Source of the DNA: Methylobacter sp.
GTDB lineage: Bacteria; Pseudomonadota; Gammaproteobacteria; Methylococcales; Methylomonadaceae
Length of the DNA: 64,000 nt
Assembly: GCF_030680395.1 (NCBI RefSeq)
Contig: NZ_JAUXVR010000007.1
Location: 186,001-250,000, forward strand
Direction of reading: 5' to 3'
Positions within the stretch are counted from its first letter, which is position 1. Each line of letters opens with the position of its first letter. Of the stretch, positions 1 to 64,000 are shown piece by piece. The notes beneath the pieces were generated by a model. It saw nothing but the letters and a program-made list of their open reading frames with translations. It was not told the origin of the DNA and searched no databases. The position numbers were made by a program, and so were the translations under genes.

Positions 1-962
1 TCTCCGGCCACGGCTATCGCCGCTTGTAGCGCCAGTTCCGTTTCAGCTTCCGCATTAAAAGTCACAGGATAGCCGGGGTTTTCCGGGTTGAATTTGATTT
101 TTGCACTGACTTCAAAACCCTCGCAGACCGCATTCACCAATCGGGCGATTTTATCGGCAATGGTTTTTTGAGTCGCACCGTTAAAGCAACGGAAAGTGCC
201 TCTCAACACAACCGATTCCGGCAGCGCATTCCAGGTATTGCCCGCATGGATCTGGGTAATACTGACCACGGCCGGGTCGATGGGATTAACCGTTCGGCTG
301 ACAATAGTCTGCAACGCGGTAATCAGCTGGGCCGAGGCGACTATCGCGTCATTGCCCAAATGCGGCATTGCGGCATGCGTTGCCTGTCCGTCGATAATGA
401 TCTCAAAGCAGTCGAATGAGGCCATCATCGCACCGGCTTTAACCGCAAAATGTCCTGCCGGAATATCGGGAAAATTATGCAGCCCGAATACGCAATCGGC
501 CGGAAATTTTTCAAACAAGCCGTCATCAATCATCCGCCCGGCTCCGGCGCGCCCTTCTTCGGCAGGTTGAAAAATAAAATACACCGTGCCGTTAAAGTTG
601 CGATGCTCGGCTAAATAGCAGGCCGCGCCCAGCAACATCGCCGAATGACCGTCATGACCGCAGGCATGCATTTTCCCGTCGTGGCAGGATTTATGGGCAA
701 AAGTGTTTTGCTCCTGAATGAACAAGGCATCCATGTCGGCGCGCAAAGCTATTTTTTTGTCACCGTTCCCGCCAGTAAGCGTAGCGACAACGCCGGTTCC
801 GCCTAATCCCTGATGAACGTCCAGGCCGAAACTCGCCAACTTCCCGGCAATAAATTCAGCTGTTTGTATTTCCTCAAACGCGGTTTCAGGAAACCGGTGC
901 AGATGCTGCCGCCACTCGCGCATTTGGGCGTGCAGCTGCGGTATATCGTTTGCTATAGACAT
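1..962 (-). CDS. M20-family amidohydrolase/peptidase, N-terminal 320 residues (runs off window)
   Basis: The gene reads leftward from an ATG at 962-960 and stays open to base 1, so the C-terminus is outside the window. The family comprises metal-dependent hydrolases of N-acyl amino acids (hippurate or auxin-conjugate type) and M20 peptidases. Visible motifs are LRADMDAL (residues 71-78), MHACGHDGHSAML (96-108, with metal ligands Cys99 and His101) and FQPAEEG (129-135, with the Glu pair that supplies catalytic base and metal ligand). The N-terminal RQHLHRFPE (residues 18-26) is also typical. No signal peptide is seen, so the protein should be cytosolic. The natural substrate cannot be read from the sequence. 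It is transcribed away from the regulator gene at 1357, with a 394-bp divergent gap between them. Confidence 0.9.
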   Translation of the reverse strand, partial: MSIANDIPQLHAQMREWRQHLHRFPETAFEEIQTAEFIAGKLASFGLDVHQGLGGTGVVATLTGGNGDKKIALRADMDALFIQEQNTFAHKSCHDGKMHACGHDGHSAMLLGAACYLAEHRNFNGTVYFIFQPAEEGRAGAGRMIDDGLFEKFPADCVFGLHNFPDIPAGHFAVKAGAMMASFDCFEIIIDGQATHAAMPHLGNDAIVASAQLITALQTIVSRTVNPIDPAVVSITQIHAGNTWNALPESVVLRGTFRCFNGATQKTIADKIARLVNAVCEGFEVSAKIKFNPENPGYPVTFNAEAETELALQAAIAVAG

Positions 963-1356
963 AAAAACTCGCATGAATTTGATGATGATTACTATGCTAC
1001 AACTAAGTTTTGATAAACAGTAAGCATTTTTACAGGGTGCTTGGTGACGAATAAATTCGACACTGGATGCCCCGGATGCTGCGTCTTATGGTTGATAAAC
1101 GCAGTCCGGAAAACTGTTCTCTTTAAATTTCAACTTAAGTTTAGGCTTATATCTCCGAGCAAGTTTTTACGCAAGAGTATGGCGTTATTTTCTCGTACAA
1201 TACTGTGTGGAGCAGGGTGTTTACCGGGTTAACTGCTGTCATTTTGGCGATTTCAGTATTCATGCAAGCAAATGACTCAAACGATGTACCTCGTTATTCA
1301 GAATATTCTGTGCGGACAGCATTTGATAATCGTGATGGGTTGTAGGGACGAGCATC
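963..1356. other. Divergent intergenic region, no gene recognised
   Basis: This 394-bp region lies between the leftward amidohydrolase and the rightward first regulator. Short open frames exist but have no convincing ribosome-binding site or protein-like composition. The GTTACNGTAACGATACTTA element found upstream of the other units of the neighbouring module is not seen here. Promoters for both genes must lie here but none can be fixed. Confidence 0.5.
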
Positions 1357-2145
1357 ATGACCGCGATGAAAAAGGGGGCGGATGCTACTGTCGCTATTCC
1401 GGCGGCCGAGGTTCAAGCCGCTCTTGAGTTGATTTTGGCAAGTAGTGTGTTTGTTAACGCACCGCGCATGTGCCGTTTGCTGCGGTTTCTCGGTGAGAAG
1501 GCACTCTTTGGGGAAGCTCAGAATACCAGCGAATATTTTATCGGTATCGAAGTCTTTGATCGCGACCCTTCCGCTTATCGCGCCGGTGACGATCCTGTGG
1601 TCCGGGTTCAGGTCGGTCGCTTGCGTGAAAAACTTAAAACGTATTATGCGACGTTGGGTGCCGGCGCCGACATTGAAATATTAATTCCGACAGGCAGTTA
1701 CATGCCGGTTATTCAACGCAAAAGTGTTGCGGATATCGACCCCAAGCAGTCGGGTATGTTGGCAATCCATCCCTTTAAATGTATTTCGCATCATCGAGAT
1801 GGCGTACATTTCACGCAGGGTTTGAATGAGGAACTTATGCATCAGCTGTTTAAAGCATTTGGAAAAATAATTGTAGCGCATTCATTTTTCACGTCAGGCA
1901 ATGTCGATAACGAAAGCTGGACTTTAAAAGATATTTCCAGTGCTGGAGTAAACCACTTGCTTGAAGGAAGCGTCCAAATTGACGCAGAACGCATTCGAGT
2001 TTCAATCCGCCTGGTTGATGTTTCAGTTGGGTGTATCGCTTGGTCAGAACAATTTGATCGACGTGTTTTTTTTGCCATCTCGCATCAGGAAGAACTTGCC
2101 TCATCTATTTGCAGTGCATTGCAGCGTTTTTTTTGTCGCAAGTAA
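1357..2145 (+). CDS. Regulator-like protein 1: winged-helix-like N-domain plus TolB/FlgO-like (COG5616) domain
   Basis: A 262-residue protein with two recognisable parts. Residues about 20-120 match the N-terminal domain found in many 'adenylate cyclase/TolB-like' regulators: LLRFL (41-45), GIEVFDRDPSAY (63-74), DDPVVRVQVGRLREKL (78-93) and IPTGSYMPVI (110-119). Residues about 135-258 match the COG5616 TolB-like domain: FTQGLNEELMHQLF (152-165), LLEGSVQIDAERIRVSIRLVD (within 201-221) and WSEQFDR (229-235). Typical family members continue with TPR repeats, which are absent. No membrane segment is seen, so it is probably a cytosolic regulator or sensor; its ligand is unknown. ATG 1357 follows AGGGACGAG, and ATG 1366 is a possible alternative. 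It is a tandem paralogue of the gene at 2656, about 60-65% identical by eye. Confidence 0.8.
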   Translation: MTAMKKGADATVAIPAAEVQAALELILASSVFVNAPRMCRLLRFLGEKALFGEAQNTSEYFIGIEVFDRDPSAYRAGDDPVVRVQVGRLREKLKTYYATLGAGADIEILIPTGSYMPVIQRKSVADIDPKQSGMLAIHPFKCISHHRDGVHFTQGLNEELMHQLFKAFGKIIVAHSFFTSGNVDNESWTLKDISSAGVNHLLEGSVQIDAERIRVSIRLVDVSVGCIAWSEQFDRRVFFAISHQEELASSICSALQRFFCRK

Positions 2146-2217
2146 CGGCGTCTGCGGGCATTGTATTTTAAATCACGCCGCCGTGTCCCATGCTACATCA
2201 AGGTTGATCAAACAGTT

Positions 2218-2308
2218 GTTACCGTAACACTGATGAAGGGTTACGGTAACGATACTTACGTTAGACGCCATTATAGCGTTATTGTTTGGCGCGTGATTTT
2301 AATTACTA
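2218..2308 (+). promoter_or_regulatory. Module regulatory element, copy A
   Basis: The element begins with two facing GTTACSGTAAC palindromes (2218-2228 and 2240-2250). It then reads GATACTTACGTTAGA (2251-2265), TATTGTTT (2280-2287) and GTGATTTTAATTACTA (2293-2308). The same order of blocks recurs at 3526-3594 and, inverted, at 6927-6869. Copy A lies between the two regulator genes, about 350-390 bp upstream of the second. The conserved order and spacing suggest a shared operator or promoter, probably a binding site of one of the neighbouring regulators. That function is inference. Confidence 0.6.
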
Positions 2309-2655
2309 ACGTTTCTAAGGTCATTGTTTATTATAAGTTATTGTAAATAAACAACTAAAATCTGCATTTCATGCGCGCGTTACGTGTTTTGACTTGAAAT
2401 GACGATATTTGCTTATACGCCTCTTAAATAAGCCGGGATAACTAATCAGCTTATTTTTTATTAAACCAATCAATATTCATGAGAATTAGTCATATTGTTT
2501 TAAAACAGCATGTCAAATTTAATGGCTTACTCAAATGAATTCCAAAATTTTAGATAATTATTGAATACACTAATTATGGGTATCGTATTTAGAAGTATGA
2601 AAGAACGTTCAAGTCTGCATTTCATAAACGTGATGGGCCGGTAATGAACATCATG
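2309..2655. other. AT-rich leader region upstream of regulator 2
   Basis: This is 347 bp of AT-rich sequence with no plausible gene. The last 30 bp before the start codon resemble the equivalent stretch before the first regulator (shared GATGGG and CATCATGAC). That indicates the tandem duplication included the translation-start region. Confidence 0.5.
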
Positions 2656-3441
2656 ACTGCGGTGAAAAATGGGAAGGATGATGTCGATGCTGTTCCAGCG
2701 GTTGATGTTCGGACAGCCCTTGAGACGATTCTGGCAAGTAGTGTATTTATTAATGCGCCACGCATGTGCCGTTTGTTGCGATTTCTTGTCGAGAAGGCGA
2801 TCTCCGGGGCTGTTCGCGACACCAGCGAGTATGCCATCGGCATAGAGGTTTTTGATAGAGATCCTTCTTCTTATAGTGTCAGTGAAGATCCTGTGGTCCG
2901 GGTTCAGATCGGTCGCTTGCGTGAAAAGCTTAAAGTTTATTACGCGACGTTGGGGTTTGGCTCAGGCATCAAAATATTAATTCCAATAGGCAGTTACATG
3001 CCGGTTATCCAGAGCATGAAAGCAGTGGACATTGATTTCAAGCAGTGTTGCATGTTGGTAATCCACCCCTTTAAGTGTATTTCGCATCGTGGAGATAGCG
3101 TCCATTTCACGCAAGGCTTGAATGAGGAGCTTATGCATCAGCTGTTTAAAGCATTTGGAAAAATAATTGTACCGTATTCTTTTTTCACGTCAGGCGATGC
3201 CGACACTGGAAGCAGGACTTTAAGAAATGGTGCCAACACTGGAGCAAACCATCGACTTGAAGGCAGCATCCAAATTGACGCAGAAAGCATTAGAGCCTCA
3301 ATCCGCGTGGTAGATGTCTCGGTGGGCTGCATTACTTGGTCAGAACAATTTGATCGGGATGCTTTTTTTGCCATTACGCTTCAGGAAGAGCTCGCCTCCT
3401 CTATTTGCGGCTCATTAAAGAGCTTCTTCGGTCATGAATAA
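2656..3441 (+). CDS. Regulator-like protein 2, tandem paralogue of regulator 1
   Basis: A 261-residue protein with the same architecture as its neighbour at 1357: an N-terminal domain with GIEVFDRDPSSY and DPVVRVQIGRLREKL, then a TolB/FlgO-like domain with FTQGLNEELMHQLF, LEGSIQIDAESIRASIRVVD and WSEQFDR. TPR repeats are again absent. ATG 2656 (MTAVKN) was chosen because it aligns with MTAMKK of the first copy; an in-frame ATG at 2644 would add four residues. Divergence is spread along the gene and reading is intact, so both copies look functional. The downstream region is also duplicated: each regulator is followed by a GTTACNGTAAC element. Role inferred: regulation of the neighbouring unknown genes. 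Confidence 0.78.
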   Translation, partial: TAVKNGKDDVDAVPAVDVRTALETILASSVFINAPRMCRLLRFLVEKAISGAVRDTSEYAIGIEVFDRDPSSYSVSEDPVVRVQIGRLREKLKVYYATLGFGSGIKILIPIGSYMPVIQSMKAVDIDFKQCCMLVIHPFKCISHRGDSVHFTQGLNEELMHQLFKAFGKIIVPYSFFTSGDADTGSRTLRNGANTGANHRLEGSIQIDAESIRASIRVVDVSVGCITWSEQFDRDAFFAITLQEELASSICGSLKSFFGHE

Positions 3442-3455
3442 CGGTATTTTCGCGG

Positions 3456-3495
3456 ATGCTGTGCTGCTTTATCCAGGGGCAGTCCGGCACAGCAT
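3456..3495 (+). terminator. Hairpin after regulator 2
   Basis: A 9-bp perfect inverted repeat ATGCTGTGC / GCACAGCAT (3456-3464 and 3487-3495) begins 15 bp after the regulator 2 stop. There is no strong T-tract, so termination is only suggested. Confidence 0.4.
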
Positions 3496-3525
3496 GCTTG
3501 TTTGATAAAGCGGCTGATGCCTAAT

Positions 3526-3608
3526 GTTACTGTAACGATACTTATGTTAGAGTCGGCAAGGTTTTATTGTTTAGCCGTGTGATTTTAATTACTAGATACG
3601 GTAACGAT
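3526..3608 (+). promoter_or_regulatory. Module regulatory element, copy B
   Basis: GTTACTGTAAC followed by GATACTTATGTTAGA (3526-3551) matches copy A at 24 of 26 positions. TATTGTTT lies 39 bp after the first base, and GTGATTTTAATTACTA follows and ends at 3594. A further half-palindrome (TACGGTAACG) lies at 3597-3606. It is about 170 bp upstream of the microprotein gene at 3721 and 345 bp upstream of the gene at 3897, so it probably controls that unit. Binding by the adjacent regulators is inference. Confidence 0.6.
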
Positions 3609-3720
3609 GTCGCACAGTAAGTTGACCTGGATAGCTTGAAAATAAACGCATACCGATCCTGCTTAGTCTGGTTCCATCAACAACAGGCAAAGTAACTAAT
3701 AATTTTTCGTTAGGAAAAAT

Positions 3721-3852
3721 ATGACGGCATACGTTATCAAACGCTTTCAAAATAAAGGCTTAGCTTACAAATTTATTTGGTTTTTTATAATAATTACTTC
3801 GCCGTTATATTTGGCTGACCTTGAGCACTTGCCGGCCACCTGTGAATATTAG
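3721..3852 (+). CDS. Putative 43-residue membrane microprotein
   Basis: An ATG at 3721 preceded by TTAGGA (6-nt spacer) opens a 43-codon frame ending TAG at 3852. The product starts with a basic stretch (MTAYVIKRFQNKGLAYK), continues with a hydrophobic segment FIWFFIIITSPLYL (residues 19-32) and ends DLEHLPATCEY. That is the shape of a single-pass membrane peptide. It lies between regulatory element B and the gene at 3897, with 44 bp separating it from the next start, so the two may be co-transcribed. No homologue is recognised. It could be a leader peptide or chance. Confidence 0.4.
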   Translation: MTAYVIKRFQNKGLAYKFIWFFIIITSPLYLADLEHLPATCEY

Positions 3853-3896
3853 CGACATTAATGAAGTAAAACTCAACTTTAATTTTGGAGATAACA

Positions 3897-4568
3897 ATGG
3901 CAACACCTTACGGCGTCACAATCACTATGAGTGCAAGCACCGTTACAAATCTTATAAACGGTACTTTCAACCTATACGGCTTCAAAGCCGTACAAACTAC
4001 ACAATCGGGGGGCGCGCCGCTCGTTTGGTTTAAAACGTTAAATTATTCAACAACTACTGCTGTTTCCTGGCAGGAGCAGTACCAAGCCTACACGTCCAAC
4101 AGCAGTATCATTGCAAATGGCCAAATTATAGCGAGCAACTCCAACAATATTAACCTTGGCCAAACCATGAATGTTGCTACGGGCGGGATAGGTACCGTGG
4201 TTAATGACGGCACTGATTTGGCTATTTCAATTTTAAACCAAACAACAACTCAATACACATGCGGTATTTCACAAACAGCGACCGACGGCTCAATGAATCC
4301 TCTTTGTGCATTTCCGCTGTATGGCGGTAACATGGATGTTATAGCACCCATCGAGAAAATTTTACTTATGTTCTCCTCTAACCAGATCAACACCGGAACG
4401 GTAATCCAAAAAGCTTACAGCCCCGGTATTTTTATCGATCTGACGGCTAATAATAATGTAAATGTGGCATACGATCTTAACTCGGGTTGGTCGTGGGGCG
4501 GATATTCATGGGCGCAGTCAGTTACGGCTAACGCATCTATGTCTCCATTACTCATCCAATCATCGTAG
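3897..4568 (+). CDS. Unrecognised 223-residue beta-rich protein, paralogue of the gene at 5156
   Basis: Start ATG 3897 has GGAG six bases upstream; an in-frame TTG at 3885 is less likely. The protein begins MATPYGVTITMSAS and has no signal peptide or transmembrane helix. It is rich in Thr, Ser, Asn, Gly and aromatic residues and alternates polar and hydrophobic positions, which suggests an all-beta fold. Blocks shared with the second copy are FNLYGFKAVQ / YTLYGYKAVQ, PLVWF, YSTTT, NQTTTQYTCGI, LCAFPLYG, KILLMF, NTGTV, PGIFIDL and GWSWGGYSWAQ. Two Cys (TCGI and LCAF) are conserved between copies. I do not recognise the family. Isolation from metabolic genes and tandem paralogy suggest an effector, lectin-like or structural protein. 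A perfect terminator follows at 4729. Confidence 0.75.
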   Translation: MATPYGVTITMSASTVTNLINGTFNLYGFKAVQTTQSGGAPLVWFKTLNYSTTTAVSWQEQYQAYTSNSSIIANGQIIASNSNNINLGQTMNVATGGIGTVVNDGTDLAISILNQTTTQYTCGISQTATDGSMNPLCAFPLYGGNMDVIAPIEKILLMFSSNQINTGTVIQKAYSPGIFIDLTANNNVNVAYDLNSGWSWGGYSWAQSVTANASMSPLLIQSS

Positions 4569-4728
4569 ACTGGTTATGCAAAAAACCTCTTTAATTTAGT
4601 ACAAACGCTGAAGAGAATCATTCGGCTATGTTGAAGTAAGAAATCGAGCCAGATTATAAATCCAGCTCGATTGATTTTGCTCCTCTGGTGCTTATTGTAG
4701 ATGTTATTTCAGAGTTGCCTATGTCCTC

Positions 4729-4768
4729 AGCCCCCTCATGGCGTAAGCCATGAGGGGGCTTCCTTATT
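4729..4768 (+). terminator. Strong stem-loop terminator
   Basis: AGCCCCCTCATGGC (4729-4742) pairs perfectly with GCCATGAGGGGGCT (4747-4760) across a GTAA loop and is followed by T-rich sequence. It ends the unit containing the gene at 3897, 160 bp after its stop. Confidence 0.75.
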
Positions 4769-5155
4769 CGGTTTTATCGCGCAAAATACATGCCCATAAC
4801 CATTCTCTGCGTAGGTTGCAATCGGCTGGCGCGTTAATTTAATTTATTTTTAATGCGTTACATCAAACGGTTGCACAACCTGGCTTGGCGGATATTTGCG
4901 GATACGGCGAGTGCCGTGGCGGCAGGAGGAAACCGTTGTTTTTGTAAAAGCCCGCGTTGGACAACCCGGCTAAAAACCACGCAGCCGGTAATGCTTACGA
5001 CGTCCCAGTCGTCCGGCTTCCACAACATTGACGACCCATTAACCCGACGCGATTTCGTAAAGCTTTGCATTTTAGCGACGCAAAAAACCCTACGTGTTAA
5101 CTCTCAGTCTTATCTCTTCTGGGGACTGCTCGATTCCAGTCCGGTAGAGAGTGCC
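4769..5155. other. Intergenic region before the second beta-rich paralogue
   Basis: This 387-bp stretch is open in the frame of the downstream gene back to 4853, but that extension (rich in Arg, Thr and Cys) has no counterpart in the paralogue. It is read here as non-coding leader. No copy of the GTTACNGTAAC element is visible. Confidence 0.5.
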
Positions 5156-5869
5156 ATGTCGAACTCGCCATATAATGTGACGATTAATATAAACATGAAT
5201 GCGGATAGCATTCAAAAGCTACTAGCCAGCCAATACACTTTATACGGGTATAAAGCAGTACAAAGCACCGATAAAGCGGGTAGGCCGTTGGTATGGTTTG
5301 GCACCCAAAGCTACTCAACGACAACTGTCGTCAGCTGTTCTGATGCGTATCAGGTTTACACCTCCAGTAGCCCTATCGTGTCGGGAGAGCAAATAACCGT
5401 CGGCTTTTCAACGGGTATCTTGTGCGGACAAACATTGCAAGTTCTTGATGGCGGGGTTGGACCCGTTGTTAACACGGGAAATCCTGGCGATGTCTCTATT
5501 GCCAACCAAACGACAACAGAATTTACCTGCGGCATAATGCAGGAACAAATTATCAATGGGAATCCTTCGGCTTTTGTACCCTATTGCGCCTTTCCATTGA
5601 ATGGGTTAAATCTCCAGGAAATCAGACCTCTTAATAAAATTCTTTTGATGTTTGCTACGGCAAAGACAAATACCGGCACGGTGGTCGCAGACAATGCAGA
5701 AAGTACAACGCCTCCCGGTGCTAATGGGCCGGGGATAATAATAGATTTTAGCGCGATGTCCTCGTGCACGGTAACGTACGATGTGAATCTGGGCTGGGAC
5801 TGGGACGACTATGCCTGGGCACAACAGATTCCTGCAAATGAGAACCTTACCCCGTGGCTAATCGAATAG
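5156..5869 (+). CDS. Unrecognised 237-residue beta-rich protein, paralogue of the gene at 3897
   Basis: Start ATG 5156 (MSNSPYNVTINI) aligns with the start of the first copy. The protein keeps the order of conserved blocks (LYGYKAVQ, GRPLVWF, YSTTTVVS, NQTTTEFTCGI, YCAFPLNG, KILLMFA, NTGTVV, GWDWDDYAWAQ). It differs by an insertion around NAESTTPPGANG and by three extra Cys (in VVSCSD, ILCGQ and SSCTV). There is no signal peptide or membrane helix. Similarity to the first copy is only moderate (roughly 40-45% by eye), so this is an old duplication, unlike the more similar regulator pair. Function unknown; the family is not recognised. Confidence 0.72.
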   Translation: MSNSPYNVTININMNADSIQKLLASQYTLYGYKAVQSTDKAGRPLVWFGTQSYSTTTVVSCSDAYQVYTSSSPIVSGEQITVGFSTGILCGQTLQVLDGGVGPVVNTGNPGDVSIANQTTTEFTCGIMQEQIINGNPSAFVPYCAFPLNGLNLQEIRPLNKILLMFATAKTNTGTVVADNAESTTPPGANGPGIIIDFSAMSSCTVTYDVNLGWDWDDYAWAQQIPANENLTPWLIE

Positions 5870-6026
5870 CATCGCACAGCTGCTTAAACCAACTTAAAGC
5901 GGGCAGGCTCTTTGATAGCTTGCAGCGGTTGATTATGGTTGTGGTGGGTTTCGGCCATTGCCTCTACCCACTCTACACGCCATCAAAATCGGTTGATGAC
6001 CCCGGAAGACAGGCAACTAAGATTAT

Positions 6027-6764
6027 TTACGCGGGTATTAGCACACCGGGCGCTAAAGGATTCATTTGCCATGGAAACGCATAAAAGCCCGCGCCGGCAA
6101 TGAGTTGAGCCGCAAGCGTCGCAGAACATGCACTTAGGAACGCTTCTATTTCGGCAGCATTATTCGGATTATTTATGACGTTCTGTATGGCTACCAGACA
6201 CGCAGGGTCGGCTAAATTATGCGCATTCAAATAATTGAATACCTGTACGTCAACTGCATTACCGGGATAGTTGCCTCGTTGCGCATCTACAGGCGCTCTA
6301 CAGATATTAACCGGATTCCAGGTCATGATTGAAAAGAAGCCTCCGACTCTCGCTTCCGCATTAACCGCATTATTGAGTATAACTGGCGTCCCCCAGTCAA
6401 AAAAGGCGGCTTCCGGCGCGGCAACAGGATTAGCTTGAAGAGCATTGGCATAATCCAGGACCTGCTGAAGCCAAGGCCGAGGAGGGATTTGGTTGTTAAT
6501 GAAATTAACGACATCGCCAACATTGTTACATGCTTCTGACATTGCAATCATTAAAGGATCCAACACGATATTCAGTATGTTTTGAGGAACGATGTGACCT
6601 TGATGATCTAATACATTAGTTCCTTCTACCAGTCTGTAATTAAAATTACCCGGTCGACCGTGATTAAACAAAAATGAATCGAAATTGTTTCCTGGTAGCG
6701 GATACGGATCCCTATCGCGGTAAAGCGGATTCCATCCGTGTATGTTGTCAGTATTGCCAGCCAT
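6027..6764 (-). CDS. Unrecognised Asn/Pro-rich 245-residue protein
   Basis: It reads leftward from ATG 6764 with GGAGG just upstream, so it is a well-supported translation unit. It begins MAGNTDNIHGWNPLYRDRD, is rich in Asn, Ala and Pro, and has no signal peptide. Landmarks are PRPWLQQVLDYANALQ in the middle and a small, Ala-rich C-terminal half with three Cys. It runs convergently towards the gene at 5156, with a 157-bp gap. Copy C of the module regulatory element lies about 105-165 bp upstream in the matching orientation, which ties it to the regulator/beta-protein module. I do not recognise the family. Confidence 0.7.
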   Translation of the reverse strand: MAGNTDNIHGWNPLYRDRDPYPLPGNNFDSFLFNHGRPGNFNYRLVEGTNVLDHQGHIVPQNILNIVLDPLMIAMSEACNNVGDVVNFINNQIPPRPWLQQVLDYANALQANPVAAPEAAFFDWGTPVILNNAVNAEARVGGFFSIMTWNPVNICRAPVDAQRGNYPGNAVDVQVFNYLNAHNLADPACLVAIQNVINNPNNAAEIEAFLSACSATLAAQLIAGAGFYAFPWQMNPLAPGVLIPA

Positions 6765-6868
6765 AATTTAAGCCTCCAAAAAGTTTTAATATGTAATGAA
6801 AATGAGCGTCAGATACGGGAATATGGAAAGTGGGCTACTCTGCCATCTTGCCCCGTCCGAGCTGCCCC

Positions 6869-6927
6869 CAATCTCGCCTTAAACAATATTGCCTTACCGG
6901 CTTTAAAGTAAGTATCGTTACGGTAAC
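6869..6927 (-). promoter_or_regulatory. Module regulatory element, copy C
   Basis: Read on the minus strand, 6927-6909 is GTTACCGTAACGATACTTA. TATTGTTT then follows at the same distance (39 bp from the first base) as in copy B, and the intervening AAGCCGGTAAGG resembles AGTCGGCAAGG of copy B. It points towards the start of the minus-strand gene at 6764, about 105 bp away. Three copies with conserved internal spacing are unlikely to be chance. The exact function (operator or promoter) is inferred. Confidence 0.6.
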
Positions 6928-6967
6928 AGTCTTTTTCCGCGATCAGGGCCGCCGTCCGACAAGCCAA

Positions 6968-7120
6968 GCTTGGCTGCCTAACCTGAACACTATTCTATTG
7001 CCGGTGGCTGGCGTGTTGCTCATTGCTCTGGTCGGAGGCAAGTTTATGCTGGAGTTTTTCGGTATCGGTAGTCCCTCGTTTCGGATTGCTGGCGGTATCG
7101 TCTGCCGTTACTCATTTTGA
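6968..7120 (+). pseudogene. Fragment of a MarC/YhgN-family membrane protein gene
   Basis: About 45 codons encode LNTILLPVAGVLLIALVGG, then KFMLEFFGIGSPSFRIAGGI. This matches the MarC-family pattern of a membrane helix followed by FFGIS-P-FRIAGG. The match stops abruptly in CRYSF and a stop codon. Upstream sequence in the same frame is not MarC-like, and full-length members are about 200 residues. It is therefore a remnant, probably left when the accessory module to its left was inserted or rearranged. Confidence 0.6.
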
Positions 7121-7313
7121 TTTTCAAGGTTATCTATTTTTTTATAAAATTGAGCTTAGCGTTTACAGCTTTCTTAAGGCAATTTTTATTAACATGCAGT
7201 TAATTGCTTGATAACCGGTTTTACATGAGCGGCCGCTGTTGAAATCAATATAGCGCCGATTGAGCCGGGATTAATTCAAGCGTTTCCCCTGTAAGTTTTT
7301 ACGAGGTGCTTTT

Positions 7314-7694
7314 ATGAATAGTAAGTTTATTAGGTTGGTTATGATCTTGGTGTCGAGCCTTATGGCTCAGGCTGCATTTTCAAACACCTTTCATTCAGTG
7401 GATGCGCTATCGAAATTGGCGATTTATAAGGAGGTTGCCAGCGCGGATGCGAACATTGACGATCGCTATGCGTTGCCACCCAATAAGGTTTACATCGAAT
7501 CTTGCCAACGGGAAGGGCTGCTTCGGCATCCTGGAGTGATTGAGAAACAGCAAATATTACGTCGGTACGGGGCTTTTTGGGTGGGGTTTGAGATACAGGC
7601 GCGTCGCGGCGGCGGTTCGGAGTGGTTTGCGCTGTGCAACTTGGAAACCGGGAAAATCATCCGTGAACACAAGCTGGTCGATGCTACATCCTGA
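7314..7694 (+). CDS. Small exported protein of unknown function
   Basis: A 126-residue protein with a clear Sec signal peptide (MNSKFIRLVMILVSSLMAQAAFS, cleavage near residue 23). The mature part of about 100 residues holds YIESCQREGLLRHPG, FWVGFEIQARRGGGSEWFALCNLETGKIIRE and two Cys that could form a disulfide. The C-terminal ETGKIIRE pattern resembles PepSY-type periplasmic proteins, but the match is weak. GAGG lies upstream of ATG 7314. It is the first intact gene to the right of the marC fragment; no operon partner is evident. Confidence 0.65.
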   Translation: MNSKFIRLVMILVSSLMAQAAFSNTFHSVDALSKLAIYKEVASADANIDDRYALPPNKVYIESCQREGLLRHPGVIEKQQILRRYGAFWVGFEIQARRGGGSEWFALCNLETGKIIREHKLVDATS

Positions 7695-7954
7695 TGGGTT
7701 GGCACTGTTGAGTCACAGAATTCCCATCGTAGCTGATGCCGAACGGAGGACTTGATATTGCAATTAATCGAATAACAAACTAAAGAAGAGAGCAAAATAG
7801 ATGTGTTGGGTAGCCGTTGGCTATAAGAACCTTAGGTGTCAGCTCGATAATATGATGACTATTTGGCGCGACGACTTAGCGGAGGGCATCTGCAACACTT
7901 AAACTCTAATTGAGCTTTCCGAACATTACCATTGCCAAATAACGGGGGACGCTT

Positions 7955-8944
7955 TTGACTGAAAAAATCGACAACAGTATGGTCATGAAATGCGTGGCCT
8001 ATCAAAACGGCGTCAGTATCGGCGACGTGACCATCGAAGATATCAGCGACGTATTAAAACGGGAACATACCTTTGTATGGCTGGGGTTGCGCGAGGCAAA
8101 CACCGAGTTGTTAGCCAAAATCCAGCAGGAATTCGGGCTGCATGAGCTGGCTATCGAAGATGCCTGCACGGCGCATCAGCGTCCGAAAATCGAGGAATAC
8201 GGAGAATCACTGTTTATGGTGTTGCACACCGCCCATCTTGCGGAAAACCAGGTCGAGTTCGGTGAAACTCATGTTTTCCTCGGACCGCGTTTTCTGGTGA
8301 CAGTCAGGCACGGCGCTTCGCATAGTCTCAGTAAAGTCAGGGAGCGTTGCGAGGCCATGCCGCAGCAATTGACCAAAGGGCCGGGATTCGCGTTGTACTC
8401 GATCATGGATTTTATCGTCGATAACTATGTGCCGATTATCGATGGCTTACAGGAACGGTTCGAGGTGCTGGAGTCGGCGATATTTGAATACCGTCCCAGT
8501 CGTCAGACCATAGAAGGCCTTTACGAACTAAAACGCGAACTGTTGCAGCTGGAAAGCGCCATTAATCCGGTCATCGACATCTGCAACGAGCTGATGCGCT
8601 TTCATAACGAAGTCATTCCCAAGGATGTGCGTGTTTATTTCCGCGATGTTGCCGATCACATCAAACGCATCGATCAGGCGATTCACGGCATGCGCGAGAT
8701 GTTGTTAGCGGCAATGCAGGTGCATCTGACCTTTGAAACGGTGCGACAGAACGAAGTCGTCAAACGCTTGGCCGGTTGGGGGGCGATTCTGGCGATACCC
8801 ACCATGGTATTCAGCTGGTATGGAATGAATTTCAGGCACATGCCGGAGCTGGATTGGGAATACAGCTATCCGCTGGTGGTCGGCGGTGTGACATTGTGCA
8901 GTATGCTGCTGTATTTGCGCCTGAAAAGGGCCGGTTGGCTATAG
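7955..8944 (+). CDS. CorA-family divalent metal ion transporter
   Basis: A 329-residue inner-membrane protein of the CorA/ZntB family, which moves Mg2+, Co2+, Ni2+ or Zn2+ through a pentameric channel. The long N-terminal cytoplasmic domain carries FVWLGLREANTELL and FLGPRFLVTVRHG. It is followed by a helical stalk and two C-terminal transmembrane helices. The signature YGMNF is at residues 289-293, at the end of the first helix. The start is taken as TTG 7955 with GGGGGA upstream; ATG 7979 would shorten it by eight residues. No metal-responsive leader RNA could be identified upstream. Ion specificity cannot be assigned. Confidence 0.88.
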   Translation: MTEKIDNSMVMKCVAYQNGVSIGDVTIEDISDVLKREHTFVWLGLREANTELLAKIQQEFGLHELAIEDACTAHQRPKIEEYGESLFMVLHTAHLAENQVEFGETHVFLGPRFLVTVRHGASHSLSKVRERCEAMPQQLTKGPGFALYSIMDFIVDNYVPIIDGLQERFEVLESAIFEYRPSRQTIEGLYELKRELLQLESAINPVIDICNELMRFHNEVIPKDVRVYFRDVADHIKRIDQAIHGMREMLLAAMQVHLTFETVRQNEVVKRLAGWGAILAIPTMVFSWYGMNFRHMPELDWEYSYPLVVGGVTLCSMLLYLRLKRAGWL

Positions 8945-9591
8945 TTAAGATGCACACACGATGTCGTTAGACAATCATAAAGCCCCTTCCGATTAACCGC
9001 TAGCCGGCGGCCAGTATTAAGTGTTGCGTCTCTCTGGAACGTTGTTAGCGGTCACGACCGTGGAAGGAGCAACTTTCGAAGAAAGTTCCCCGCTCTCCCC
9101 GTCCTATAAACCATCGATGGCTTTAGCGGGATGACTTTGTCCGCAAATAAGTGAGGCACTATTTGCGACAAAACCATAACCTATTCACACAACAGCCATA
9201 GATTCAGGTGTATTGATGCGGATGCCGGAAAAATTTATCGCTGATTCACATCGCCGACGATTTCCCTGCAAATCATTAAAAACGGGTATTTGTACGAATT
9301 TATCATCGTTCGCAAACAGGCAATACTTCATGGCGCTACGATTGTTTGACCAGACTCCTGAGCGTAGCCGAAGGAGTCTCGCCAGCTTAGTTAGTGTTCG
9401 TTCGTGATGAGCCCTTTGTTCGCTCAGAAGCCCCCTGTCAAAGCAGGGGCATAACCAATTTCAAAGCAAATGCTACACAACAACCGAATTTGATGATCTG
9501 GGCGCTGTAAAGAGAGACCGCGATTTTTACAGTTTTTTTATAACAACAACGTTACATTAACCACTCGGAACATCCATAAAAAGAGGTAACC
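8945..9591. other. Intergenic region upstream of kdp with several hairpins
   Basis: This 647-bp gap has no credible gene; an open frame at 9213-9407 lacks family resemblance and runs through a repeat. Structures seen are AACTTTC-GAA-GAAAGTT at about 9072-9088, the palindromic repeat at 9352-9379, and a CCCCTG/CAGGGG hairpin at about 9432-9449. The kdp promoter should lie in the last 150 bp before 9592. No KdpE site could be defined. Confidence 0.5.
9352..9379. repeat. REP-like palindrome (TGAGCGTAGCCGAAGG family)
   Basis: AGACTCCT and AGGAGTCT flank the core GAGCGTAGCCGA. The core belongs to the widespread TGAGC-(k)GTCGAAGG class of dispersed palindromes in Proteobacteria. A second member with core GAGCTTGTCGA lies at 11639-11659 inside the kdpA-kdpB gap. 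Confidence 0.65.
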
Positions 9592-9681
9592 ATGACCATT
9601 ATCTACGGCTTGAGCGGCTTGCTCGCATTCGCATTATTCATTTATCTGCTGGTGGCGTTATTTTACCCGGAGAAATTCTGA
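9592..9681 (+). CDS. kdpF: KdpF, small subunit of the Kdp K+-ATPase
   Basis: A 29-residue single-helix peptide (MTIIYGLSGLLAFALFIYLL and a C-terminal ALFYPEKF) that stabilises the KdpFABC complex in the inner membrane. Start ATG 9592 follows AAGAGG. Its TGA overlaps the kdpA ATG by one base (TGATG at 9679-9683), so the two are translationally coupled. Length and the terminal YPEKF are typical of the family. Confidence 0.92.
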   Translation: MTIIYGLSGLLAFALFIYLLVALFYPEKF

Positions 9682-11423
9682 TGACCGCAAACGGCTTGTC
9701 GCAAATCACTTTATATTTTGTCGTCCTGTTGCTGTTGGCTAAGCCTTTGGGTGTTTATATGGCGGCGGTGTATGAAAATCGCCCGTTACTTCTTAAGCGC
9801 ATCTTGGGGCCATTGGAAGCAGGGTTTTATCGTTTGAGCGGTGTTAACCCGGAACAAGAGATGGGCTGGAAAAGTTACGCCGCCGCTTTGCTCTGGTTCA
9901 ATCTGTTCGGCGGGCTGGCGGTATTCGCATTGCAAATGCTGCAAGCCCATTTGCCGCTGAACTCGCAACAGATGGCTAACGTCACTATCGATTCGGCATT
10001 CAATACCGCGGTCAGTTTTGCCACTAACACCAATTGGCAGGGTTACGGCGGCGAAACGACGATGAGTTATCTGACCCAGATGCTGGGTTTGAGTGTGCAA
10101 AACTTCGTCTCGGCGGCCACCGGCATGGCGGTTTTGGTTGCGATGATACGCGGTTTTCAGCGCGCTCATGCGGACGGCATCGGCAACTTTTGGGCCGATT
10201 TGACCCGCGGCACTTTATATATCCTGTTGCCGCTGTCGTTGGTACTGGCGTTGGTATTGACCGGGCAAGGCGTGGTGCAAACCTTCAAACCTTACCAAAC
10301 CATACCGTTGGTCGAACAAGTCAGTACCGCAACGGAAACTGCTACGCAAACCTTGGCCGTAGGGCCTGCCGCCTCGCAAATCGCCATTAAGCAATTGGGC
10401 ACCAACGGCGGCGGCTTTTTTAACGCCAATTCGGCGCACCCTTTCGAAAACCCGACGCCGTTGTCCAATTTCCTGGAAATGCTGGCTATCTTGCTGATAC
10501 CTGCGGCACTGTGCCATACCTTTGGCACGATGGTCGGCGACCCGCGTCAGGGCTGGGCCATTTTGTCTGCGATGACGCTGGTGCTGGTCAGCTTATTATT
10601 CGTCACGGTGGGTTATGAGCAAGGCGGCAATCCGGCGCTGACTGCGCTTGGCGTTGAACAAAGCGTTAGCGTTGACCAGTCAGGCGGCAACATGGAAGGC
10701 AAAGAAACGCGTTTCGGCATTGTCAATTCGGCGATATGGGCGACTGCGACGACAGCGGCATCCAACGGTTCGGTCAATTCCATGCACGATTCCTATACGC
10801 CGCTGGGCGGAATGATTCCGATGTGGCTGATTCAACTCGGTGAAGTCATTTTCGGCGGGGTCGGTTCCGGGCTTTACGGGATGCTGATTTTTGTACTGAT
10901 TGCAGTGTTTGTCGCCGGTCTGATGATAGGCCGCACGCCGGAGTATCTCGGCAAAAAAATTGAAGCTTTCGAGATAAAAATGGCGGCTATCGTCATTTTA
11001 ATTCCGGCTTTCTTTATTCTGGGTGGAACATCGTTGGCGATCATGGTGGAGGCAGGAAAATCAGCGGTTGCCAATCCCGGCGCGCATGGGTTTAGCGAAA
11101 TTCTTTATGCATTTTCCTCCGCCGCAGGCAACAACGGCAGCGCTTTTGCCGGTCTTAGCGCCAATTCTCCGTTCTATAACACGGCGTTGGGTATCACGAT
11201 GCTGGTCGGGCGCTATGGGATCATGATCCCGGTACTCGCTATTGCCGGTTCATTGGCGGCAAAAAAGACGGTGCCAACCACTGTAGGTACCTTGTCTACG
11301 CATACGCCGTTGTTTGTGATGCTGCTAATCGGCACCGTGGTTCTGGTCGGTGCGTTGACTTTCGTGCCCGCTTTGGCATTAGGGCCGGTGGTCGAGCATT
11401 TGGTCATGAATAGGGCTCATTAG
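9681..11423 (+). CDS. kdpA: KdpA, K+-binding channel subunit
   Basis: A 580-residue polytopic inner-membrane subunit that selects and channels K+ in the KdpFABC pump. Conserved pore-loop segments are visible: NTNWQGYGGET in the first half, KQLGTNGGGFFNANSAHPFENPTP, and the late SSAAGNNGSAFAGL. Length matches the family (about 560-600). It overlaps kdpF at the start. A 300-bp gap filled with palindromic repeats separates it from kdpB, which is unusual because kdpA and kdpB are normally close together. Confidence 0.96.
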   Translation: MTANGLSQITLYFVVLLLLAKPLGVYMAAVYENRPLLLKRILGPLEAGFYRLSGVNPEQEMGWKSYAAALLWFNLFGGLAVFALQMLQAHLPLNSQQMANVTIDSAFNTAVSFATNTNWQGYGGETTMSYLTQMLGLSVQNFVSAATGMAVLVAMIRGFQRAHADGIGNFWADLTRGTLYILLPLSLVLALVLTGQGVVQTFKPYQTIPLVEQVSTATETATQTLAVGPAASQIAIKQLGTNGGGFFNANSAHPFENPTPLSNFLEMLAILLIPAALCHTFGTMVGDPRQGWAILSAMTLVLVSLLFVTVGYEQGGNPALTALGVEQSVSVDQSGGNMEGKETRFGIVNSAIWATATTAASNGSVNSMHDSYTPLGGMIPMWLIQLGEVIFGGVGSGLYGMLIFVLIAVFVAGLMIGRTPEYLGKKIEAFEIKMAAIVILIPAFFILGGTSLAIMVEAGKSAVANPGAHGFSEILYAFSSAAGNNGSAFAGLSANSPFYNTALGITMLVGRYGIMIPVLAIAGSLAAKKTVPTTVGTLSTHTPLFVMLLIGTVVLVGALTFVPALALGPVVEHLVMNRAH

Positions 11424-11723
11424 GGAATAGAACGCGGATGACGCGGATTTGGCTGATAAACGCGGATAAAAAAGAAAGAATGGTATATGCGATTCTAAAG
11501 CCGGACGGGGTATGTTACCCCGTCCGCAGGGTTTCTCGCATGACTCAAAGATAGATAGCGGCGGCGTCAAAACGTTTGGGGCGGGGTTACAAACCCCGTT
11601 CCGCCTGGATGTAGGCCGGAATAAGACCACCCAAGCAGGCCCTGAGCTTGTCGAAGGGCGTAGCGCGAGGTGGCGTTTCCGGCCTACGACTGCGTTCCAT
11701 TATATTAAAGCGAGAAATAATCA
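11424..11723. repeat. Palindromic repeat cluster in the kdpA-kdpB gap
   Basis: Three structures are visible. A perfect hairpin GGACGGGGTA / TACCCCGTCC lies at 11503-11512 and 11516-11525. A related GCGGGGTTAC...AACCCCGTTCCGC stretch covers about 11580-11604. A 77-bp inverted-repeat element is bounded by GTAGGCCGGAA (11611-11621) and TTCCGGCCTAC (11677-11687), with an inner CCACC/GGTGG pair and a nested GCCCT-GAGCTTGTCGA-AGGGC palindrome (11639-11659). No protein-coding frame is convincing. The nested structure looks like a small non-autonomous repeat element that has captured a second repeat. Confidence 0.7.
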
Positions 11724-13793
11724 ATGAGCACAAAAAGTCATAAGCAACAGCTATTTAGCAGCCAGATCCTGTGGGCTGCGTTAGGCGATACCCTGCGCAA
11801 ACTGGCGCCTCAACAACAATGGAAAAATCCGGTGATGTTCGTGGTCTATATCGGCAGTTTACTGACCACCGGGCTATGGCTGTGGGAATTGTTTTCCGGA
11901 GACCACACGCAAACCGGCTTCATGTTCGCCGTGACCTTCTGGCTGTGGTTCACGGTGCTGTTCGCCAACTTCGCGGAAAGCGTCGCCGAAGGCCGCAGCA
12001 AGGCGCAAGCGGCGTCATTGCGCAGCGCCAAGCGCGATATCATGGCCAAGAAATTGGACGAACCGCATTACAGCACCGATTACGCCAAAGTCACCAGCGC
12101 ATCATTGCGGCGCGGCGACATTCTGCTGATTGAAGCGGGCGACTTTGTTCCCGCCGACGGCGAAGTCATCGAAGGTGCGGCCAGCGTCGACGAAAGCGCC
12201 ATCACCGGCGAAAGCGCGCCGGTGATTCGCGAGTCGGGCGGGGATTTCAATTCGGTAACCGGCGGTACGCGGGTATTGTCCGACTGGCTGGTGGTGCGGG
12301 TCGTGGTCAATCCCGGCGAAGCCTTTCTGGATCGGATGATTGCGATGGTGGAAAGCGCATCGCGGCAAAAAACGCCCAACGAAATCGCCCTGACTATCTT
12401 GCTGGTGGCATTGACGCTGATTTTCCTGCTGACCACCGTAACGTTGCTGCCGTTTTCGCTGTACAGCGTCGAAATCGCCCAATCCGGTACGCCGGTTTCG
12501 ATTACCGTACTGGTGGCGTTGCTGGTTTGCCTGATTCCTACCACCATCGGCGGCTTGCTGTCCGCGATCGGGGTTGCGGGCATAGGGCGCATGATGCAGA
12601 AAAACGTCATCGCCACCTCGGGCAGGGCCATTGAAGCGGCGGGCGACGTGGACGTGTTGCTGCTGGACAAAACCGGCACGATTACGCTGGGCAACCGCCA
12701 AGCCTCGGCTTTTTTACCGATTGGTCTGACCACCGAAAAAGAACTGGCCGATGCCGCGCAACTGGCGACACTGGCTGACGAAACGCCGGAAGGCCGCAGC
12801 ATCATTGTGCTTGCCAAGCAGAAATTCGCGATCCGGGAGCGCAATATTCACGAGTTGAATGCGACGTTTGTCGCCTTTAGCGCACAAACCCGGATGAGCG
12901 GCGTCAATATCGGCGAGCGCCAGATTCGCAAAGGCGCTGCCGATGCCATTCGCGGCTATGTCGAAGAGCAACAGGTGAAATTTCCGGAGGAAGCGACGCG
13001 CATCGCCGATATAGTCGCGCGCCGCGGTAGCACGCCGCTGCTGGTTGTCGACGGTGGACAGGTATTGGGCGTTATTGAGCTGAAAGACACGGTCAAGGGC
13101 GGGATCAAGGAGCGTTTTGTCGAGCTGCGCAATATGGGCATTAAAACGATCATGATCACCGGCGATAACCGATTGACGGCGGCGGCGATTGCGGCCGAAG
13201 CGGGCGTCGATGATTTCCTGGCCGAGGCGACGCCGGAAGCAAAACTCAAGCTGATCCGCGAACAACAAGCCGAAGGCCGTCTGGTGGCAATGACCGGTGA
13301 CGGTACCAACGATGCTCCGGCATTGGCCCAGGCCGATGTGGCGGTGGCGATGAATTCGGGCACGCAGGCAGCAAAAGAAGCCTGCAACATGGTCGATCTC
13401 GACTCCAATCCCACCAAGCTGATCGAAATCGTTGAAACCGGCAAGCAAATGCTGATGACGCGCGGCGCGTTGACAACGTTCAGTCTGGCTAATGACCTGG
13501 CCAAGTATTTCGCCATTGTTCCGGCCGCGTTTGCGAGTACTTACCCGGAACTTGGCGCACTTAATATCATGGGGCTTAGCAGCCCTAACAACGCGATACT
13601 TTCGGCGGTTATTTTTAACGCCCTGATTATTGTCGTGTTGATTCCTTTGGCGTTGAAAGGCGTGACTTACAGGTCGCAAAGCGCGGAGGCATTGCTGCGC
13701 AAGAATTTGCTGGTTTACGGTGGCGGCGGTGTTATCGTGCCGTTTATAGGTATCAAATTGATCGATCTTGGCTTAACTGCGTTACCGTTCTGA
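11724..13793 (+). CDS. kdpB: KdpB, catalytic P-type ATPase subunit
   Basis: A 689-residue P-type ATPase that hydrolyses ATP to drive K+ import in the KdpFABC complex. The phosphorylated Asp is D315 in [12 protein letters not shown]. Other landmarks are [10 protein letters not shown] (actuator domain TGES), [17 protein letters not shown] (transmembrane ion site region) and [25 protein letters not shown] (hinge). Start ATG 11724 has AAAGCGAGAA upstream. Several long antisense open frames overlap it; they are high-GC shadows. It is followed by a palindromic repeat and then kdpC. Confidence 0.97.
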
Positions 13794-13802
13794 TTAAAGA
13801 AA

Positions 13803-13900
13803 GCCCTCTCCAGTGGGAGAGGGTTGGGTGAGGGGAATCAAAATAAGGGAAAAAGCTTATTTATCCCCTCATCCCAGCCTTCTCCCTGAGGGAGAAGGAG
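13803..13900. repeat. CCCTCTCC/GGGAGAGGG-type palindromic repeat between kdpB and kdpC
   Basis: The left half is CCCTCTCC-AGT-GGGAGAGGG followed by TTGGGTGAGGGG. The right half contains CCCCTCATCCCAGCC followed by TTCTCCC-TGA-GGGAGAA. The two halves are inverted relative to each other. This architecture is common as a dispersed repeat in gammaproteobacterial genomes. It occupies most of the 154-bp kdpB-kdpC gap. Confidence 0.65.
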
Positions 13901-13947
13901 CGCACCATCATCATCAAAAGTACGCGAGACAAATAAAGGAGTCATCA

Positions 13948-14523
13948 ATGACCAACCACATTAAACCCGCAATACTGATGCTATTGTTTTTTACCGTTCT
14001 GACCGGTGTCGTCTATCCATTGGCGGTCACGCTCTGCGCACAAATCGTATTCCCCAATCAGGCAAACGGCAGTTTGCTCGGCAGTAACGAACAGCCGCTC
14101 GGTTCCGAATTAATCGGCCAAGCGTTCAATCGTCCCGAGTACTTTTGGGGACGGCCTTCGGCGACTTCGCCTGTTCCCTATAACGGCGGAGCCTCCGGCG
14201 GTTCCAACCAAGGGCCGACCAATCCTGCATTGATAGATGCCGTTCAGGCGCGCATCAAAGCGTTGCGCGATGCAGACCCTAGCCATTCGGAAGCGGTCCC
14301 CGTGGATTTGGTGACCGCCTCGGCCAGCGGGCTTGATCCTCACATCAGCCCCGCGGCCGCCAGCTATCAAATCGGCCGCGTTGCCAAAGCTAGGCATATG
14401 TCGCCGGACAGTGTGGATGAACTGGTTGAGCGTTATACGGAGCCTCGGCAATGGGGCGTGTTGGGAGAGCCCCGGGTTAATGTGCTGAAATTAAATTTGG
14501 CGTTGGATCAGCGCTATGAATGA
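13948..14523 (+). CDS. kdpC: KdpC, accessory subunit of the Kdp K+-ATPase
   Basis: A 191-residue subunit with one N-terminal membrane helix ([19 protein letters not shown], residues about 11-29) and a periplasmic domain that promotes K+ and ATP binding. Family motifs are [36 protein letters not shown] and [10 protein letters not shown] near the end ([11 protein letters not shown]). ATG 13948 was chosen because AAAGGAG lies just upstream and the product then matches family length. The open frame extends upstream to 13813 only because the repeat is open. Confidence 0.95.
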
Positions 14524-14542
14524 TGGATTGGTATCGTTCCGG

Positions 14543-14849
14543 GGCTCTAGCGTGGGAACGCAGCTCGGGGCGCTCCAGCGTCGCGTTTGGCAACACGGGA
14601 GTGCGCTCTCGTTCCCACGCGCTGCGTGGGAATGCAGTCAAGGCGCGCTGCGCCGCAAGTTACGAACAACATATTACGTATACGGGACGCAGCGCGTCCA
14701 GCACTGCGTTCCCACGCGGCGCGTGGGAACGAGTAAACCCAGATTTATAGTTCCCACGCTCCCGCGCGGGAATTCAGTTTGCAACGCTCAAGCGTTGGGG
14801 GACGTTGGAGCGTCTACCACCGCATCCCCACGCCGGAGCGTGGGAACGA
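14543..14849. repeat. GCGTGGGAACG palindrome cluster between kdpC and kdpD
   Basis: The 351-bp gap carries at least four hairpins built on GTTCCCACGC / GCGTGGGAAC: 14612-14632 (GCT loop), 14708-14730 (GGC loop), about 14750-14773 with a CCCGCGCGGG variant, and about 14826-14849. Single arms are at about 14548-14557. Such GCGTGGGAA arrays are a known dispersed repeat type in bacteria. Open frames through it are repeat artefacts. The cluster separates the pump genes from the kdpDE regulators and may reduce read-through. Confidence 0.75.
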
Positions 14850-14874
14850 TAAAGCAAACCGACCGGACTCACGC

Positions 14875-17619
14875 ATGAACGACATCCGACCAGACCCCGA
14901 CGCCCTGCTTGCCCGCGTAGAGCGCGAAGAAAACCGTCGACAACGCGGGCGACTCAAGGTTTTTTTCGGCGCGGCAGCGGGTGTCGGAAAAACCTATGCG
15001 ATGCTGCTGGCCGCTCAAGCCAAACGGGCTGAAGGCGTCGATGTGGTGGTTGGGTTGGTGGAAACGCATGATCGGCAAGAAACCGTAGCGGTATTACAAG
15101 GCCTGGATGTGCTGCCGCCCAAACTGGTGACGCATCGGGGCACGGTGTTGCGGGAGTTCGATCTGGACGGCACATTGAAACGCCGCCCGACCCTGGTCTT
15201 GGTAGACGAGTTGGCGCACAGCAACGCCCCCGGCTGCCGTCACCCCAAACGCTGGCAGGATGTAGAGGAATTACTGAATGCCGGTATCGATGTGTACAGC
15301 ACGCTCAACGTCCAACATCTGGAAAGCCTCAATGACGATGTCAGTCAGGTAACCGGGGTGCAGGTTAGGGAAACCGTGCCGGATACGGTATTCGAGCTGG
15401 CGGACGAAGTCGAATTGATTGATTTGCCGCCCGATGAATTATTGCTGCGGCTCAAGGAGGGCAAAGTTTATGTGCCGCAACAGGCGGAACGGGCGATGCA
15501 TAATTTCTTCCGCAAAGGCAACCTGATTGCCTTGCGCGAGTTATCCTTGCGCCTGACCGCCGATCGGGTCGATGCGCAAATGCAAGACTACCGGGACGAC
15601 CACGCGATACAAGACGTTTGGCCGGTCGGCGACCGGATATTGGTCTGCATAGGTCCTAACAGTATCGCCGAGCGGCTGGTGCGCGCCGCCAAGCGACTTG
15701 CTACCAGTCTTCATGCGCAATGGATCGTGACCTATGTGGAAACGCCGGAGCTGCAACGCCTGCCTGCCGAACGTCGCGATGAGGTATTGCGGGTACTGCG
15801 TTTTGCCGAACAATTGGGCGCAGAAACGGTGACCTTGTCAGGTCCCGATATGAGCAAAGAAATCCTGGGATTCGCCAAAAGCCGCAATGTCACCAAAATC
15901 GTGTTGGGCAAACCCCATCGCCGTGGATGGAAGCGCTGGCTGCTGGGTTCGGTCGTCGATACCCTGATTACCGAAGCGCATAACATTAATGTCTATTTGC
16001 TGGGAAGCCCGCGCGGCGAAGACACCTTGGAGCAAAAAGCGCCTAAAGCACGGGCAGGGGAAAAAGCGCTGCGTCCCGGTTATCCTTGGGGCCGCGTCAG
16101 GCGGCGCTGGTTAAATTGGGGGCGGGCGGCGGGTATGACCTGCTGCACGAGCTTGCTTGCCTGGGTAATGTCCGGGAAATTCGAATTGGCTAATCTGGTC
16201 ATGGTCTATTTGCTGGGCGTGGTTTTTATGGCGGCCCGCTTCGGTCGCGAGGCATCCATTCTGACCTCGGTGCTGAGCGTTGCCGCGTTCGATTTTCTGT
16301 TTGTAAATCCGGTTCATACCTTTGCGGTTGCGGATGTCCAGTATCTAGTGACGTTCCTGATTATGCTGGTGGTAGGGTTGATTATCAGTCATCTGACCAG
16401 CAATATGCGTTCTCAGGCGAAAGTTGCCTCACATCGGGAACGGCGCGCCAATGTCCTTTACGCATTGAGTGAAGACTTGGCGGCCAGCCGTACCGTAGCG
16501 GATACCGCCAGAGTCGCTGCGCGGCATATTCAGGATGAGTTCGGCGGCGCCAGCGTCTTGTTGTTTCCCGACGATGACGGCCGGATAGCCTATCCTTTAG
16601 ATCCGCCCGTCCCCGAGTCTTTGCGCGATTGCGATCTCAGCGTGGCGCAGTGGGTTTTCGATCATAACCAGATAGCCGGACAAGGCACCGATACCTTGCC
16701 CGGAGCCAATGCGGTGTTTTTTCCGATGTCCGGTTTTCGCGGCGTTATCGGTGTGCTGGTTTTACGCGCCGCCAATTTGCGCCGGGTGTTTCTACCCGAA
16801 CAGCGTCGGCTATTGGACACCTTTATCAGCCAGATTGCCCAGACTATTGAACGGGTGCGTCTGGCCGAAGAGGCGCAACAGGCGCAGTTGCGCATGGAAT
16901 CCGAGACCTTGCGCAATTCCTTGCTCAGTGCCATTTCCCATGACTTACGCACGCCTTTGGCATCCATCGTCGGTGCAGCCAGCACCTTGGTGGAAGAGGA
17001 CGCCCAGCTTGCCCCTCAGGATCGGCACGAATTGAGCCTGACCATTTATGACGAAGCGTTGCGCATGTCGAACCTGACCAATAATATTCTGGACATGGCC
17101 CGTCTGGATGCAGGGCAAGCGTCGCTGAACCGGCAATGGTATCCGCTGGATGAAATTGTCGGCGGAACCTTGACGCGAATGCACAAGCGCCTTAAAGGAC
17201 GTGTCGTCAAAGCTAAACTGCCGGATGAGCTTTGTTGGGTGCGCGTCGATGCGGTGCTGATCGAACAGGTGTTGGTCAATCTGCTGGAAAATGCCTGCAA
17301 ATACACGCCGCCGGGCAGCCCCATCGACATCAGCACCGAACTCTCCGCCCATATGCTAAAGGTGACGGTAGCGGATCGCGGCCCCGGCATACCGCCGGGA
17401 GAAGAGGAAAAACTGTTCGATAAATTCTATCGGGTGCATCGGGAAGGTACGCAAAGCGGCGTCGGTCTGGGCTTGGCCATTTGCAAGGCTATTATTATCG
17501 CGCACGGCGGCGTTATCGGCGCCGCTAACCGGCAGGGCGGCGGGGCGCAATTCTTTTTTCTGCTGCCGGTAGACGAAGCACCGCCGCAACTGGCCGCGGA
17601 GCAGTTGCAAGATGAATAA
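14875..17619 (+). CDS. kdpD: KdpD, K+/turgor sensor histidine kinase
   Basis: A 914-residue membrane sensor that phosphorylates KdpE and controls kdpFABC. The N-terminal KdpD domain has Walker A GAAAGVGKT (residues 32-40) and LVDELAHSNAPG. A USP-like domain follows, with the segment ILGFAKSRNVTKIVLGKPHR. Then come closely spaced transmembrane helices around residues 420-510, a GAF-like region and a histidine-kinase core with phospho-acceptor His689 in ISHDLRTPLASI. The ATPase boxes are NLLENACKYTPPG, DRGPGIP and GVGLGLAICKAI. ATG 14875 (MNDIRPDPDALLARVE) matches the family N-terminus. It overlaps kdpE by 8 bp. Confidence 0.96.
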   Translation: MNDIRPDPDALLARVEREENRRQRGRLKVFFGAAAGVGKTYAMLLAAQAKRAEGVDVVVGLVETHDRQETVAVLQGLDVLPPKLVTHRGTVLREFDLDGTLKRRPTLVLVDELAHSNAPGCRHPKRWQDVEELLNAGIDVYSTLNVQHLESLNDDVSQVTGVQVRETVPDTVFELADEVELIDLPPDELLLRLKEGKVYVPQQAERAMHNFFRKGNLIALRELSLRLTADRVDAQMQDYRDDHAIQDVWPVGDRILVCIGPNSIAERLVRAAKRLATSLHAQWIVTYVETPELQRLPAERRDEVLRVLRFAEQLGAETVTLSGPDMSKEILGFAKSRNVTKIVLGKPHRRGWKRWLLGSVVDTLITEAHNINVYLLGSPRGEDTLEQKAPKARAGEKALRPGYPWGRVRRRWLNWGRAAGMTCCTSLLAWVMSGKFELANLVMVYLLGVVFMAARFGREASILTSVLSVAAFDFLFVNPVHTFAVADVQYLVTFLIMLVVGLIISHLTSNMRSQAKVASHRERRANVLYALSEDLAASRTVADTARVAARHIQDEFGGASVLLFPDDDGRIAYPLDPPVPESLRDCDLSVAQWVFDHNQIAGQGTDTLPGANAVFFPMSGFRGVIGVLVLRAANLRRVFLPEQRRLLDTFISQIAQTIERVRLAEEAQQAQLRMESETLRNSLLSAISHDLRTPLASIVGAASTLVEEDAQLAPQDRHELSLTIYDEALRMSNLTNNILDMARLDAGQASLNRQWYPLDEIVGGTLTRMHKRLKGRVVKAKLPDELCWVRVDAVLIEQVLVNLLENACKYTPPGSPIDISTELSAHMLKVTVADRGPGIPPGEEEKLFDKFYRVHREGTQSGVGLGLAICKAIIIAHGGVIGAANRQGGGAQFFFLLPVDEAPPQLAAEQLQDE

Positions 17620-18364
17620 CGCCAAGGATGGTGTGTATGCCGCAAGACTGTCGGGAACAGGCGCGGCAAACGCCAAGCCTGTCATTGTGGTTATCGAGGA
17701 TGATCCGCAAATCTGCCGGTTTTTGCGTACCAGCCTGAGCGTACAGGGGTTTCAGGTGATTGAGGCGGGAACCGGCGAGCGCGGCGTAGTGGAAATCGGC
17801 ACCCGCAAACCGGAGCTGGTCATTCTTGATCTGGGTTTGCCGGGCATGGACGGCATTGCGGTGATCCGCAAGGTTCGCGAGTGGTCCGCGGTGCCGATCA
17901 TCGTGCTGTCGGCCCGAAGCCAGGAAAGCAACAAGATTGCCGCGCTGGATGCCGGAGCGGACGATTACCTGACCAAACCGTTCAGCATCGGCGAACTGCT
18001 GGCGCGCATCCGCGTGTCGCTGCGCCACGCCGCACAGCTTGCAGGTGACGGCGTCGAAACGCTGTTTTGCGTCGGCGAATTGCAGGTTGATTTATCCCGT
18101 CGCAGCGTCCATATCGGCGAACAGGAAATTCATTTGACCCCGATCGAATACCGGCTGCTGACCGTCTTGATCCATCATGCTGGCAAGGTGCTGACGCATC
18201 GACAGTTATTATTGGACGTTTGGGGGCCTGCCTACGTGGAGCACGCCCACTATGTGCGGATTTATATGGGACAACTGCGGCGGAAACTTGAAGTTGATCC
18301 CGCTCAGCCGCGTTATCTGCTGACCGAAGCGGGCGTGGGGTATCGGTTGGCGGGCGGGGAGTGA
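17612..18364 (+). CDS. kdpE: KdpE, OmpR-type response regulator
   Basis: A 250-residue regulator. Its receiver domain has the acidic pair in VVIEDDPQICRFL, phospho-acceptor Asp73 in VILDLGLPGMDG and Lys122 in YLTKPF. It is followed by an OmpR/PhoB winged helix (EIHLTPIEYRLLTVLIHHAGK, then HYVRIYMGQLRRKLE and GVGYRLA). When phosphorylated by KdpD it activates kdpFABC. The start overlaps the end of kdpD, so the pair is translationally coupled. The N-terminus carries about 20 extra residues before the receiver fold. Confidence 0.96.
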   Translation: MNNAKDGVYAARLSGTGAANAKPVIVVIEDDPQICRFLRTSLSVQGFQVIEAGTGERGVVEIGTRKPELVILDLGLPGMDGIAVIRKVREWSAVPIIVLSARSQESNKIAALDAGADDYLTKPFSIGELLARIRVSLRHAAQLAGDGVETLFCVGELQVDLSRRSVHIGEQEIHLTPIEYRLLTVLIHHAGKVLTHRQLLLDVWGPAYVEHAHYVRIYMGQLRRKLEVDPAQPRYLLTEAGVGYRLAGGE

Positions 18365-18529
18365 ATTGAAAAAAATTGGGAGTGCAATTACGCCGCGCAA
18401 TTTATCCGGTTTTAAAGAAGGAAGCATTGCGGATAGTCATGTTTACAGTAGCCTGAAATGACATATCAAAAAGCAACACACATTCCCCTTGTCGGCATAT
18501 AATCTTACTTCCTTACTTTGGAGGTTGGC

Positions 18530-18751
18530 ATGTTAGCGAAATTAACCAGTAAAAACCAATTAACCTTGCCTAAATCGGTGGTGCAGTCGGTAGGCAAGGC
18601 GGAATACTATGACGTCTCGGTGGAATCGGGGCGGATTGTCTTGACGCCAGTTCGGATTCAGCAGGCGGATGCAGTTCGGGCTAAGTTGGAAGCCTTGGGT
18701 ATTGATGAGCAGGATGTGAATGATGCGATTGCGTGGGCAAGGCGCGAATGA
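18530..18751 (+). CDS. AbrB/MazE-type antitoxin
   Basis: A 73-residue protein with the swapped-hairpin AbrB pattern at its N-terminus (LAKLTSKNQLTLPKSVVQSVG) and an acidic helical C-terminus. It should bind and neutralise the PIN toxin encoded next and repress the shared promoter. ATG 18530 was chosen because GGAGGT lies at 18520-18525; an in-frame TTG at 18518 overlaps that site. Its TGA overlaps the toxin ATG (ATGA at 18748-18751). Confidence 0.85.
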   Translation: MLAKLTSKNQLTLPKSVVQSVGKAEYYDVSVESGRIVLTPVRIQQADAVRAKLEALGIDEQDVNDAIAWARRE

Positions 18752-19179
18752 GCCGACGGGTTGTGCTGGACACCAATTGCGTGATTTCGGCGTTGTTATT
18801 TTCTCAACAAAAAATGGCGTGGTTACGGCATAGTTGGCAAAACGAACAGATTATTCCGTTGGCAAGCAAAGACACGGTAAGCGAGTTGATGCGTGTGTTG
18901 GCTTATCCTAAATTCAAGCTCAGTAAAGCGGAACAGGGCTTATTGCTTGCGGATTTCCTGCCTTATGCGGAAACCGTAGTGATTGGGCAAGTTCCCGATG
19001 GTTTACCGATCATTCGCGATACAGCGGATCAGATGTTTTTAATTCTCGCTGTCGTTGGCCGGGCTGAGGCGTTGGTAACCGGCGATGCCGATATTCTTGA
19101 GATTAAGGCAGATTTTCATACGCCACCGATTATGACGCTGGCGGAGTGCAGGGATTGGTTGAAATCAGCGGGAATTTAA
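18748..19179 (+). CDS. PIN-domain toxin (VapC-like ribonuclease)
   Basis: A 143-residue PIN-domain protein of the kind annotated as 'putative toxin-antitoxin toxin component, PIN family'. The first catalytic Asp is in VVLDTNCVISAL, and the others are in IIRDTADQMFLILA and ALVTGDADILEI. It is predicted to cleave RNA and to be held inactive by the upstream AbrB-type antitoxin. Start ATG 18748 overlaps the antitoxin stop by 4 bp. The long in-frame extension upstream to 18733 lies inside the antitoxin gene. Confidence 0.87.
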   Translation: MSRRVVLDTNCVISALLFSQQKMAWLRHSWQNEQIIPLASKDTVSELMRVLAYPKFKLSKAEQGLLLADFLPYAETVVIGQVPDGLPIIRDTADQMFLILAVVGRAEALVTGDADILEIKADFHTPPIMTLAECRDWLKSAGI

Positions 19180-19231
19180 ATTTGCGTCTAAAGGCGTGTT
19201 GATTAACCCGTTACCGGCGAGCGATTGTGGC

Positions 19232-19714
19232 TCACAACAAGCCGCTTTTCAATTGAGCAATCACATCCACTGAAATACGATAGCCGACCTGATTAAGTTC
19301 AGCGATCAAAGCCTCGGCATCGGCAAGCAATCCTTTCCGTTGCGTGGCAAACAACAGCGCAGCCGTGCCGACAAGGGTCAACTCCCTGCGCAAGGCCTGT
19401 TTACGCGCTAACGCATCATCCAAAATGAACAAGGTTTTAGCGTCTGATTGTAAGGCATATTCAATGCTGGATTGTTCGCCCAGTCCCAGACTTCTTGATA
19501 AAGGGTGCTTAAAAACCGGGTTGTCCACACACTTCAACCAACCGGATTCCAAAGCTTGGTTGATTAAAACTGCATCGCTGGTTTGACTGCGCAAACACTC
19601 ATCCGCTACGGCCTGGGTGATGGCGACGGTGGTAAACAGGGCGGACAATAAATGCAGCTGATTGATTTTCGCCAACGCGATTAAAGGCCCCGCATCGGCT
19701 ATTACGACAGCCAT
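19232..19714 (-). CDS. DUF3368 PIN-like toxin
   Basis: A 160-residue PIN-superfamily protein of the DUF3368 type. It has VVIADAGPLIALAKI at the N-terminus, GLGEQSSIEYAL in the middle, FILDDALARKQA and the later LVGTAALLFATQRKG, all typical of that family. These proteins pair with UPF0175-type antitoxins, and here the upstream gene is exactly that. The two overlap by 13 bp (19702-19714). The gene runs towards the AbrB/PIN pair on the other strand, so two unrelated toxin-antitoxin pairs lie tail to tail. Confidence 0.85.
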   Translation of the reverse strand: MAVVIADAGPLIALAKINQLHLLSALFTTVAITQAVADECLRSQTSDAVLINQALESGWLKCVDNPVFKHPLSRSLGLGEQSSIEYALQSDAKTLFILDDALARKQALRRELTLVGTAALLFATQRKGLLADAEALIAELNQVGYRISVDVIAQLKSGLL

Positions 19715-20043
19715 GAATCCAGCGTTTCCAGTTCCTTAGGGGTTTGCCGGTCAGCAACCACCAAATCAATATCTAGTTGGGTTAAATGATCAATAAATTC
19801 GGACAGGCTTAAGCCGCTGATTTGCGCAGCCGCACCTAGTGACAACACTCTGTCTTTAAATAAACTGGCCGCCAAAGCGGGTTTTAATTGCTCGCCCATA
19901 TCACCCAGTGAGCTTTTTAAATTTAAAATGATGGCATTCGGTTGATTGCCTTTTAGAATCAATACGGGTTCTTGTTCGGCATGTCTAAGTGCTTCTGAAG
20001 GGTTGCGCTTTAAATTTCTGACATTGGTTGCATACATGGTCAA
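19702..20043 (-). CDS. UPF0175-family antitoxin with Phd-like N-terminus
   Basis: A 113-residue protein. The N-terminal part (YATNVRNLKRNPSEALRHAE, then EPVLILKGNQPNAIIL) resembles the Phd/YefM antitoxin fold. The C-terminal part (SLGAAAQISGLSLSEFIDHL) matches UPF0175 helix-turn-helix antitoxins. It should neutralise the DUF3368 PIN protein encoded immediately downstream and autoregulate the pair. The start is ATG 20043; a second ATG two codons on is equally possible. Confidence 0.8.
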   Translation of the reverse strand: MTMYATNVRNLKRNPSEALRHAEQEPVLILKGNQPNAIILNLKSSLGDMGEQLKPALAASLFKDRVLSLGAAAQISGLSLSEFIDHLTQLDIDLVVADRQTPKELETLDSWLS

Positions 20044-20357
20044 TCCCCGCAGTTAAAAAACTAAAGTGTAGTCCACGCTAAGGGTGAACGCAATGGTTTT
20101 CCTGCGGGATGAGTTCGGTATTTTATGGTTTCCAGTTGCTTAGCGTAGCCCGATTTCCTGTACTGCGTCTGCAATAAGGAATTCGAGGTTAAGTAACGGG
20201 TGTGTTTACGTTCGCCGCGAATGTAAAGCTGGAAGCCTGATGGGCGGGAAACGAAACCCAACATTGATGACATTGATTGTGGCGTTATTTTAGTCAAGCA
20301 AGCCGGTAAAAACTGTAATAAGATAGCCGCAGTTTTTATTTTTAAAAGAGTCACGTT
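20044..20357. other. Divergent intergenic region, no supported gene
   Basis: This 314-bp region lies between the leftward antitoxin and the rightward DUF2782 gene. A minus-strand frame fills most of it but has no ribosome-binding site or recognisable domain, and its 3' half reads like a dispersed repeat rather than a protein. Promoters for both neighbours must lie here. Confidence 0.45.
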
Positions 20358-20711
20358 ATGCGACGTTTTATCCTACTGAGTTTATTGGCCTTTCCGGTCT
20401 ATGCTGTCGATGCTGTCGATGCTGTCGATGAGCGGCCGCCGGAGCTGGAGGCTGTTCCGGAGGTTCCTGAGCCGCCTTTGCCGGTGCAAAACGGTGAAAC
20501 CATGGAGCCGGACATTACCATTATTCGTAAAGGTAAGGAAACCATTCAGGAATACCGGCGCGGCGGCAGGCTTTATATGATAAAAGTCGTACCGGCTGTG
20601 GGGCCCCCGTATTATTTTCTTGATACCAACGGAGATGGCAAAATGGATGAACGCCGCAACAATATAGATAGAGAACTCGATATCAATATGTGGAAGTTGC
20701 TGGAATGGTAG
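20358..20711 (+). CDS. DUF2782-family exported protein
   Basis: A 117-residue protein with a short signal peptide (MRRFILLSLLAFPVYA). A linker follows that contains a 9-bp tandem repeat encoding VDA three times and then a Pro/Glu-rich stretch. The conserved DUF2782 core is PDITIIRKGKETIQEYRRGG, then LYMIKVVPAVGPPYYFLDTNGDG. It is found in gammaproteobacteria next to DNA polymerase I or homoserine kinase genes. Here thrB starts 13 bp after its stop, so the two are likely co-transcribed. Biochemical role unknown; location periplasmic. Confidence 0.85.
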   Translation: MRRFILLSLLAFPVYAVDAVDAVDERPPELEAVPEVPEPPLPVQNGETMEPDITIIRKGKETIQEYRRGGRLYMIKVVPAVGPPYYFLDTNGDGKMDERRNNIDRELDINMWKLLEW

Positions 20712-20724
20712 TCGCTTAAAACCA

Positions 20725-21693
20725 GTGTCGGTATTTACTCGTATAACCCGCCAGCAACTCGATCAATTCTTTAGTGCTTATAGCCTCGGTGAAGTCGTCA
20801 GTTTTGAAGGAATAACGGACGGCATAGACAATACCAATTATTTCGTAACTACCCTGCAGGGCAGTTTCGTCTTAACACTATTTGAGTCGCTGACTGCCGA
20901 TGAATTGCCGCATTTTTTAAAATTACTGGCGCACCTGGGCAAAAACAACTTGCCTTGCCCCAGACCTCAAAGCGACCGGCAGGAAAATTCGTTGCGTCAG
21001 CTTAATGGTAAACCGGCGGCGATATTCAAGCGTTTATCCGGCGCCGCAATGGTGTCGCCATCGATTTTACATTGTCAGGAAATCGGCTTGCAGCTGGCGA
21101 GTTTGCATCGCTGCACGCAAGATTACGTTTTTCCGGTAAAAAGCGGCAATGATTTGAGTTGGTGCAAAACGGCGCTGAGTAAAATAGGAGCTCATTTATC
21201 GGCAACCGATCGTGAGCTGATTAATGATGAGCTGGCTTTCCAGGCGGAAAACAATCCGGTTCATTTGCCCCGAGGCGTCATTCACGCCGACCTGTTCAGG
21301 GATAACGTATTGTTTGTTGATGACCGGCTCAGCGGGTTGTTGGACTTTTACAGCGCTTGCACCGATACCTTGTTGCTTGATGTTGCGATAACGGCTAACG
21401 ATTGGTGTTGTGATAACGGCACGGTTAATGCCGAAAAGTTCACGGCGTTGTTAGCGGCTTATGAAAGCCTGAGATCATTGGAGCCGCTGGAAAAACAACA
21501 CTGGCCGACGTTGCTCAGGGCTGCGGCGTTGCGTTTCTGGCTATCGCGCCTGGAGCATCAATGTTATCCCCGCCCCGGCGAAATAACCCAGCAAAAAGAT
21601 CCGCTGATTTTTCGGCGTATACTGCTGCAGCATCGGCAACAGACATATTTATCGAGTAATGAAAATATTTTTAACCTTAGGAGCACAGCATGA
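20725..21693 (+). CDS. thrB: Homoserine kinase (aminoglycoside-phosphotransferase fold)
   Basis: A 322-residue kinase converting homoserine to O-phosphohomoserine in threonine synthesis. It is the APH-fold ThrB type, not the GHMP type. Motifs are GITDGIDNTNYFV near the N-terminus, IHADLFRDNVLF (catalytic HxDLxxxN) and GLLDFYSACTDTLLLDVA (metal-binding Asp). The start is GTG 20725, 13 bp after the DUF2782 stop. Its stop overlaps the next gene's ATG by 4 bp, giving a three-gene operon. A structural alternative is a choline kinase-like enzyme, but the start motif and length fit ThrB. Confidence 0.9.
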   Translation: MSVFTRITRQQLDQFFSAYSLGEVVSFEGITDGIDNTNYFVTTLQGSFVLTLFESLTADELPHFLKLLAHLGKNNLPCPRPQSDRQENSLRQLNGKPAAIFKRLSGAAMVSPSILHCQEIGLQLASLHRCTQDYVFPVKSGNDLSWCKTALSKIGAHLSATDRELINDELAFQAENNPVHLPRGVIHADLFRDNVLFVDDRLSGLLDFYSACTDTLLLDVAITANDWCCDNGTVNAEKFTALLAAYESLRSLEPLEKQHWPTLLRAAALRFWLSRLEHQCYPRPGEITQQKDPLIFRRILLQHRQQTYLSSNENIFNLRSTA

Positions 21694-22052
21694 TTAAGTT
21701 TTTTCACATGATCTTTATTTTATTGTCCATCTCCAGTTTTATCGGCAGGGTTTATCTGGCGGAAAAGCGTCCGGGAATGCTGGAACAAAAATGGATAAAA
21801 ATCGGGCCGCATATTGTCAATACCCTCTTACTGATTACCGGTTTTACGCTGGTTTTTCAAGGTCAATGGTTGTCAGGCGAATACGGCTGGATTATCGCTA
21901 AAATAATAGCTCTTTTGGGATATATCGGCTTGGGTATGGTGGCTATCAAGAGTCAGGGTACTCTGCGCTGGCAAGCCTTTGCCGGTGCGCTTGCCTGCTT
22001 TGTTTATATCGGGATAGTCGCGGTCAGCAAGAACGCATTTTTCTTTTTATAG
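21690..22052 (+). CDS. SirB2-family membrane protein
   Basis: A 120-residue integral membrane protein with four predicted helices (residues about 4-20, 44-62, 68-88 and 95-115). KFFHMIFILLSISSFIGRV and IKIGPHIVNTLLLITG match the SirB/SirB2 family. Function in the family is unclear. It overlaps thrB by 4 bp (ATGA) and ends 14 bp before the convergent nucleoside phosphorylase-like gene. Confidence 0.8.
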   Translation: MIKFFHMIFILLSISSFIGRVYLAEKRPGMLEQKWIKIGPHIVNTLLLITGFTLVFQGQWLSGEYGWIIAKIIALLGYIGLGMVAIKSQGTLRWQAFAGALACFVYIGIVAVSKNAFFFL

Positions 22053-22066
22053 CGGTTTGAAAAACG

Positions 22067-22894
22067 TTACAAGCAAAACTCAACTTTACTGATCTGTTGC
22101 TCCAGCCGGCATAAAACATCCTTGCCTTTTTGAAATCGCGTTTCGTCAAGATCAAGGACTTGGTTGCCGGTTAATATCACCCAGCGGGACAGCTGATTTT
22201 TTAACTGTCCCTGTTCGCTGACCGTAAAATGATAGCGTTGTATCAGCTGTTCAAACAGCTTGGATTGTTCCTGTGCCGTTATCAGCTTGGCCAGGCGGCT
22301 TAATTCTGTCAGTAGGGTTTCAATCATTGCACTATGCGCGGCTATTAATGCCGCAACCTGCTTGGGCTGAATGTTGTCGGCAGGCGATGACTCGTTATCG
22401 GAAATAACTTTCAGGCAGTGAATTAATTCACCCGACGAAAATCGCACAGCGGTTTCATAAAATGCAGACGCTTCCATATCGCAAAGATGTTGCTGATCAT
22501 AGCCAAGCTGCGGCCTGGATACCGTTTGGATATTTGCAGTAGGACAGGGCGGCGTGAAAATCAGCGGCGGATAATAGTTTTTCCGACTGTCAAAATCGGT
22601 AATTTTGTCGATTAAAAACAGGCTGCCGATTGGATGGTCTTTATGTCCGGCGATACCGATATTAATCAGCACCGGATGTTCAGCTGAAGCAAACAAAGCC
22701 TGGGTGTAAGCCACACCGGCCGCCATCGCGCTTTTCCCCAGTCCGGTTACCGTCAGACAGATGTCCTGATTAAAATAAACCGCAAACGGCTGGATCGCAG
22801 TCGCTTTTTTTAAGCTGAAATATTCGACCAGCGGCTTGGCCTCGCAGGGCAGCGCGGCGTAGATAAAAATTCGGGGCGGGTTTGGTTGATTCAT
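22067..22894 (-). CDS. Nucleoside phosphorylase / MTA-SAH nucleosidase-like protein
   Basis: A 275-residue protein of the PNP/UDP phosphorylase superfamily. It opens IFIYAALPCEAKPLVEYF and carries GLGKSAMAAG, INIGIAGHKD, LCDMEASAFYE (ribose-binding Met-Glu) and LKVISDNESS (base-contacting Asp). The C-terminal 60 residues extend beyond the catalytic fold. The reaction (purine nucleoside, methylthioadenosine or other) cannot be chosen. Start ATG 22894 gives a normal family N-terminus; an upstream in-frame TTG at 22939 lacks a ribosome-binding site. It follows the reductase gene on the same strand by about 50 bp. Confidence 0.75.
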   Translation of the reverse strand: MNQPNPPRIFIYAALPCEAKPLVEYFSLKKATAIQPFAVYFNQDICLTVTGLGKSAMAAGVAYTQALFASAEHPVLINIGIAGHKDHPIGSLFLIDKITDFDSRKNYYPPLIFTPPCPTANIQTVSRPQLGYDQQHLCDMEASAFYETAVRFSSGELIHCLKVISDNESSPADNIQPKQVAALIAAHSAMIETLLTELSRLAKLITAQEQSKLFEQLIQRYHFTVSEQGQLKNQLSRWVILTGNQVLDLDETRFQKGKDVLCRLEQQISKVEFCL

Positions 22895-22945
22895 AAGGTC
22901 GATTGTCGCTTGCGATAAAGCAACATTGCCTTGTTGCAAGCTTGC

Positions 22946-23923
22946 TTATTTATTGCCCTGCAGCACATGAAACGCGTCTGTGTAAATATCAGCCATGGAT
23001 GCGCCTTTCATAAATGCCATTTTTTTGGTCTGATTGACCATTTCCGGGTGACCGCACAGGAAAACGCGCCATCCGTTTAAGGTTTCAGTGGATGATAAGG
23101 CAATGTCATGGGCGCGGCCCCGGATATGGTCCGATTCAATATCTTCCCCTGAAAGACAGGGTGTGTAATGAAAATTATCGAACTGCTCGGCGAGTTCACG
23201 CATTTCATCAATAAAATACAGGCCGTTAAGATCGCGGCTACCATGAAACAAGTGGATCGGCCCAGAGTGCTCTTGCGCCAACGCGTCGGCAATAATGCCG
23301 TAAAGCGGCGCCAGACCGCTGCCGGTTCCGACCAGCATCAAGGGCTGTTCGGCACGTCCGGGCAGATAATGACAAGAACCTTGCGCTTCCGAGAGAGTTA
23401 ATTGAGCGCCTAGCTCTAATTCATCATAGACCCAACTGCTGAATTGACCATTCGGTAAACGACGAATATGAAATTCCAGGGTGTTTTCATCATGCGGGAT
23501 ATTCGCAATCGAATAGCTGCGGGTTAAGCCATCGGGTCGTTTTAAATTAACAAACTGACCGGCGAAAAAATTAAACCGGGTTTGATATTCCAAAACCAAA
23601 TGGACGATATCGGGCGTTAACAGCTGCTTTTTGACAACAACGGCTTCAATTGAAGCGCCTTGCCGGTTAGGCAAGGCAACAGTCATATCCTGCTCAGGAT
23701 GGCAAACGCAAGCCAGAAAATAATTCTGCTTTTGCAAGGTATCTTTAAGGCCGGCTTGAGCGGAGACAGGTGGAGGGTTATCAAGGCTGCGCATCATGCA
23801 GGCTTGGCAAAGGCCTTGGCGGCAACCGTTAGGCACCTGCATGTTTTCCCTTAACAGGGTTTCCAGTACAGTCTCATCCGGTTGGCAGGAAAATGTTGAT
23901 TCGCCAATAGTTATGCTTCGCAT
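22946..23923 (-). CDS. 2Fe-2S/FAD/NAD(P)H oxidoreductase
   Basis: A 325-residue electron-transfer protein. Its plant-type 2Fe-2S domain is at residues 1-85, with the Cys cluster in NGCRQGLCQACM and the fourth Cys in ACVCHPEQ. A ferredoxin-reductase FAD domain follows (LTRSYSIAN for FAD; FHIRRLPNGQFSSW), then an NAD-binding domain (LVGTGSGLAPL and FLCGHPEMV). The order matches reductases of ring-hydroxylating and other oxygenases. ATG 23923 has AGGTGGAG just upstream; a GTG at 23932 lies within that site. It follows the truncated haemoglobin gene by 21 bp on the same strand, so it is the probable haem reductant. Confidence 0.85.
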   Translation of the reverse strand: MRSITIGESTFSCQPDETVLETLLRENMQVPNGCRQGLCQACMMRSLDNPPPVSAQAGLKDTLQKQNYFLACVCHPEQDMTVALPNRQGASIEAVVVKKQLLTPDIVHLVLEYQTRFNFFAGQFVNLKRPDGLTRSYSIANIPHDENTLEFHIRRLPNGQFSSWVYDELELGAQLTLSEAQGSCHYLPGRAEQPLMLVGTGSGLAPLYGIIADALAQEHSGPIHLFHGSRDLNGLYFIDEMRELAEQFDNFHYTPCLSGEDIESDHIRGRAHDIALSSTETLNGWRVFLCGHPEMVNQTKKMAFMKGASMADIYTDAFHVLQGNK

Positions 23924-23944
23924 GGTCTCCACCTGCTATTTCAG

Positions 23945-24337
23945 TTATTTGCCCAATACGTCGTTGCGTGTGCTTTCCGCAATGGCTGCTGCTTGGGCGA
24001 TCAGTTCTGCCGGTACATTTAGCTCAGTTAATGTCGCGCCAAGGTGCTCCATTACGGCATCGAAATGACTGGCATTTAAGCCCATTTTGACCAGATGCGC
24101 ATGAGCATTGCGCATATCTTGGCCGCTATAGTTATTTGGACCGCCGAATGCCATAGTCAAAAAGGCTTTTTGTTTGGCGGCTTGCTTTTCCATGTCGGAA
24201 TTGTCGAAAAAACGGTTAATGCGGTAATCCGCCAATACTTTACGGTAAAAAATATCTACAGCAGCATCAACAGCCGCTTCGCCGCCGAGTTTTTCATAGA
24301 GTGTTTGGCTTGAAGTTGTTTCTTGTGAATCGCTCAT
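23945..24337 (-). CDS. Truncated haemoglobin, group I
   Basis: A 130-residue two-over-two globin. It carries LYEKLGGEAAVDAAVDIFY at the start of the fold, VLADYRINRFFDNSD (with the B10 Tyr region and CD1 Phe), MAFGGPNNYSG and the proximal His region MRNAHAHLVKMGL. Group I truncated haemoglobins bind O2 and NO, and several are nitric-oxide dioxygenases. Being in one operon with an NAD(P)H reductase and divergent from an Fe-S regulator supports NO detoxification here, by inference. A short hydrophilic N-terminal tail (MSDSQETTSSQ) precedes the globin fold. Confidence 0.92.
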   Translation of the reverse strand: MSDSQETTSSQTLYEKLGGEAAVDAAVDIFYRKVLADYRINRFFDNSDMEKQAAKQKAFLTMAFGGPNNYSGQDMRNAHAHLVKMGLNASHFDAVMEHLGATLTELNVPAELIAQAAAIAESTRNDVLGK

Positions 24338-24504
24338 TATTGTCTCCAGTATGATTGTAGTGTCATTATTCTTATTTTAAGCAAACGTGCTCACACGGAA
24401 GTTTATAACAACAGGCGATTTTTTGCTATATAAAACTTTTACAAGTCATATGTGTCATAATTAGCTATTATCTGTATACTTAATAACAAAGTCATGACGA
24501 AAGG
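24338..24504. promoter_or_regulatory. Divergent promoter region, haemoglobin operon / Fe-S regulator
   Basis: This 167-bp AT-rich gap separates two divergent starts. It contains TATATAAAACTTTTACAAGTC (in two blocks) near 24428-24448 and TTAGCTATTATCTGTATACTTAATAAC towards the regulator. It is the natural place for autoregulated control by the HTH protein at 24505, but no operator can be defined from one sequence. Confidence 0.45.
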
Positions 24505-25143
24505 ATGAATCCGCTAATGCTTCAAAAGATAAGTTCCCGCCAACATCAGATACTTGAACACTTGCTTGAAAGCAGGAATGGTTTGAGCGTTGATGAGCTG
24601 GCTAAAGCACTGGATATTTCCAGAACAGGTGTGCAGCAGCACTTTGTTGTTCTTGAGCGGGATGGCTATATCAAGAAAAGCACTCTTAATAAAACAGCCG
24701 GGCGGCCGGTGACTATTTACGTGATAACCGACAAAGGCAACAATTATTTTCCGAAGCAATATGCCTGGTTTTCAGAATTAATTCTTAGCGATTTGCAGCA
24801 GGAAATCGGTCCTGAACGATTTAAAGCCTATATGCAAAAACTGGGCAGCAAGCTGGCTGATAAACTGCGTGGCAAATTTGAAGGGAAAAATCTAACAGAA
24901 CGCGTTGATGAACTGGTTATGGTCATGACAGATCTTGGTTTTCAAGTAAAAGTGGGCATGGAATCCGAAACTGAAAGCCCGAATATGCAAGCTTATAATT
25001 GTATTTATCATGATCTGGCCCAGAAACATCATGAGATTTGCGAGTTCGATTTGGCGCTTATGTCGTCATTGCTGGATAAAGAAGTCGAGCAGTTAAGCTG
25101 TATGGCCAAGGGCGATTGCAACTGTAGCTTTAGAGTCAAATAA
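24505..25143 (+). CDS. Fe-S cluster-type HTH transcriptional regulator (SufR-like)
   Basis: A 212-residue regulator. The N-terminal winged helix has HQILEHLLESRNGLSVDELA, then ALDISRTGVQQHFVVLERDG and GRPVTIYVITDKG. The C-terminal sensor domain ends with a Cys-rich pattern C-x12-C-x19-C-x5-C-x-C, from NCIYHDLAQ to GDCNCSFR. This matches the ArsR/SufR-like group in which an Fe-S cluster senses redox state or NO. It is divergent from the truncated haemoglobin/reductase operon, which is its likely target by inference. Start ATG 24505 or 24517 (better spaced from AAGGA) cannot be decided. Confidence 0.82.
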   Translation: MNPLMLQKISSRQHQILEHLLESRNGLSVDELAKALDISRTGVQQHFVVLERDGYIKKSTLNKTAGRPVTIYVITDKGNNYFPKQYAWFSELILSDLQQEIGPERFKAYMQKLGSKLADKLRGKFEGKNLTERVDELVMVMTDLGFQVKVGMESETESPNMQAYNCIYHDLAQKHHEICEFDLALMSSLLDKEVEQLSCMAKGDCNCSFRVK

Positions 25144-25144
25144 C

Positions 25145-25981
25145 TTAAGCAGCGTCTATTACATAGCGCTTGATGAGTTGTCGGTAATAATTGATTTCAT
25201 CGGTTTTCCCGCGTTTTGTAACGCCGGCGAGATAAATATGGGCTTTTTTTACCAGCATAGTTATCGCCGCCTGCTGATTTTGCTCAGACAATTGATCGCT
25301 AGCTATGATTTTTTGCAAGGCGCTGATCCGGAACCGGTCCATACCCCAGAATGCCATAGATAACTGGTCTTCATGGCCGCCATGCTTGTTTATTTGCGCG
25401 TGTTCAATCAATAAAACCGGGTAATTGGCGGCGATTCTGAGCCACAGGTCATAGTCTTCGCAGGCTGGCAGCTGGGGGTCAAACAGGCCGATGTCGGTAA
25501 ATACCGAGCGGTGTATCAGGACGGTAGACGGCGATATCGCGCATAACGGTAAGCAATGGGTAAAGATCCAGCCGCCTGTCTTCGCGTATTTTTTGGGTAC
25601 ATCAACCTGAGTGCCATTGCGTATCCAGTTTTCTTCGGTGTGGCAAACCTTGTATTCAGGGTTGGTCGCCAGTGCCGCTTTCTGGTTGGCCAGTTTTTCA
25701 GGCAGCCATTCATCATCAGAATCCAGAAAAGCCAGCCAGTCGCCGGTCGCTTGTTGTATGCCAAGATTACGTGCCGCACTGACTCCGAGGTTTTCCTGAT
25801 GAAAATAACGGACCTGGGGAAATTCCCGGCGGAGCATGACTCCGGTATCATCGGTTGAACCGTCATCAATGACTACAACTTCTGCCGGTAATAAGGTTTG
25901 AGAATACACGGATAACAGCGTCCGTTTGAGCAGATCGCGGCGGTTGTAGCTGGGAATAATGACTGAAATATTTATAAAAAT
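25145..25981 (-). CDS. Family 2 glycosyltransferase with no normal start codon
   Basis: A GT-A fold transferase of about 278 residues. Its N-terminal strand NISVIIPSYNRRDLL, the DDGSTDDTG motif, the nucleotide-sugar DxD region LAFLDSDDEWLPEK and the later ACEDYDLWLRIA are all present. The frame is open from 25984 (a TAA lies at 25987-25985) but has no ATG, GTG or TTG before GTG 25909, which would remove the first beta strand. Candidate starts are ATT 25981 or ATA 25975, with TAAGG just upstream. The gene is therefore either rarely initiated, 5'-damaged or affected by a sequence error. It is convergent with the Fe-S regulator. Confidence 0.75.
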   Translation of the reverse strand: MFINISVIIPSYNRRDLLKRTLLSVYSQTLLPAEVVVIDDGSTDDTGVMLRREFPQVRYFHQENLGVSAARNLGIQQATGDWLAFLDSDDEWLPEKLANQKAALATNPEYKVCHTEENWIRNGTQVDVPKKYAKTGGWIFTHCLPLCAISPSTVLIHRSVFTDIGLFDPQLPACEDYDLWLRIAANYPVLLIEHAQINKHGGHEDQLSMAFWGMDRFRISALQKIIASDQLSEQNQQAAITMLVKKAHIYLAGVTKRGKTDEINYYRQLIKRYVIDAA

Positions 25982-26138
25982 ACCTTAGGTTTAATGGGTG
26001 TTGGGCTTTCCTGGTTCTGATAATCGACATCAATTAAAGCCGCTAACCAAACCCGGCACCCGGTCATTTTAATGATGGCGGATAAACGGCAGGTACGGTA
26101 TCTGTCGGGTTGGAGCGGCGTCAGCAACAGCAGGCGCT

Positions 26139-27143
26139 TTAGGCGACGCAGGGAGCCGTTGCCGAGGCAACCGTAGCTTTGCTTAAACGGTCATTGATCG
26201 CCCGCCATGACTCTGTTTGAGGAGGCTGTTCCACCAGAATCAGATCCAGCTGCAAGCTATCCAGCTCGCGAAGCGCGGCATACAGCCGTTGGGCATAATC
26301 GCTGGCTTGTTTGGGTAAGCGCAACACGCGGATTTGGCCGGTTTCCGGTATTTGCAGTTGATAGCTCAACAGGCCAATCCTTTTGCCGTCGGCGACCAAT
26401 TTCTGCATCCTATCCGGCAACTGTTCTGCCGGGCAACGCATAGCGGGCGTTGTCGGCGCATAATGTACGGCCATCATGCCCGGCGCGCGAATTTCCGCTG
26501 GTTTTGATGCCGGCGGAATCAGGAGCTCGGTCTGTAAAACGGCTTCAATCTCCTGACGGGTGATATGTCCCGGTCTGAGCAACCTCGGCTTACTGCCGCT
26601 TAAATCGATAATGGTTGATTCCACGCCGACCTGACAGGTACCTCCATCAAGGATCATATCAACCGCATCGCCCAGCTCCTCGCTGACATGGACGGCCTGA
26701 GTAGGACTAATCCGGCAAAAACGATTAGCCGATGGTGCCGCAACCCCGCCGCCAAAGCTTTTTAACAAAGCCAGCGCTACCGGATGATCGGGCATGCGCA
26801 AACCGACCGTTTGCTGGCCGCCGGTAACCGCCAGCGGTACTTCAGGTTTTTTGTTCAATATCATCGCCAACGGGCCGGGCCAGAAACGATGCGCCAGCGT
26901 TAACGCGGCATCAGGCACGGTGCTTGCCCAATCGTAAAGGCTGTCAATATCGGCGATATGCACAATTAACGGATGATCGGCCGGCCGACCTTTGGCTTTA
27001 AATATAGCCGCTACTGCAACAGGGTTACTGGCGTCCGCACCCAGGCCGTAAACCGTCTCGGTGGGGAAAGCGACCAGTCGGCCTTGGCGCAATAAATCAG
27101 CCGCATGGCTAATGGCGTCAGCGTCTGCAACAATCGGTTTCAT
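26139..27143 (-). CDS. L-threonylcarbamoyladenylate synthase, Sua5 type
   Basis: A 334-residue enzyme making threonylcarbamoyl-AMP from threonine, bicarbonate and ATP for tRNA t6A37. The YrdC/TsaC domain has GRLVAFPTETVYGLGADA, FKAKGRPADHPLIVHI, VGLRMPDHPVAL and SANRF. The C-terminal Sua5 domain (from LRPGHITRQEIEAVL through HYAPTTPA) distinguishes it from short TsaC. Start ATG 27143 is 10 bp after the pyruvate carboxylase B stop on the same strand, so it may be the last gene of that transcript. Confidence 0.93.
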   Translation of the reverse strand: MKPIVADADAISHAADLLRQGRLVAFPTETVYGLGADASNPVAVAAIFKAKGRPADHPLIVHIADIDSLYDWASTVPDAALTLAHRFWPGPLAMILNKKPEVPLAVTGGQQTVGLRMPDHPVALALLKSFGGGVAAPSANRFCRISPTQAVHVSEELGDAVDMILDGGTCQVGVESTIIDLSGSKPRLLRPGHITRQEIEAVLQTELLIPPASKPAEIRAPGMMAVHYAPTTPAMRCPAEQLPDRMQKLVADGKRIGLLSYQLQIPETGQIRVLRLPKQASDYAQRLYAALRELDSLQLDLILVEQPPQTESWRAINDRLSKATVASATAPCVA

Positions 27144-27153
27144 ATTTTTTCAA

Positions 27154-28983
27154 TCAAGCAGAGGGTACGATTTCAATTAATACTTCATCCGGGTTAGCCG
27201 GTTCGCCTTTTACTATATGCACGGCTTTAACGGTTCCGGCTATCGGGGCAGTCACTTCCGTTTCCATCTTCATGGCTTCAGTAATCAAAACGGCTTGCCC
27301 CGCCGCCACATGCTGACCCACTTTAACCAAAACATCAAGAATATTACACGGCATACTCACCACCACGTCGCCTTCTGCTGAAGGCTTGGCGCGTTTGCTG
27401 GCAATGGTGCTTTTAACTGCACCCTGGGTACCGCCGTCCAGGACTATTTCATCCAGGGTTTCAACAACAATGTCCTCGGGAACGCCATCGACCATGAAAT
27501 AAAAATGCCGCAGCGTCTGGTTTTTCGGGCCGGCGCCGGTGACTTTGACATGATAAGACTCGCCATGTAGCGCGACATTAAACTCGGTAGGCGCTTTTTT
27601 AACGGCGTCAGTCGCTCTTGATTCAAGTTCTAAAGGTTCAGGCACCAAGGTGTTGTTCGAGCGCTGCTCTAAAAACAGTCTGCCCACCTCGGGAAACATC
27701 GCATAACTCAGCACGTCTTCATCATCAAGCGCCAGCGCTCCGATGTCCTGGCGAAGACTATCAAATTCCGGTTTAAGCAAATCGGCAGGGCGGCAGTCGA
27801 TGACCTCTTCCTTGCCAATCGCACGTTTTTGCAAATCCCTGTCAACCGCTGCCGGGGCTTTACCGTAGCCGCCTTGCAGGTAACGTTTCACCTCATTGGT
27901 AATGGTTTCATAACGTTTACCGGTTAACACATTCAGCACGGCTTGCGTTCCTACAATTTGCGACGTCGGCGTCACCAGCGGCGGATAGCCAAGGTCTTTA
28001 CGAACCAGCGGGATTTCCTTATACACTTCGCCGATGCGATCCAGCGCATTGCGTTCTTTCAATTGGTTGGCCAGATTGGAAATCATGCCGCCGGGTACTT
28101 GAAATACATGCACCTGGGTATCGATACCGGTGAACTCGCTCTCATAGCGATGATATTTTTTCCGAACTTCGGCAAAATAACCGTTGACTGCCTGTAACTT
28201 ATCCAAATCCAGGCCGGTGTCGTAAACCGTGCCGCGCAATGCCGTCACCATGCTTTCGGTCGGCGGGTGGCTGGTGCCGCCCGCCCACGATGATAAAGCG
28301 GTATCGATATGCTGACAGCCTGCTTCGATGGCTTTGATCTGGCACATTTCCGCTAACCCGGAGGTCGCATGGCAATGCAGATGCAGCGGCAGATCGACCG
28401 TATCTTTAAGCGCCTTTACCAGTTCGCTGGTCGCGTAGGGAGTCAGTAATCCGGCCATGTCTTTAATGGCAATCGAATCGCAACCCATTTCAGCCAAGCC
28501 TTTGCCCAGCGCGACAAAACCGGCCACATCATGCACCGGACTGGTGGTATAGCAAATAGTGCCTTGTGCGTGTTTACCTGCGGCCTTGGTCGCTTCGATA
28601 GCGGTTTTAAGATTGCGACTATCGTTAAGCGCATCAAAGATCCGAAACACATCCATGCCGTTTTCGGCGGCCTTGGTAATAAACGCCCGCACCACATCGT
28701 CGGAGTAATGGCGGTAGCCGAGCAGATTCTGCCCGCGCACCAGCATTTGTAAGCGGGTAAGCGGCAGGGCTGCTTTCAGTTTTGTTAAGCGCTCCCAGGG
28801 ATCTTCTTTCAGAAAGCGCAAGCAGGCGTCAAAAGTAGCGCCGCCCCAGCATTCCAGCGACCAATAGCCGATATCGTCGAGCATGGCGCAGGCCGGTAAC
28901 ATGTCTTCGGTACGTAAACGGGTCGCGATCAAAGATTGATGGGCGTCTCGAAGAATAACGTCGGTAATATGAATTTTTTGCAT
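27154..28983 (-). CDS. pycB: Pyruvate carboxylase subunit B (oxaloacetate decarboxylase alpha-like)
   Basis: A 609-residue biotin-dependent carboxyltransferase. The TIM-barrel domain has the metal-binding DVILRDAHQSLIATR near the N-terminus, the Lys region SIAIKDMAGLL and LHLHCHATSGLA. It is followed by the PYC/OADA helical domain and a C-terminal biotinyl domain with LITEAMKMETEV. The same fold is used by oxaloacetate decarboxylase alpha, but the adjacent biotin carboxylase subunit and the absence of the membrane beta/gamma subunits favour anaplerotic pyruvate carboxylation to oxaloacetate. It lies 14 bp downstream of subunit A. Confidence 0.88.
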   Translation of the reverse strand: MQKIHITDVILRDAHQSLIATRLRTEDMLPACAMLDDIGYWSLECWGGATFDACLRFLKEDPWERLTKLKAALPLTRLQMLVRGQNLLGYRHYSDDVVRAFITKAAENGMDVFRIFDALNDSRNLKTAIEATKAAGKHAQGTICYTTSPVHDVAGFVALGKGLAEMGCDSIAIKDMAGLLTPYATSELVKALKDTVDLPLHLHCHATSGLAEMCQIKAIEAGCQHIDTALSSWAGGTSHPPTESMVTALRGTVYDTGLDLDKLQAVNGYFAEVRKKYHRYESEFTGIDTQVHVFQVPGGMISNLANQLKERNALDRIGEVYKEIPLVRKDLGYPPLVTPTSQIVGTQAVLNVLTGKRYETITNEVKRYLQGGYGKAPAAVDRDLQKRAIGKEEVIDCRPADLLKPEFDSLRQDIGALALDDEDVLSYAMFPEVGRLFLEQRSNNTLVPEPLELESRATDAVKKAPTEFNVALHGESYHVKVTGAGPKNQTLRHFYFMVDGVPEDIVVETLDEIVLDGGTQGAVKSTIASKRAKPSAEGDVVVSMPCNILDVLVKVGQHVAAGQAVLITEAMKMETEVTAPIAGTVKAVHIVKGEPANPDEVLIEIVPSA

Positions 28984-28997
28984 CTGTTTTCCTTTAA

Positions 28998-30416
28998 TTA
29001 CAAGCCGGTATGTGCTGCCATGACGGCGGCGATAACGCTGGCCAGCTCTTCGGGCCGGAGTTTGTTGGAATAATTGACAAGTTCGGGATATTTATCAACA
29101 AAGCCGGTATTAAAGGTCGCGGCCCGAAACTCGGGATGTTTGAGAATTTCCAGATAATAAGGAATGGTGGTTTTAATGCCGAACAAGCCCATGTCTTTCA
29201 AAGCGCGTTCGCCGCGCTTGATCGTATCTTCCCAGGTCATCGCGCTAACGATCACTTTAGCCAGCATCGAATCGTAAAAAGGCGGGATTTCATAACCGGT
29301 ATAAATCGCGGTATCGGTACGCACGCCGGGGCCGCCGGGCGCATAATAACGCGAAATCCGGCCAAAACTGGGCAAGAAACTGTTTTGGGGATCTTCGGCA
29401 TTAATCCGGAACTGCATGGCATAACCGCGCCTGACAATCTCGTGTTGCTTGAAGCGCAAGGTCAATCCGGCCGCCACCCGTATCTGTTCTTCGACAATAT
29501 CCACACCGGTCACCGTTTCGGTAATGGTATGCTCGACCTGTATGCGGGTATTCATTTCCATGAAATAAAAACGATCTTTATCATCCAGCAGAAATTCCAC
29601 GGTACCGGCATTGGTATAGCCGACGGCTTTGGCGGCAAGCACCGCAAGACCGCCTATATATTGGCGCTGCGCCTCATCCAGTTGCGGGGACGGAGCTATT
29701 TCGATCAGCTTTTGATTGCGTCGCTGAATGGAACAGTCGCGTTCGTAAAGATGGATGGTATTGCCGTGATGGTCAGCCAATACCTGAACTTCAATATGCT
29801 TGGGATTAACCACGCATTTTTCTAAAAATACCTCGGCGCTGCCGAAGGCTTTAGTGGCTTCGGAAATAACCCGTTGATAATTTCGCTGCAAATCATCGGC
29901 ATTATCGCAGCGCCGGATACCCCGGCCGCCGCCCCCCGAAGTTGCTTTAAGCATAATCGGATAACCAATGGTTTCAGCCACGGCAAGCGCGTGTTCAACA
30001 CTATCCAGATTACCGTCCGAGCCAGGGGTTACCGGAATGCCTGCTGCAATCATGGCTTTTCTGGCCTCGGTTTTATCGCCCATGCGATGAATCACATCGG
30101 CATCGGGGCCGATGAAAATAATGCCGCGCTCTTTGCAGACTCGGGCAAACTGGGCATTTTCGGATAAAAAGCCATAGCCGGGATGAATGGCGTCACAGCC
30201 GGTCGCAGCCGCCAAATCGACCAAGCCATAGACATTGAGATAACCGGCTAGAGGTTCGCTACCGATGCAATAAGATTCATCTGCTTTTTTGACATGCAAG
30301 GCAAAACGGTCTGCATCCGAATAAATAGCGACCGAGCGTATGCCCATCTCGGCACAGGCGCGAATAATGCGCACCGCAATCTCGCCTCGATTGGCAATGA
30401 GGATTTTACGTAACAT
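28998..30416 (-). CDS. pycA: Pyruvate carboxylase subunit A (biotin carboxylase)
   Basis: A 472-residue ATP-grasp biotin carboxylase. Family motifs are MLRKILIANRGEIAVRIIRA, HPGYGFLSENAQFA, KATSGGGGRGIRR (Gly-rich ATP loop), FMEMNTRIQVEHTITE and INAEDP. It carboxylates the biotin on subunit B. Its length fits AccC/PycA. The partner gene 14 bp downstream, rather than accB upstream, supports the two-subunit pyruvate carboxylase. ATG 30416 is preceded by the 36-bp gap after the convergently unrelated TetR gene on the same strand. Confidence 0.9.
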   Translation of the reverse strand: MLRKILIANRGEIAVRIIRACAEMGIRSVAIYSDADRFALHVKKADESYCIGSEPLAGYLNVYGLVDLAAATGCDAIHPGYGFLSENAQFARVCKERGIIFIGPDADVIHRMGDKTEARKAMIAAGIPVTPGSDGNLDSVEHALAVAETIGYPIMLKATSGGGGRGIRRCDNADDLQRNYQRVISEATKAFGSAEVFLEKCVVNPKHIEVQVLADHHGNTIHLYERDCSIQRRNQKLIEIAPSPQLDEAQRQYIGGLAVLAAKAVGYTNAGTVEFLLDDKDRFYFMEMNTRIQVEHTITETVTGVDIVEEQIRVAAGLTLRFKQHEIVRRGYAMQFRINAEDPQNSFLPSFGRISRYYAPGGPGVRTDTAIYTGYEIPPFYDSMLAKVIVSAMTWEDTIKRGERALKDMGLFGIKTTIPYYLEILKHPEFRAATFNTGFVDKYPELVNYSNKLRPEELASVIAAVMAAHTGL

Positions 30417-30452
30417 AAGTATTTATTTCTCTTCGTGGCTTATCGATTGCAC

Positions 30453-31130
30453 TTATGAGTTATGTAAGCTGGAAAATACCAAATCTTCCAGAAACCTTAC
30501 AATCTCTCCCTCATCTTTATTTTTACCAAAGTCAGTCAGCGACGGCAGATTATTCATAAAAAAATTCTGGAAATGCGCCATTTCAATAATGGTGGACGCT
30601 AATGATTTCGGGTATTTGTATTTGGGGTTACACTCCAAAATCATATTTCCGATAACGGCGCAAAGGTCTTTGTAAGGTTTAAACAAGTGGTCCTTGTTAT
30701 CTTCGGATACCCGTTTGGTCAGATAGGCTTTGGAGCCTTCTGTAATAATGATTTGATGAAGGATGCTTTCATCGACATAACTGGTCCTAATATCGTCCTC
30801 GACGGTGGTGGCTAATAATTTAATGACCATTTTGAGTTTAACAACAGGGTCTTTAATATTATTGATCTTAAAAGTAACCCGATATTCAAGCCAGCTCCAA
30901 TACCAGGCAGTAATATAGATCAGCAACCGGTGCTTGTTTTCAAAATATCGGTAAATACCGGCCTCGGTTGTGCCGATAGCTTCCGCCAGTTTTTTAAACG
31001 TGAACGCTTCAAACCCGTTAAGGTGAATTAACTGAATACTGTGCAGAATGATTTTTTTGCCCAGCTCGGATTGTTCCGGATCCCTGAGAAATAATTTTTC
31101 ATTCATTTTAATTTGTAACTGTATTTCCAT
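30453..31130 (-). CDS. TetR-family transcriptional regulator
   Basis: A 225-residue regulator with an N-terminal TetR HTH (ILHSIQLIHLNGFEAFTFKKL, then AEAIGTTEAGIYRYFENKHRLL) and an alpha-helical ligand domain. The family usually represses divergent or adjacent genes. Here the SulP transporter starts 181 bp away on the other strand and is the likely target. The ligand is unknown. The start could be ATG 31130 or the internal ATG at residue 9 (MNEKLFL). Confidence 0.87.
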   Translation of the reverse strand: MEIQLQIKMNEKLFLRDPEQSELGKKIILHSIQLIHLNGFEAFTFKKLAEAIGTTEAGIYRYFENKHRLLIYITAWYWSWLEYRVTFKINNIKDPVVKLKMVIKLLATTVEDDIRTSYVDESILHQIIITEGSKAYLTKRVSEDNKDHLFKPYKDLCAVIGNMILECNPKYKYPKSLASTIIEMAHFQNFFMNNLPSLTDFGKNKDEGEIVRFLEDLVFSSLHNS

Positions 31131-31310
31131 AACTTTATGATTTGGCTTTCTATCTGAATATTAATGCATTTGAACCGCTTGCTTTAACAAGGACTACCGC
31201 ATGTCATGATAAAAATGATAACTGAAAGTATTACAACATGTAAAGATAGTGTTACTATTTTTTGTAAATATTTTTACTATTTTTAAAATTTATTCTAAAA
31301 GCATCCGATT

Positions 31311-32861
31311 ATGGAAATAAAAAATATGTTTCAAGAACTAAAAAGCGATCTGCCGGCCAGTATTGTGGTGTTTTTTGTGGCTGTTCCGTTATGCCTTGGT
31401 ATCGCGTTGGCATCGGGCGCGCCTTTGTTCGCAGGCATTATAGCGGGCATGATTGGCGGTATTGTGGTGGGTATTGCCAGTGGTTCACCTCTGGGGGTAA
31501 GCGGTCCTGCTGCCGGGTTAGCCGTCATTGTGTTAACCGCTATCGATACCCTGGGGTCCTGGCCTGCCTTTTTAACAGCCCTAGTTTTGGCCGGCATTAT
31601 TCAGCTTGTCATGGGCTTTGCCAAGGCGGGTTTTATCGCTTACTTCTTCCCTTCCTCTGTTATTAAAGGGATGCTTACCGGTATCGGACTTTTGATTATT
31701 TTGAAACAGATACCCCATGCGCTAGGTTACGATAAAGATGTTGAAGGCGATCTTTCGTACTTTCAAACCGACGGAGAGACCACCTTCTCGTCGATTGTCA
31801 GTGCGTTTGATGCTTTTACATTAGGCGCTGTAATAATTGCAGCGTTATCAATTGCGATCCTTATATTATGGGATACGGTTTTAACCAAAAAACATAAAAT
31901 CTTTCAATTGATACAAGGCCCGATTGTGGTTGTCGTTTTGGGCATGGTAATGAATTACTGTTATCAACAAGGGCTATTGAATTTTAGTTTGGCTGCTGAT
32001 CAGGTGGTTAATATTCCCGTTCCTGAAAATTTAGTCGGCTTTTTCCGCCAGTTCACCTTTCCCGATTTTTCTGCAATAACAAACTTTGAAGTCTGGAAAA
32101 CAGCTTTTGTAATGGCGATTATTGCAAGTTTGGAAACATTGCTTTGTGTTGAAGCCACCGACAAACTTGACCCATACAAAAGAGTTACGCCCACTAACAG
32201 AGAATTAAAGGCTCAGGGATTGGGCAATATTCTTTCAGGATTAATTGGCGGGTTACCTATTACGCAGGTTATTGTTCGCAGTTCTGCCAACATTTCATTT
32301 GGCGGTAAAACCAAACTGTCCGCAATACTTCATGGCGTATTTATATTAATCAGCGCTATTACCATTGCCGAATTGCTGAATATGATCCCGCTTGCCAGTT
32401 TAGCGGCTATATTGATTATGGTGGGATATAAGCTGGCCAAACCTGCTCTTTTTATACAGATGTACAAACTGGGCGGGGAGCAGTTTGTACCTTTTGCGGC
32501 TACTGTGGTCGGTATATTGTTAACTGACTTGCTAAGAGGAATTGCCATAGGCATGGCGTTCGGCATCTTTTACACTTTACACCACAGTTACTGCAACGCT
32601 TACTCAATGAAAGATGTAATGACTACAGAAGCGGGACATGAAGTTCATCATCTTGTTTTGGCAGAGGAAGTTTCATTTTTTAATAAGGCCAGCATAATGC
32701 AGGCTTTGGACGCTATTCCGGCCAATTCAACAGTGATTATCGATTGTGCTAAATCAAAATCAATTGCCTACGATGTCGTTGAATTCATACAGGATTACAG
32801 GAGTAACGCAAAACTGAAAAACATTACCGTTGAAACCATAGGATTCGTTGAGCCCGCCTAA
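31311..32861 (+). CDS. SulP-family anion transporter with STAS domain
   Basis: A 516-residue inner-membrane transporter. The SulP core starts SDLPASIVVFFVAVPLCLGIALASGAPL and includes SPLGVSGPAAGLAVIVLTA and GLGNILSGLIGGLPITQVIVRSSANISFGG. A short C-terminal STAS-like domain of about 100 residues carries VIIDCAKSKSIAYDVVEFI. This subgroup often carries bicarbonate or sulfate; anion choice cannot be made from sequence alone. Proximity to pyruvate carboxylase would fit bicarbonate supply, but that is inference. The divergent TetR gene probably regulates it. Confidence 0.88.
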   Translation: MEIKNMFQELKSDLPASIVVFFVAVPLCLGIALASGAPLFAGIIAGMIGGIVVGIASGSPLGVSGPAAGLAVIVLTAIDTLGSWPAFLTALVLAGIIQLVMGFAKAGFIAYFFPSSVIKGMLTGIGLLIILKQIPHALGYDKDVEGDLSYFQTDGETTFSSIVSAFDAFTLGAVIIAALSIAILILWDTVLTKKHKIFQLIQGPIVVVVLGMVMNYCYQQGLLNFSLAADQVVNIPVPENLVGFFRQFTFPDFSAITNFEVWKTAFVMAIIASLETLLCVEATDKLDPYKRVTPTNRELKAQGLGNILSGLIGGLPITQVIVRSSANISFGGKTKLSAILHGVFILISAITIAELLNMIPLASLAAILIMVGYKLAKPALFIQMYKLGGEQFVPFAATVVGILLTDLLRGIAIGMAFGIFYTLHHSYCNAYSMKDVMTTEAGHEVHHLVLAEEVSFFNKASIMQALDAIPANSTVIIDCAKSKSIAYDVVEFIQDYRSNAKLKNITVETIGFVEPA

Positions 32862-32933
32862 ATAAGAATTGATCTGGAAGAGCGGCTATACAAACTGGTG
32901 CAGCACAACGTGATGTGTTAAAGGCGATTAAGA

Positions 32934-32967
32934 CCGGATCAGCGCGGCATAAACTCCGCTGATCCGG
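32934..32967. terminator. Bidirectional hairpin between sulP and UPF0182 genes
   Basis: CCGGATCAGCG (32934-32944) pairs perfectly with CGCTGATCCGG (32957-32967) across a 12-nt loop, in the 121-bp gap between convergent genes. There is no strong T-tract on either side, so it may act as a stabilising hairpin or weak terminator. Confidence 0.55.
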
Positions 32968-32982
32968 CGAAAGTCCGGCCTC

Positions 32983-35634
32983 TTAGTTCTTTATCCGTTC
33001 GATAGCGGGTTTGGGCGTTCCTGTTCCGTTACTTTCAGCGGCGCTTTTGATATAAATTTGTTTCAAGCGGTTAAAAGCGGACCATAAGGTTTTATCCATA
33101 ACCACCTCGTTGCCGATAGAAACAATGACCCTGATTAATTGGGGTATTTTGTTTTTGGTTGAGACGATATAAACCGGTTGTACGTACAGAACATTGTTGC
33201 CCATCGGCAGAATAATCATACGTCCCATTTCAATTCGCGAACCGCTCTGATCCCATAAGGTAAATTGTTCGGAAATTAACGAATCCTGGTGAATCAGGGC
33301 TTCAACCTGTGCCGGGCCATTGACCTGAACATCCTTGCCAAACTTGTAAACGGTAATGCCGGGCTTGTAAGCTGCGCCGCAATTGGCGTTATCGAGTGTC
33401 CCTGCTACGCCTATCATGCTGAGATTGCCTCTGTTAAAGGGCGTCATCGGGTTAATCATGACAAACTCTTCGGCATCGTTACAGTTGCCAAAGTCCATGG
33501 TCTGGTAATAAGGCAATACCGGCTGTCCACGGACATTGGCGAACTGCCAGGTTTCTGCCTGCTCATAGAATAATGCAGGGTCAAGCTGATGATATTTGGC
33601 ATACACTTTCATTTGCAGATAATAAAGATCGCGGGGATAGCGCAAGTGTTTCTTTAGTTCCGCGGGCATTTCCTCCAGATTTTTAAATACCCCTGGATAC
33701 GCGCTGCTGTATGCCTGAATAATGGCGTCCGATGGGTCGGAAATATAAAAATCAACATCGCCGTCAAAGGCATCGACAACAATCTTAACCGAGTTGCGGA
33801 TGTAGTTGAAGTCCTGTTTGCCTTCCAGGAAATCATCGGCAGCGGGTTTGGATACCGGGTACTTGTTAGACAGGGTGTAGGCATCTTGTATCCAGTAGAA
33901 CCGGTCCTGGGTTATCACCAGATAAGGGTCTTTATCCAGGTGCAGGAACGGGGTCAGCGTATTAATGCGCTCGGTTAAATTCCTGCGCATCTTGAGCTTG
34001 CTTTCTCTGCTGATGCCGGTTGAAAAGAATATTTTTTCGTCTTTGAAATAAAAGGCAAATAATGCTTTTCTGAACAGCGATGGGATGGGTATCCCCCCCT
34101 CGCCGTGGTAAGGCTCTGCTAATTCGGGTTCGGTACGGGCAATGCCTACGACGTTTAACTTATTAGGTACTATGGCAAAGTGGAATTGTTCCTCACCGTA
34201 GTAGATGTCCGGGTGCTTGACACTGAAGCCGACATCGGAACTCATATTCAGATCGCGAAGATACCAAGCCAGCTGTTTATCGGCATCCTGCGCGGCGGGA
34301 TTTGCAACAGCGCCATAGCCATGGGTATAGCGCAAGTGGATGTTTTCCCAGTTTTGCGCTTCGGACGGTAGCTTCGAAACATTGATTTCCCGTGCCGCAA
34401 GATTAACCTGCCGGATATGGTCGAGAATGAAATAACGGTCTTCATCGACAGACGAGAATTGGTAATAAGGTCTTATCTCCTGTAACTGCTTATAGTTGTC
34501 AATGATAAATTCTCTATCCCATACCGGAATATTATCGAAATGTTTTTGCGTGCTCCAGGTTTCAATGTCCTCGGTCGCATCCAGCTTGATAGTCATATCA
34601 ACTGTCTTGATATTTTTTAAATCATAAGCCGCCAGGGTTGCATCGATATTGTGCTGCATCGGCGACTTATTGGTTTTGACCGGATTCGGGTTGACGATAT
34701 ATTTTTGGATTAAATCCGGGATAAATTGGATTTTCGGCAAACCTGTAACGCAGAGGAACAGCGCCAGCGATATTAAAAACGGCGATTTTACCCGATGCTT
34801 TTCCGAAAAAATAAACAGGCCTGCCGTTATTGCAGTCGCTACGAAAGTAACAATTTGCAGCCAGATCAGCGGCAAGTGGTAGCGTAATTCCACGAAACCG
34901 GGGCCGTAAAATACCGGCTCGTGCGAATCGGTGTACAGCAGGGTATAGCGATCCAGCATGAAACCCCAGACTACAAACGCAACGACAAAGCCGATTAAAA
35001 TAGTTAAATGAATCTTGGCGCCCAACGGGAATTCCGAGCTTTCATCCGGTATAAAAACATGTTCCAGCCAATATAAAATGCCGACCATGCAGAAGATCAG
35101 CGAAGCGGTGGTCAGCAGTTCCTGCTGGATCAGCATGTAGGTCGGGTAGGACAGCATATAAAAACTGACATCATTGCCGTAAACCGTTTCGGTTACGCCC
35201 GAGTTGCGGCCGAAAAAATACAGCAGTGTCGATTCCCATTGATTATAAAAGGGGATGGCGATAAATATGGCCAAAATCAGGGAGATTGGCGTATACACGG
35301 CAGCCGAACCATTCATAAAGGTGTCGGCAAAACGCTGGAAGCGTCGGCGTTTATCGAGGTTGTTAAGCAGCTCGTCAGCCGGATTGATGCCCAGATAACG
35401 CGAGGCGATCCAGAAGTGAAAAAAGAAAATCGTAAAGAACGCCAGCGTTACTCCGCCGGAAAGAAAAAACTTGTAGAGCAGTCTTAGCCAGAAATAGGCT
35501 TCAAGTTTTAATGATTGGTACCACCATAAGTCGACAAACAGATCAAGAAATATGAAATAGAAAGCGACATATAAAGTGATAGCGATGACAAGTGTCGCTC
35601 CAATCAGCGCGGGTAGAAGCTTCAGGTTCGGCAT
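32983..35634 (-). CDS. UPF0182-family large membrane protein
   Basis: An 883-residue protein of the uncharacterised UPF0182 (COG1615) family. The N-terminal about 320 residues hold roughly seven transmembrane helices, starting LLPALIGATLVIAITLYVAF. The rest is a large soluble domain, probably extracytoplasmic, with LRYTHGYGAVANPA, YYGEE and PYLVITQDRFYWIQDAYT. Length matches the family (about 880-980). Function is unknown across bacteria. Start ATG 35634 has AGAGGA upstream. It is convergent with the SulP gene and not obviously in an operon. Confidence 0.9.
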   Translation of the reverse strand: MPNLKLLPALIGATLVIAITLYVAFYFIFLDLFVDLWWYQSLKLEAYFWLRLLYKFFLSGGVTLAFFTIFFFHFWIASRYLGINPADELLNNLDKRRRFQRFADTFMNGSAAVYTPISLILAIFIAIPFYNQWESTLLYFFGRNSGVTETVYGNDVSFYMLSYPTYMLIQQELLTTASLIFCMVGILYWLEHVFIPDESSEFPLGAKIHLTILIGFVVAFVVWGFMLDRYTLLYTDSHEPVFYGPGFVELRYHLPLIWLQIVTFVATAITAGLFIFSEKHRVKSPFLISLALFLCVTGLPKIQFIPDLIQKYIVNPNPVKTNKSPMQHNIDATLAAYDLKNIKTVDMTIKLDATEDIETWSTQKHFDNIPVWDREFIIDNYKQLQEIRPYYQFSSVDEDRYFILDHIRQVNLAAREINVSKLPSEAQNWENIHLRYTHGYGAVANPAAQDADKQLAWYLRDLNMSSDVGFSVKHPDIYYGEEQFHFAIVPNKLNVVGIARTEPELAEPYHGEGGIPIPSLFRKALFAFYFKDEKIFFSTGISRESKLKMRRNLTERINTLTPFLHLDKDPYLVITQDRFYWIQDAYTLSNKYPVSKPAADDFLEGKQDFNYIRNSVKIVVDAFDGDVDFYISDPSDAIIQAYSSAYPGVFKNLEEMPAELKKHLRYPRDLYYLQMKVYAKYHQLDPALFYEQAETWQFANVRGQPVLPYYQTMDFGNCNDAEEFVMINPMTPFNRGNLSMIGVAGTLDNANCGAAYKPGITVYKFGKDVQVNGPAQVEALIHQDSLISEQFTLWDQSGSRIEMGRMIILPMGNNVLYVQPVYIVSTKNKIPQLIRVIVSIGNEVVMDKTLWSAFNRLKQIYIKSAAESNGTGTPKPAIERIKN

Positions 35635-35705
35635 AGCGTCCTCTTTAGAAAATGTTTTTAGCGTATTCTAACACCCAATAATAGGTTCGTAATGATTTAG
35701 ACATT

Positions 35706-35831
35706 ATGACTCATAAACAACAATGGTATGCAGGCCACTAAAGTGAATGGGCGGCTTACCATGACCATGAACCCAAAAAAGCTTGGGATCATAAAAATCA
35801 TGAAAATATTCAGCGAGATACCAAGCAGTAG
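35706..35831 (+). pseudogene. Small His/Lys/Trp-rich ORF split by one in-frame stop
   Basis: From ATG 35706 the frame encodes MTHKQQWYAGH, a TAA at 35739-35741, then SEWAAYHDHEPKKAWDHKNH and ENIQRDTKQ before TAG at 35831. Composition and pattern are uniform across the stop (Trp-Ala, His-Asp/Glu repeats). This looks like a 41-codon microprotein gene with a single nonsense change rather than random sequence. No family is recognised. It lies in the 327-bp divergent/tandem gap between the UPF0182 start and the P-ATPase stop. The rest of that gap holds a GCCAACT/AGTTGGC hairpin near 35919-35937 and nothing else. Confidence 0.35.
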
Positions 35832-35961
35832 AGCAGCGTCTAAAGGGTGAATAGCAGTGCTTGGTCTATTTCGTGGCCCCTACTTTCGGCTTTCGTGCTT
35901 TTCGTGGACCAAACGCCAACTTTTTTAGTTGGCCGGCCTGATGCCTGCGGGCAATAACATG

Positions 35962-38625
35962 CTAATGACCTTGCGGCTCATGTCGGTAAATCCAGCCTCG
36001 GCGGCGCATCCACTTTTCGATTTCCACCACAAAGAACACGACTGAGGAAAGCGCCAGACAGAACAACAGCTCATCGCGGCTTAAGGCCTCGGTCTTGAAG
36101 ATGGGTTGCAAAACCGGGACATACAACACCGCCATTTGCAGGCCGAATGTCAACAGTACCGCACCCAACAGCGGCTTGTTGGAAAACAGTCCCTGACTGA
36201 ACAGCGATTCCCGTTCCGATCGGATCGCCAGCACATGCCCCATCTGCGAAAGGGTCAGCACGGTGAATACCATGCTCTGCCAATGGGCTGAACCCGTAAA
36301 ATAAGCCCAGCCTTGAGCGAATAAGGAAACGCCGCCCATCAACAGGCCGATCCACAGAATGTGTTGCCACATGCCTTGCGCAAAGATACTTTCCTGGGGT
36401 GCTCGGGGCGGACGTTGCATGATGCCCCGCTCTTCCGGTTCGACGGCCAGAGCCAGTCCCGGCAGGCCGTCGGTGACCAGATTGATCCAGAGGATATGGA
36501 TGGGCAGCAGCGGGATCGGCAAGCCCAGAAAAGGCGCAAGAAACAGCGTCCAGATTTCCGCCGAGTTGCTGGTCATCGTATATTTAATGAATTTGCGGAT
36601 GTTGTCGAAAATCCGCCGCCCCTCGCGCACAGCCCTGACGATGGTGGCGAAGTTATCATCCAGCAGCACCATGTGCGCCGCCTCCCTCGCCACGTCCGTG
36701 CCGATCTTGCCCATCGCGATACCGATATTGGCGGTTCTCAGCGCCGGCGCATCGTTGACGCCATCTCCGGTCATCGCTACGAACTCGCCCTTATCCTGCA
36801 GTGCCTTGACGATTTTGATCTTCTGTTCCGGTGCCATGCGGGCATAAATACGAACGTCTTCGACTTCTTTCTCGAATTCCGCAAGACTCATCCGCGCCAG
36901 TTCCGACCCGGTCAGCACCTTACAGCCGTCATTGGCGATACCGAGCCGGATAGCGATTGCGAGTGCTGTTGCCGGGTGATCGCCAGTGATCATGACCGGC
37001 GTGATTCCGGCGGTTTTGCAAAGCGCCACCGCTTCCTTGGCTTCCGGGCGCGGTGGGTCCATCAGTCCTACCAAACCCAGAAAACACAGACCGGTTTCGA
37101 CCGAGTCGGCGCTCAGCGGTTGCGGACGTTCAGAAAACTGTCGGTACGCTAAGGCCAGTACCCGCAAACCCTCCGCAGCCATTTTGTCGGCAGCGGCCAG
37201 TATCTTTTCCTTCGACAGAGGCTGCGGGCCGGCACCGGCCCATAAGTTAACGCAGCAGGACAGCACGCTCTCCGGCGCGCCTTTAGTGTAAGCGACAAGT
37301 TCGCCGTTTTCCTGATGCAACGTGGTCATCAGTTTGCGCTCGGAGTCGAAAGGAATCTCGTCCATTCTCGGTGCGTTTTTGGTTAGATCGGCTCCGACGT
37401 AGCCGGCGCTTTCGGCCGCTTCGTACAGGGCGATTTCGGTAGGGTCGCCCAGCAGTTGCCCGTCGTGGTTGCGGCGGGCGTCGTTGTTCAGGGCGAGCGC
37501 ACGCAAAAACGGGACCGGAAAATCATCGGCTATGCTTTCCCTCAAGCTCTCCTCGACGTAAAACGCTTCGGCATGCATGCGGTTTTGCGTCAGCGTACCG
37601 GTCTTGTCCGAACAGATGAAAGTCACCGAGCCTAAAGTTTCCACGGCAGGCAGGCGGCGGATCAGTGCGTTTTTCGTGACCAGCTTGCGCGCGCCTATGG
37701 CTAAGGTCACCGTGGCCACAGCGGGCAGGGCCTCCGGGATAGCGGCCACCGCCAAGCTAACGGCGGTCATAAACATCAGCACGGGCGGTTCACCTCGGAG
37801 CAAACCCACCACGAAAATGATTGCGCAGATGGCTAAAACCAAAAGGGCCAGGCGCATGCCGAAGCTGGCAAGGCGTTGTTGTAGAGGGGTTTTGGTCTCT
37901 TTTCCCTGGCGCAGGAGTTCGGCGATTTTACCGAGTTCGGTGTCCATCCCCGTGGCGATGACTATTCCGACGCCACGGCCGTAAGTTGCGATGGTTCCCT
38001 TGTAAGCCATGTTAAGCCGGTCGCCGAGAGGCAAATCCAGCTCCCGTATCAGCGCTCCCGATTTTTCGACCGGCAGCGATTCGCCGGTCAGTGTGGCCTC
38101 TTCCACCTTGAGCCGCGCCACATCCAATAGTTTAAGGTCGGCCGGGACGATATTGCCGGCCTCAAGCATGACCATATCGCCGGGAACCAGCTCATGCGCC
38201 GCTATAGTATGGGATTTTCCCTCGCGCAGCACCTGTGCGGTAGGACTGGACAAGCGTTTGAGCGCGGCCACGGCTTTCTCCGCGCGGTACTCCTGGATAA
38301 AGCCGATGATCGCGTTCAACACGATGATCACGACGATGGCAATCGTATCCGTTAAGTCGCCGACCAAACCGGAAACGATACAGGCCAAAATCAGCACGAT
38401 AATCATGAAATCGGCGAATTGCCCCAAAAACATCCGGACCGGCCCCCGGCGGCTTTGCTCCTTGATGGCGTTCGGACCGTAGGTTTCGAGACGTTCTTTT
38501 GCCTCCTGATCCGTGAGGCCCTTTTCGGGATCGACCTTGAGCCATGCGGTAGTCTGCCAAGACTCAAGGAGATGCCACGGAGGCGAGGAAGGTTGGTGTT
38601 TTTGAATCTTTGGTTGCTTGGTCAA
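35962..38625 (-). CDS. P-type cation ATPase, Ca2+/PMR1-like
   Basis: An 887-residue P2A-type ATPase. Visible motifs are [13 protein letters not shown] (actuator domain), [20 protein letters not shown] (ion-binding helix 4), the phosphorylation site [14 protein letters not shown] near residue 339, [13 protein letters not shown] (nucleotide binding) and [22 protein letters not shown]. It should export Ca2+ or Mn2+; bacterial relatives with this helix-4 motif are mostly Ca2+ pumps. The start is TTG 38625 with a strong GGAGG seven bases upstream. No regulator is adjacent. A dense set of antisense open frames is a high-GC shadow. Confidence 0.9.
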
Positions 38626-38773
38626 AGTTTAACCTCCTGTAAATCAGACGCTACAAGTATCTCAATTTATATAATGATTGCAATATCGCTTAAAAAATGA
38701 AAATAAGATAGCGCAAACACATTAGGCGGCATTGGGTGTCGAAACCCAAGGGGAGATACCGTCTTTGAGGGGC

Positions 38774-38983
38774 TTAGAGCTGAAGGATAAAACAGGAGGC
38801 TAGTCCGATAATTCCGCCTGGAACCATTGGACTAGCCTCCTGTCTTGGGTGTTTCGCTTTGCGGCTGTATTTGCTTTTATCGCAAAAAGTTTGTGCTTTA
38901 TTAAACAGGTGCGCGTACTTCGCAACCGGGTTTTGGGTAGAAACAATTTCTGTTCCTTTCGGATTTTTACGTTTTTTCATCAT
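38774..38983 (-). CDS. Conserved small basic protein
   Basis: A 69-residue Lys/Arg-rich protein (MMKKRKNPKGTEIVSTQNPVA at the N-terminus, KYAHLFNKAQTFCDKSKYSRKAKH in the middle). The pattern NPVAKxAH-FNKAQ-F-DKxKYxRKxKH is recurrent in short gammaproteobacterial proteins of unknown function. The last 20 residues (PMVPGGIIGLASCFIL) differ in character, and their DNA is a 15-bp inverted repeat (38792-38843). The C-terminus may therefore have been altered by insertion of a hairpin, or the hairpin may be a terminator read through by the frame. AGAGG lies upstream of ATG 38983. Confidence 0.6.
   Translation of the reverse strand: MMKKRKNPKGTEIVSTQNPVAKYAHLFNKAQTFCDKSKYSRKAKHPRQEASPMVPGGIIGLASCFILQL
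38792..38843. repeat. 15-bp perfect inverted repeat
   Basis: ACAGGAGGCTAGTCC (38792-38806) and its exact reverse complement (38829-38843) flank a 22-bp loop. It overlaps the 3' end of the small basic protein gene. Origin unknown; it could be a repeat element or a transcription-stopping structure. Confidence 0.7.
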
Positions 38984-39060
38984 TTACCTCTTATAATAAG
39001 ATAAGTTTGTGTGGCTTCACACATTAATAATATACCATTTTTTAAGAGTACATAGCGCTA

Positions 39061-40932
39061 GTGAAATTTAGAAGAGACTTTGATGTCATCGTAGTTGGCG
39101 GCGGTCACGCGGGTACGGAAGCCGCGCTGGCATCGGCCCGATGCGGTGCAAATACATTATTGCTGACGCAAAATATCGACACTCTGGGGCAAATGAGCTG
39201 CAATCCTGCCATTGGCGGGATAGGCAAGGGGCATTTAGTTAAAGAGGTTGATGCGTTAGGCGGGGCGATGGCTCAGGCTATTGACCATGGCGGCATTCAG
39301 TTTCGCACCCTGAATGCCAGCAAAGGCCCGGCAGTCAGGGCGACTCGGGCTCAGGCGGATCGTCAGCTTTACAAACAAGCGGTAAGAAGTGTGCTGGAAA
39401 ATCAGCCTAATCTGGCTTTATTTCAGCAAACCGTGTCTGATTTGATTGTTGAAGGCGACAGGGTTGCCGGTGTTAAAACTCAAATGGGCTTGAGCTTTAC
39501 GGCAAGAGCTGTGGTTTTAACCACAGGCACTTTCTTGGGCGGCAAAATACATATCGGTCTGGAAAACTACAGCGGCGGTCGAGCAGGCGATCCGGCTTCT
39601 ATCGCCCTGGCTGAGCGCTTAAGGGAATTGCCGTTTAGAATTGACCGCTTAAAAACCGGCACGCCGCCGCGTATCGACGGTCGAACCATCGATTTTAGCA
39701 AGTTGGAAGAGCAGCATGGCGATGATCCGGTGCCGGTGTTTTCGTTTATCGGCAAACGGGAACATCATCCCCGACAAATTCCGTGTCATATAACCCGCAC
39801 TAACAATAAAACTCACGATATTATCCGCTCCGGCTTGGATCGGTCGCCGCTGTATTCGGGGATTATTGAAGGCATCGGACCGCGTTATTGTCCGTCCATT
39901 GAAGATAAGGTCGTACGCTTTGCCGACCGGGATTCGCACCAGATTTTTGTCGAACCGGAAGGCTTGAATACCCATGAGATTTATCCTAACGGTATATCAA
40001 CCAGTCTGCCTTTTGATGTGCAGTATGAGTTCGTACGTTCGATGTTGGGTTTTGAAAACGCTGAGATCGTGCGCCCCGGTTATGCGATCGAGTATGACTT
40101 TTTTGATCCCAGAGACCTGAAATCATCACTGGAAACCAAGCACATGGCTGCGCTGTTTTTTGCCGGGCAAGTGAATGGCACGACCGGTTATGAAGAAGCG
40201 GCGGCGCAGGGCTTAATCGCGGGACTTAATGCGGCGCGTTTGGTTCAGGGTTTGGACAGTTGGTGTCCGGGGCGCGATGAGGCTTATATCGGCGTGATGA
40301 TTGACGACCTGATTACGCGCGGTACCCAAGAGCCGTATCGTATGTTCACCAGTCGAGCGGAATACAGATTACTTTTAAGGGAAGACAATGCTGATTTACG
40401 TCTGACCGAAAAAGGCCGGGAATTGGGCTTGGTTAATGATCAACGCTGGCAGGCATTTGAGACTAAACGGGCCGCCATTTCTCAATTGCAGGACGACTTG
40501 AAAAAGAAATGGGTCAGGACGGAAACGGAAGAGGCAGGTCAAGTTGAGCAATATTGGGGAAAGCCGCTAATGCGTGAAGCCAATTTGATGGATTTACTGC
40601 GTCGCCCGGAAGTGGATGTTAAGCAACTGCTGTCGTTTATGAATGATGTTGAAGATATGGATCCTCAGGTGGCCGAACAGGTTGAAATTCAGGCCAAATA
40701 TGCAGGCTATATAGACAGGCAGCAAACCGAGATAGACAAGGCTTTGCGCTATGACCACCTGCGCTTGCCTGAAGTTATTGATTATAAGGGTATTCCCGGA
40801 CTTTCTAATGAAGTCAGTGAAAAACTTAAAAAACAGCGGCCGGAAACACTGGGACAGGCATCGCGAATCCCTGGCATTACCCCGGCCGCCATTTCCCTGT
40901 TGCTGGTTTATTTAAAGAAGAAAAGCGCCTGA
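39061..40932 (+). CDS. mnmG: tRNA uridine 5-carboxymethylaminomethyl modification enzyme MnmG
   Basis: A 623-residue FAD protein that with MnmE modifies the wobble U34 of certain tRNAs. The FAD-binding motif is [14 protein letters not shown] (11-24). GidA signatures are [25 protein letters not shown] and [13 protein letters not shown]. The C-terminal helical domain ends [23 protein letters not shown]. The start is GTG 39061. It heads the mnmG-rsmG-parA-parB block usually near the replication origin in gammaproteobacteria. Its stop overlaps the rsmG start. Confidence 0.97.
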
Positions 40933-41576
40933 TGGAAGCATGTCGAGAAATCCTGGTTTCCGGGATAGCATCATTAAATTTAAGCGTAACTGATGATCAA
41001 GTGGATCAGTTGCTTAGCTTTATAAAGCTGATTGAGAAATGGAATAAAGCTTATAATCTGACCGCGATACGGGGCAGGGAGGAGATGGCGCGGCTGCATA
41101 TACTGGACAGCTTGGCGATTGTTCCTCATATTGAAGGCAAGCGGGTCATCGATATTGGCACCGGCGCAGGTTTGCCGGGTATCCCGTTGGCGATATGTCT
41201 GCCCGAGATTGACTTTACCTTGCTTGATAGCAATGCCAAAAAGACCCGGTTTGTGCAACAGGTCGTCCTGGAATTAAAGCTTAAAAACGTGGAGGTTCTC
41301 CACAGTCGCGTGGAAAATTATCATCCTGAAAAAGCGTATGACGCAGTTCTTACCCGAGCATTTTCCGGCTTGTCCGATATAGTGAAGCTGACTGCGCATT
41401 TGCTGGCCAAGGATGGCGTATTACTGGCAATGAAGGGCCAGAATCTGGATGCGGAACTGGCAGAGCTGACAGAGATCGCAGCAAAGAAATCTGTCATATC
41501 GGTTAGCGTTCCGGGAACTGATGTTGAGAGATGTCTGGTACGAATACAATTGCCTGAACAGGCCGAGGTAAGCTAG
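40932..41576 (+). CDS. rsmG: 16S rRNA G527 N7-methyltransferase RsmG
   Basis: A 214-residue SAM-dependent methyltransferase modifying G527 of 16S rRNA. The SAM-binding motif is VIDIGTGAGLPGIPLAI (about 75-91), with LDSNAKKTRFV and LTRAFSGLSDI following. ATG 40932 overlaps the mnmG stop by one base, and its stop overlaps the parA GTG by one base (TAGTG at 41574-41578). All three genes are thus tightly coupled. Confidence 0.96.
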   Translation: MEACREILVSGIASLNLSVTDDQVDQLLSFIKLIEKWNKAYNLTAIRGREEMARLHILDSLAIVPHIEGKRVIDIGTGAGLPGIPLAICLPEIDFTLLDSNAKKTRFVQQVVLELKLKNVEVLHSRVENYHPEKAYDAVLTRAFSGLSDIVKLTAHLLAKDGVLLAMKGQNLDAELAELTEIAAKKSVISVSVPGTDVERCLVRIQLPEQAEVS

Positions 41577-42352
41577 TGGGAAAAGTAATTGCCATAACCA
41601 ATCAAAAAGGCGGTGTAGGAAAAACTACAACCAGCGTAAATCTGGCTGCCTCGCTGGCGGCGGCTAACCGGCGTGTGTTGCTAGTGGATCTTGATCCTCA
41701 GGGTAATGCGGCCATGGGCTGTGGTATCGATAAGCAGGAAGTAAAATACTCCAGTTACGATTTATTGATGGAGGAAGTGCCTGCGTCAGAAACGGTCATT
41801 AAAATGCCTGATATCGGTTTTTCGGTGATTCCCGGTAATTCCGATTTGACTGCGGCTGAAGTGGAATTGATGCATGCAGATCATAAGGAGCGGCGGCTGG
41901 CTGATGCCTTAATCCCGATAAAAGCGGAGTATGATTTTATTTTGATCGATTGTCCGCCTTCTTTGAATATGCTGACCTTAAATGCGATGGTTGCAGCCAA
42001 CAGCCTGTTGATACCCATGCAATGCGAGTATTATGCGCTTGAAGGGCTATCCGCGTTAATGAGTACATTGAAGAATATTCAGGACTCCGTCAACCCGGAA
42101 CTGCATTTGGAAGGTATCCTGCGAACCATGTATGACGACAGAAACCGCTTGACCAAAGACGTATCGGAGCAGTTGATCCGCTATTTCGGTGACAAGGTGT
42201 TTCGAACCTGTATTCCAAGAAATATTCGTTTGGCGGAGGCCCCGAGTCATGGTCTGCCTGTACTGAGTTACGATAAATCATCGCGAGGGTCTGTAGCCTA
42301 TATTACATTGGCGGGTGAAATGATCAGAAAAGAAAAACATAACAGCACATGA
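41576..42352 (+). CDS. parA: Chromosome partitioning ATPase ParA (Soj)
   Basis: A 258-residue ParA/Soj ATPase that moves origin-proximal ParB-parS complexes. It carries the deviant Walker A KGGVGKTTTSVNLAASLA (10-27), LLVDLDPQGNAAMG and FILIDCPPSLNMLTLNA (Walker B). The start is GTG 41576, overlapping rsmG. Its TGA overlaps the start of the mini-ParB gene (ATGA at 42349-42352). Confidence 0.97.
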   Translation: MGKVIAITNQKGGVGKTTTSVNLAASLAAANRRVLLVDLDPQGNAAMGCGIDKQEVKYSSYDLLMEEVPASETVIKMPDIGFSVIPGNSDLTAAEVELMHADHKERRLADALIPIKAEYDFILIDCPPSLNMLTLNAMVAANSLLIPMQCEYYALEGLSALMSTLKNIQDSVNPELHLEGILRTMYDDRNRLTKDVSEQLIRYFGDKVFRTCIPRNIRLAEAPSHGLPVLSYDKSSRGSVAYITLAGEMIRKEKHNST

Positions 42353-42642
42353 ATTTAAGAAAACGTGGGTTAGGTCGGGGGCTTGAAGCCTTGTTAGCTG
42401 ATGAGTCGGCTAAAGAGCAAAAACAGCAGTCGCAAACTGTGCAATCGGTTGAATATCAGTCCTCTAAAGCTGTGAGTCAGGATGAAGCACAGGTCATCGA
42501 GGCGGTAGATGATCGTGCGGCAATAGTGGGCGCGTTATTTAAAAATATTCAAAAAGAGAATCTGTTACTGCTTGAAGAGGCAGAGACTTTAAGAAAATTG
42601 ATAGCAGAATTTGAAGCAATAGTCCGCGCTGATCTGGCATAA
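42349..42642 (+). CDS. Mini-ParB: ParB paralogue with internal deletion
   Basis: A 97-residue protein lying between parA and parB and overlapping parA by 4 bp. Its N-terminus RKRGLGRGLEALLAD matches the ParA-interacting start of the downstream ParB (KKRGLNRGLDALLGN). Its C-terminal half (DDRAAIVGALFKNIQKENL, then LLLEEAETLRKLIAEFEAI) matches ParB residues 112-146. The equivalent of ParB residues about 21-105, including the CTP-binding GERRWRA, is replaced by a Gln/Ser/Glu-rich linker. Everything after about residue 150 (HTH, dimer domain) is missing. It could bind ParA without loading on parS, as a modulator; that is inference. Confidence 0.8.
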   Translation: MNLRKRGLGRGLEALLADESAKEQKQQSQTVQSVEYQSSKAVSQDEAQVIEAVDDRAAIVGALFKNIQKENLLLLEEAETLRKLIAEFEAIVRADLA

Positions 42643-42693
42643 ATTAGCGGAATGGGCGGGTGAAATGACTAAATAAAGAGAAAATTAAAAGTT

Positions 42694-43557
42694 ATGGCTG
42701 TGAAAAAGCGGGGATTAAATCGAGGGCTGGATGCTTTATTGGGCAACGTTGCCGGTAAAGACGATCACGGCGAGAGCGGGGAAGGTCATCAGTTGCAAAC
42801 CCTGCCGATCGAACATCTGCAGCGGGGCAAGTATCAGCCAAGAAAAGATATGAACCCCGAGAAACTGCAGGAACTGGCCGACTCCATTAAAGCGCAAGGA
42901 ATCATCCAGCCGGTTGTGGTGCGTAAGATTACGCCGGAAAAATATGAGATAGTGGCTGGAGAGCGGCGCTGGCGTGCTGCGCAATTGGCCGGGTTGCAGC
43001 AGGTACCGGTGGTTATCAAGGATATAGACGATCGTACCGCAATGGCGATAGCGCTGATTGAAAATATTCAACGAGAAGACCTGAATCCTTTGGAAGAAGC
43101 GGACGCATTAAGACGGCTGTTGGACGAGTTTGATATGACCCATCAACAAGTTGCAGATGCGGTTGGCAAATCGCGAGCTACGGTGACTAATCTATTAAGA
43201 TTGATAGATTTGCATCCGGACGTGAAAAAGTTATTGATCAGCAGGCAGCTGGAAATGGGTCATGCACGAGCACTGCTGTCTCTGGATGGTCCAAAGCAAG
43301 TGGCTGCGGCTAATAAGATTGTCAAAGAGGGTTTAACGGTAAGAGCGGCAGAGCGTCTGGTTAAAGACAGTCAGGCAGAGCCTAAAATAGCTAAAATCAA
43401 GGAAATAGACAAAGACACCTTGCGTTTACAGGAAGACTTGACCGCAAAACTAGGTGCAAAAGTGTTGATTGAGCATAAAGAAAATGGTACCGGTAAGCTG
43501 GTCATCGCATATTCCAGTTTAGAAGAGTTGGACGGAATTCTCGGGCAAATTAAATAG
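42694..43557 (+). CDS. parB: Chromosome partitioning protein ParB (Spo0J)
   Basis: A 287-residue parS-binding CTPase clamp. The ParA-contacting N-terminus is KKRGLNRGLDALLG (4-17), the CTPase domain includes GERRWRAAQLAG (89-100) and ALIENIQREDLNPLEEA (120-136), and the HTH is around MTHQQVADAVGKSRATVTNLLRL. The C-terminal dimer domain is intact. ATG 42694 follows an AAGAGAAAATT stretch. It sits 51 bp after the mini-ParB gene in the same transcript. Confidence 0.96.
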   Translation: MAVKKRGLNRGLDALLGNVAGKDDHGESGEGHQLQTLPIEHLQRGKYQPRKDMNPEKLQELADSIKAQGIIQPVVVRKITPEKYEIVAGERRWRAAQLAGLQQVPVVIKDIDDRTAMAIALIENIQREDLNPLEEADALRRLLDEFDMTHQQVADAVGKSRATVTNLLRLIDLHPDVKKLLISRQLEMGHARALLSLDGPKQVAAANKIVKEGLTVRAAERLVKDSQAEPKIAKIKEIDKDTLRLQEDLTAKLGAKVLIEHKENGTGKLVIAYSSLEELDGILGQIK

Positions 43558-43666
43558 TGTAATTAGGTAATGAGCCGGCAGATAAAAAACAATAAAAAAT
43601 GTAAGTTAAATTTAATCTTCCTTGATTTAATGGAGGTCGATAGATATAATTCCCGAGCTGTTGAGT

Positions 43667-44038
43667 ATGGAGTTGAGTGTGACAGTTAGAAATTACTCTG
43701 CTGTCAGTAAAATTATAAGTTATCAGATTCTTACGATAATAATAATGACAGCCGGGTTTGCCCTGATGGCAGGCAGATCTTACGCCTTATCGGCGGCTTT
43801 AGGTGGGGCTGCGGCATTTATTCCCAATCTGTATTTCGCGTTGAGAGTATATAAATCGGCCGGGCAGGAAGCAAGAAAGATTGTAAGGTCTTTTTACGCA
43901 GGGGAATCAGGCAAATTATTGTTAACAGCCGCACTGTTTTTTATGATTTTTCAGCTTCCCAACATAGAAATATTACCGCTACTGGCAGTATACATAGTAG
44001 CATTATCAGTTTTTTGGTTTGCGTTGTTAATGCGCTGA
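43667..44038 (+). CDS. atpI: ATP synthase protein I (AtpI)
   Basis: A roughly 123-residue membrane protein with four predicted helices. It carries VSKIISYQILTIIIMTAGFALM, LGGAAAFIPNLYFALRVYKSAG and a C-terminal FQLPNIEILPLLAVYIVALSVFWFALLM. AtpI assists c-ring assembly. The start is uncertain: TTG 43661, ATG 43667 and GTG 43679 (GGAG seven bases upstream) are all possible. It is the first gene of the atp operon, 26 bp before atpB. Confidence 0.85.
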   Translation: MELSVTVRNYSAVSKIISYQILTIIIMTAGFALMAGRSYALSAALGGAAAFIPNLYFALRVYKSAGQEARKIVRSFYAGESGKLLLTAALFFMIFQLPNIEILPLLAVYIVALSVFWFALLMR

Positions 44039-44054
44039 CATTATTAATATTTAG

Positions 44055-44840
<786 letters not shown>

Positions 44841-44869
44841 TGATTTTTTAACTTTTTATAATTAACTAA

Positions 44870-45172
<303 letters not shown>

Positions 45173-45211
45173 TAAGCTGTTTAACTTTACTAGCAACAAG
45201 AGGAACGCATC

Positions 45212-45685
45212 GTGAGTATCAATGCTACTCTGATTGGGCAAATGATTACCTTTGCACTTCTGGTATGGTTTACCATGAAGTACATCTGGCCGCCTTTATT
45301 TGACTCTTTAGAAGAACGTAAGAAGAAGATTTCTGATGGTTTGGCTGCGGCTGAAAAAGGTCAGGAAGAAATGCATTTGGCAGAAAAAAAGGCCAAGGGC
45401 GTTTTAAAAGAAGCTAAAGAACAGTCTTCAGAGATTGTAAATCTGGCTCAAAAACGTGCCAATGAAATTGTTGAAGCATCAAAAGATACCGCCAAGAAAG
45501 AAGGCGAGCGTTTGATTCTTGTGGCAAAAGCGCAGATTGAGCAAGAAAAGCAACAGGCTAAAGAAAGTTTACGTAAAGAAGTGTCAGCCTTGGCTTTGCG
45601 AGCTGCAGAACAGATTCTGAGTGCGGAAATCGATAAAACCAAGCACCAGGACCTCCTGAGCAAAATCTCTAATCAATTGGGTTAA
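45212..45685 (+). CDS. atpF: F-type ATP synthase subunit b
   Basis: A 157-residue peripheral-stalk subunit. One N-terminal membrane helix ([19 protein letters not shown]) is followed by a long charged coiled coil ([19 protein letters not shown] onwards). The start is GTG 45212 with AAGAGGAA upstream. It is single-copy, not the b/b' type. Confidence 0.97.
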
Positions 45686-45690
45686 GCAAA

Positions 45691-46221
45691 ATGAGCGAAC
45701 TGGCAACATTGGCAAGGCCCTATTCAGCGGCGGTGTTCAAGCGATCCAAAGAAACCGGTACGACTGAACAGTGGTCGAAAAGTTTGGCGTTTGTGTCCGC
45801 TGTCCTGAATGATAAAGAAATTTCTGCGATAGTCGCTAATCCTAAAGTCAGCAAGGAGCGGTTATCGGCGCTGATGCTCGATATTTGTCAGGGACAGGTA
45901 GATGAAGAAGGGGCAAACTTTCTGAAATTACTTGTTCAAAACAACCGGCTAACCCTGGCGCCGACTATTGCTGAGCTGTTCGAAGCCTTAAAGGCGGAAA
46001 GTGAAGGTTATGTCGATGTTGAAGTTGCTACTGCTTATGCCTTCTCCAAAGAAGAAAAGCAAAGTTTTACTTCAACGCTGGAAAAAACGCTAAGCAAAAA
46101 AGTCCATATGAATGTGACCGTGGATAAATCATTAATCGGTGGCGTACTGGTACGTGCAGGCGATAGAGTGATTGACGGATCCATAAAAGGCCAGCTTCAA
46201 CAATTAGCAAAACGACTCTAA
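45691..46221 (+). CDS. atpH: F-type ATP synthase subunit delta
   Basis: A 176-residue peripheral-stalk protein linking F1 to subunit b. The N-terminal part is [18 protein letters not shown]. The conserved end is [32 protein letters not shown]. It starts five bases after the atpF stop. Confidence 0.96.
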
Positions 46222-46241
46222 ACCAGAGCGAGAAACAGAAT

Positions 46242-47783
46242 ATGCAATTAAACCCATCTGAAATAAGCGATCTGATTAAAAAGAAGATCGAAAACTTCGA
46301 CTTGAGCGCCGAGTCTCATACGGAAGGTACCGTAGTCAGTGTGACTGACGGTATTGTACGTGTACACGGTCTTTCGGAAGCGATGCAAGGCGAAATGCTG
46401 GAATTTCCCGGTAACACCTTTGGCATGGCGCTTAACCTTGAAAGAGATTCTGTGGGTGTGGTGGTATTAGGCGCATACCAACACATCTCTGAAGGCGACA
46501 CCGTAAAATGTACCGGAAAGATTCTGGAAGTACCTGTCGGCGAAGCATTGCTAGGCCGCGTCGTTGACGCGCTGGGTAATCCTATTGACGGGAAAGGTGC
46601 TATTGAAACCACCGAAACTTCGCCGATTGAAAAAATTGCACCGGGTGTAATTGCCCGTCAATCAGTCGATCAACCCGTGCAATTGGGCTTGAAATCTATT
46701 GATGCGATGATTCCGGTTGGTCGCGGTCAACGGGAATTGATCATTGGCGATAGACAAACCGGTAAAACGGCTATCGCGATTGATGCGATTATCAATCAAA
46801 AAGGTACAGGCATTAAATGTATCTATGTCGCTATCGGCCAAAAGCGCGCTTCGATTGCCAACGTAGTTCGCAAGCTCGAAGAACATGGCGCAATGGCTCA
46901 CACTATTGTTGTTTCAGCATCTGCATCAGAATCGGCAGCGCTGCAATTTATCGCGCCTTATACCGGCTGCTCGATGGGCGAGTTCTTTAGAGATCGCGGC
47001 GAAGATGCCCTGATTATCTATGACGATTTAACCAAGCAAGCTTGGGCTTATCGTCAGATTTCCCTATTGTTGCGTCGTCCACCAGGTCGTGAAGCATATC
47101 CAGGGGACGTGTTCTATTTACATTCCCGTTTGCTTGAAAGAGCTTCGCGCATTAATGCGGCAGAAGTTGAGAAGTTAACTGGCGGCAAGGTAAAAGGGAA
47201 AACAGGGTCATTGACAGCATTACCTATTATTGAAACCCAAGGTGGCGACGTATCAGCTTTCGTACCGACTAACGTAATCTCTATTACTGATGGTCAGATC
47301 TTTTTGGAAAGTAACTTGTTTAACTCCGGCATACGCCCGGCGGTGAATGCAGGTTTATCGGTATCGCGCGTAGGTGGTGCTGCTCAAACCAAGATCATCA
47401 AGAAATTAGGTGGCGGTACGCGTCTTGATTTGGCGCAATACCGTGAGTTGGCGGCTTTCGCACAGTTTGCATCGGATTTGGATGAAAACACTCGCAAGCA
47501 GATTGAACGCGGTCAACGCGTAACCGAATTGATGAAACAGAATCAATATTCACCAATGTCGGTCGCGCAAATGGCGGTTTCATTGTTTGCTGCTAACGAA
47601 GGTTTCCTTGACAGCTTGGAAGTGAACAAAGTACTTGATTTTGAGGCTGCCTTACAGTCGTACATGACGTCAGAGCATTCTGAATTAATGAACAACATTA
47701 ATGCAACAGGCGATTTCAGTGATGACATAAGAAAGGGGATGCTGACTGCAATCCAGACTTTCGTCAAAACTCATAGCTGGTAA
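46242..47783 (+). CDS. atpA: F-type ATP synthase subunit alpha
   Basis: A 513-residue F1 subunit with regulatory nucleotide site. The P-loop GDRQTGKT is at residues 169-176. [33 protein letters not shown] (as two adjoining blocks) is the family signature. Its length is the same as in E. coli. Confidence 0.98.
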
Positions 47784-47795
47784 AAGGGTCTTAAG

Positions 47796-48659
47796 ATGGC
47801 TGTTGGTAAAGAAATACGCAGCAAGATCGGGAGTATTAAAAATACTCAGAAAATTACTCGTGCAATGGAAATGGTTGCTGCGAGTAAAATGCGCAAAACA
47901 AAAGACAGAATGTTGGCAACACGTCCATACTCCAAAAAAATTGGCCAGATTATCAAACATCTGGCTCATGCCAATCCAGAGTATAAACATTCTTTTCTGG
48001 TTGAACGTCCGGTCAAGCGGGTCGGTATTATTGTGATTAGTTCTGATCGGGGGTTGTGCGGAGGACTGAATTCAAATTTATTCAGAAAAACGCTGACTCA
48101 AATAATGCAATGGGAAAAAGCAAATATTGAAGTCGATATTTGTACGATAGGTACCAAGGCGTTCGGTTTTTTTGGCAATCTGAAAACAAATTTGGTCGGA
48201 CATGTTTCTAAATTGGGTGACACGCCGCATCAGCATGACATTATCGGCATCATTAAAATCATGTTGGATGCTTATGCGGAAAGTAGAATCGATGAATTGC
48301 ATGTCGTTTACAATGAATTCGTTAATACCATGACCCAGAAGCCTACTATCGATAAATTACTGCCAGTCGTAGCCGGTGAGCTTGAGGAAGGTCTAAACGG
48401 TCATTGGGATTATATCTATGAGCCTGATGCCAAAGAAGTTTTGGATCATCTGTTAACTCGTTATACCGAGTCTATCGTCTATCAGGGTCTGGTTGAAAAT
48501 AATGCCTGTGAGCAGGCTGCCAGAATGGTAGCGATGAAGAGTGCTTCGGATAATGCCGGGAATATTATCAGCGAGTTACAGCTGATTTATAACAAAGCCC
48601 GGCAAGCCGCTATCACTCAGGAAATTTCAGAAATTGTTGCCGGTGCCGCAGCTGTTTAA
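47796..48659 (+). CDS. atpG: F-type ATP synthase subunit gamma
   Basis: A 287-residue central-shaft subunit. It starts [20 protein letters not shown] with the coiled coil [15 protein letters not shown]. The signature [16 protein letters not shown] is present. The terminal coiled coil ends [15 protein letters not shown]. Confidence 0.97.
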
Positions 48660-48670
48660 GCCCAAGTTAA

Positions 48671-50077
<1,407 letters not shown>

Positions 50078-50102
50078 GTTATAAAATTGGCAGGTAATAA
50101 AT

Positions 50103-50525
50103 ATGACCATGACCGTACATGTAGACATCGTTAGCGCAGAAAAGGAAATATTTTCCGGATTAGCGGAAATGGTATTTGCTCCTGCTGAACTCGGCGAAGT
50201 AGGCATTTCACCTCGGCATGCACCATTAATATCAAAACTTAAGCCCGGCGAAGTCCGGGTAAAAGTCAGCGATAAGGAAATTTATCCGTTTTATGTGTCG
50301 GGAGGTATGCTGGAAATACAGCCGCATCTGATTACCATCCTGGCTGATACGGCTATAAGAGCAAAAGATATTGATGAGGCAGCCGCAATTGAAGCGAAGG
50401 CCAGAGCAGAAGAAGCATTGACAGATAAGTCGGGCAAAATTGATTTTGCAACTGCTCAGGCACAATTGCAGGAAGCTGTTATGCAATTAAGAACATTAGA
50501 TAGATTTAGAAAACGCGGCGGGTAG
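50103..50525 (+). CDS. atpC: F-type ATP synthase subunit epsilon
   Basis: A 140-residue rotor subunit and regulator of ATPase activity. The N-terminal beta sandwich (TVHVDIVSAEKEIFSGLAEM, then GEVGISPRHAPLISKLKPGE) is followed by a helical hairpin. It is the last gene of the atp operon, followed by a terminator at 50561. Confidence 0.96.
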   Translation: MTMTVHVDIVSAEKEIFSGLAEMVFAPAELGEVGISPRHAPLISKLKPGEVRVKVSDKEIYPFYVSGGMLEIQPHLITILADTAIRAKDIDEAAAIEAKARAEEALTDKSGKIDFATAQAQLQEAVMQLRTLDRFRKRGG

Positions 50526-50560
50526 TTGGGATATCGCACGATATGCCTCTACCCTTGTTG

Positions 50561-50602
50561 AAAGCCCGATAACGTGTTAATACGCTGTCGGGCTTTTTTG
50601 GT
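50561..50602 (+). terminator. Intrinsic terminator of the atp operon
   Basis: AAAGCCCGA (50561-50569) pairs with TCGGGCTTT (50588-50596), followed by a run of T (50594-50599). It lies 36 bp after atpC and 15-20 bp before glmU, so glmU needs its own promoter or read-through. Confidence 0.88.
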
Positions 50603-50617
50603 TTAACGGGATATCAT

Positions 50618-52036
50618 ATGAAAATAACGACCATTATTCTAGCTGCGGGCAAAGGAACGCGTATGCGTTCAGAATTGCCCAAAATTTTACATAAAATTGC
50701 CAATAGATCTTTACTGCAGCATGTCTACGACATGAGCAGACAATTGGAAAACAATACCATCAAGATTATTGTAGGCCATGGTGCAGAGCAGGTTACAGAA
50801 GCCTTAAAAAATCTGGATGCCGACTGGGTAGAGCAAAGGCAGCAGTTAGGCACAGGACATGCTGTGCAACAGGTTAGCGATCAAATTGCCGATTCCGGTA
50901 CTGTCTTGATACTGTATGGCGATGTGCCTTTGTTGAAATTAGCAACTGTCAAGCTGCTAATAAACAATGCCAATGACCAGTCTTTGGCTTTACTCACGGT
51001 GAATCTTGCCAATCCGAGTGGTTACGGCAGAATAATTCGAAATGCTACCGGCCAGGTTACAAAAATTGTTGAAGAAAAAGATGCGACATCCAATGAAAAG
51101 CAGATCAATGAAGTCAATACCGGCATTATGGCGGTGCAAGGCAAACAATTAAAAAAATGGTTGAGTCAGTTAAATAACAACAACGTCCAGGGCGAATACT
51201 ATTTGACTGATGTGATTGAGATGGCGGTTGCCGATCAAGTCAGTATCATTACAAGCCAACCGGAGACTGAGGATGAGGTGCTGGGTGTTAATAATCGCAT
51301 ACAACTTAGTCACTTGGAGCGCGTTTATCAGTATGAGCAGGCCACTAGCTTGATGGAACAGGGTGTTACCTTAAAAGACCCGATGCGCTTCGATCAAAGA
51401 GGTTCAATTGAAAGCCTGGGTCAAGACATTGAAATCGATATTAACGTGATTTTAGAGGGGAAAAACAGTATCGGTAGCAATGTCAAAATAGGTGCTAATA
51501 CTAATATAAAAAATTCCATTATTGGCGATAATGTAAAAATATTTGCAAACTGCATTATTGAGGATGCGGTGATAGGACAAAGCAGTAGAATTGGCCCCTA
51601 TGCCAGGTTAAGGCCGGAAAGTGTGCTGGCCAATGATGTCCATATCGGTAATTTTGTAGAAATTAAAAAATCATCGGTAGCGGCAGGCAGCAAAATAAAT
51701 CATTTAAGTTATATCGGTGATACTACAGTGGGTAGTAAAGTCAATATTGGGGCAGGAACGATTACCTGTAATTATGATGGCGTCAATAAGTTCAGAACTA
51801 TTATTGAAGACGGCGCTTTTATAGGCTCAAACAGTCAGTTGGTAGCTCCGGTTACTATAGGTAAAAACGCTACGATAGGGGCAGGATCAACCATCACCAA
51901 AGACAGTCCTGAGAATCAGTTGACTTTAAGCAGAGCCAAGCAGATGTCCCTTGCAGGATGGCAACGACCCGTTAAGCACGACTGCATGGATGCAGGAGGT
52001 AGTGTAATGTCGGGAACAATTACCGAGGAGAAATAA
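50618..52036 (+). CDS. glmU: Bifunctional N-acetylglucosamine-1-phosphate uridyltransferase / glucosamine-1-phosphate acetyltransferase
   Basis: A 472-residue enzyme making UDP-GlcNAc for peptidoglycan and LPS. The N-terminal pyrophosphorylase carries TIILAAGKGTRMRSELPKIL. The C-terminal left-handed beta helix of hexapeptide repeats carries NFVEIKKSSV and the acetyltransferase segment INHLSYIGD. Its stop is directly adjacent to the glmS ATG, and the glmS ribosome-binding site (GAGGAG) lies within its last codons. Confidence 0.97.
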   Translation: MKITTIILAAGKGTRMRSELPKILHKIANRSLLQHVYDMSRQLENNTIKIIVGHGAEQVTEALKNLDADWVEQRQQLGTGHAVQQVSDQIADSGTVLILYGDVPLLKLATVKLLINNANDQSLALLTVNLANPSGYGRIIRNATGQVTKIVEEKDATSNEKQINEVNTGIMAVQGKQLKKWLSQLNNNNVQGEYYLTDVIEMAVADQVSIITSQPETEDEVLGVNNRIQLSHLERVYQYEQATSLMEQGVTLKDPMRFDQRGSIESLGQDIEIDINVILEGKNSIGSNVKIGANTNIKNSIIGDNVKIFANCIIEDAVIGQSSRIGPYARLRPESVLANDVHIGNFVEIKKSSVAAGSKINHLSYIGDTTVGSKVNIGAGTITCNYDGVNKFRTIIEDGAFIGSNSQLVAPVTIGKNATIGAGSTITKDSPENQLTLSRAKQMSLAGWQRPVKHDCMDAGGSVMSGTITEEK

Positions 52037-53866
52037 ATGTGTGGAATTGTAGGCGGTATCGCGCAACGAAATGTAGTACCAATTTTGCTTGAGGGGTTGA
52101 AGCGACTGGAATATCGCGGCTATGATTCGGCAGGCCTCGCGGTTATAAATAATCGGCAAATCTATCGGAAACGAGAACTGGGCAAAGTAAAAGGCCTGGA
52201 AACTCTGTTGGAGGCCGATCCCATTTCAGGACACATCGGTATAGCTCATACCCGGTGGGCTACCCACGGTAAACCCAGCACAGCTAATGCGCATCCGCAT
52301 ATTTGTCGACATAAAGTGGCTGTAGTCCATAACGGTATTATAGAAAACCATGAGCATCTAAAAGAAGTACTGGTGCAACAGGGTTACGAGTTCACTTCAG
52401 AAACCGATACTGAAGTTATCGTGCATGAAATTTATCACGCCTTGGAGTCTACTGACGGATTACTGAACGCCGTTAAAAAAGCCATCAAAAAACTGGATGG
52501 CGCCTATGCGCTGGGGATAATGAGTGTTGATAATCCAGATACTCTTATAGCGTGCAGAAAAGGCAGTCCGCTGGTTATCGGTGTTGGGATAGGCGAATAT
52601 TTTATCGCCTCGGATGTAGCGGCATTGCTTCCGGTCACGCAACGCTTTATTTTTCTGGAAGATGGAGACATAGCTGAGATTACCATAAAGGGGTTAGTTA
52701 TTTATGACGTGAATGACAAAGCAGTGAATCGTTTGATCATAGAGAGCCAGTTGACAGCAGATGCTGTCGATAAAGGCGACTATCGTCATTACATGCTGAA
52801 AGAAATTTATGAGCAACCTTTTGCTATCTCACAAACCCTGGAAGGCCGATTCATCAACAACCGCTTACAGGAAAATGCCTTCGGGCATAACGCCGCCAAA
52901 ATATTTGATAGCATAAAAGTTATTCAGATTTTAGCCTGCGGAACGAGTTACCATGCAGGGTTGGTGGCACGGTACTGGTTTGAAGCGCTAGCCCATGTTC
53001 CTTGTAATATCGAAGTAGCCAGTGAATTTCGCTATAGAAGTCCGGTGTTAGCGCCGGACACCCTGATTGTCACCATTTCGCAATCCGGCGAAACTGCCGA
53101 TACACTGGCAGCATTACTGGAAGCCAAGAAGCTGGGGGCAAAATATTCATTAGCCATTTGCAACGTACCGGAAAGCTCGCTGGTTAGAGAATCCGATCTG
53201 GTATTAATGACCCGCGCCGGCCCTGAAATTGGCGTTGCATCAACCAAAGCATTCACTACGCAACTGGTAACATTAATGCTGCTAGTCATCGCTATCGGCA
53301 GACGTTTTCAGATGGACGAAATAGTGGAGCAAAAAATCACCTCGGAATTATTCAGCTTGCCGAGCAAAATTGAAAAAGCTTTACAGATGGATGATGAAGT
53401 TAAGGATCTGTCCGAGCAATTTGCCGAAAAACAGCATGCCTTGTTTTTAGGCCGAGGTACCCATTATCCGATAGCCATGGAAGGCGCATTAAAACTAAAG
53501 GAAATTTCTTATATTCATGCCGAGGCCTACCCGGCAGGCGAGTTAAAACACGGCCCCTTGGCATTAATCGATGCCGACATGCCGGTTGTGACGGTGGCGC
53601 CAAACAACAGCCTGTTGGAGAAACTAAAATCGAATATGCAGGAAGTAAGCGCTAGGGGAGGGCAACTGATTGTTTTTATGGATGAAACACTAGCTACCGC
53701 AAATAATGAAAATGTACAAATCGTAAAAGTACCTCAAGTCGGTAATGAGATTTCGCCTATTGTGTACACCATCCCATTGCAGTTGTTGGCTTATCATGTC
53801 GCTGTTTTAAAGGGTACGGATGTTGATCAGCCCAGAAATCTTGCGAAATCAGTTACGGTGGAATAG
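52037..53866 (+). CDS. glmS: Glutamine-fructose-6-phosphate aminotransferase
   Basis: A 609-residue enzyme making glucosamine-6-phosphate from fructose-6-phosphate and glutamine. The N-terminal Ntn amidotransferase begins [13 protein letters not shown] with nucleophile Cys2. Two SIS sugar-isomerase domains follow ([13 protein letters not shown] and [15 protein letters not shown]). The C-terminus NLAKSVTVE is the conserved end whose DNA is recognised by Tn7 TnsD. The reading frame is intact, as expected for attTn7 insertions, which spare the gene. Confidence 0.98.
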
Positions 53867-53890
53867 TTGTGGCAAAATTATCACTACAAG
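53867..53890 (+). other. attTn7 remnant and predicted 5-bp target duplication
   Basis: There are 24 bp between the glmS stop and the transposon end. The last five (ACAAG, 53886-53890) are the predicted target-site duplication. A matching ACAAG should follow the left end outside the window. The distance agrees with canonical Tn7 insertion about 25 bp after the glmS stop. Confidence 0.8.
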
Positions 53891-53959
53891 TGTGGGAGAG
53901 TAATAAACTTATAAACTAAGTAATAAAGTCCTATACTAAGTAACAAAGTTGTATACCGA
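53891..53959 (+). repeat. Tn7-type right end with three overlapping 22-bp TnsB-type sites
   Basis: The end starts TGTGGGAGAG, matching the Tn7 terminal TGTGGG. Three similar 22-bp units follow at 53898-53919, 53918-53939 and 53938-53959, each with the pattern RAGTAAYAAA followed by a less conserved half ending in MTA or CGA. They are spaced exactly 20 bp. Overlapping TnsB sites are characteristic of the Tn7 right end. They precede tnsA by 51 bp, so they probably also overlap its promoter. Confidence 0.88.
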
Positions 53960-54010
53960 AGTCGGCTGGTCTAGACTCTTTTTGAGAGCAATGACTGGGC
54001 GACTTTTTTA

Positions 54011-54838
54011 ATGGCGAGAAAAAATTATTCGAGATCGAAAATAAAGATCCAAAAATGGTTAAAAGATGGGCGCGGTACCGGACGGGGCTGTGAATACAAA
54101 CCTTGGTTAACTGTTAGAGATGTGCCGTCGGAAGGCCGTTCGCATCGCATTTTTGGACACAAGACTCAGCGCACCCACCACTTTCTTTCTGACCTTGAGT
54201 TAGCTGTATTCTTTGCACTTGAGTGGCATTCGGATACCGAGGACATACGGGAGCAATTTCCGTTACGAATAGAGGATACCCTGGCACTGTCTGATGAATT
54301 AGGAATCTTGCATCCGTCTTACCAAGGCATACCGCAGATTATGACCTCCGATTTTCTGGTTAATACTAGAAATGCCCAACGTCCTAAATTTGTTCTGCAG
54401 GCCAAGTATTCGGAAGCATTACAAGATGCCAGGACTATTGAAAAATTGGAGCTTGAGCGTCGGTACTGGGTGCAAAAGTCAATACCGTGGATGTTGGTTA
54501 CCGAAAAAGATATTCCTAACGTAATTTTCCAAAATATTAGTTGGCTATATTCAGCTCAGAGAGATGAATTAGATGCCGAGACTATTCAGGAACGCGTTGC
54601 AATGTATACGCATCATTTCAATCAAGCATCTGATAAATCTCTGATCGATATTGCCAAGCAATTAGATGCAGCTTATACGCTGTCGGCAGGACAATCTTTA
54701 CTGGAAATAAGGCAACTAATGGCTAGACGCTGTTTCTTATTCGATATTTTCAAACCCTATACTGTATTAAAAGCCGGCGAATTGCGGGCAGAAAATATAA
54801 TTGCTTTGACGGGGGGGCTTCGTGTTTCGAATCAATGA
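54011..54838 (+). CDS. tnsA: TnsA, endonuclease subunit of the Tn7 transposase
   Basis: A 275-residue restriction-enzyme-like nuclease that cuts the 5' strands at the transposon ends and makes transposition cut-and-paste. Catalytic residues fall at E63 (LSDLELAVFF), D114 (MTSDFLV) and K132 (LQAKYSEA). These are the same numbers as E63, D114 and K132 in E. coli Tn7 TnsA, which also supports the ATG 54011 start. Its end overlaps tnsB by 17 bp. Confidence 0.96.
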   Translation: MARKNYSRSKIKIQKWLKDGRGTGRGCEYKPWLTVRDVPSEGRSHRIFGHKTQRTHHFLSDLELAVFFALEWHSDTEDIREQFPLRIEDTLALSDELGILHPSYQGIPQIMTSDFLVNTRNAQRPKFVLQAKYSEALQDARTIEKLELERRYWVQKSIPWMLVTEKDIPNVIFQNISWLYSAQRDELDAETIQERVAMYTHHFNQASDKSLIDIAKQLDAAYTLSAGQSLLEIRQLMARRCFLFDIFKPYTVLKAGELRAENIIALTGGLRVSNQ

Positions 54839-56903
54839 GGTGCTTTCGTTAGATAATCAGCTCTACCGCATTTTGGCAGACCTGTCGGAAGAGTTGGTAT
54901 GGATATCCATAGAGGATAAAGCCGCACTTCCGTCAGTCGTTTCAAAAACCAATTTGGTGAATGCGATTGAGAGGGAGATATTAACGCGCGCTGAAGATCC
55001 TTTTCAAATATTGTCCTTTAGGGTGTTGGAAGACGATTCGTCTGCCAAAGTGATAAGAGATAAAAACTACGAGCTGATTAAACCGATTGTATTAGAGCCG
55101 AGATTTTATGTGCCAAAGGTAAGATCTTCTATTATCAACCGTGTCATTCTAGAGCAAGGAACAACCAAAAAGACGCTTTATTTTCTACTACGCAGATATT
55201 GGCAAAGAGGTCAGACGCCAAATGCTTTAATCCGTGACTACAAAAACTCGGGTGGCAAAGGTAAGGTCCGAGTTGCAAAAAATAAAAAATTGGGGCGCCC
55301 GAGATTACACAGTCCAGGCATAGGGGTCACTGTTAATGCGGGGGTTGAAAAATTGTTCCGAATCGCAATTGATCGGTACCTGCTCACCGAGAAAAAGCAT
55401 TCATTTTCGTATGCTCACCGACGATTTCAGTCTTTATACGCAAATTATTACCCGGATAGTGAAGAATCAGCGATACCGACTAAGTGGCAGATGCTCCATT
55501 TTTTCAAACGCGAATACAGTCAGATAGAGAAAATCCAAAAGCGAAGTAACAAAATCGAATATAAAAAAGATGTTCAGCCTCTAAATGGAACCGCGAATAT
55601 TCAGACGCTGGGACCCGGGTCTCGGTTCGAAATTGACGCTACGATCGCAGACATTTATTTGGTTTCGGATAGCGATCGGAAAAACATCGTGGGCAGACCT
55701 ATCGTTTATATTGTTATTGATGTATTTAGCCGCATGATTGCCGGTTTGTACATAGGCTTCGAAAACCCTTCTTATGCCGCAGCCATGCAAGCGTTAGCAA
55801 TGGCATTGACAGATAAGGTGGCCTATTGCAAACAATATGATTTCGATATTGAGGCACCAGATTGGCCGGCCACAGGTTTGCCTGACGCAGTTCTAGCGGA
55901 TCGAGGCGAATTATTGGGTCATCAGATTGAATCACTGGAGCGCAGTTTTTCTGTTCGTATCGAAAATACACCCCCTTATCGAGGCGATGCTAAAGGCGTG
56001 GTGGAGCGCTATTTTCGAACGGTTCAAGCGGATTTCAAACCGTTTGCACCTGGCGTCGTTACAGAAAATAAGGTTAAAAAAAGGGGAGGCCGCGACTATC
56101 GATTGGATGCAGTGCTGACAGTTCGTGAGTTCAATGAAATAATTCTCGAATCTGTGCTTTTTCACAACCGTTTTCACGTGCTAAAAAAATATGATCGAAG
56201 TATAGATATGCCTGCCGATTTGGAGATGACGCCTTTGTCGTTATGGAACTGGGGCGTACAACATAGAACTGGACGGTTACGTACTGCCTCGGAAGATGCA
56301 TTAAGAGTGAGTTTATTTCCTCGGGTAAAAGGCACATTATCCGAATTAGGGCTTTGCGTTTTTGGTCTCTATTACACATCGCAAGAAATACTCAAGCAGG
56401 GTTGGCTGCATCGCGGTAAAGGTATATCGAAACCGGAAGCTTTCGAGGTGGCTTATGATCCTGCTGTTGCTGATGTTGTTTATCTGCTGCCCACGAAAAA
56501 CAGTATCGAGTATTGGCTCTGCAGTCTTACCGATCGATCACGAGAGTTTAGGGAATGTTCTTTTTGGGATGTTTGGCAAATACAAGCTATTCAGAAGTCG
56601 ACTATCGCAAAAAGTAAGTTGGTTGCCGACGTAAAAAAACGTGAGCTTGAAGATAGGATTGCTGAAAAAATTAAAAATGCTCAAATACAGGCGCCTGAAA
56701 CGGATACACTGTCGAAGTCAGAACGAATTACTGCCATTCGTAAGAATCGGCAACAGGCTAAGGACCAAGAGCGACAAACAGCAAAGGACTTACAACAACA
56801 GTCCAGTAAAGAAAAGAAATCTGCGAATATTATTCCCTTGACTCAACAGCCGGACGATTATAGTTATCCAGATTTTATCGACGAGCTTTTTGGAGATGAC
56901 TGA
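54822..56903 (+). CDS. tnsB: TnsB, DDE transposase subunit of Tn7
   Basis: A 693-residue transposase that binds the ends and performs 3' cleavage and joining. Catalytic residues are D272 (FEIDATIAD), D360 (VLADRGELLG) and E395 (GVVERYFRTVQ), one off the Tn7 numbers. N-terminal DNA-binding domains precede the RNase H core, and the Lys/Gln-rich C-terminal tail (EDRIAEKIKNAQIQAP onwards) is the TnsC-interacting type. The start is GTG 54822 inside tnsA. The stop TGA overlaps the tnsC ATG. Confidence 0.96.
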   Translation: MFRINEVLSLDNQLYRILADLSEELVWISIEDKAALPSVVSKTNLVNAIEREILTRAEDPFQILSFRVLEDDSSAKVIRDKNYELIKPIVLEPRFYVPKVRSSIINRVILEQGTTKKTLYFLLRRYWQRGQTPNALIRDYKNSGGKGKVRVAKNKKLGRPRLHSPGIGVTVNAGVEKLFRIAIDRYLLTEKKHSFSYAHRRFQSLYANYYPDSEESAIPTKWQMLHFFKREYSQIEKIQKRSNKIEYKKDVQPLNGTANIQTLGPGSRFEIDATIADIYLVSDSDRKNIVGRPIVYIVIDVFSRMIAGLYIGFENPSYAAAMQALAMALTDKVAYCKQYDFDIEAPDWPATGLPDAVLADRGELLGHQIESLERSFSVRIENTPPYRGDAKGVVERYFRTVQADFKPFAPGVVTENKVKKRGGRDYRLDAVLTVREFNEIILESVLFHNRFHVLKKYDRSIDMPADLEMTPLSLWNWGVQHRTGRLRTASEDALRVSLFPRVKGTLSELGLCVFGLYYTSQEILKQGWLHRGKGISKPEAFEVAYDPAVADVVYLLPTKNSIEYWLCSLTDRSREFRECSFWDVWQIQAIQKSTIAKSKLVADVKKRELEDRIAEKIKNAQIQAPETDTLSKSERITAIRKNRQQAKDQERQTAKDLQQQSSKEKKSANIIPLTQQPDDYSYPDFIDELFGDD

Positions 56904-58561
56904 TGGGGTTACCCACTAATATGGCTAATGCCATTTATCGTGATCCAGGTGTCGAACATTATCGTGGCAATCCTTTGATAGAGGCTCTACCACCGATCAT
57001 GACTACCAAGCAAATAAAACAAGCTTTGAGTGGTTCAATCAAGTTCGATCTTGGCGATATTTATACCGATGGTACTCACCGTGTTCACATCATCTCGCAA
57101 TTGTTGGATGATTTTTTCCAGCCCTTAGCGAATCATCTGCAACTCGAGTCCAAAATATCCATCATGATACGGCAAGGGTATGTTGGGCGAAATTTGGGGG
57201 ATGGATCGCTCAATACCCATTTGCAGAATGGCTACGAGCGGGTGATGACTGGCGAATTAGAGGTATTTCGATTTGAACATGTCAGATCCACTGCTCGTAG
57301 CCTTTCATTAATCGGATGTTCGGGATCTGGAAAAAGCAGTACGCTTAATCGCATTCTAGCCACCTATCCGCAGGTAATTTTCCACGAAAAATATAATTTC
57401 ACCCAAATTGTTTATCTGAAATTAGATTGCCCGCTCGATGGGTCGCTCAAGAATCTATGCAATCATTTTTTTCGGGCTGTTGATATAGCATTAAATACAG
57501 ATTATGAGAAAAAGTATGCATTGAAACGTCATACTGTCGAGACGTTGATGGCTTTAATGAGTCAGATTGCTAATGTCCACTCTATTGGAGTGTTGGCCAT
57601 CGACGAAATTCAGCATCTGAGTACAAGCAAATCCGGTGGTATAGAGAAAATGCTGAATTTCTTCGTCACCCTGGTGAATGTGATCGGTTTGCCGGTCGTC
57701 ATGGTCGGTACGCCCAAAGCGAGAGCTATTTTTGAGATGGATTTGCGGTCCGCCAGACGCAGTGCTGGTTTTGGTTCATTGTTTTGGGAGCCTATGAAAG
57801 CGCCCAGTCCTAATGCCGACAAAGATCAAATCAAGAAGGCTGAATGGGGAGCGTTTACCGATAAGCTGTGGCAATACCAATGGTTGCAAAAGCGTGATGA
57901 AGTACTGACGGAAGAAATGCGTAACTGCTGGTACGACTTATCTCAGGGTGTATTGGATATTGTCGTAAAGCTGTTTGTACTCGCGCAATTGCGGGCTATT
58001 GTTACTCGCACCGAGCGAGTTACGCCTAAATTGATGAAGAAGGTTTACGATGATGAGTTGAAGCCAGTCCATCCCATGCTTGCTGCGCTAAGGTCTGGAG
58101 ATCCGGAGATGATTGTTAAATATTCGGATTTAAGCATTCCTGATATTGACAAAAAGATACTCGAGTTGAGTGCCAAAATTGATTCGGTGCAGGCCGGTGC
58201 TGAATTACAGCGATATAGCAGTAACGAACAAGCCATGCGACTATATAATTTATTGGTTGCAATGGATTGTGACTCTGATCTAATCGAACCTCTGATAGAA
58301 AGGGCTTTCAGTTTATACCCTAAAATTTCAGTTAGAGAGCTTATGCCAATTGTTCTGGAATGGTATGGTCTTGAAGAAAAAGAGCCTAAGAAGCCGCAAA
58401 ACAAGCCAACGGTTATTAAACCGCCGGAGTGGCACACGTTGGACTCCGGTGATCTCAGGTTCAAATTTTCTCAATGTGGGAAGGGACAATCGGTCTATCA
58501 TGAGCTTAAGCGTTCTGAAGTAATTTTCGATGTCGTCTTTTGGCTGAGAAATGCGAGTTAA
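56903..58561 (+). CDS. tnsC: TnsC, AAA+ regulator of Tn7 transposition
   Basis: A 552-residue ATPase that connects the TnsD or TnsE target selectors to TnsAB and gives target immunity. Walker A is GCSGSGKS at residues 138-145, and Walker B is LAIDEIQHL with D234 and E235. It starts MGLPTNMANAIYRDPGVEHY and shares NPLIEALPP and YVGRNLGDGS-type blocks with Tn7 TnsC. Its start overlaps the tnsB stop. Confidence 0.96.
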   Translation: MGLPTNMANAIYRDPGVEHYRGNPLIEALPPIMTTKQIKQALSGSIKFDLGDIYTDGTHRVHIISQLLDDFFQPLANHLQLESKISIMIRQGYVGRNLGDGSLNTHLQNGYERVMTGELEVFRFEHVRSTARSLSLIGCSGSGKSSTLNRILATYPQVIFHEKYNFTQIVYLKLDCPLDGSLKNLCNHFFRAVDIALNTDYEKKYALKRHTVETLMALMSQIANVHSIGVLAIDEIQHLSTSKSGGIEKMLNFFVTLVNVIGLPVVMVGTPKARAIFEMDLRSARRSAGFGSLFWEPMKAPSPNADKDQIKKAEWGAFTDKLWQYQWLQKRDEVLTEEMRNCWYDLSQGVLDIVVKLFVLAQLRAIVTRTERVTPKLMKKVYDDELKPVHPMLAALRSGDPEMIVKYSDLSIPDIDKKILELSAKIDSVQAGAELQRYSSNEQAMRLYNLLVAMDCDSDLIEPLIERAFSLYPKISVRELMPIVLEWYGLEEKEPKKPQNKPTVIKPPEWHTLDSGDLRFKFSQCGKGQSVYHELKRSEVIFDVVFWLRNAS

Positions 58562-58563
58562 AC

Positions 58564-60072
58564 ATGCTCAACTTTCCGCTACCTTATAAGGATGAGCTGA
58601 TTTACAGTGTGGTAGCAAGAGCCGGAACACATATGGGAATCACTAGCCCAAAACAGCTGCTGGATACTGTTTTCGGAAGCCGATTGGTAATCGCGACGGT
58701 GGATTTGCCGAATCATCTTGATAGGCTTCGCAGTTTATATCAACCAAGTTTGGGGTATAGCGTCGAAAAATTAGCGTATGAGCATACCTTGTTTCCAGTT
58801 TATTCACCGTTCACCACCGAATGTCATCGAGAACAATGTTTGCAAAAAATGGCTGGAAACTCCCGTGGCGCTATTCATCTAATGCTGGGTGTGGCGGCGT
58901 CAAGACTCAAACAGCCGAAGTATTTGCGCTACTGTCCACTATGTTTACAACGACAGTTAATTGATCATGGTGAATATTACTGGAAGCGGCAGTGGCAAGT
59001 CGTTGGTGCCGACTGTTGTTTAGAACATGGCCATTTGAACGAAGCTAGCATTAATCGACACGAGTATCATCGCCACCAATTTTTTGCGGCGTCACCTTCA
59101 ATTTGCCCCATTTCTTCGCAGCGTCGGGCAGAGCCGTCAGCCATTAAAGTTGCACGGCAGGTTAATCGCCTATTACATCATTACAATAAAAGTGCTGCAT
59201 CCTTCGCGCAATGGGGTCTTTACTATCGCCAATTGGGCGGTAAAGCGAGTTGCCTAGCGGGGCGGAATATTCGACATGAAGCAGTCCGAGAGCGGGTATT
59301 GGCTCGTTGGCCTGTGAGTTGGCTGAATGAGCATGGATTAACGATCCCCGAAACAGACACTTCCTGGTTGCGTGCCATTTTTCGAAAACACCGAAAATCG
59401 TTCAGTTATCTCGAACATATCGTGGCGTTGGATAGCTTGTTGCCGGATAGCTGGCAAATAGATGATGTGCTAGCTGAAGTTATATCGATAAGGACTAGCC
59501 GGTATTTGCCGAATACCGATATGCCAATTTCTGACGAACATATAACCGAGCAACTAGCCGATAAAAGAGCGCAATGGTTGGCATTGATTAAAGGAGAGAA
59601 TATCAAACGCGTACGATTGAAAAACGGAGCGCTGTATGCTTGGCTATATCGCCATGATAGAGTATGGCTTTTATCTATGAATCGCCAGTTTTACTTGCCA
59701 GCGGTTAGACAAAATCATCGTGTCGATTGGCGACAGCGAGATCTTTGCACCTGCCGGCAGCTGATCAAAATTCGCAATGCCTGTAAATCTTTACTTAATT
59801 GTCCTAGGCGGTCGAGAAACTGGTATTTATCGAAGCTCGACAAGAGCGCTACAGTTGAGAAAAACATTCGAAAGATGCCGTTATCAGCATCGTTTTTTAA
59901 AAGGCATTGCGAAGAGGTTTCAGATTATCAAATTCGTCGTCTGAACTTGGCATTACAATGCCTTGGGACGGAGTGTAATCAGAAATGGCGGTTGCTGAGG
60001 TTTGCGGGATTAAGCGAAGAGCGCTTGTCGCATGAAGCTAGAAGTTGGTTGGATAACATATTGGAGAACTAA
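58564..60072 (+). CDS. tnsD: TnsD/TniQ, attTn7-recognising target selector
   Basis: A 502-residue TniQ-family protein that binds the 3' end of glmS and recruits TnsC. It opens LNFPLPYKDELIYSVVARAG. A CCCH zinc finger is formed by C124, C127, C152 and H155 (YCPLC and CCLEHG), the same numbers as reported for E. coli TnsD. That supports ATG 58564 over an in-frame TTG at 58540. The element's position after glmS is direct evidence that this protein (or its ancestor) used attTn7. Confidence 0.95.
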   Translation: MLNFPLPYKDELIYSVVARAGTHMGITSPKQLLDTVFGSRLVIATVDLPNHLDRLRSLYQPSLGYSVEKLAYEHTLFPVYSPFTTECHREQCLQKMAGNSRGAIHLMLGVAASRLKQPKYLRYCPLCLQRQLIDHGEYYWKRQWQVVGADCCLEHGHLNEASINRHEYHRHQFFAASPSICPISSQRRAEPSAIKVARQVNRLLHHYNKSAASFAQWGLYYRQLGGKASCLAGRNIRHEAVRERVLARWPVSWLNEHGLTIPETDTSWLRAIFRKHRKSFSYLEHIVALDSLLPDSWQIDDVLAEVISIRTSRYLPNTDMPISDEHITEQLADKRAQWLALIKGENIKRVRLKNGALYAWLYRHDRVWLLSMNRQFYLPAVRQNHRVDWRQRDLCTCRQLIKIRNACKSLLNCPRRSRNWYLSKLDKSATVEKNIRKMPLSASFFKRHCEEVSDYQIRRLNLALQCLGTECNQKWRLLRFAGLSEERLSHEARSWLDNILEN

Positions 60073-60075
60073 TTG

Positions 60076-61677
60076 ATGGGGAACATTCATTTTGACGGAT
60101 TGTCCGGCGATACTAAAATCCTGTCCGTCGGTTCGCTATTCAGAAAACTGAATGGCTCTCAGTGGGGAATCAATTTAGATTTTTCTCCCTCGCAAAATAA
60201 AACATCGTTGGGACTGTCCAACGCACCTGTTTTAGCTCGAAGGCGTGTTTTGAATCCATCGGCTGAAACGAAACCGGCGGGGTATCCTCTTTCCTTTACC
60301 ATTGCGGACACCGAACACTGGCAGAACAAAATACTGGAAGATTATCCAATCCCAAAGGCTGTGGGAACCGTGGAGAGAAAAGAGTGGTGCTTTTATTTTC
60401 TGACGGACAAAGGCGTGCAGATTTTTCTTCCCCAGTTTGAGCTGGCTCGTGCTTTGTTTTTTCATAATGCCTATTTATCTCGCACGGCGTTGGAACCGGA
60501 TTGCCTTAACGCTGAATTCGATATCCAAAGGTTCAACTCGGCGGCAGCTCGGATTAATATCCTTCCGTCATCCGGCTATTCGCCCAACTTGCTGAATGAC
60601 TATGGATCCCGGCGACTGTTAAGCTGGCTGCTGATGGACCAAGATGCTAGAGCCTCATTCGAAAGCATTGGGATATACCAGAAGCTGAATGGGTATGATA
60701 AAAACGGTTATCGCTCCTGGCATTTTCAATTTGAACCGCCCAAACTGTTTGGTGCCCAATTCGAGGTCAGAGGACACTTCGACCGAGAGCAGAAATGTAT
60801 GTTCGTCTACGAAATCGCCGGTATCCGTGATATTAAAGCGGATATTCCTGAGGTAGTTGAAATCTACCATCCGGATTTCAAGGAAAGCGTTCGTGGTCAA
60901 GGAACAGGTGGAGCGAGGTCTTTTTCCGAAAGACCGCCTGAACACACGGTTCATGATGACGCGGAAGCCAATGCCGACCATCACCCCGTACCGTTATCTG
61001 TGCCGTCCGTTGTTTTTGAATTTGCAAAAGCGTTCGAGGCACGTAAGGTGGCAAACAAGAAGCAACAAGCCGCTTCAGGTAAAGCAGACCAAGAGGCTGG
61101 CAATACGGCGTCCAACCACGTTAGCGTCGACGAGATGACCGTTTTCGGCGATTTTCCTGGTGCCGATTGGGACACAGTAGTGGACGAAACTGATGATGTG
61201 CATCTTTATGCCAATAAATTTGAATGCTTTCAAAACATGTTAAATGAGCTTAGCGCTCGATATGGATGGGTTATAGAATCAAAGCAGCTCAGAAAACTAC
61301 CACAGCTGTCGCGTTGTAAAAAGCATCTTCTGAACAATGGCGACCCTAGATGTATGGCCGTCGTTAAGCTTATATCCAAGAGTAAGTCTTACCATATCCT
61401 TGAAGTGGATACTTCGGACGCTAGGAATTTACTATCGACACAAATATTACGGTTCAAGTCGCAACACAAGTTGGAGGACCAACTGCAGAGGTTGGAAATA
61501 AAACTATTGAAAGGCTCATTACGTTGGCCAAACAGTTTATTGGCGGAGCTGTGTGGCGAAGATGGCGTCGTAGGTGTGCCCCACCCCAAAACCGATTCGG
61601 CGGATAAAGGCTGCTTAAGGCCTGATTCCATATCGCATTGGGCAGCAAGGATTCATGCTAGGCTTATTGCGATGTAG
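60076..61677 (+). CDS. tnsE: TnsE, replication/plasmid-targeting protein of Tn7
   Basis: A 533-residue protein matching TnsE in length (538 in Tn7), position and start (MGNIHFDGLSGDTKILSVGS). The central part has FQFEPPKLFGAQFEVRGHFD and EVVEIYHPDF. The C-terminal domain ends with YHILEVDTSDARNLLSTQIL and ISHWAARIHARLIAM. TnsE directs insertion into replicating DNA, with preference for conjugal plasmids, by contacting the sliding clamp. ATG 60076 lies three bases after the tnsD stop. It appears intact. Confidence 0.9.
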   Translation: MGNIHFDGLSGDTKILSVGSLFRKLNGSQWGINLDFSPSQNKTSLGLSNAPVLARRRVLNPSAETKPAGYPLSFTIADTEHWQNKILEDYPIPKAVGTVERKEWCFYFLTDKGVQIFLPQFELARALFFHNAYLSRTALEPDCLNAEFDIQRFNSAAARINILPSSGYSPNLLNDYGSRRLLSWLLMDQDARASFESIGIYQKLNGYDKNGYRSWHFQFEPPKLFGAQFEVRGHFDREQKCMFVYEIAGIRDIKADIPEVVEIYHPDFKESVRGQGTGGARSFSERPPEHTVHDDAEANADHHPVPLSVPSVVFEFAKAFEARKVANKKQQAASGKADQEAGNTASNHVSVDEMTVFGDFPGADWDTVVDETDDVHLYANKFECFQNMLNELSARYGWVIESKQLRKLPQLSRCKKHLLNNGDPRCMAVVKLISKSKSYHILEVDTSDARNLLSTQILRFKSQHKLEDQLQRLEIKLLKGSLRWPNSLLAELCGEDGVVGVPHPKTDSADKGCLRPDSISHWAARIHARLIAM

Positions 61678-61744
61678 TATTGTAAGTTGATTAAATCAAA
61701 TTGAGATGTGGTTTGGTATTTTGTCTCGTAAGGTTTTGAAAAAC

Positions 61745-62077
61745 ATGAGCTTTATCAGCGAAGAGGAATTAAAAGATGTTATTGAGACTTTTATTAAGCG
61801 ACACAATCAAATGGCTAAACCACTTGTGGCTCCGACGCGAAAGCCATTGTTAGCCAAATTTGATATGGTTTTGAAAGGTTTGAAAATCAAGGTCGACTTT
61901 CCTTTGTTAGCATTGTCAGTAATTCGTACCCTGGATCAAATCGTCGAGTGGCGTGGTCAACCGACTGTTCTCCTGCAACAATGGACAGAAATACTGCAGC
62001 TCCGATTTTCGCGATTGGGGTGGGGGATGCAACGGGGCATGTGTATTGAGCGCATCCTAACGGGTAAATCATATTAA
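61745..62077 (+). CDS. Unrecognised 110-residue protein, first cargo gene after tnsE
   Basis: Start ATG 61745 (MSFISEEELKDVIETFIKRH) follows TAAGG at a usable distance; the frame is open back to 61706. It is predicted to be mostly alpha-helical, with KPLVAPTRKPLLAKFDMVL and FPLLALSVIRTLDQIVEW, and a basic C-terminus (WGMQRGMCIERILTGKSY). No domain is recognised. Being 67 bp after tnsE on the same strand, it could be an accessory transposition gene or the first cargo gene. Confidence 0.6.
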   Translation: MSFISEEELKDVIETFIKRHNQMAKPLVAPTRKPLLAKFDMVLKGLKIKVDFPLLALSVIRTLDQIVEWRGQPTVLLQQWTEILQLRFSRLGWGMQRGMCIERILTGKSY

Positions 62078-62136
62078 AACGCCTATTTTAAACACTAGAG
62101 ACGAACCATTTGCTATAATCGCTCGGCGTAGTATTT

Positions 62137-62348
62137 GCTTGAGTCGATTCAGTAGGTTCAGGATTGCCAACCTGCTGGTTATAGTCACAAGCATCAAGCT
62201 CAAAGAAATTAGCCTTGGCTGTTTAAGCTCTACTTCTGAGCTTGGTTAAAAAAGGGCGATTGCCCCATGTGAGATTGAAATAAGCGGCTGCTTTTAAGAG
62301 CCGACTCTGGGCGCGAATACGCAGTAACGGCTCTACTCTCAATTTCAA
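62137..62348. ncRNA. Candidate structured RNA or repeat-rich leader in Tn7 cargo
   Basis: The gap 62078-62375 has no gene but is dense in stems. A closing helix GCTTGA (62137-62142) / TCAAGC (62194-62199) encloses a 7-bp stem 62152-62158 / 62169-62175. Hairpins AAGCTC/GAGCTT (62225-62243) and GGGC/GCCC (62254-62265) follow. A nested pair TTGAAAT / ATTTCAA (62275-62281, 62342-62348) around AGAGCCG / CGGCTCT (62297-62303, 62328-62334) closes the set. A TATAAT lies at 62114-62119. On the minus strand the GGGC/GCCC hairpin followed by six T looks like a terminator, so the transcribed strand is undecided. No RNA family is recognised. Confidence 0.4.
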
Positions 62349-62375
62349 CAGACTGATACAAACATATCTTCAAAT

Positions 62376-62963
62376 ATGACTGCGACAAACACACCTTGCG
62401 CCAACTCCGAAAAAAAAATAGGCATCTTCCAAGTTTTTGGTTACGCGAAAGATGAAAAGACGGTTTTTTTGTTGGCAGATATTGCCTTAGGAACCTCTGC
62501 ATTATGGCTCCCTCTGCTGCTAGGCACCATTTTTTATACCAAGACTACTTTTTGCGCTGAATTAGTAAAACTCTTGGATGCCGGAAGCGGCTACACCTTT
62601 GCATTACCTTTCTTAGCCACTTCAAGTTCATTTCTGTACCTTGAGCGAAGAAAGAGAAATGTGAATGACCTTAGAAGTAGAGTAGCACCAAGCATTCTCA
62701 CAGAGTGCATTGTGCTCGCCATTCTTGGTCTCATATTCGCAGGAGCTCACTTTACCGCCTTAATATTTGACAAGGACGCTGGCAGTTTCATTTTGAACTA
62801 CATCCAATTTTCGTTTGTTGTCGCCACGATATTTACGGGCATACAGCTCTTTTGTTTAAGAAACATAAATAAGTTGCCTGACGAATTAACGAAATACAGA
62901 TCAGGAGAGCAGGAAAAAGCAGCTCAAATTCGAAACCAAGCAAAGCAAAATGATTCTTTCTGA
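62376..62963 (+). CDS. Four-helix membrane protein in Tn7 cargo, unknown function
   Basis: A 195-residue protein with predicted membrane helices at about residues 29-53 (LLADIALGTSALWLPLLLG region), 72-89, 108-131 (ILTECIVLAILGLIFAGAHF) and 138-160. The tail is charged and cytoplasmic (LPDELTKYRSGEQEKAAQIR). A basic loop (YLERRKRNVNDLRSR) lies after helix 2. No family is recognised. Its last codons overlap the candidate start of the DGQHR gene (ATG 62950), indicating coupled translation. Small membrane proteins paired with a cytosolic partner are common in defence systems, but that role is inference. Confidence 0.7.
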   Translation: MTATNTPCANSEKKIGIFQVFGYAKDEKTVFLLADIALGTSALWLPLLLGTIFYTKTTFCAELVKLLDAGSGYTFALPFLATSSSFLYLERRKRNVNDLRSRVAPSILTECIVLAILGLIFAGAHFTALIFDKDAGSFILNYIQFSFVVATIFTGIQLFCLRNINKLPDELTKYRSGEQEKAAQIRNQAKQNDSF

Positions 62964-64000
62964 TTCGGCATACAATATGAGCAACTTTACACTTAAGAGC
63001 ATATCCATCACCCAAGCGATTGGTACCTTCTATGTCGCATCAATACCTGCTGGTACCTTATTGGCCTTAGTAGACATTCTCAGCCGTGACATGAGCGAGG
63101 AAGGTCGGCAACGTGTACAACGTGAGTACAATGAAGACCGAGGGAAGCAGATTGCGAAGTACTCTGCGGAAGACAACGCGACTTTTCCGACCTCAATTAT
63201 TATCGCAACCTATCCAGACAAAGTCCGTGTTGAAGAAAATGGCTTGGCGTTTGGTCAGCTTGCTGATGGTTTAGATTGGCGGCCGATGACACAAGACGAA
63301 CCTTTTAAAATAGGTGAGGTCATAGATGGACAGCACCGACTGCTCGGTTTAAAGCATGCTATCGAAACAGACGGTATTGAAAGACTAAGAGATTTTGAGT
63401 TGCCCGTTGTATTTATGCTGGATCTCGACCAGGGCGATAAAGCGTATGTTTTTTCGATTATCAATAGCAAACAACGCTCTGTTTCATCGTCACTCATCAT
63501 GGATCTTTTCGGACTTCAAGAACAACGAAGCCCGTACAAAACCTGCCATGAGATCGCCCAAGCGTTTTATGATTGGGCGGATGATCAGAATGAAGGGACA
63601 GCCCCCCCCCAAGGTCCTTTTTATAAGGGACTGAAAATGTTAGGCAAGAAAGTCGCCGATGGGGAAATGCTCTCGCAAGGAAGCTTCGGAAAATATGTCC
63701 TGAGGTTAATCAGCAAAAATCCAGATGAAGATGCTAGAAGACTACGCGAAAATAAAATCCCGTTAGTTGATTACCCTAAGTGTGTACTTCGCTACCTTTT
63801 TATTGATGAAAAGGACTTTGCAATTGCTCGTATCCTGCATGAATATTTTTCCGCAATTCGCAACGAATTCCACGAAGAATGGGATGTAGAGCCTGAAAAA
63901 TATCTCTTAAGAAAAACCGTAGGTTTTTCTGCCCTTATCACTGTTTTTGAAAAAATATGGAATAAGGACATCCGCAAGCCCGATGAAGCTGCGGATTACT
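62950..64000 (+). CDS. DGQHR-domain protein (DndB/DpdB-like fold), C-terminus outside window
   Basis: At least 341 codons are open to the window edge. The signature IDGQHRLLGLKHA (DGQHR at residues 117-121 if ATG 62977 is the start) and the later FSIINSKQRSVSSSLIMDLF are typical of the DGQHR family. That family includes DndB of phosphorothioate modification and DpdB of 7-deazaguanine modification. ATG 62950 overlaps the membrane-protein gene by 14 bp; ATG 62977 is the alternative. No dnd or dpd partner is visible in the window. A run of nine C at 63602-63610 lies in frame. Confidence 0.75.
   Translation, partial: MILSDSAYNMSNFTLKSISITQAIGTFYVASIPAGTLLALVDILSRDMSEEGRQRVQREYNEDRGKQIAKYSAEDNATFPTSIIIATYPDKVRVEENGLAFGQLADGLDWRPMTQDEPFKIGEVIDGQHRLLGLKHAIETDGIERLRDFELPVVFMLDLDQGDKAYVFSIINSKQRSVSSSLIMDLFGLQEQRSPYKTCHEIAQAFYDWADDQNEGTAPPQGPFYKGLKMLGKKVADGEMLSQGSFGKYVLRLISKNPDEDARRLRENKIPLVDYPKCVLRYLFIDEKDFAIARILHEYFSAIRNEFHEEWDVEPEKYLLRKTVGFSALITVFEKIWNKDIRKPDEAADY

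Follow-up and report, generated by a model that had tools for sequence, protein, structure and literature searches.

The window analyzed in the present study, a 64,000-nucleotide stretch of a Methylobacter sp. contig (NZ_JAUXVR010000007.1, assembly GCF_030680395.1), contains a module of two regulators, two beta-rich proteins, and one Asn-rich protein, which is flanked by an M20-peptidase gene and corA and occupies a variable chromosomal position at which its presence is patchy; a near-empty version of the site was found in genome G018. A first-pass annotation of the same DNA had described the neighboring gene as truncated; this M20-family peptidase gene is intact (394 aa) and is cut only by the edge of the window. 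The marC remnant that it had placed beside the module was recovered (PF01914, E 7e-6, profile positions 47-79 of 203) in an ORF at 6830..7120 (+), which overlaps the element copy E3 described below and lies outside the module. The microprotein proposed at 3721-3852 was ruled out as a gene because its frame is not preserved in M. tundripaludum SV96, in which the start and most of the frame are lost and an 18-aa match is all that remains. No secretion gene was recognized among the genes read next to the module. A known phage origin was also rejected, since beta1 and the Asn-rich protein had no match in phage records; three pattern matches of beta2 in viral contigs yielded no confirmed relative.

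The regulators reg1 (262 aa; 1357..2145, +) and reg2 (265 aa; 2644..3441, +) are tandem duplicates, as had been proposed, and are identical at 186 of 259 positions (72%). By the family scan and alignment, reg1 appears to be a DNA-binding-type protein with a TolB_N-like C-terminal part and without TPR, and reg2 was assigned as its paralogue by alignment and the codon-position pattern. In the codon-position comparison with SV96, which covered beta1, beta2, and reg2 but not reg1 or the Asn gene, reg2 showed 19, 13, and 50 mismatches at positions 1, 2, and 3, a third-position bias as in coding DNA. The SV96 orthologue of reg1 is interrupted by an insertion sequence (DDE_3 transposase), and regulator copies are broken in both SV96 and the sister species G003. 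The earlier designation as "TolB/FlgO-type" is based on sub-threshold Pfam matches and on an alignment at 30% identity with part of a TPR-bearing homologue of 539 aa. TolB_N (PF04052) reached E 0.018 with 15.6 bits (cut-off 22.4) and matched weakly, at E up to 1, in two of seven regulator homologues, while for the N-terminal winged helix Trans_reg_C gave a best E of 0.18, with similarly weak matches below the cut-off in 3/7 homologues. C-terminal TPR repeats had no match in reg1 or reg2, which end at 262-265 aa, and a profile search of the regulators against the PDB returned two chance matches only. Among 61 genomes (the window genome and 60 relatives), the TPR-less regulator is present in four; a fifth regulator match, in G037, is a TPR-bearing homologue with 32% identity.

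The shared upstream elements of the first-pass annotation were also found, in three copies ahead of reg2, beta1, and the Asn gene. The element is 47-48 bp long, and its 19-bp core is the palindrome GTTAC-N-GTAAC and then GATACTTA, with TTATTGTTT approximately 20 bp further on. E1 (2240..2287, +; the GTTACNGTAACGATACTTA core, then TTATTGTTT) lies 95 bp past reg1 and 404 bp ahead of reg2, E2 (3526..3572, +) 85 bp past reg2 and 371 bp ahead of beta1, and E3 (6881..6927, -) 163 bp ahead of the Asn gene; the match between E3 and E2 is 82% over 49 nt even though E3 is 3.4 kb from the nearest regulator. With up to one mismatch, these are the sole matches across the 4.36-Mb window genome, in which a backward-read control gave no match with the stricter pattern and one with the looser pattern. 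The same search of the 61 genomes detected 11 copies in four of them (three in the window genome, three in SV96, four in G003, and one in G010), while the looser backward-read control gave four scattered matches in three genomes. These four genomes are identical to the set carrying the TPR-less regulator, and all 11 copies adjoin a regulator or fall inside the module. Sixteen of the 18 specified core positions are invariant in 11/11 copies and two are conserved in 10/11, with differing flanks. Since the four genomes all belong to one genus, this co-occurrence does not represent four independent events. Moreover, eight of the 11 copies come after a regulator, at a distance of 85-137 bp or, for the SV96 reg1 piece, 44 bp past its altered frame end, and these could partly hitch-hike with the regulators; the G003 copy ahead of a small gene lies approximately 100 bp from a broken regulator.

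The gene for beta1 (223 aa; 3897..4568, +), an all-beta protein according to the alignment, model, and codon-position pattern, is the first of a conserved pair, the second member of which, beta2 (237 aa; 5156..5869, +, with the start set at 5156), is its paralogue, identical at 108 of 234 positions (46%), in agreement with the tandem duplication noted previously. Mismatches to SV96 at codon positions 1/2/3 were 3/2/29 for beta1 and 12/11/41 for beta2, again biased to the third position as in coding DNA. An in-frame N-terminal extension of beta2 (4853-5155) was rejected because its changes are evenly distributed (10/9/8), and this segment looks non-coding. A strong hairpin without a clear T-run, detected by self-match and folding, lies between the two genes (4729..4760, no strand assigned), and SV96 has a comparable one.

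The beta and Asn proteins stood outside known families, as had been claimed, with no Pfam or NCBIfam match up to E 10 and nothing better than E 0.45 among PDB sequences. The profile and structure searches suggested in the first-pass annotation thus provided no relative in these databases for the three proteins, but a confident AlphaFold model for beta (pLDDT 95.8; 49 of 54 rows in the structure alignment, five rows from plasmid records being omitted), for which Foldseek revealed no clear match among solved structures (best E 0.17; TM by query length <=0.20 among the 50 matches listed). In the beta1 model, the first strand starts from residue 4 and no evident leader precedes it; the fold itself gave no hint of activity. 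A Pfam scan of all 54 beta members at E up to 0.1 returned three single-member matches (MHC_I_2, 0.02; DUF2187, 0.073; DUF2807, 0.098). The beta proteins may be regarded as an undescribed family in the sense that they appear to have no Pfam, NCBIfam, or PDB relative, the literature having been approached by the names of supposed relatives and hosts only.

The Asn-rich protein (245 aa; 6027..6764, -) is convergent and contains 13.9% Asn, as originally described, and shares the motifs DHQGHIVPQN and WNPVNICRAP with a Rhizobium homologue. This homologue is located on a plasmid, on which the 12.5 kb read contained neither a beta nor a regulator relative; records H15, H24, and H25 were inspected for this side branch. 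No relative was found in 397 further genomes of the same phylum, sampled evenly from a larger group, and the AlphaFold model, based on two alignment rows, had a pLDDT of 34 and was left unused. The beta and Asn genes occur in the same three of the 61 genomes, at one shared locus each time.

In sister species, the element stands ahead of a small protein and the Asn gene, an Evf-family gene, or another duplicated family. The Evf-family gene of G003 is intact (PF18270, E 2.1e-30; PDB 2w3y, E 1.2e-9) and lies behind an element copy, which fits an effector under dedicated control; it is a single case on one 7.3-kb contig. The beta proteins of G003 are very divergent (E 1.1e-4, 18-20% identical to beta1) and its Asn gene is broken, while another contig (C445) stops approximately 280 bp after its element copy, the cargo lying beyond the contig end. 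In a second species (G010), a regulator and the element are followed by one family in three copies with 30-64% identity, which has no relative among PDB sequences; kinship with the beta proteins was rejected based on the absence of a BLASTP relation and an hhalign probability of 0.13%.

A genome scan with two peptide patterns built from four sequences returned 25 beta loci including that of SV96, a number that is therefore a lower bound and biased to close relatives. The tandem pair was found in 21 of these 25 loci and in 20 of the 24 outside Methylobacter, across four phyla (Pseudomonadota, Myxococcota, Acidobacteriota, and Bacteroidota). One locus scored as single (L043) stops approximately 100 bp past its beta gene, and plasmid loci L008-L011 and L020 were left out of these counts and of the following one; five of 14 plasmid records (H1, H2, H3, H5, and H12) were inspected for context. 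Neither the TPR-less regulator nor the Asn gene was present in the available flanks of the 24 loci, and a search of the 24 genomes reached through them, run without a positive control, gave no Asn match. Other kinds of regulators lie upstream of beta in 17/24 loci, a count that has no null: AraC in seven, XRE-AAA-TPR in four, HTH_3 in three, Ser/Thr kinase-TPR in two, and a LuxR response regulator in one, as assigned by Pfam for one or two per kind and by BLAST similarity for the remainder. Two of the seven regulator-free loci (L022 and L037) end early upstream, an opposite-strand gene separates the regulator from the pair in four Halomonadaceae loci, L029, and L031, and downstream kinase and LuxR-type matches at L032 and L041 were excluded. 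On a tree of all 54 members, the first and second copies were clustered (9 and 5 changes versus 18.0 and 17.9 when shuffled), with neither forming a single clade. It is thus the beta pair that is widely conserved; the regulator varies by lineage, and the tandem pair is mobile outside the genus. Its recurrence across phyla beside differing regulators indicates that the pair is probably the functional unit.

The first-pass annotation had viewed the module as an undescribed effector or surface system under dedicated control and proposed co-occurrence as its test. Co-occurrence was observed within Methylobacter, for the element with the regulator and for the beta with the Asn genes. In the available flanks of the 24 outside beta loci, however, neither this kind of regulator nor the Asn gene is present, and the Asn homologue of Rhizobium lies apart from both. 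This is the outcome that the first-pass annotation had named as refuting its proposal, and a single fixed system is not supported. Judging from sequence comparisons, the module within Methylobacter resembles a dedicated regulator/operator locus whose cargo changes.

We propose that the TPR-less COG5616-like regulators (COG5616 denotes TolB-FlgO-type regulators with an N-terminal DNA-binding part and TPRs) would bind the element, with which they co-occur, as an operator or promoter. The copy at reg2 may provide feedback or a relay, and the others stand ahead of the beta1-beta2 unit and the Asn gene. Judging from the distribution of the pair, its controlled expression is probably a recurring theme, and beta1 and beta2, as beta-fold subunits without an evident leader, may work together as effectors, released on lysis or ingestion, with eukaryotic grazers or invertebrates as the most plausible targets. 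In the reading we favor, beta1 and beta2 would be effectors made as an inducible pair, perhaps directed at eukaryotic grazers, and encoded in an insertion at a variable chromosomal site that combines a private switch with changing cargo; we assign this explanation as a whole a probability of approximately 0.5. The support for an effector role leans on the one neighboring Evf-family gene of G003. A bolder version appears rather unlikely, namely, that beta1 and beta2 are the two subunits of a new effector family that has spread horizontally, has a fold unseen in solved structures, and is controlled by a lineage-specific switch, and that in Methylobacter the regulator and element form a capture platform holding the beta pair, the Asn protein, the Evf-family protein, and the G010 family as anti-eukaryote cargo under one signal.

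The beta pair may instead be a structural or stress-storage protein, such as a subunit of an inclusion, sheath, or cell-surface filament, produced in large amounts under the control of a stress regulator with no target organism, an explanation that we consider unlikely. That the locus is a selfish or defense-type cassette, in which element and regulator form a self-duplicating unit and the cargo genes are passengers without a joint job, agrees with the repeated order reg1-E1-reg2-E2, the broken regulators, and the patchy presence at a variable site; however, the ORF list of the module showed nothing resembling a transposase (small ORFs being family-scanned in part), codon changes in beta1 and beta2 between species are mostly at the third position, and E3 lies apart from the regulators, which makes this cassette improbable. 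A chance gathering of lineage-specific genes, with the elements as unrelated repeats, is more improbable still: beta and Asn homologues are found separately elsewhere and the looser control yields scattered matches, but the sharing of four genomes by element and regulator makes chance unlikely, beta and Asn genes share one locus, and the core is nearly invariant between differing flanks.

The module points to a beta family that lacks annotation, for which a confident model was obtained and searches gave no relative, and the 19-bp core offers an inexpensive handle on its function by listing the putatively co-regulated genes. Gammaproteobacterial methanotrophs are reportedly grazed preferentially (PMC4993757), and if the grazer idea is true, the module would show how methanotrophs arm themselves with swappable effectors.

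Among known systems, the regulators resemble the COG5616-like proteins in being colinear, at 30% identity, with the first part of the 539-aa protein of G037, a genome from the same taxonomic order, and in sharing with it a recognition-helix-like VR...RLR stretch, whereas they differ in ending without a TPR region and in Pfam matches under the cut-off. Sandwiches of the Ig/FN3/CNA-B type, for example the pilin BcpA (3rkp), correspond to approximately one-third of the beta model at 11% identity. PixA and AidA are inclusion-body proteins that are small, beta-rich, and regulated, as the beta proteins appear to be, but at a threshold of E 0.1 no match to a Pfam family of this kind was obtained for any of the 54 beta members. 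In Erwinia carotovora, Evf is described as a regulated factor for Drosophila infection (PMC7315124); its family is absent from the window locus, where 0/7 proteins scanned, beta and Asn proteins included, match the Evf profile (PF18270), but a member stands behind the same element in the sister species.

In the window, an M20-family peptidase gene and corA bound a gene set consisting of the tandem regulator genes reg1 (1357-2145) and reg2 (2644-3441), the tandem genes beta1 (3897-4568) and beta2 (5156-5869) for beta-rich proteins, and a convergent gene for an Asn-rich protein (6027-6764, minus strand; the Asn gene). The duplications proposed in the first-pass annotation were borne out, with 72% identity between reg1 and reg2 and 46% between beta1 and beta2. 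The beta and Asn proteins had zero Pfam or NCBIfam matches, even at E 10, and the regulators had only TolB_N and Trans_reg_C matches, all sub-threshold. Between the window and Methylobacter tundripaludum SV96, changes in beta1, beta2 and reg2 fell mostly at third codon positions, and the in-frame stretch upstream of beta2 showed no third-position bias; the microprotein also proposed earlier was abandoned because its reading frame is lost in this comparison. A very stable hairpin lies between beta1 and beta2 (4729-4760), with a similar one in SV96; its role could be to cap the beta1 transcript or to fix the proportion of beta1 to beta2.

A shared element occurs upstream of reg2, beta1 and the Asn gene (copies E1, E2 and E3, respectively). 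The alignment of 11 copies from four genomes consists of GTTACNGTAACGATACTTA, about 20 variable bases and TTATTGTTT, and all 11 agree at 16 of the 18 positions specified in the core. Using a looser pattern with at most one mismatch on 61 genomes (the window's own, G000, and 60 relatives), matches were obtained in G000, the sister species G003, G010 and SV96 only, and the backward control gave four (one in G000, two in G006 and one in G029). When one mismatch was allowed, a stricter pattern matched 10 times, in three of eight genomes (G010 being outside these eight), and its control had no matches. Regulator homologues are present in the same four element-bearing genomes; G037 has a homologue at 32%, with TPRs, and lacks the element. 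By hand count, this distribution (4/4 versus 0/57) would have a probability of 1 in 521,855 under independence of the genomes, an assumption that does not hold. Eight of the 11 copies sit after a regulator, and part of the element-regulator linkage is therefore descent. In the window, E3 is 3.4 kb away from a regulator, yet over 49 nt it is 82% identical to E2; in G003, its counterpart has a broken regulator about 100 bp away. The regulators may bind the element.

Regulator, element and the genes behind them (cargo) constitute a genus-level locus in which the cargo changes. The M20-corA site varies between genomes: G018 has a single 403-aa gene there plus roughly 300 bp of gap, and G006 and G010 have other genes. 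In SV96, reg1 is split by an insertion sequence with a DDE_3 transposase (L017:5861-6930), beyond which gene order is that of the window; an extra 98-aa gene, for which no counterpart was found in the window, separates the third element from the Asn gene. On G003 contig C134 (7.3 kb), a regulator and element lead into a pair of diverged beta proteins (best E 1.1e-4). A further element copy lies upstream of an 85-aa protein and of a disrupted Asn gene, and a broken regulator and element precede an intact gene of the Erwinia virulence factor (Evf) family (L016:962-1771; PF18270, E 2.1e-30; PDB 2w3y, E 1.2e-9), followed by a 204-aa gene with no Pfam family. Contig C445 of G003 runs from the M20 gene through a regulator and element to the contig end. 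In G010, regulator and element occupy a different genomic place (L070:2430-8301), and the cargo comprises an unannotated family present three times (30-64% identity) and two proteins of another family that are related to each other (32% over 118 aa), none at the Pfam cut-off. Relatives of the triplicated family occur on Photobacterium, Burkholderia and Calothrix records.

The beta pair is undescribed and patchily distributed. A single pattern scan of genome contigs gave 25 loci, in SV96 and 24 other organisms, from Alpha-, Beta- and Gammaproteobacteria, Sorangium, Acidobacteriota and Bacteroidota, and members were also found on 14 plasmid records (Vibrio 10, Rhizobium 2, Skermanella 2). In 21 of the 25 loci (20/24 without SV96), the beta gene is followed immediately by a second copy; L023, L041, L042 and L043 have a single copy, L043 being cut by a contig end. 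In the beta tree, in which 18 of 51 inner branches are open, Terriglobia joined with an alphaproteobacterium (support 100/90) and Roseivirga with Vibrio penaeicida (100/100), cross-phylum joins that would be expected from horizontal spread. First and second copies were strongly clustered (9 and 5 changes versus about 18 in shuffles), neither forming a single clade, and the G003 pair grouped together on a long branch. The two proteins may work as a heteromer.

Several beta loci carry additional features. An extra N-terminal domain of ~98 aa was detected by tblastn on or before beta1 in ten loci (L008:6707-7000, L020, L029, L030, L031, L034, L036, L038, L040 and L045), with no Pfam match in the two scanned, L008 and L036. 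A small protein separates the two genes in L027 (10581-10928), L028 and L035, and the Skermanella tandem pair (L009:7001-8499) lies amid a peptidase-ABC/HlyD export pair and an NRPS gene, with other genes intervening.

Relatives of reg1/reg2 or the Asn protein were found in none of the 24 non-Methylobacter beta loci within the flanks examined, and no Asn match was obtained in the 24 whole host genomes, a search set without a positive control. Regulators of other kinds lie upstream of the beta genes in 17 of these 24 loci, a raw count without a null expectation: AraC (L029, L031, L033, L036, L038, L040, L045), XRE-AAA-TPR (L024, L026-L028), HTH_3 (L035, L039, L044), kinase-TPR (L023, L034) and a LuxR response regulator (L025), with none seen in L022, L030, L032, L037 and L041-L043. 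Kinds were assigned by Pfam for L023, L024, L025, L034, L035, L036 and L045 and by BLAST for the remainder. An Asn homologue (36%) on a plasmid of Rhizobium sp. WYJ-E13 adjoins tandem 438- and 485-aa proteins without Pfam matches (L019:8760-11615); a relative of the 438-aa protein is on a Sinorhizobium plasmid, close to a radical-SAM gene.

The cargo genes may encode effectors. A connection with grazers is conceivable because of the Evf neighbour, the patchy spread and a review in which gammaproteobacterial methanotrophs are described as being grazed preferentially (PMC4993757). Evf itself, by the account in PMC7315124, is used by E. carotovora to infect Drosophila.
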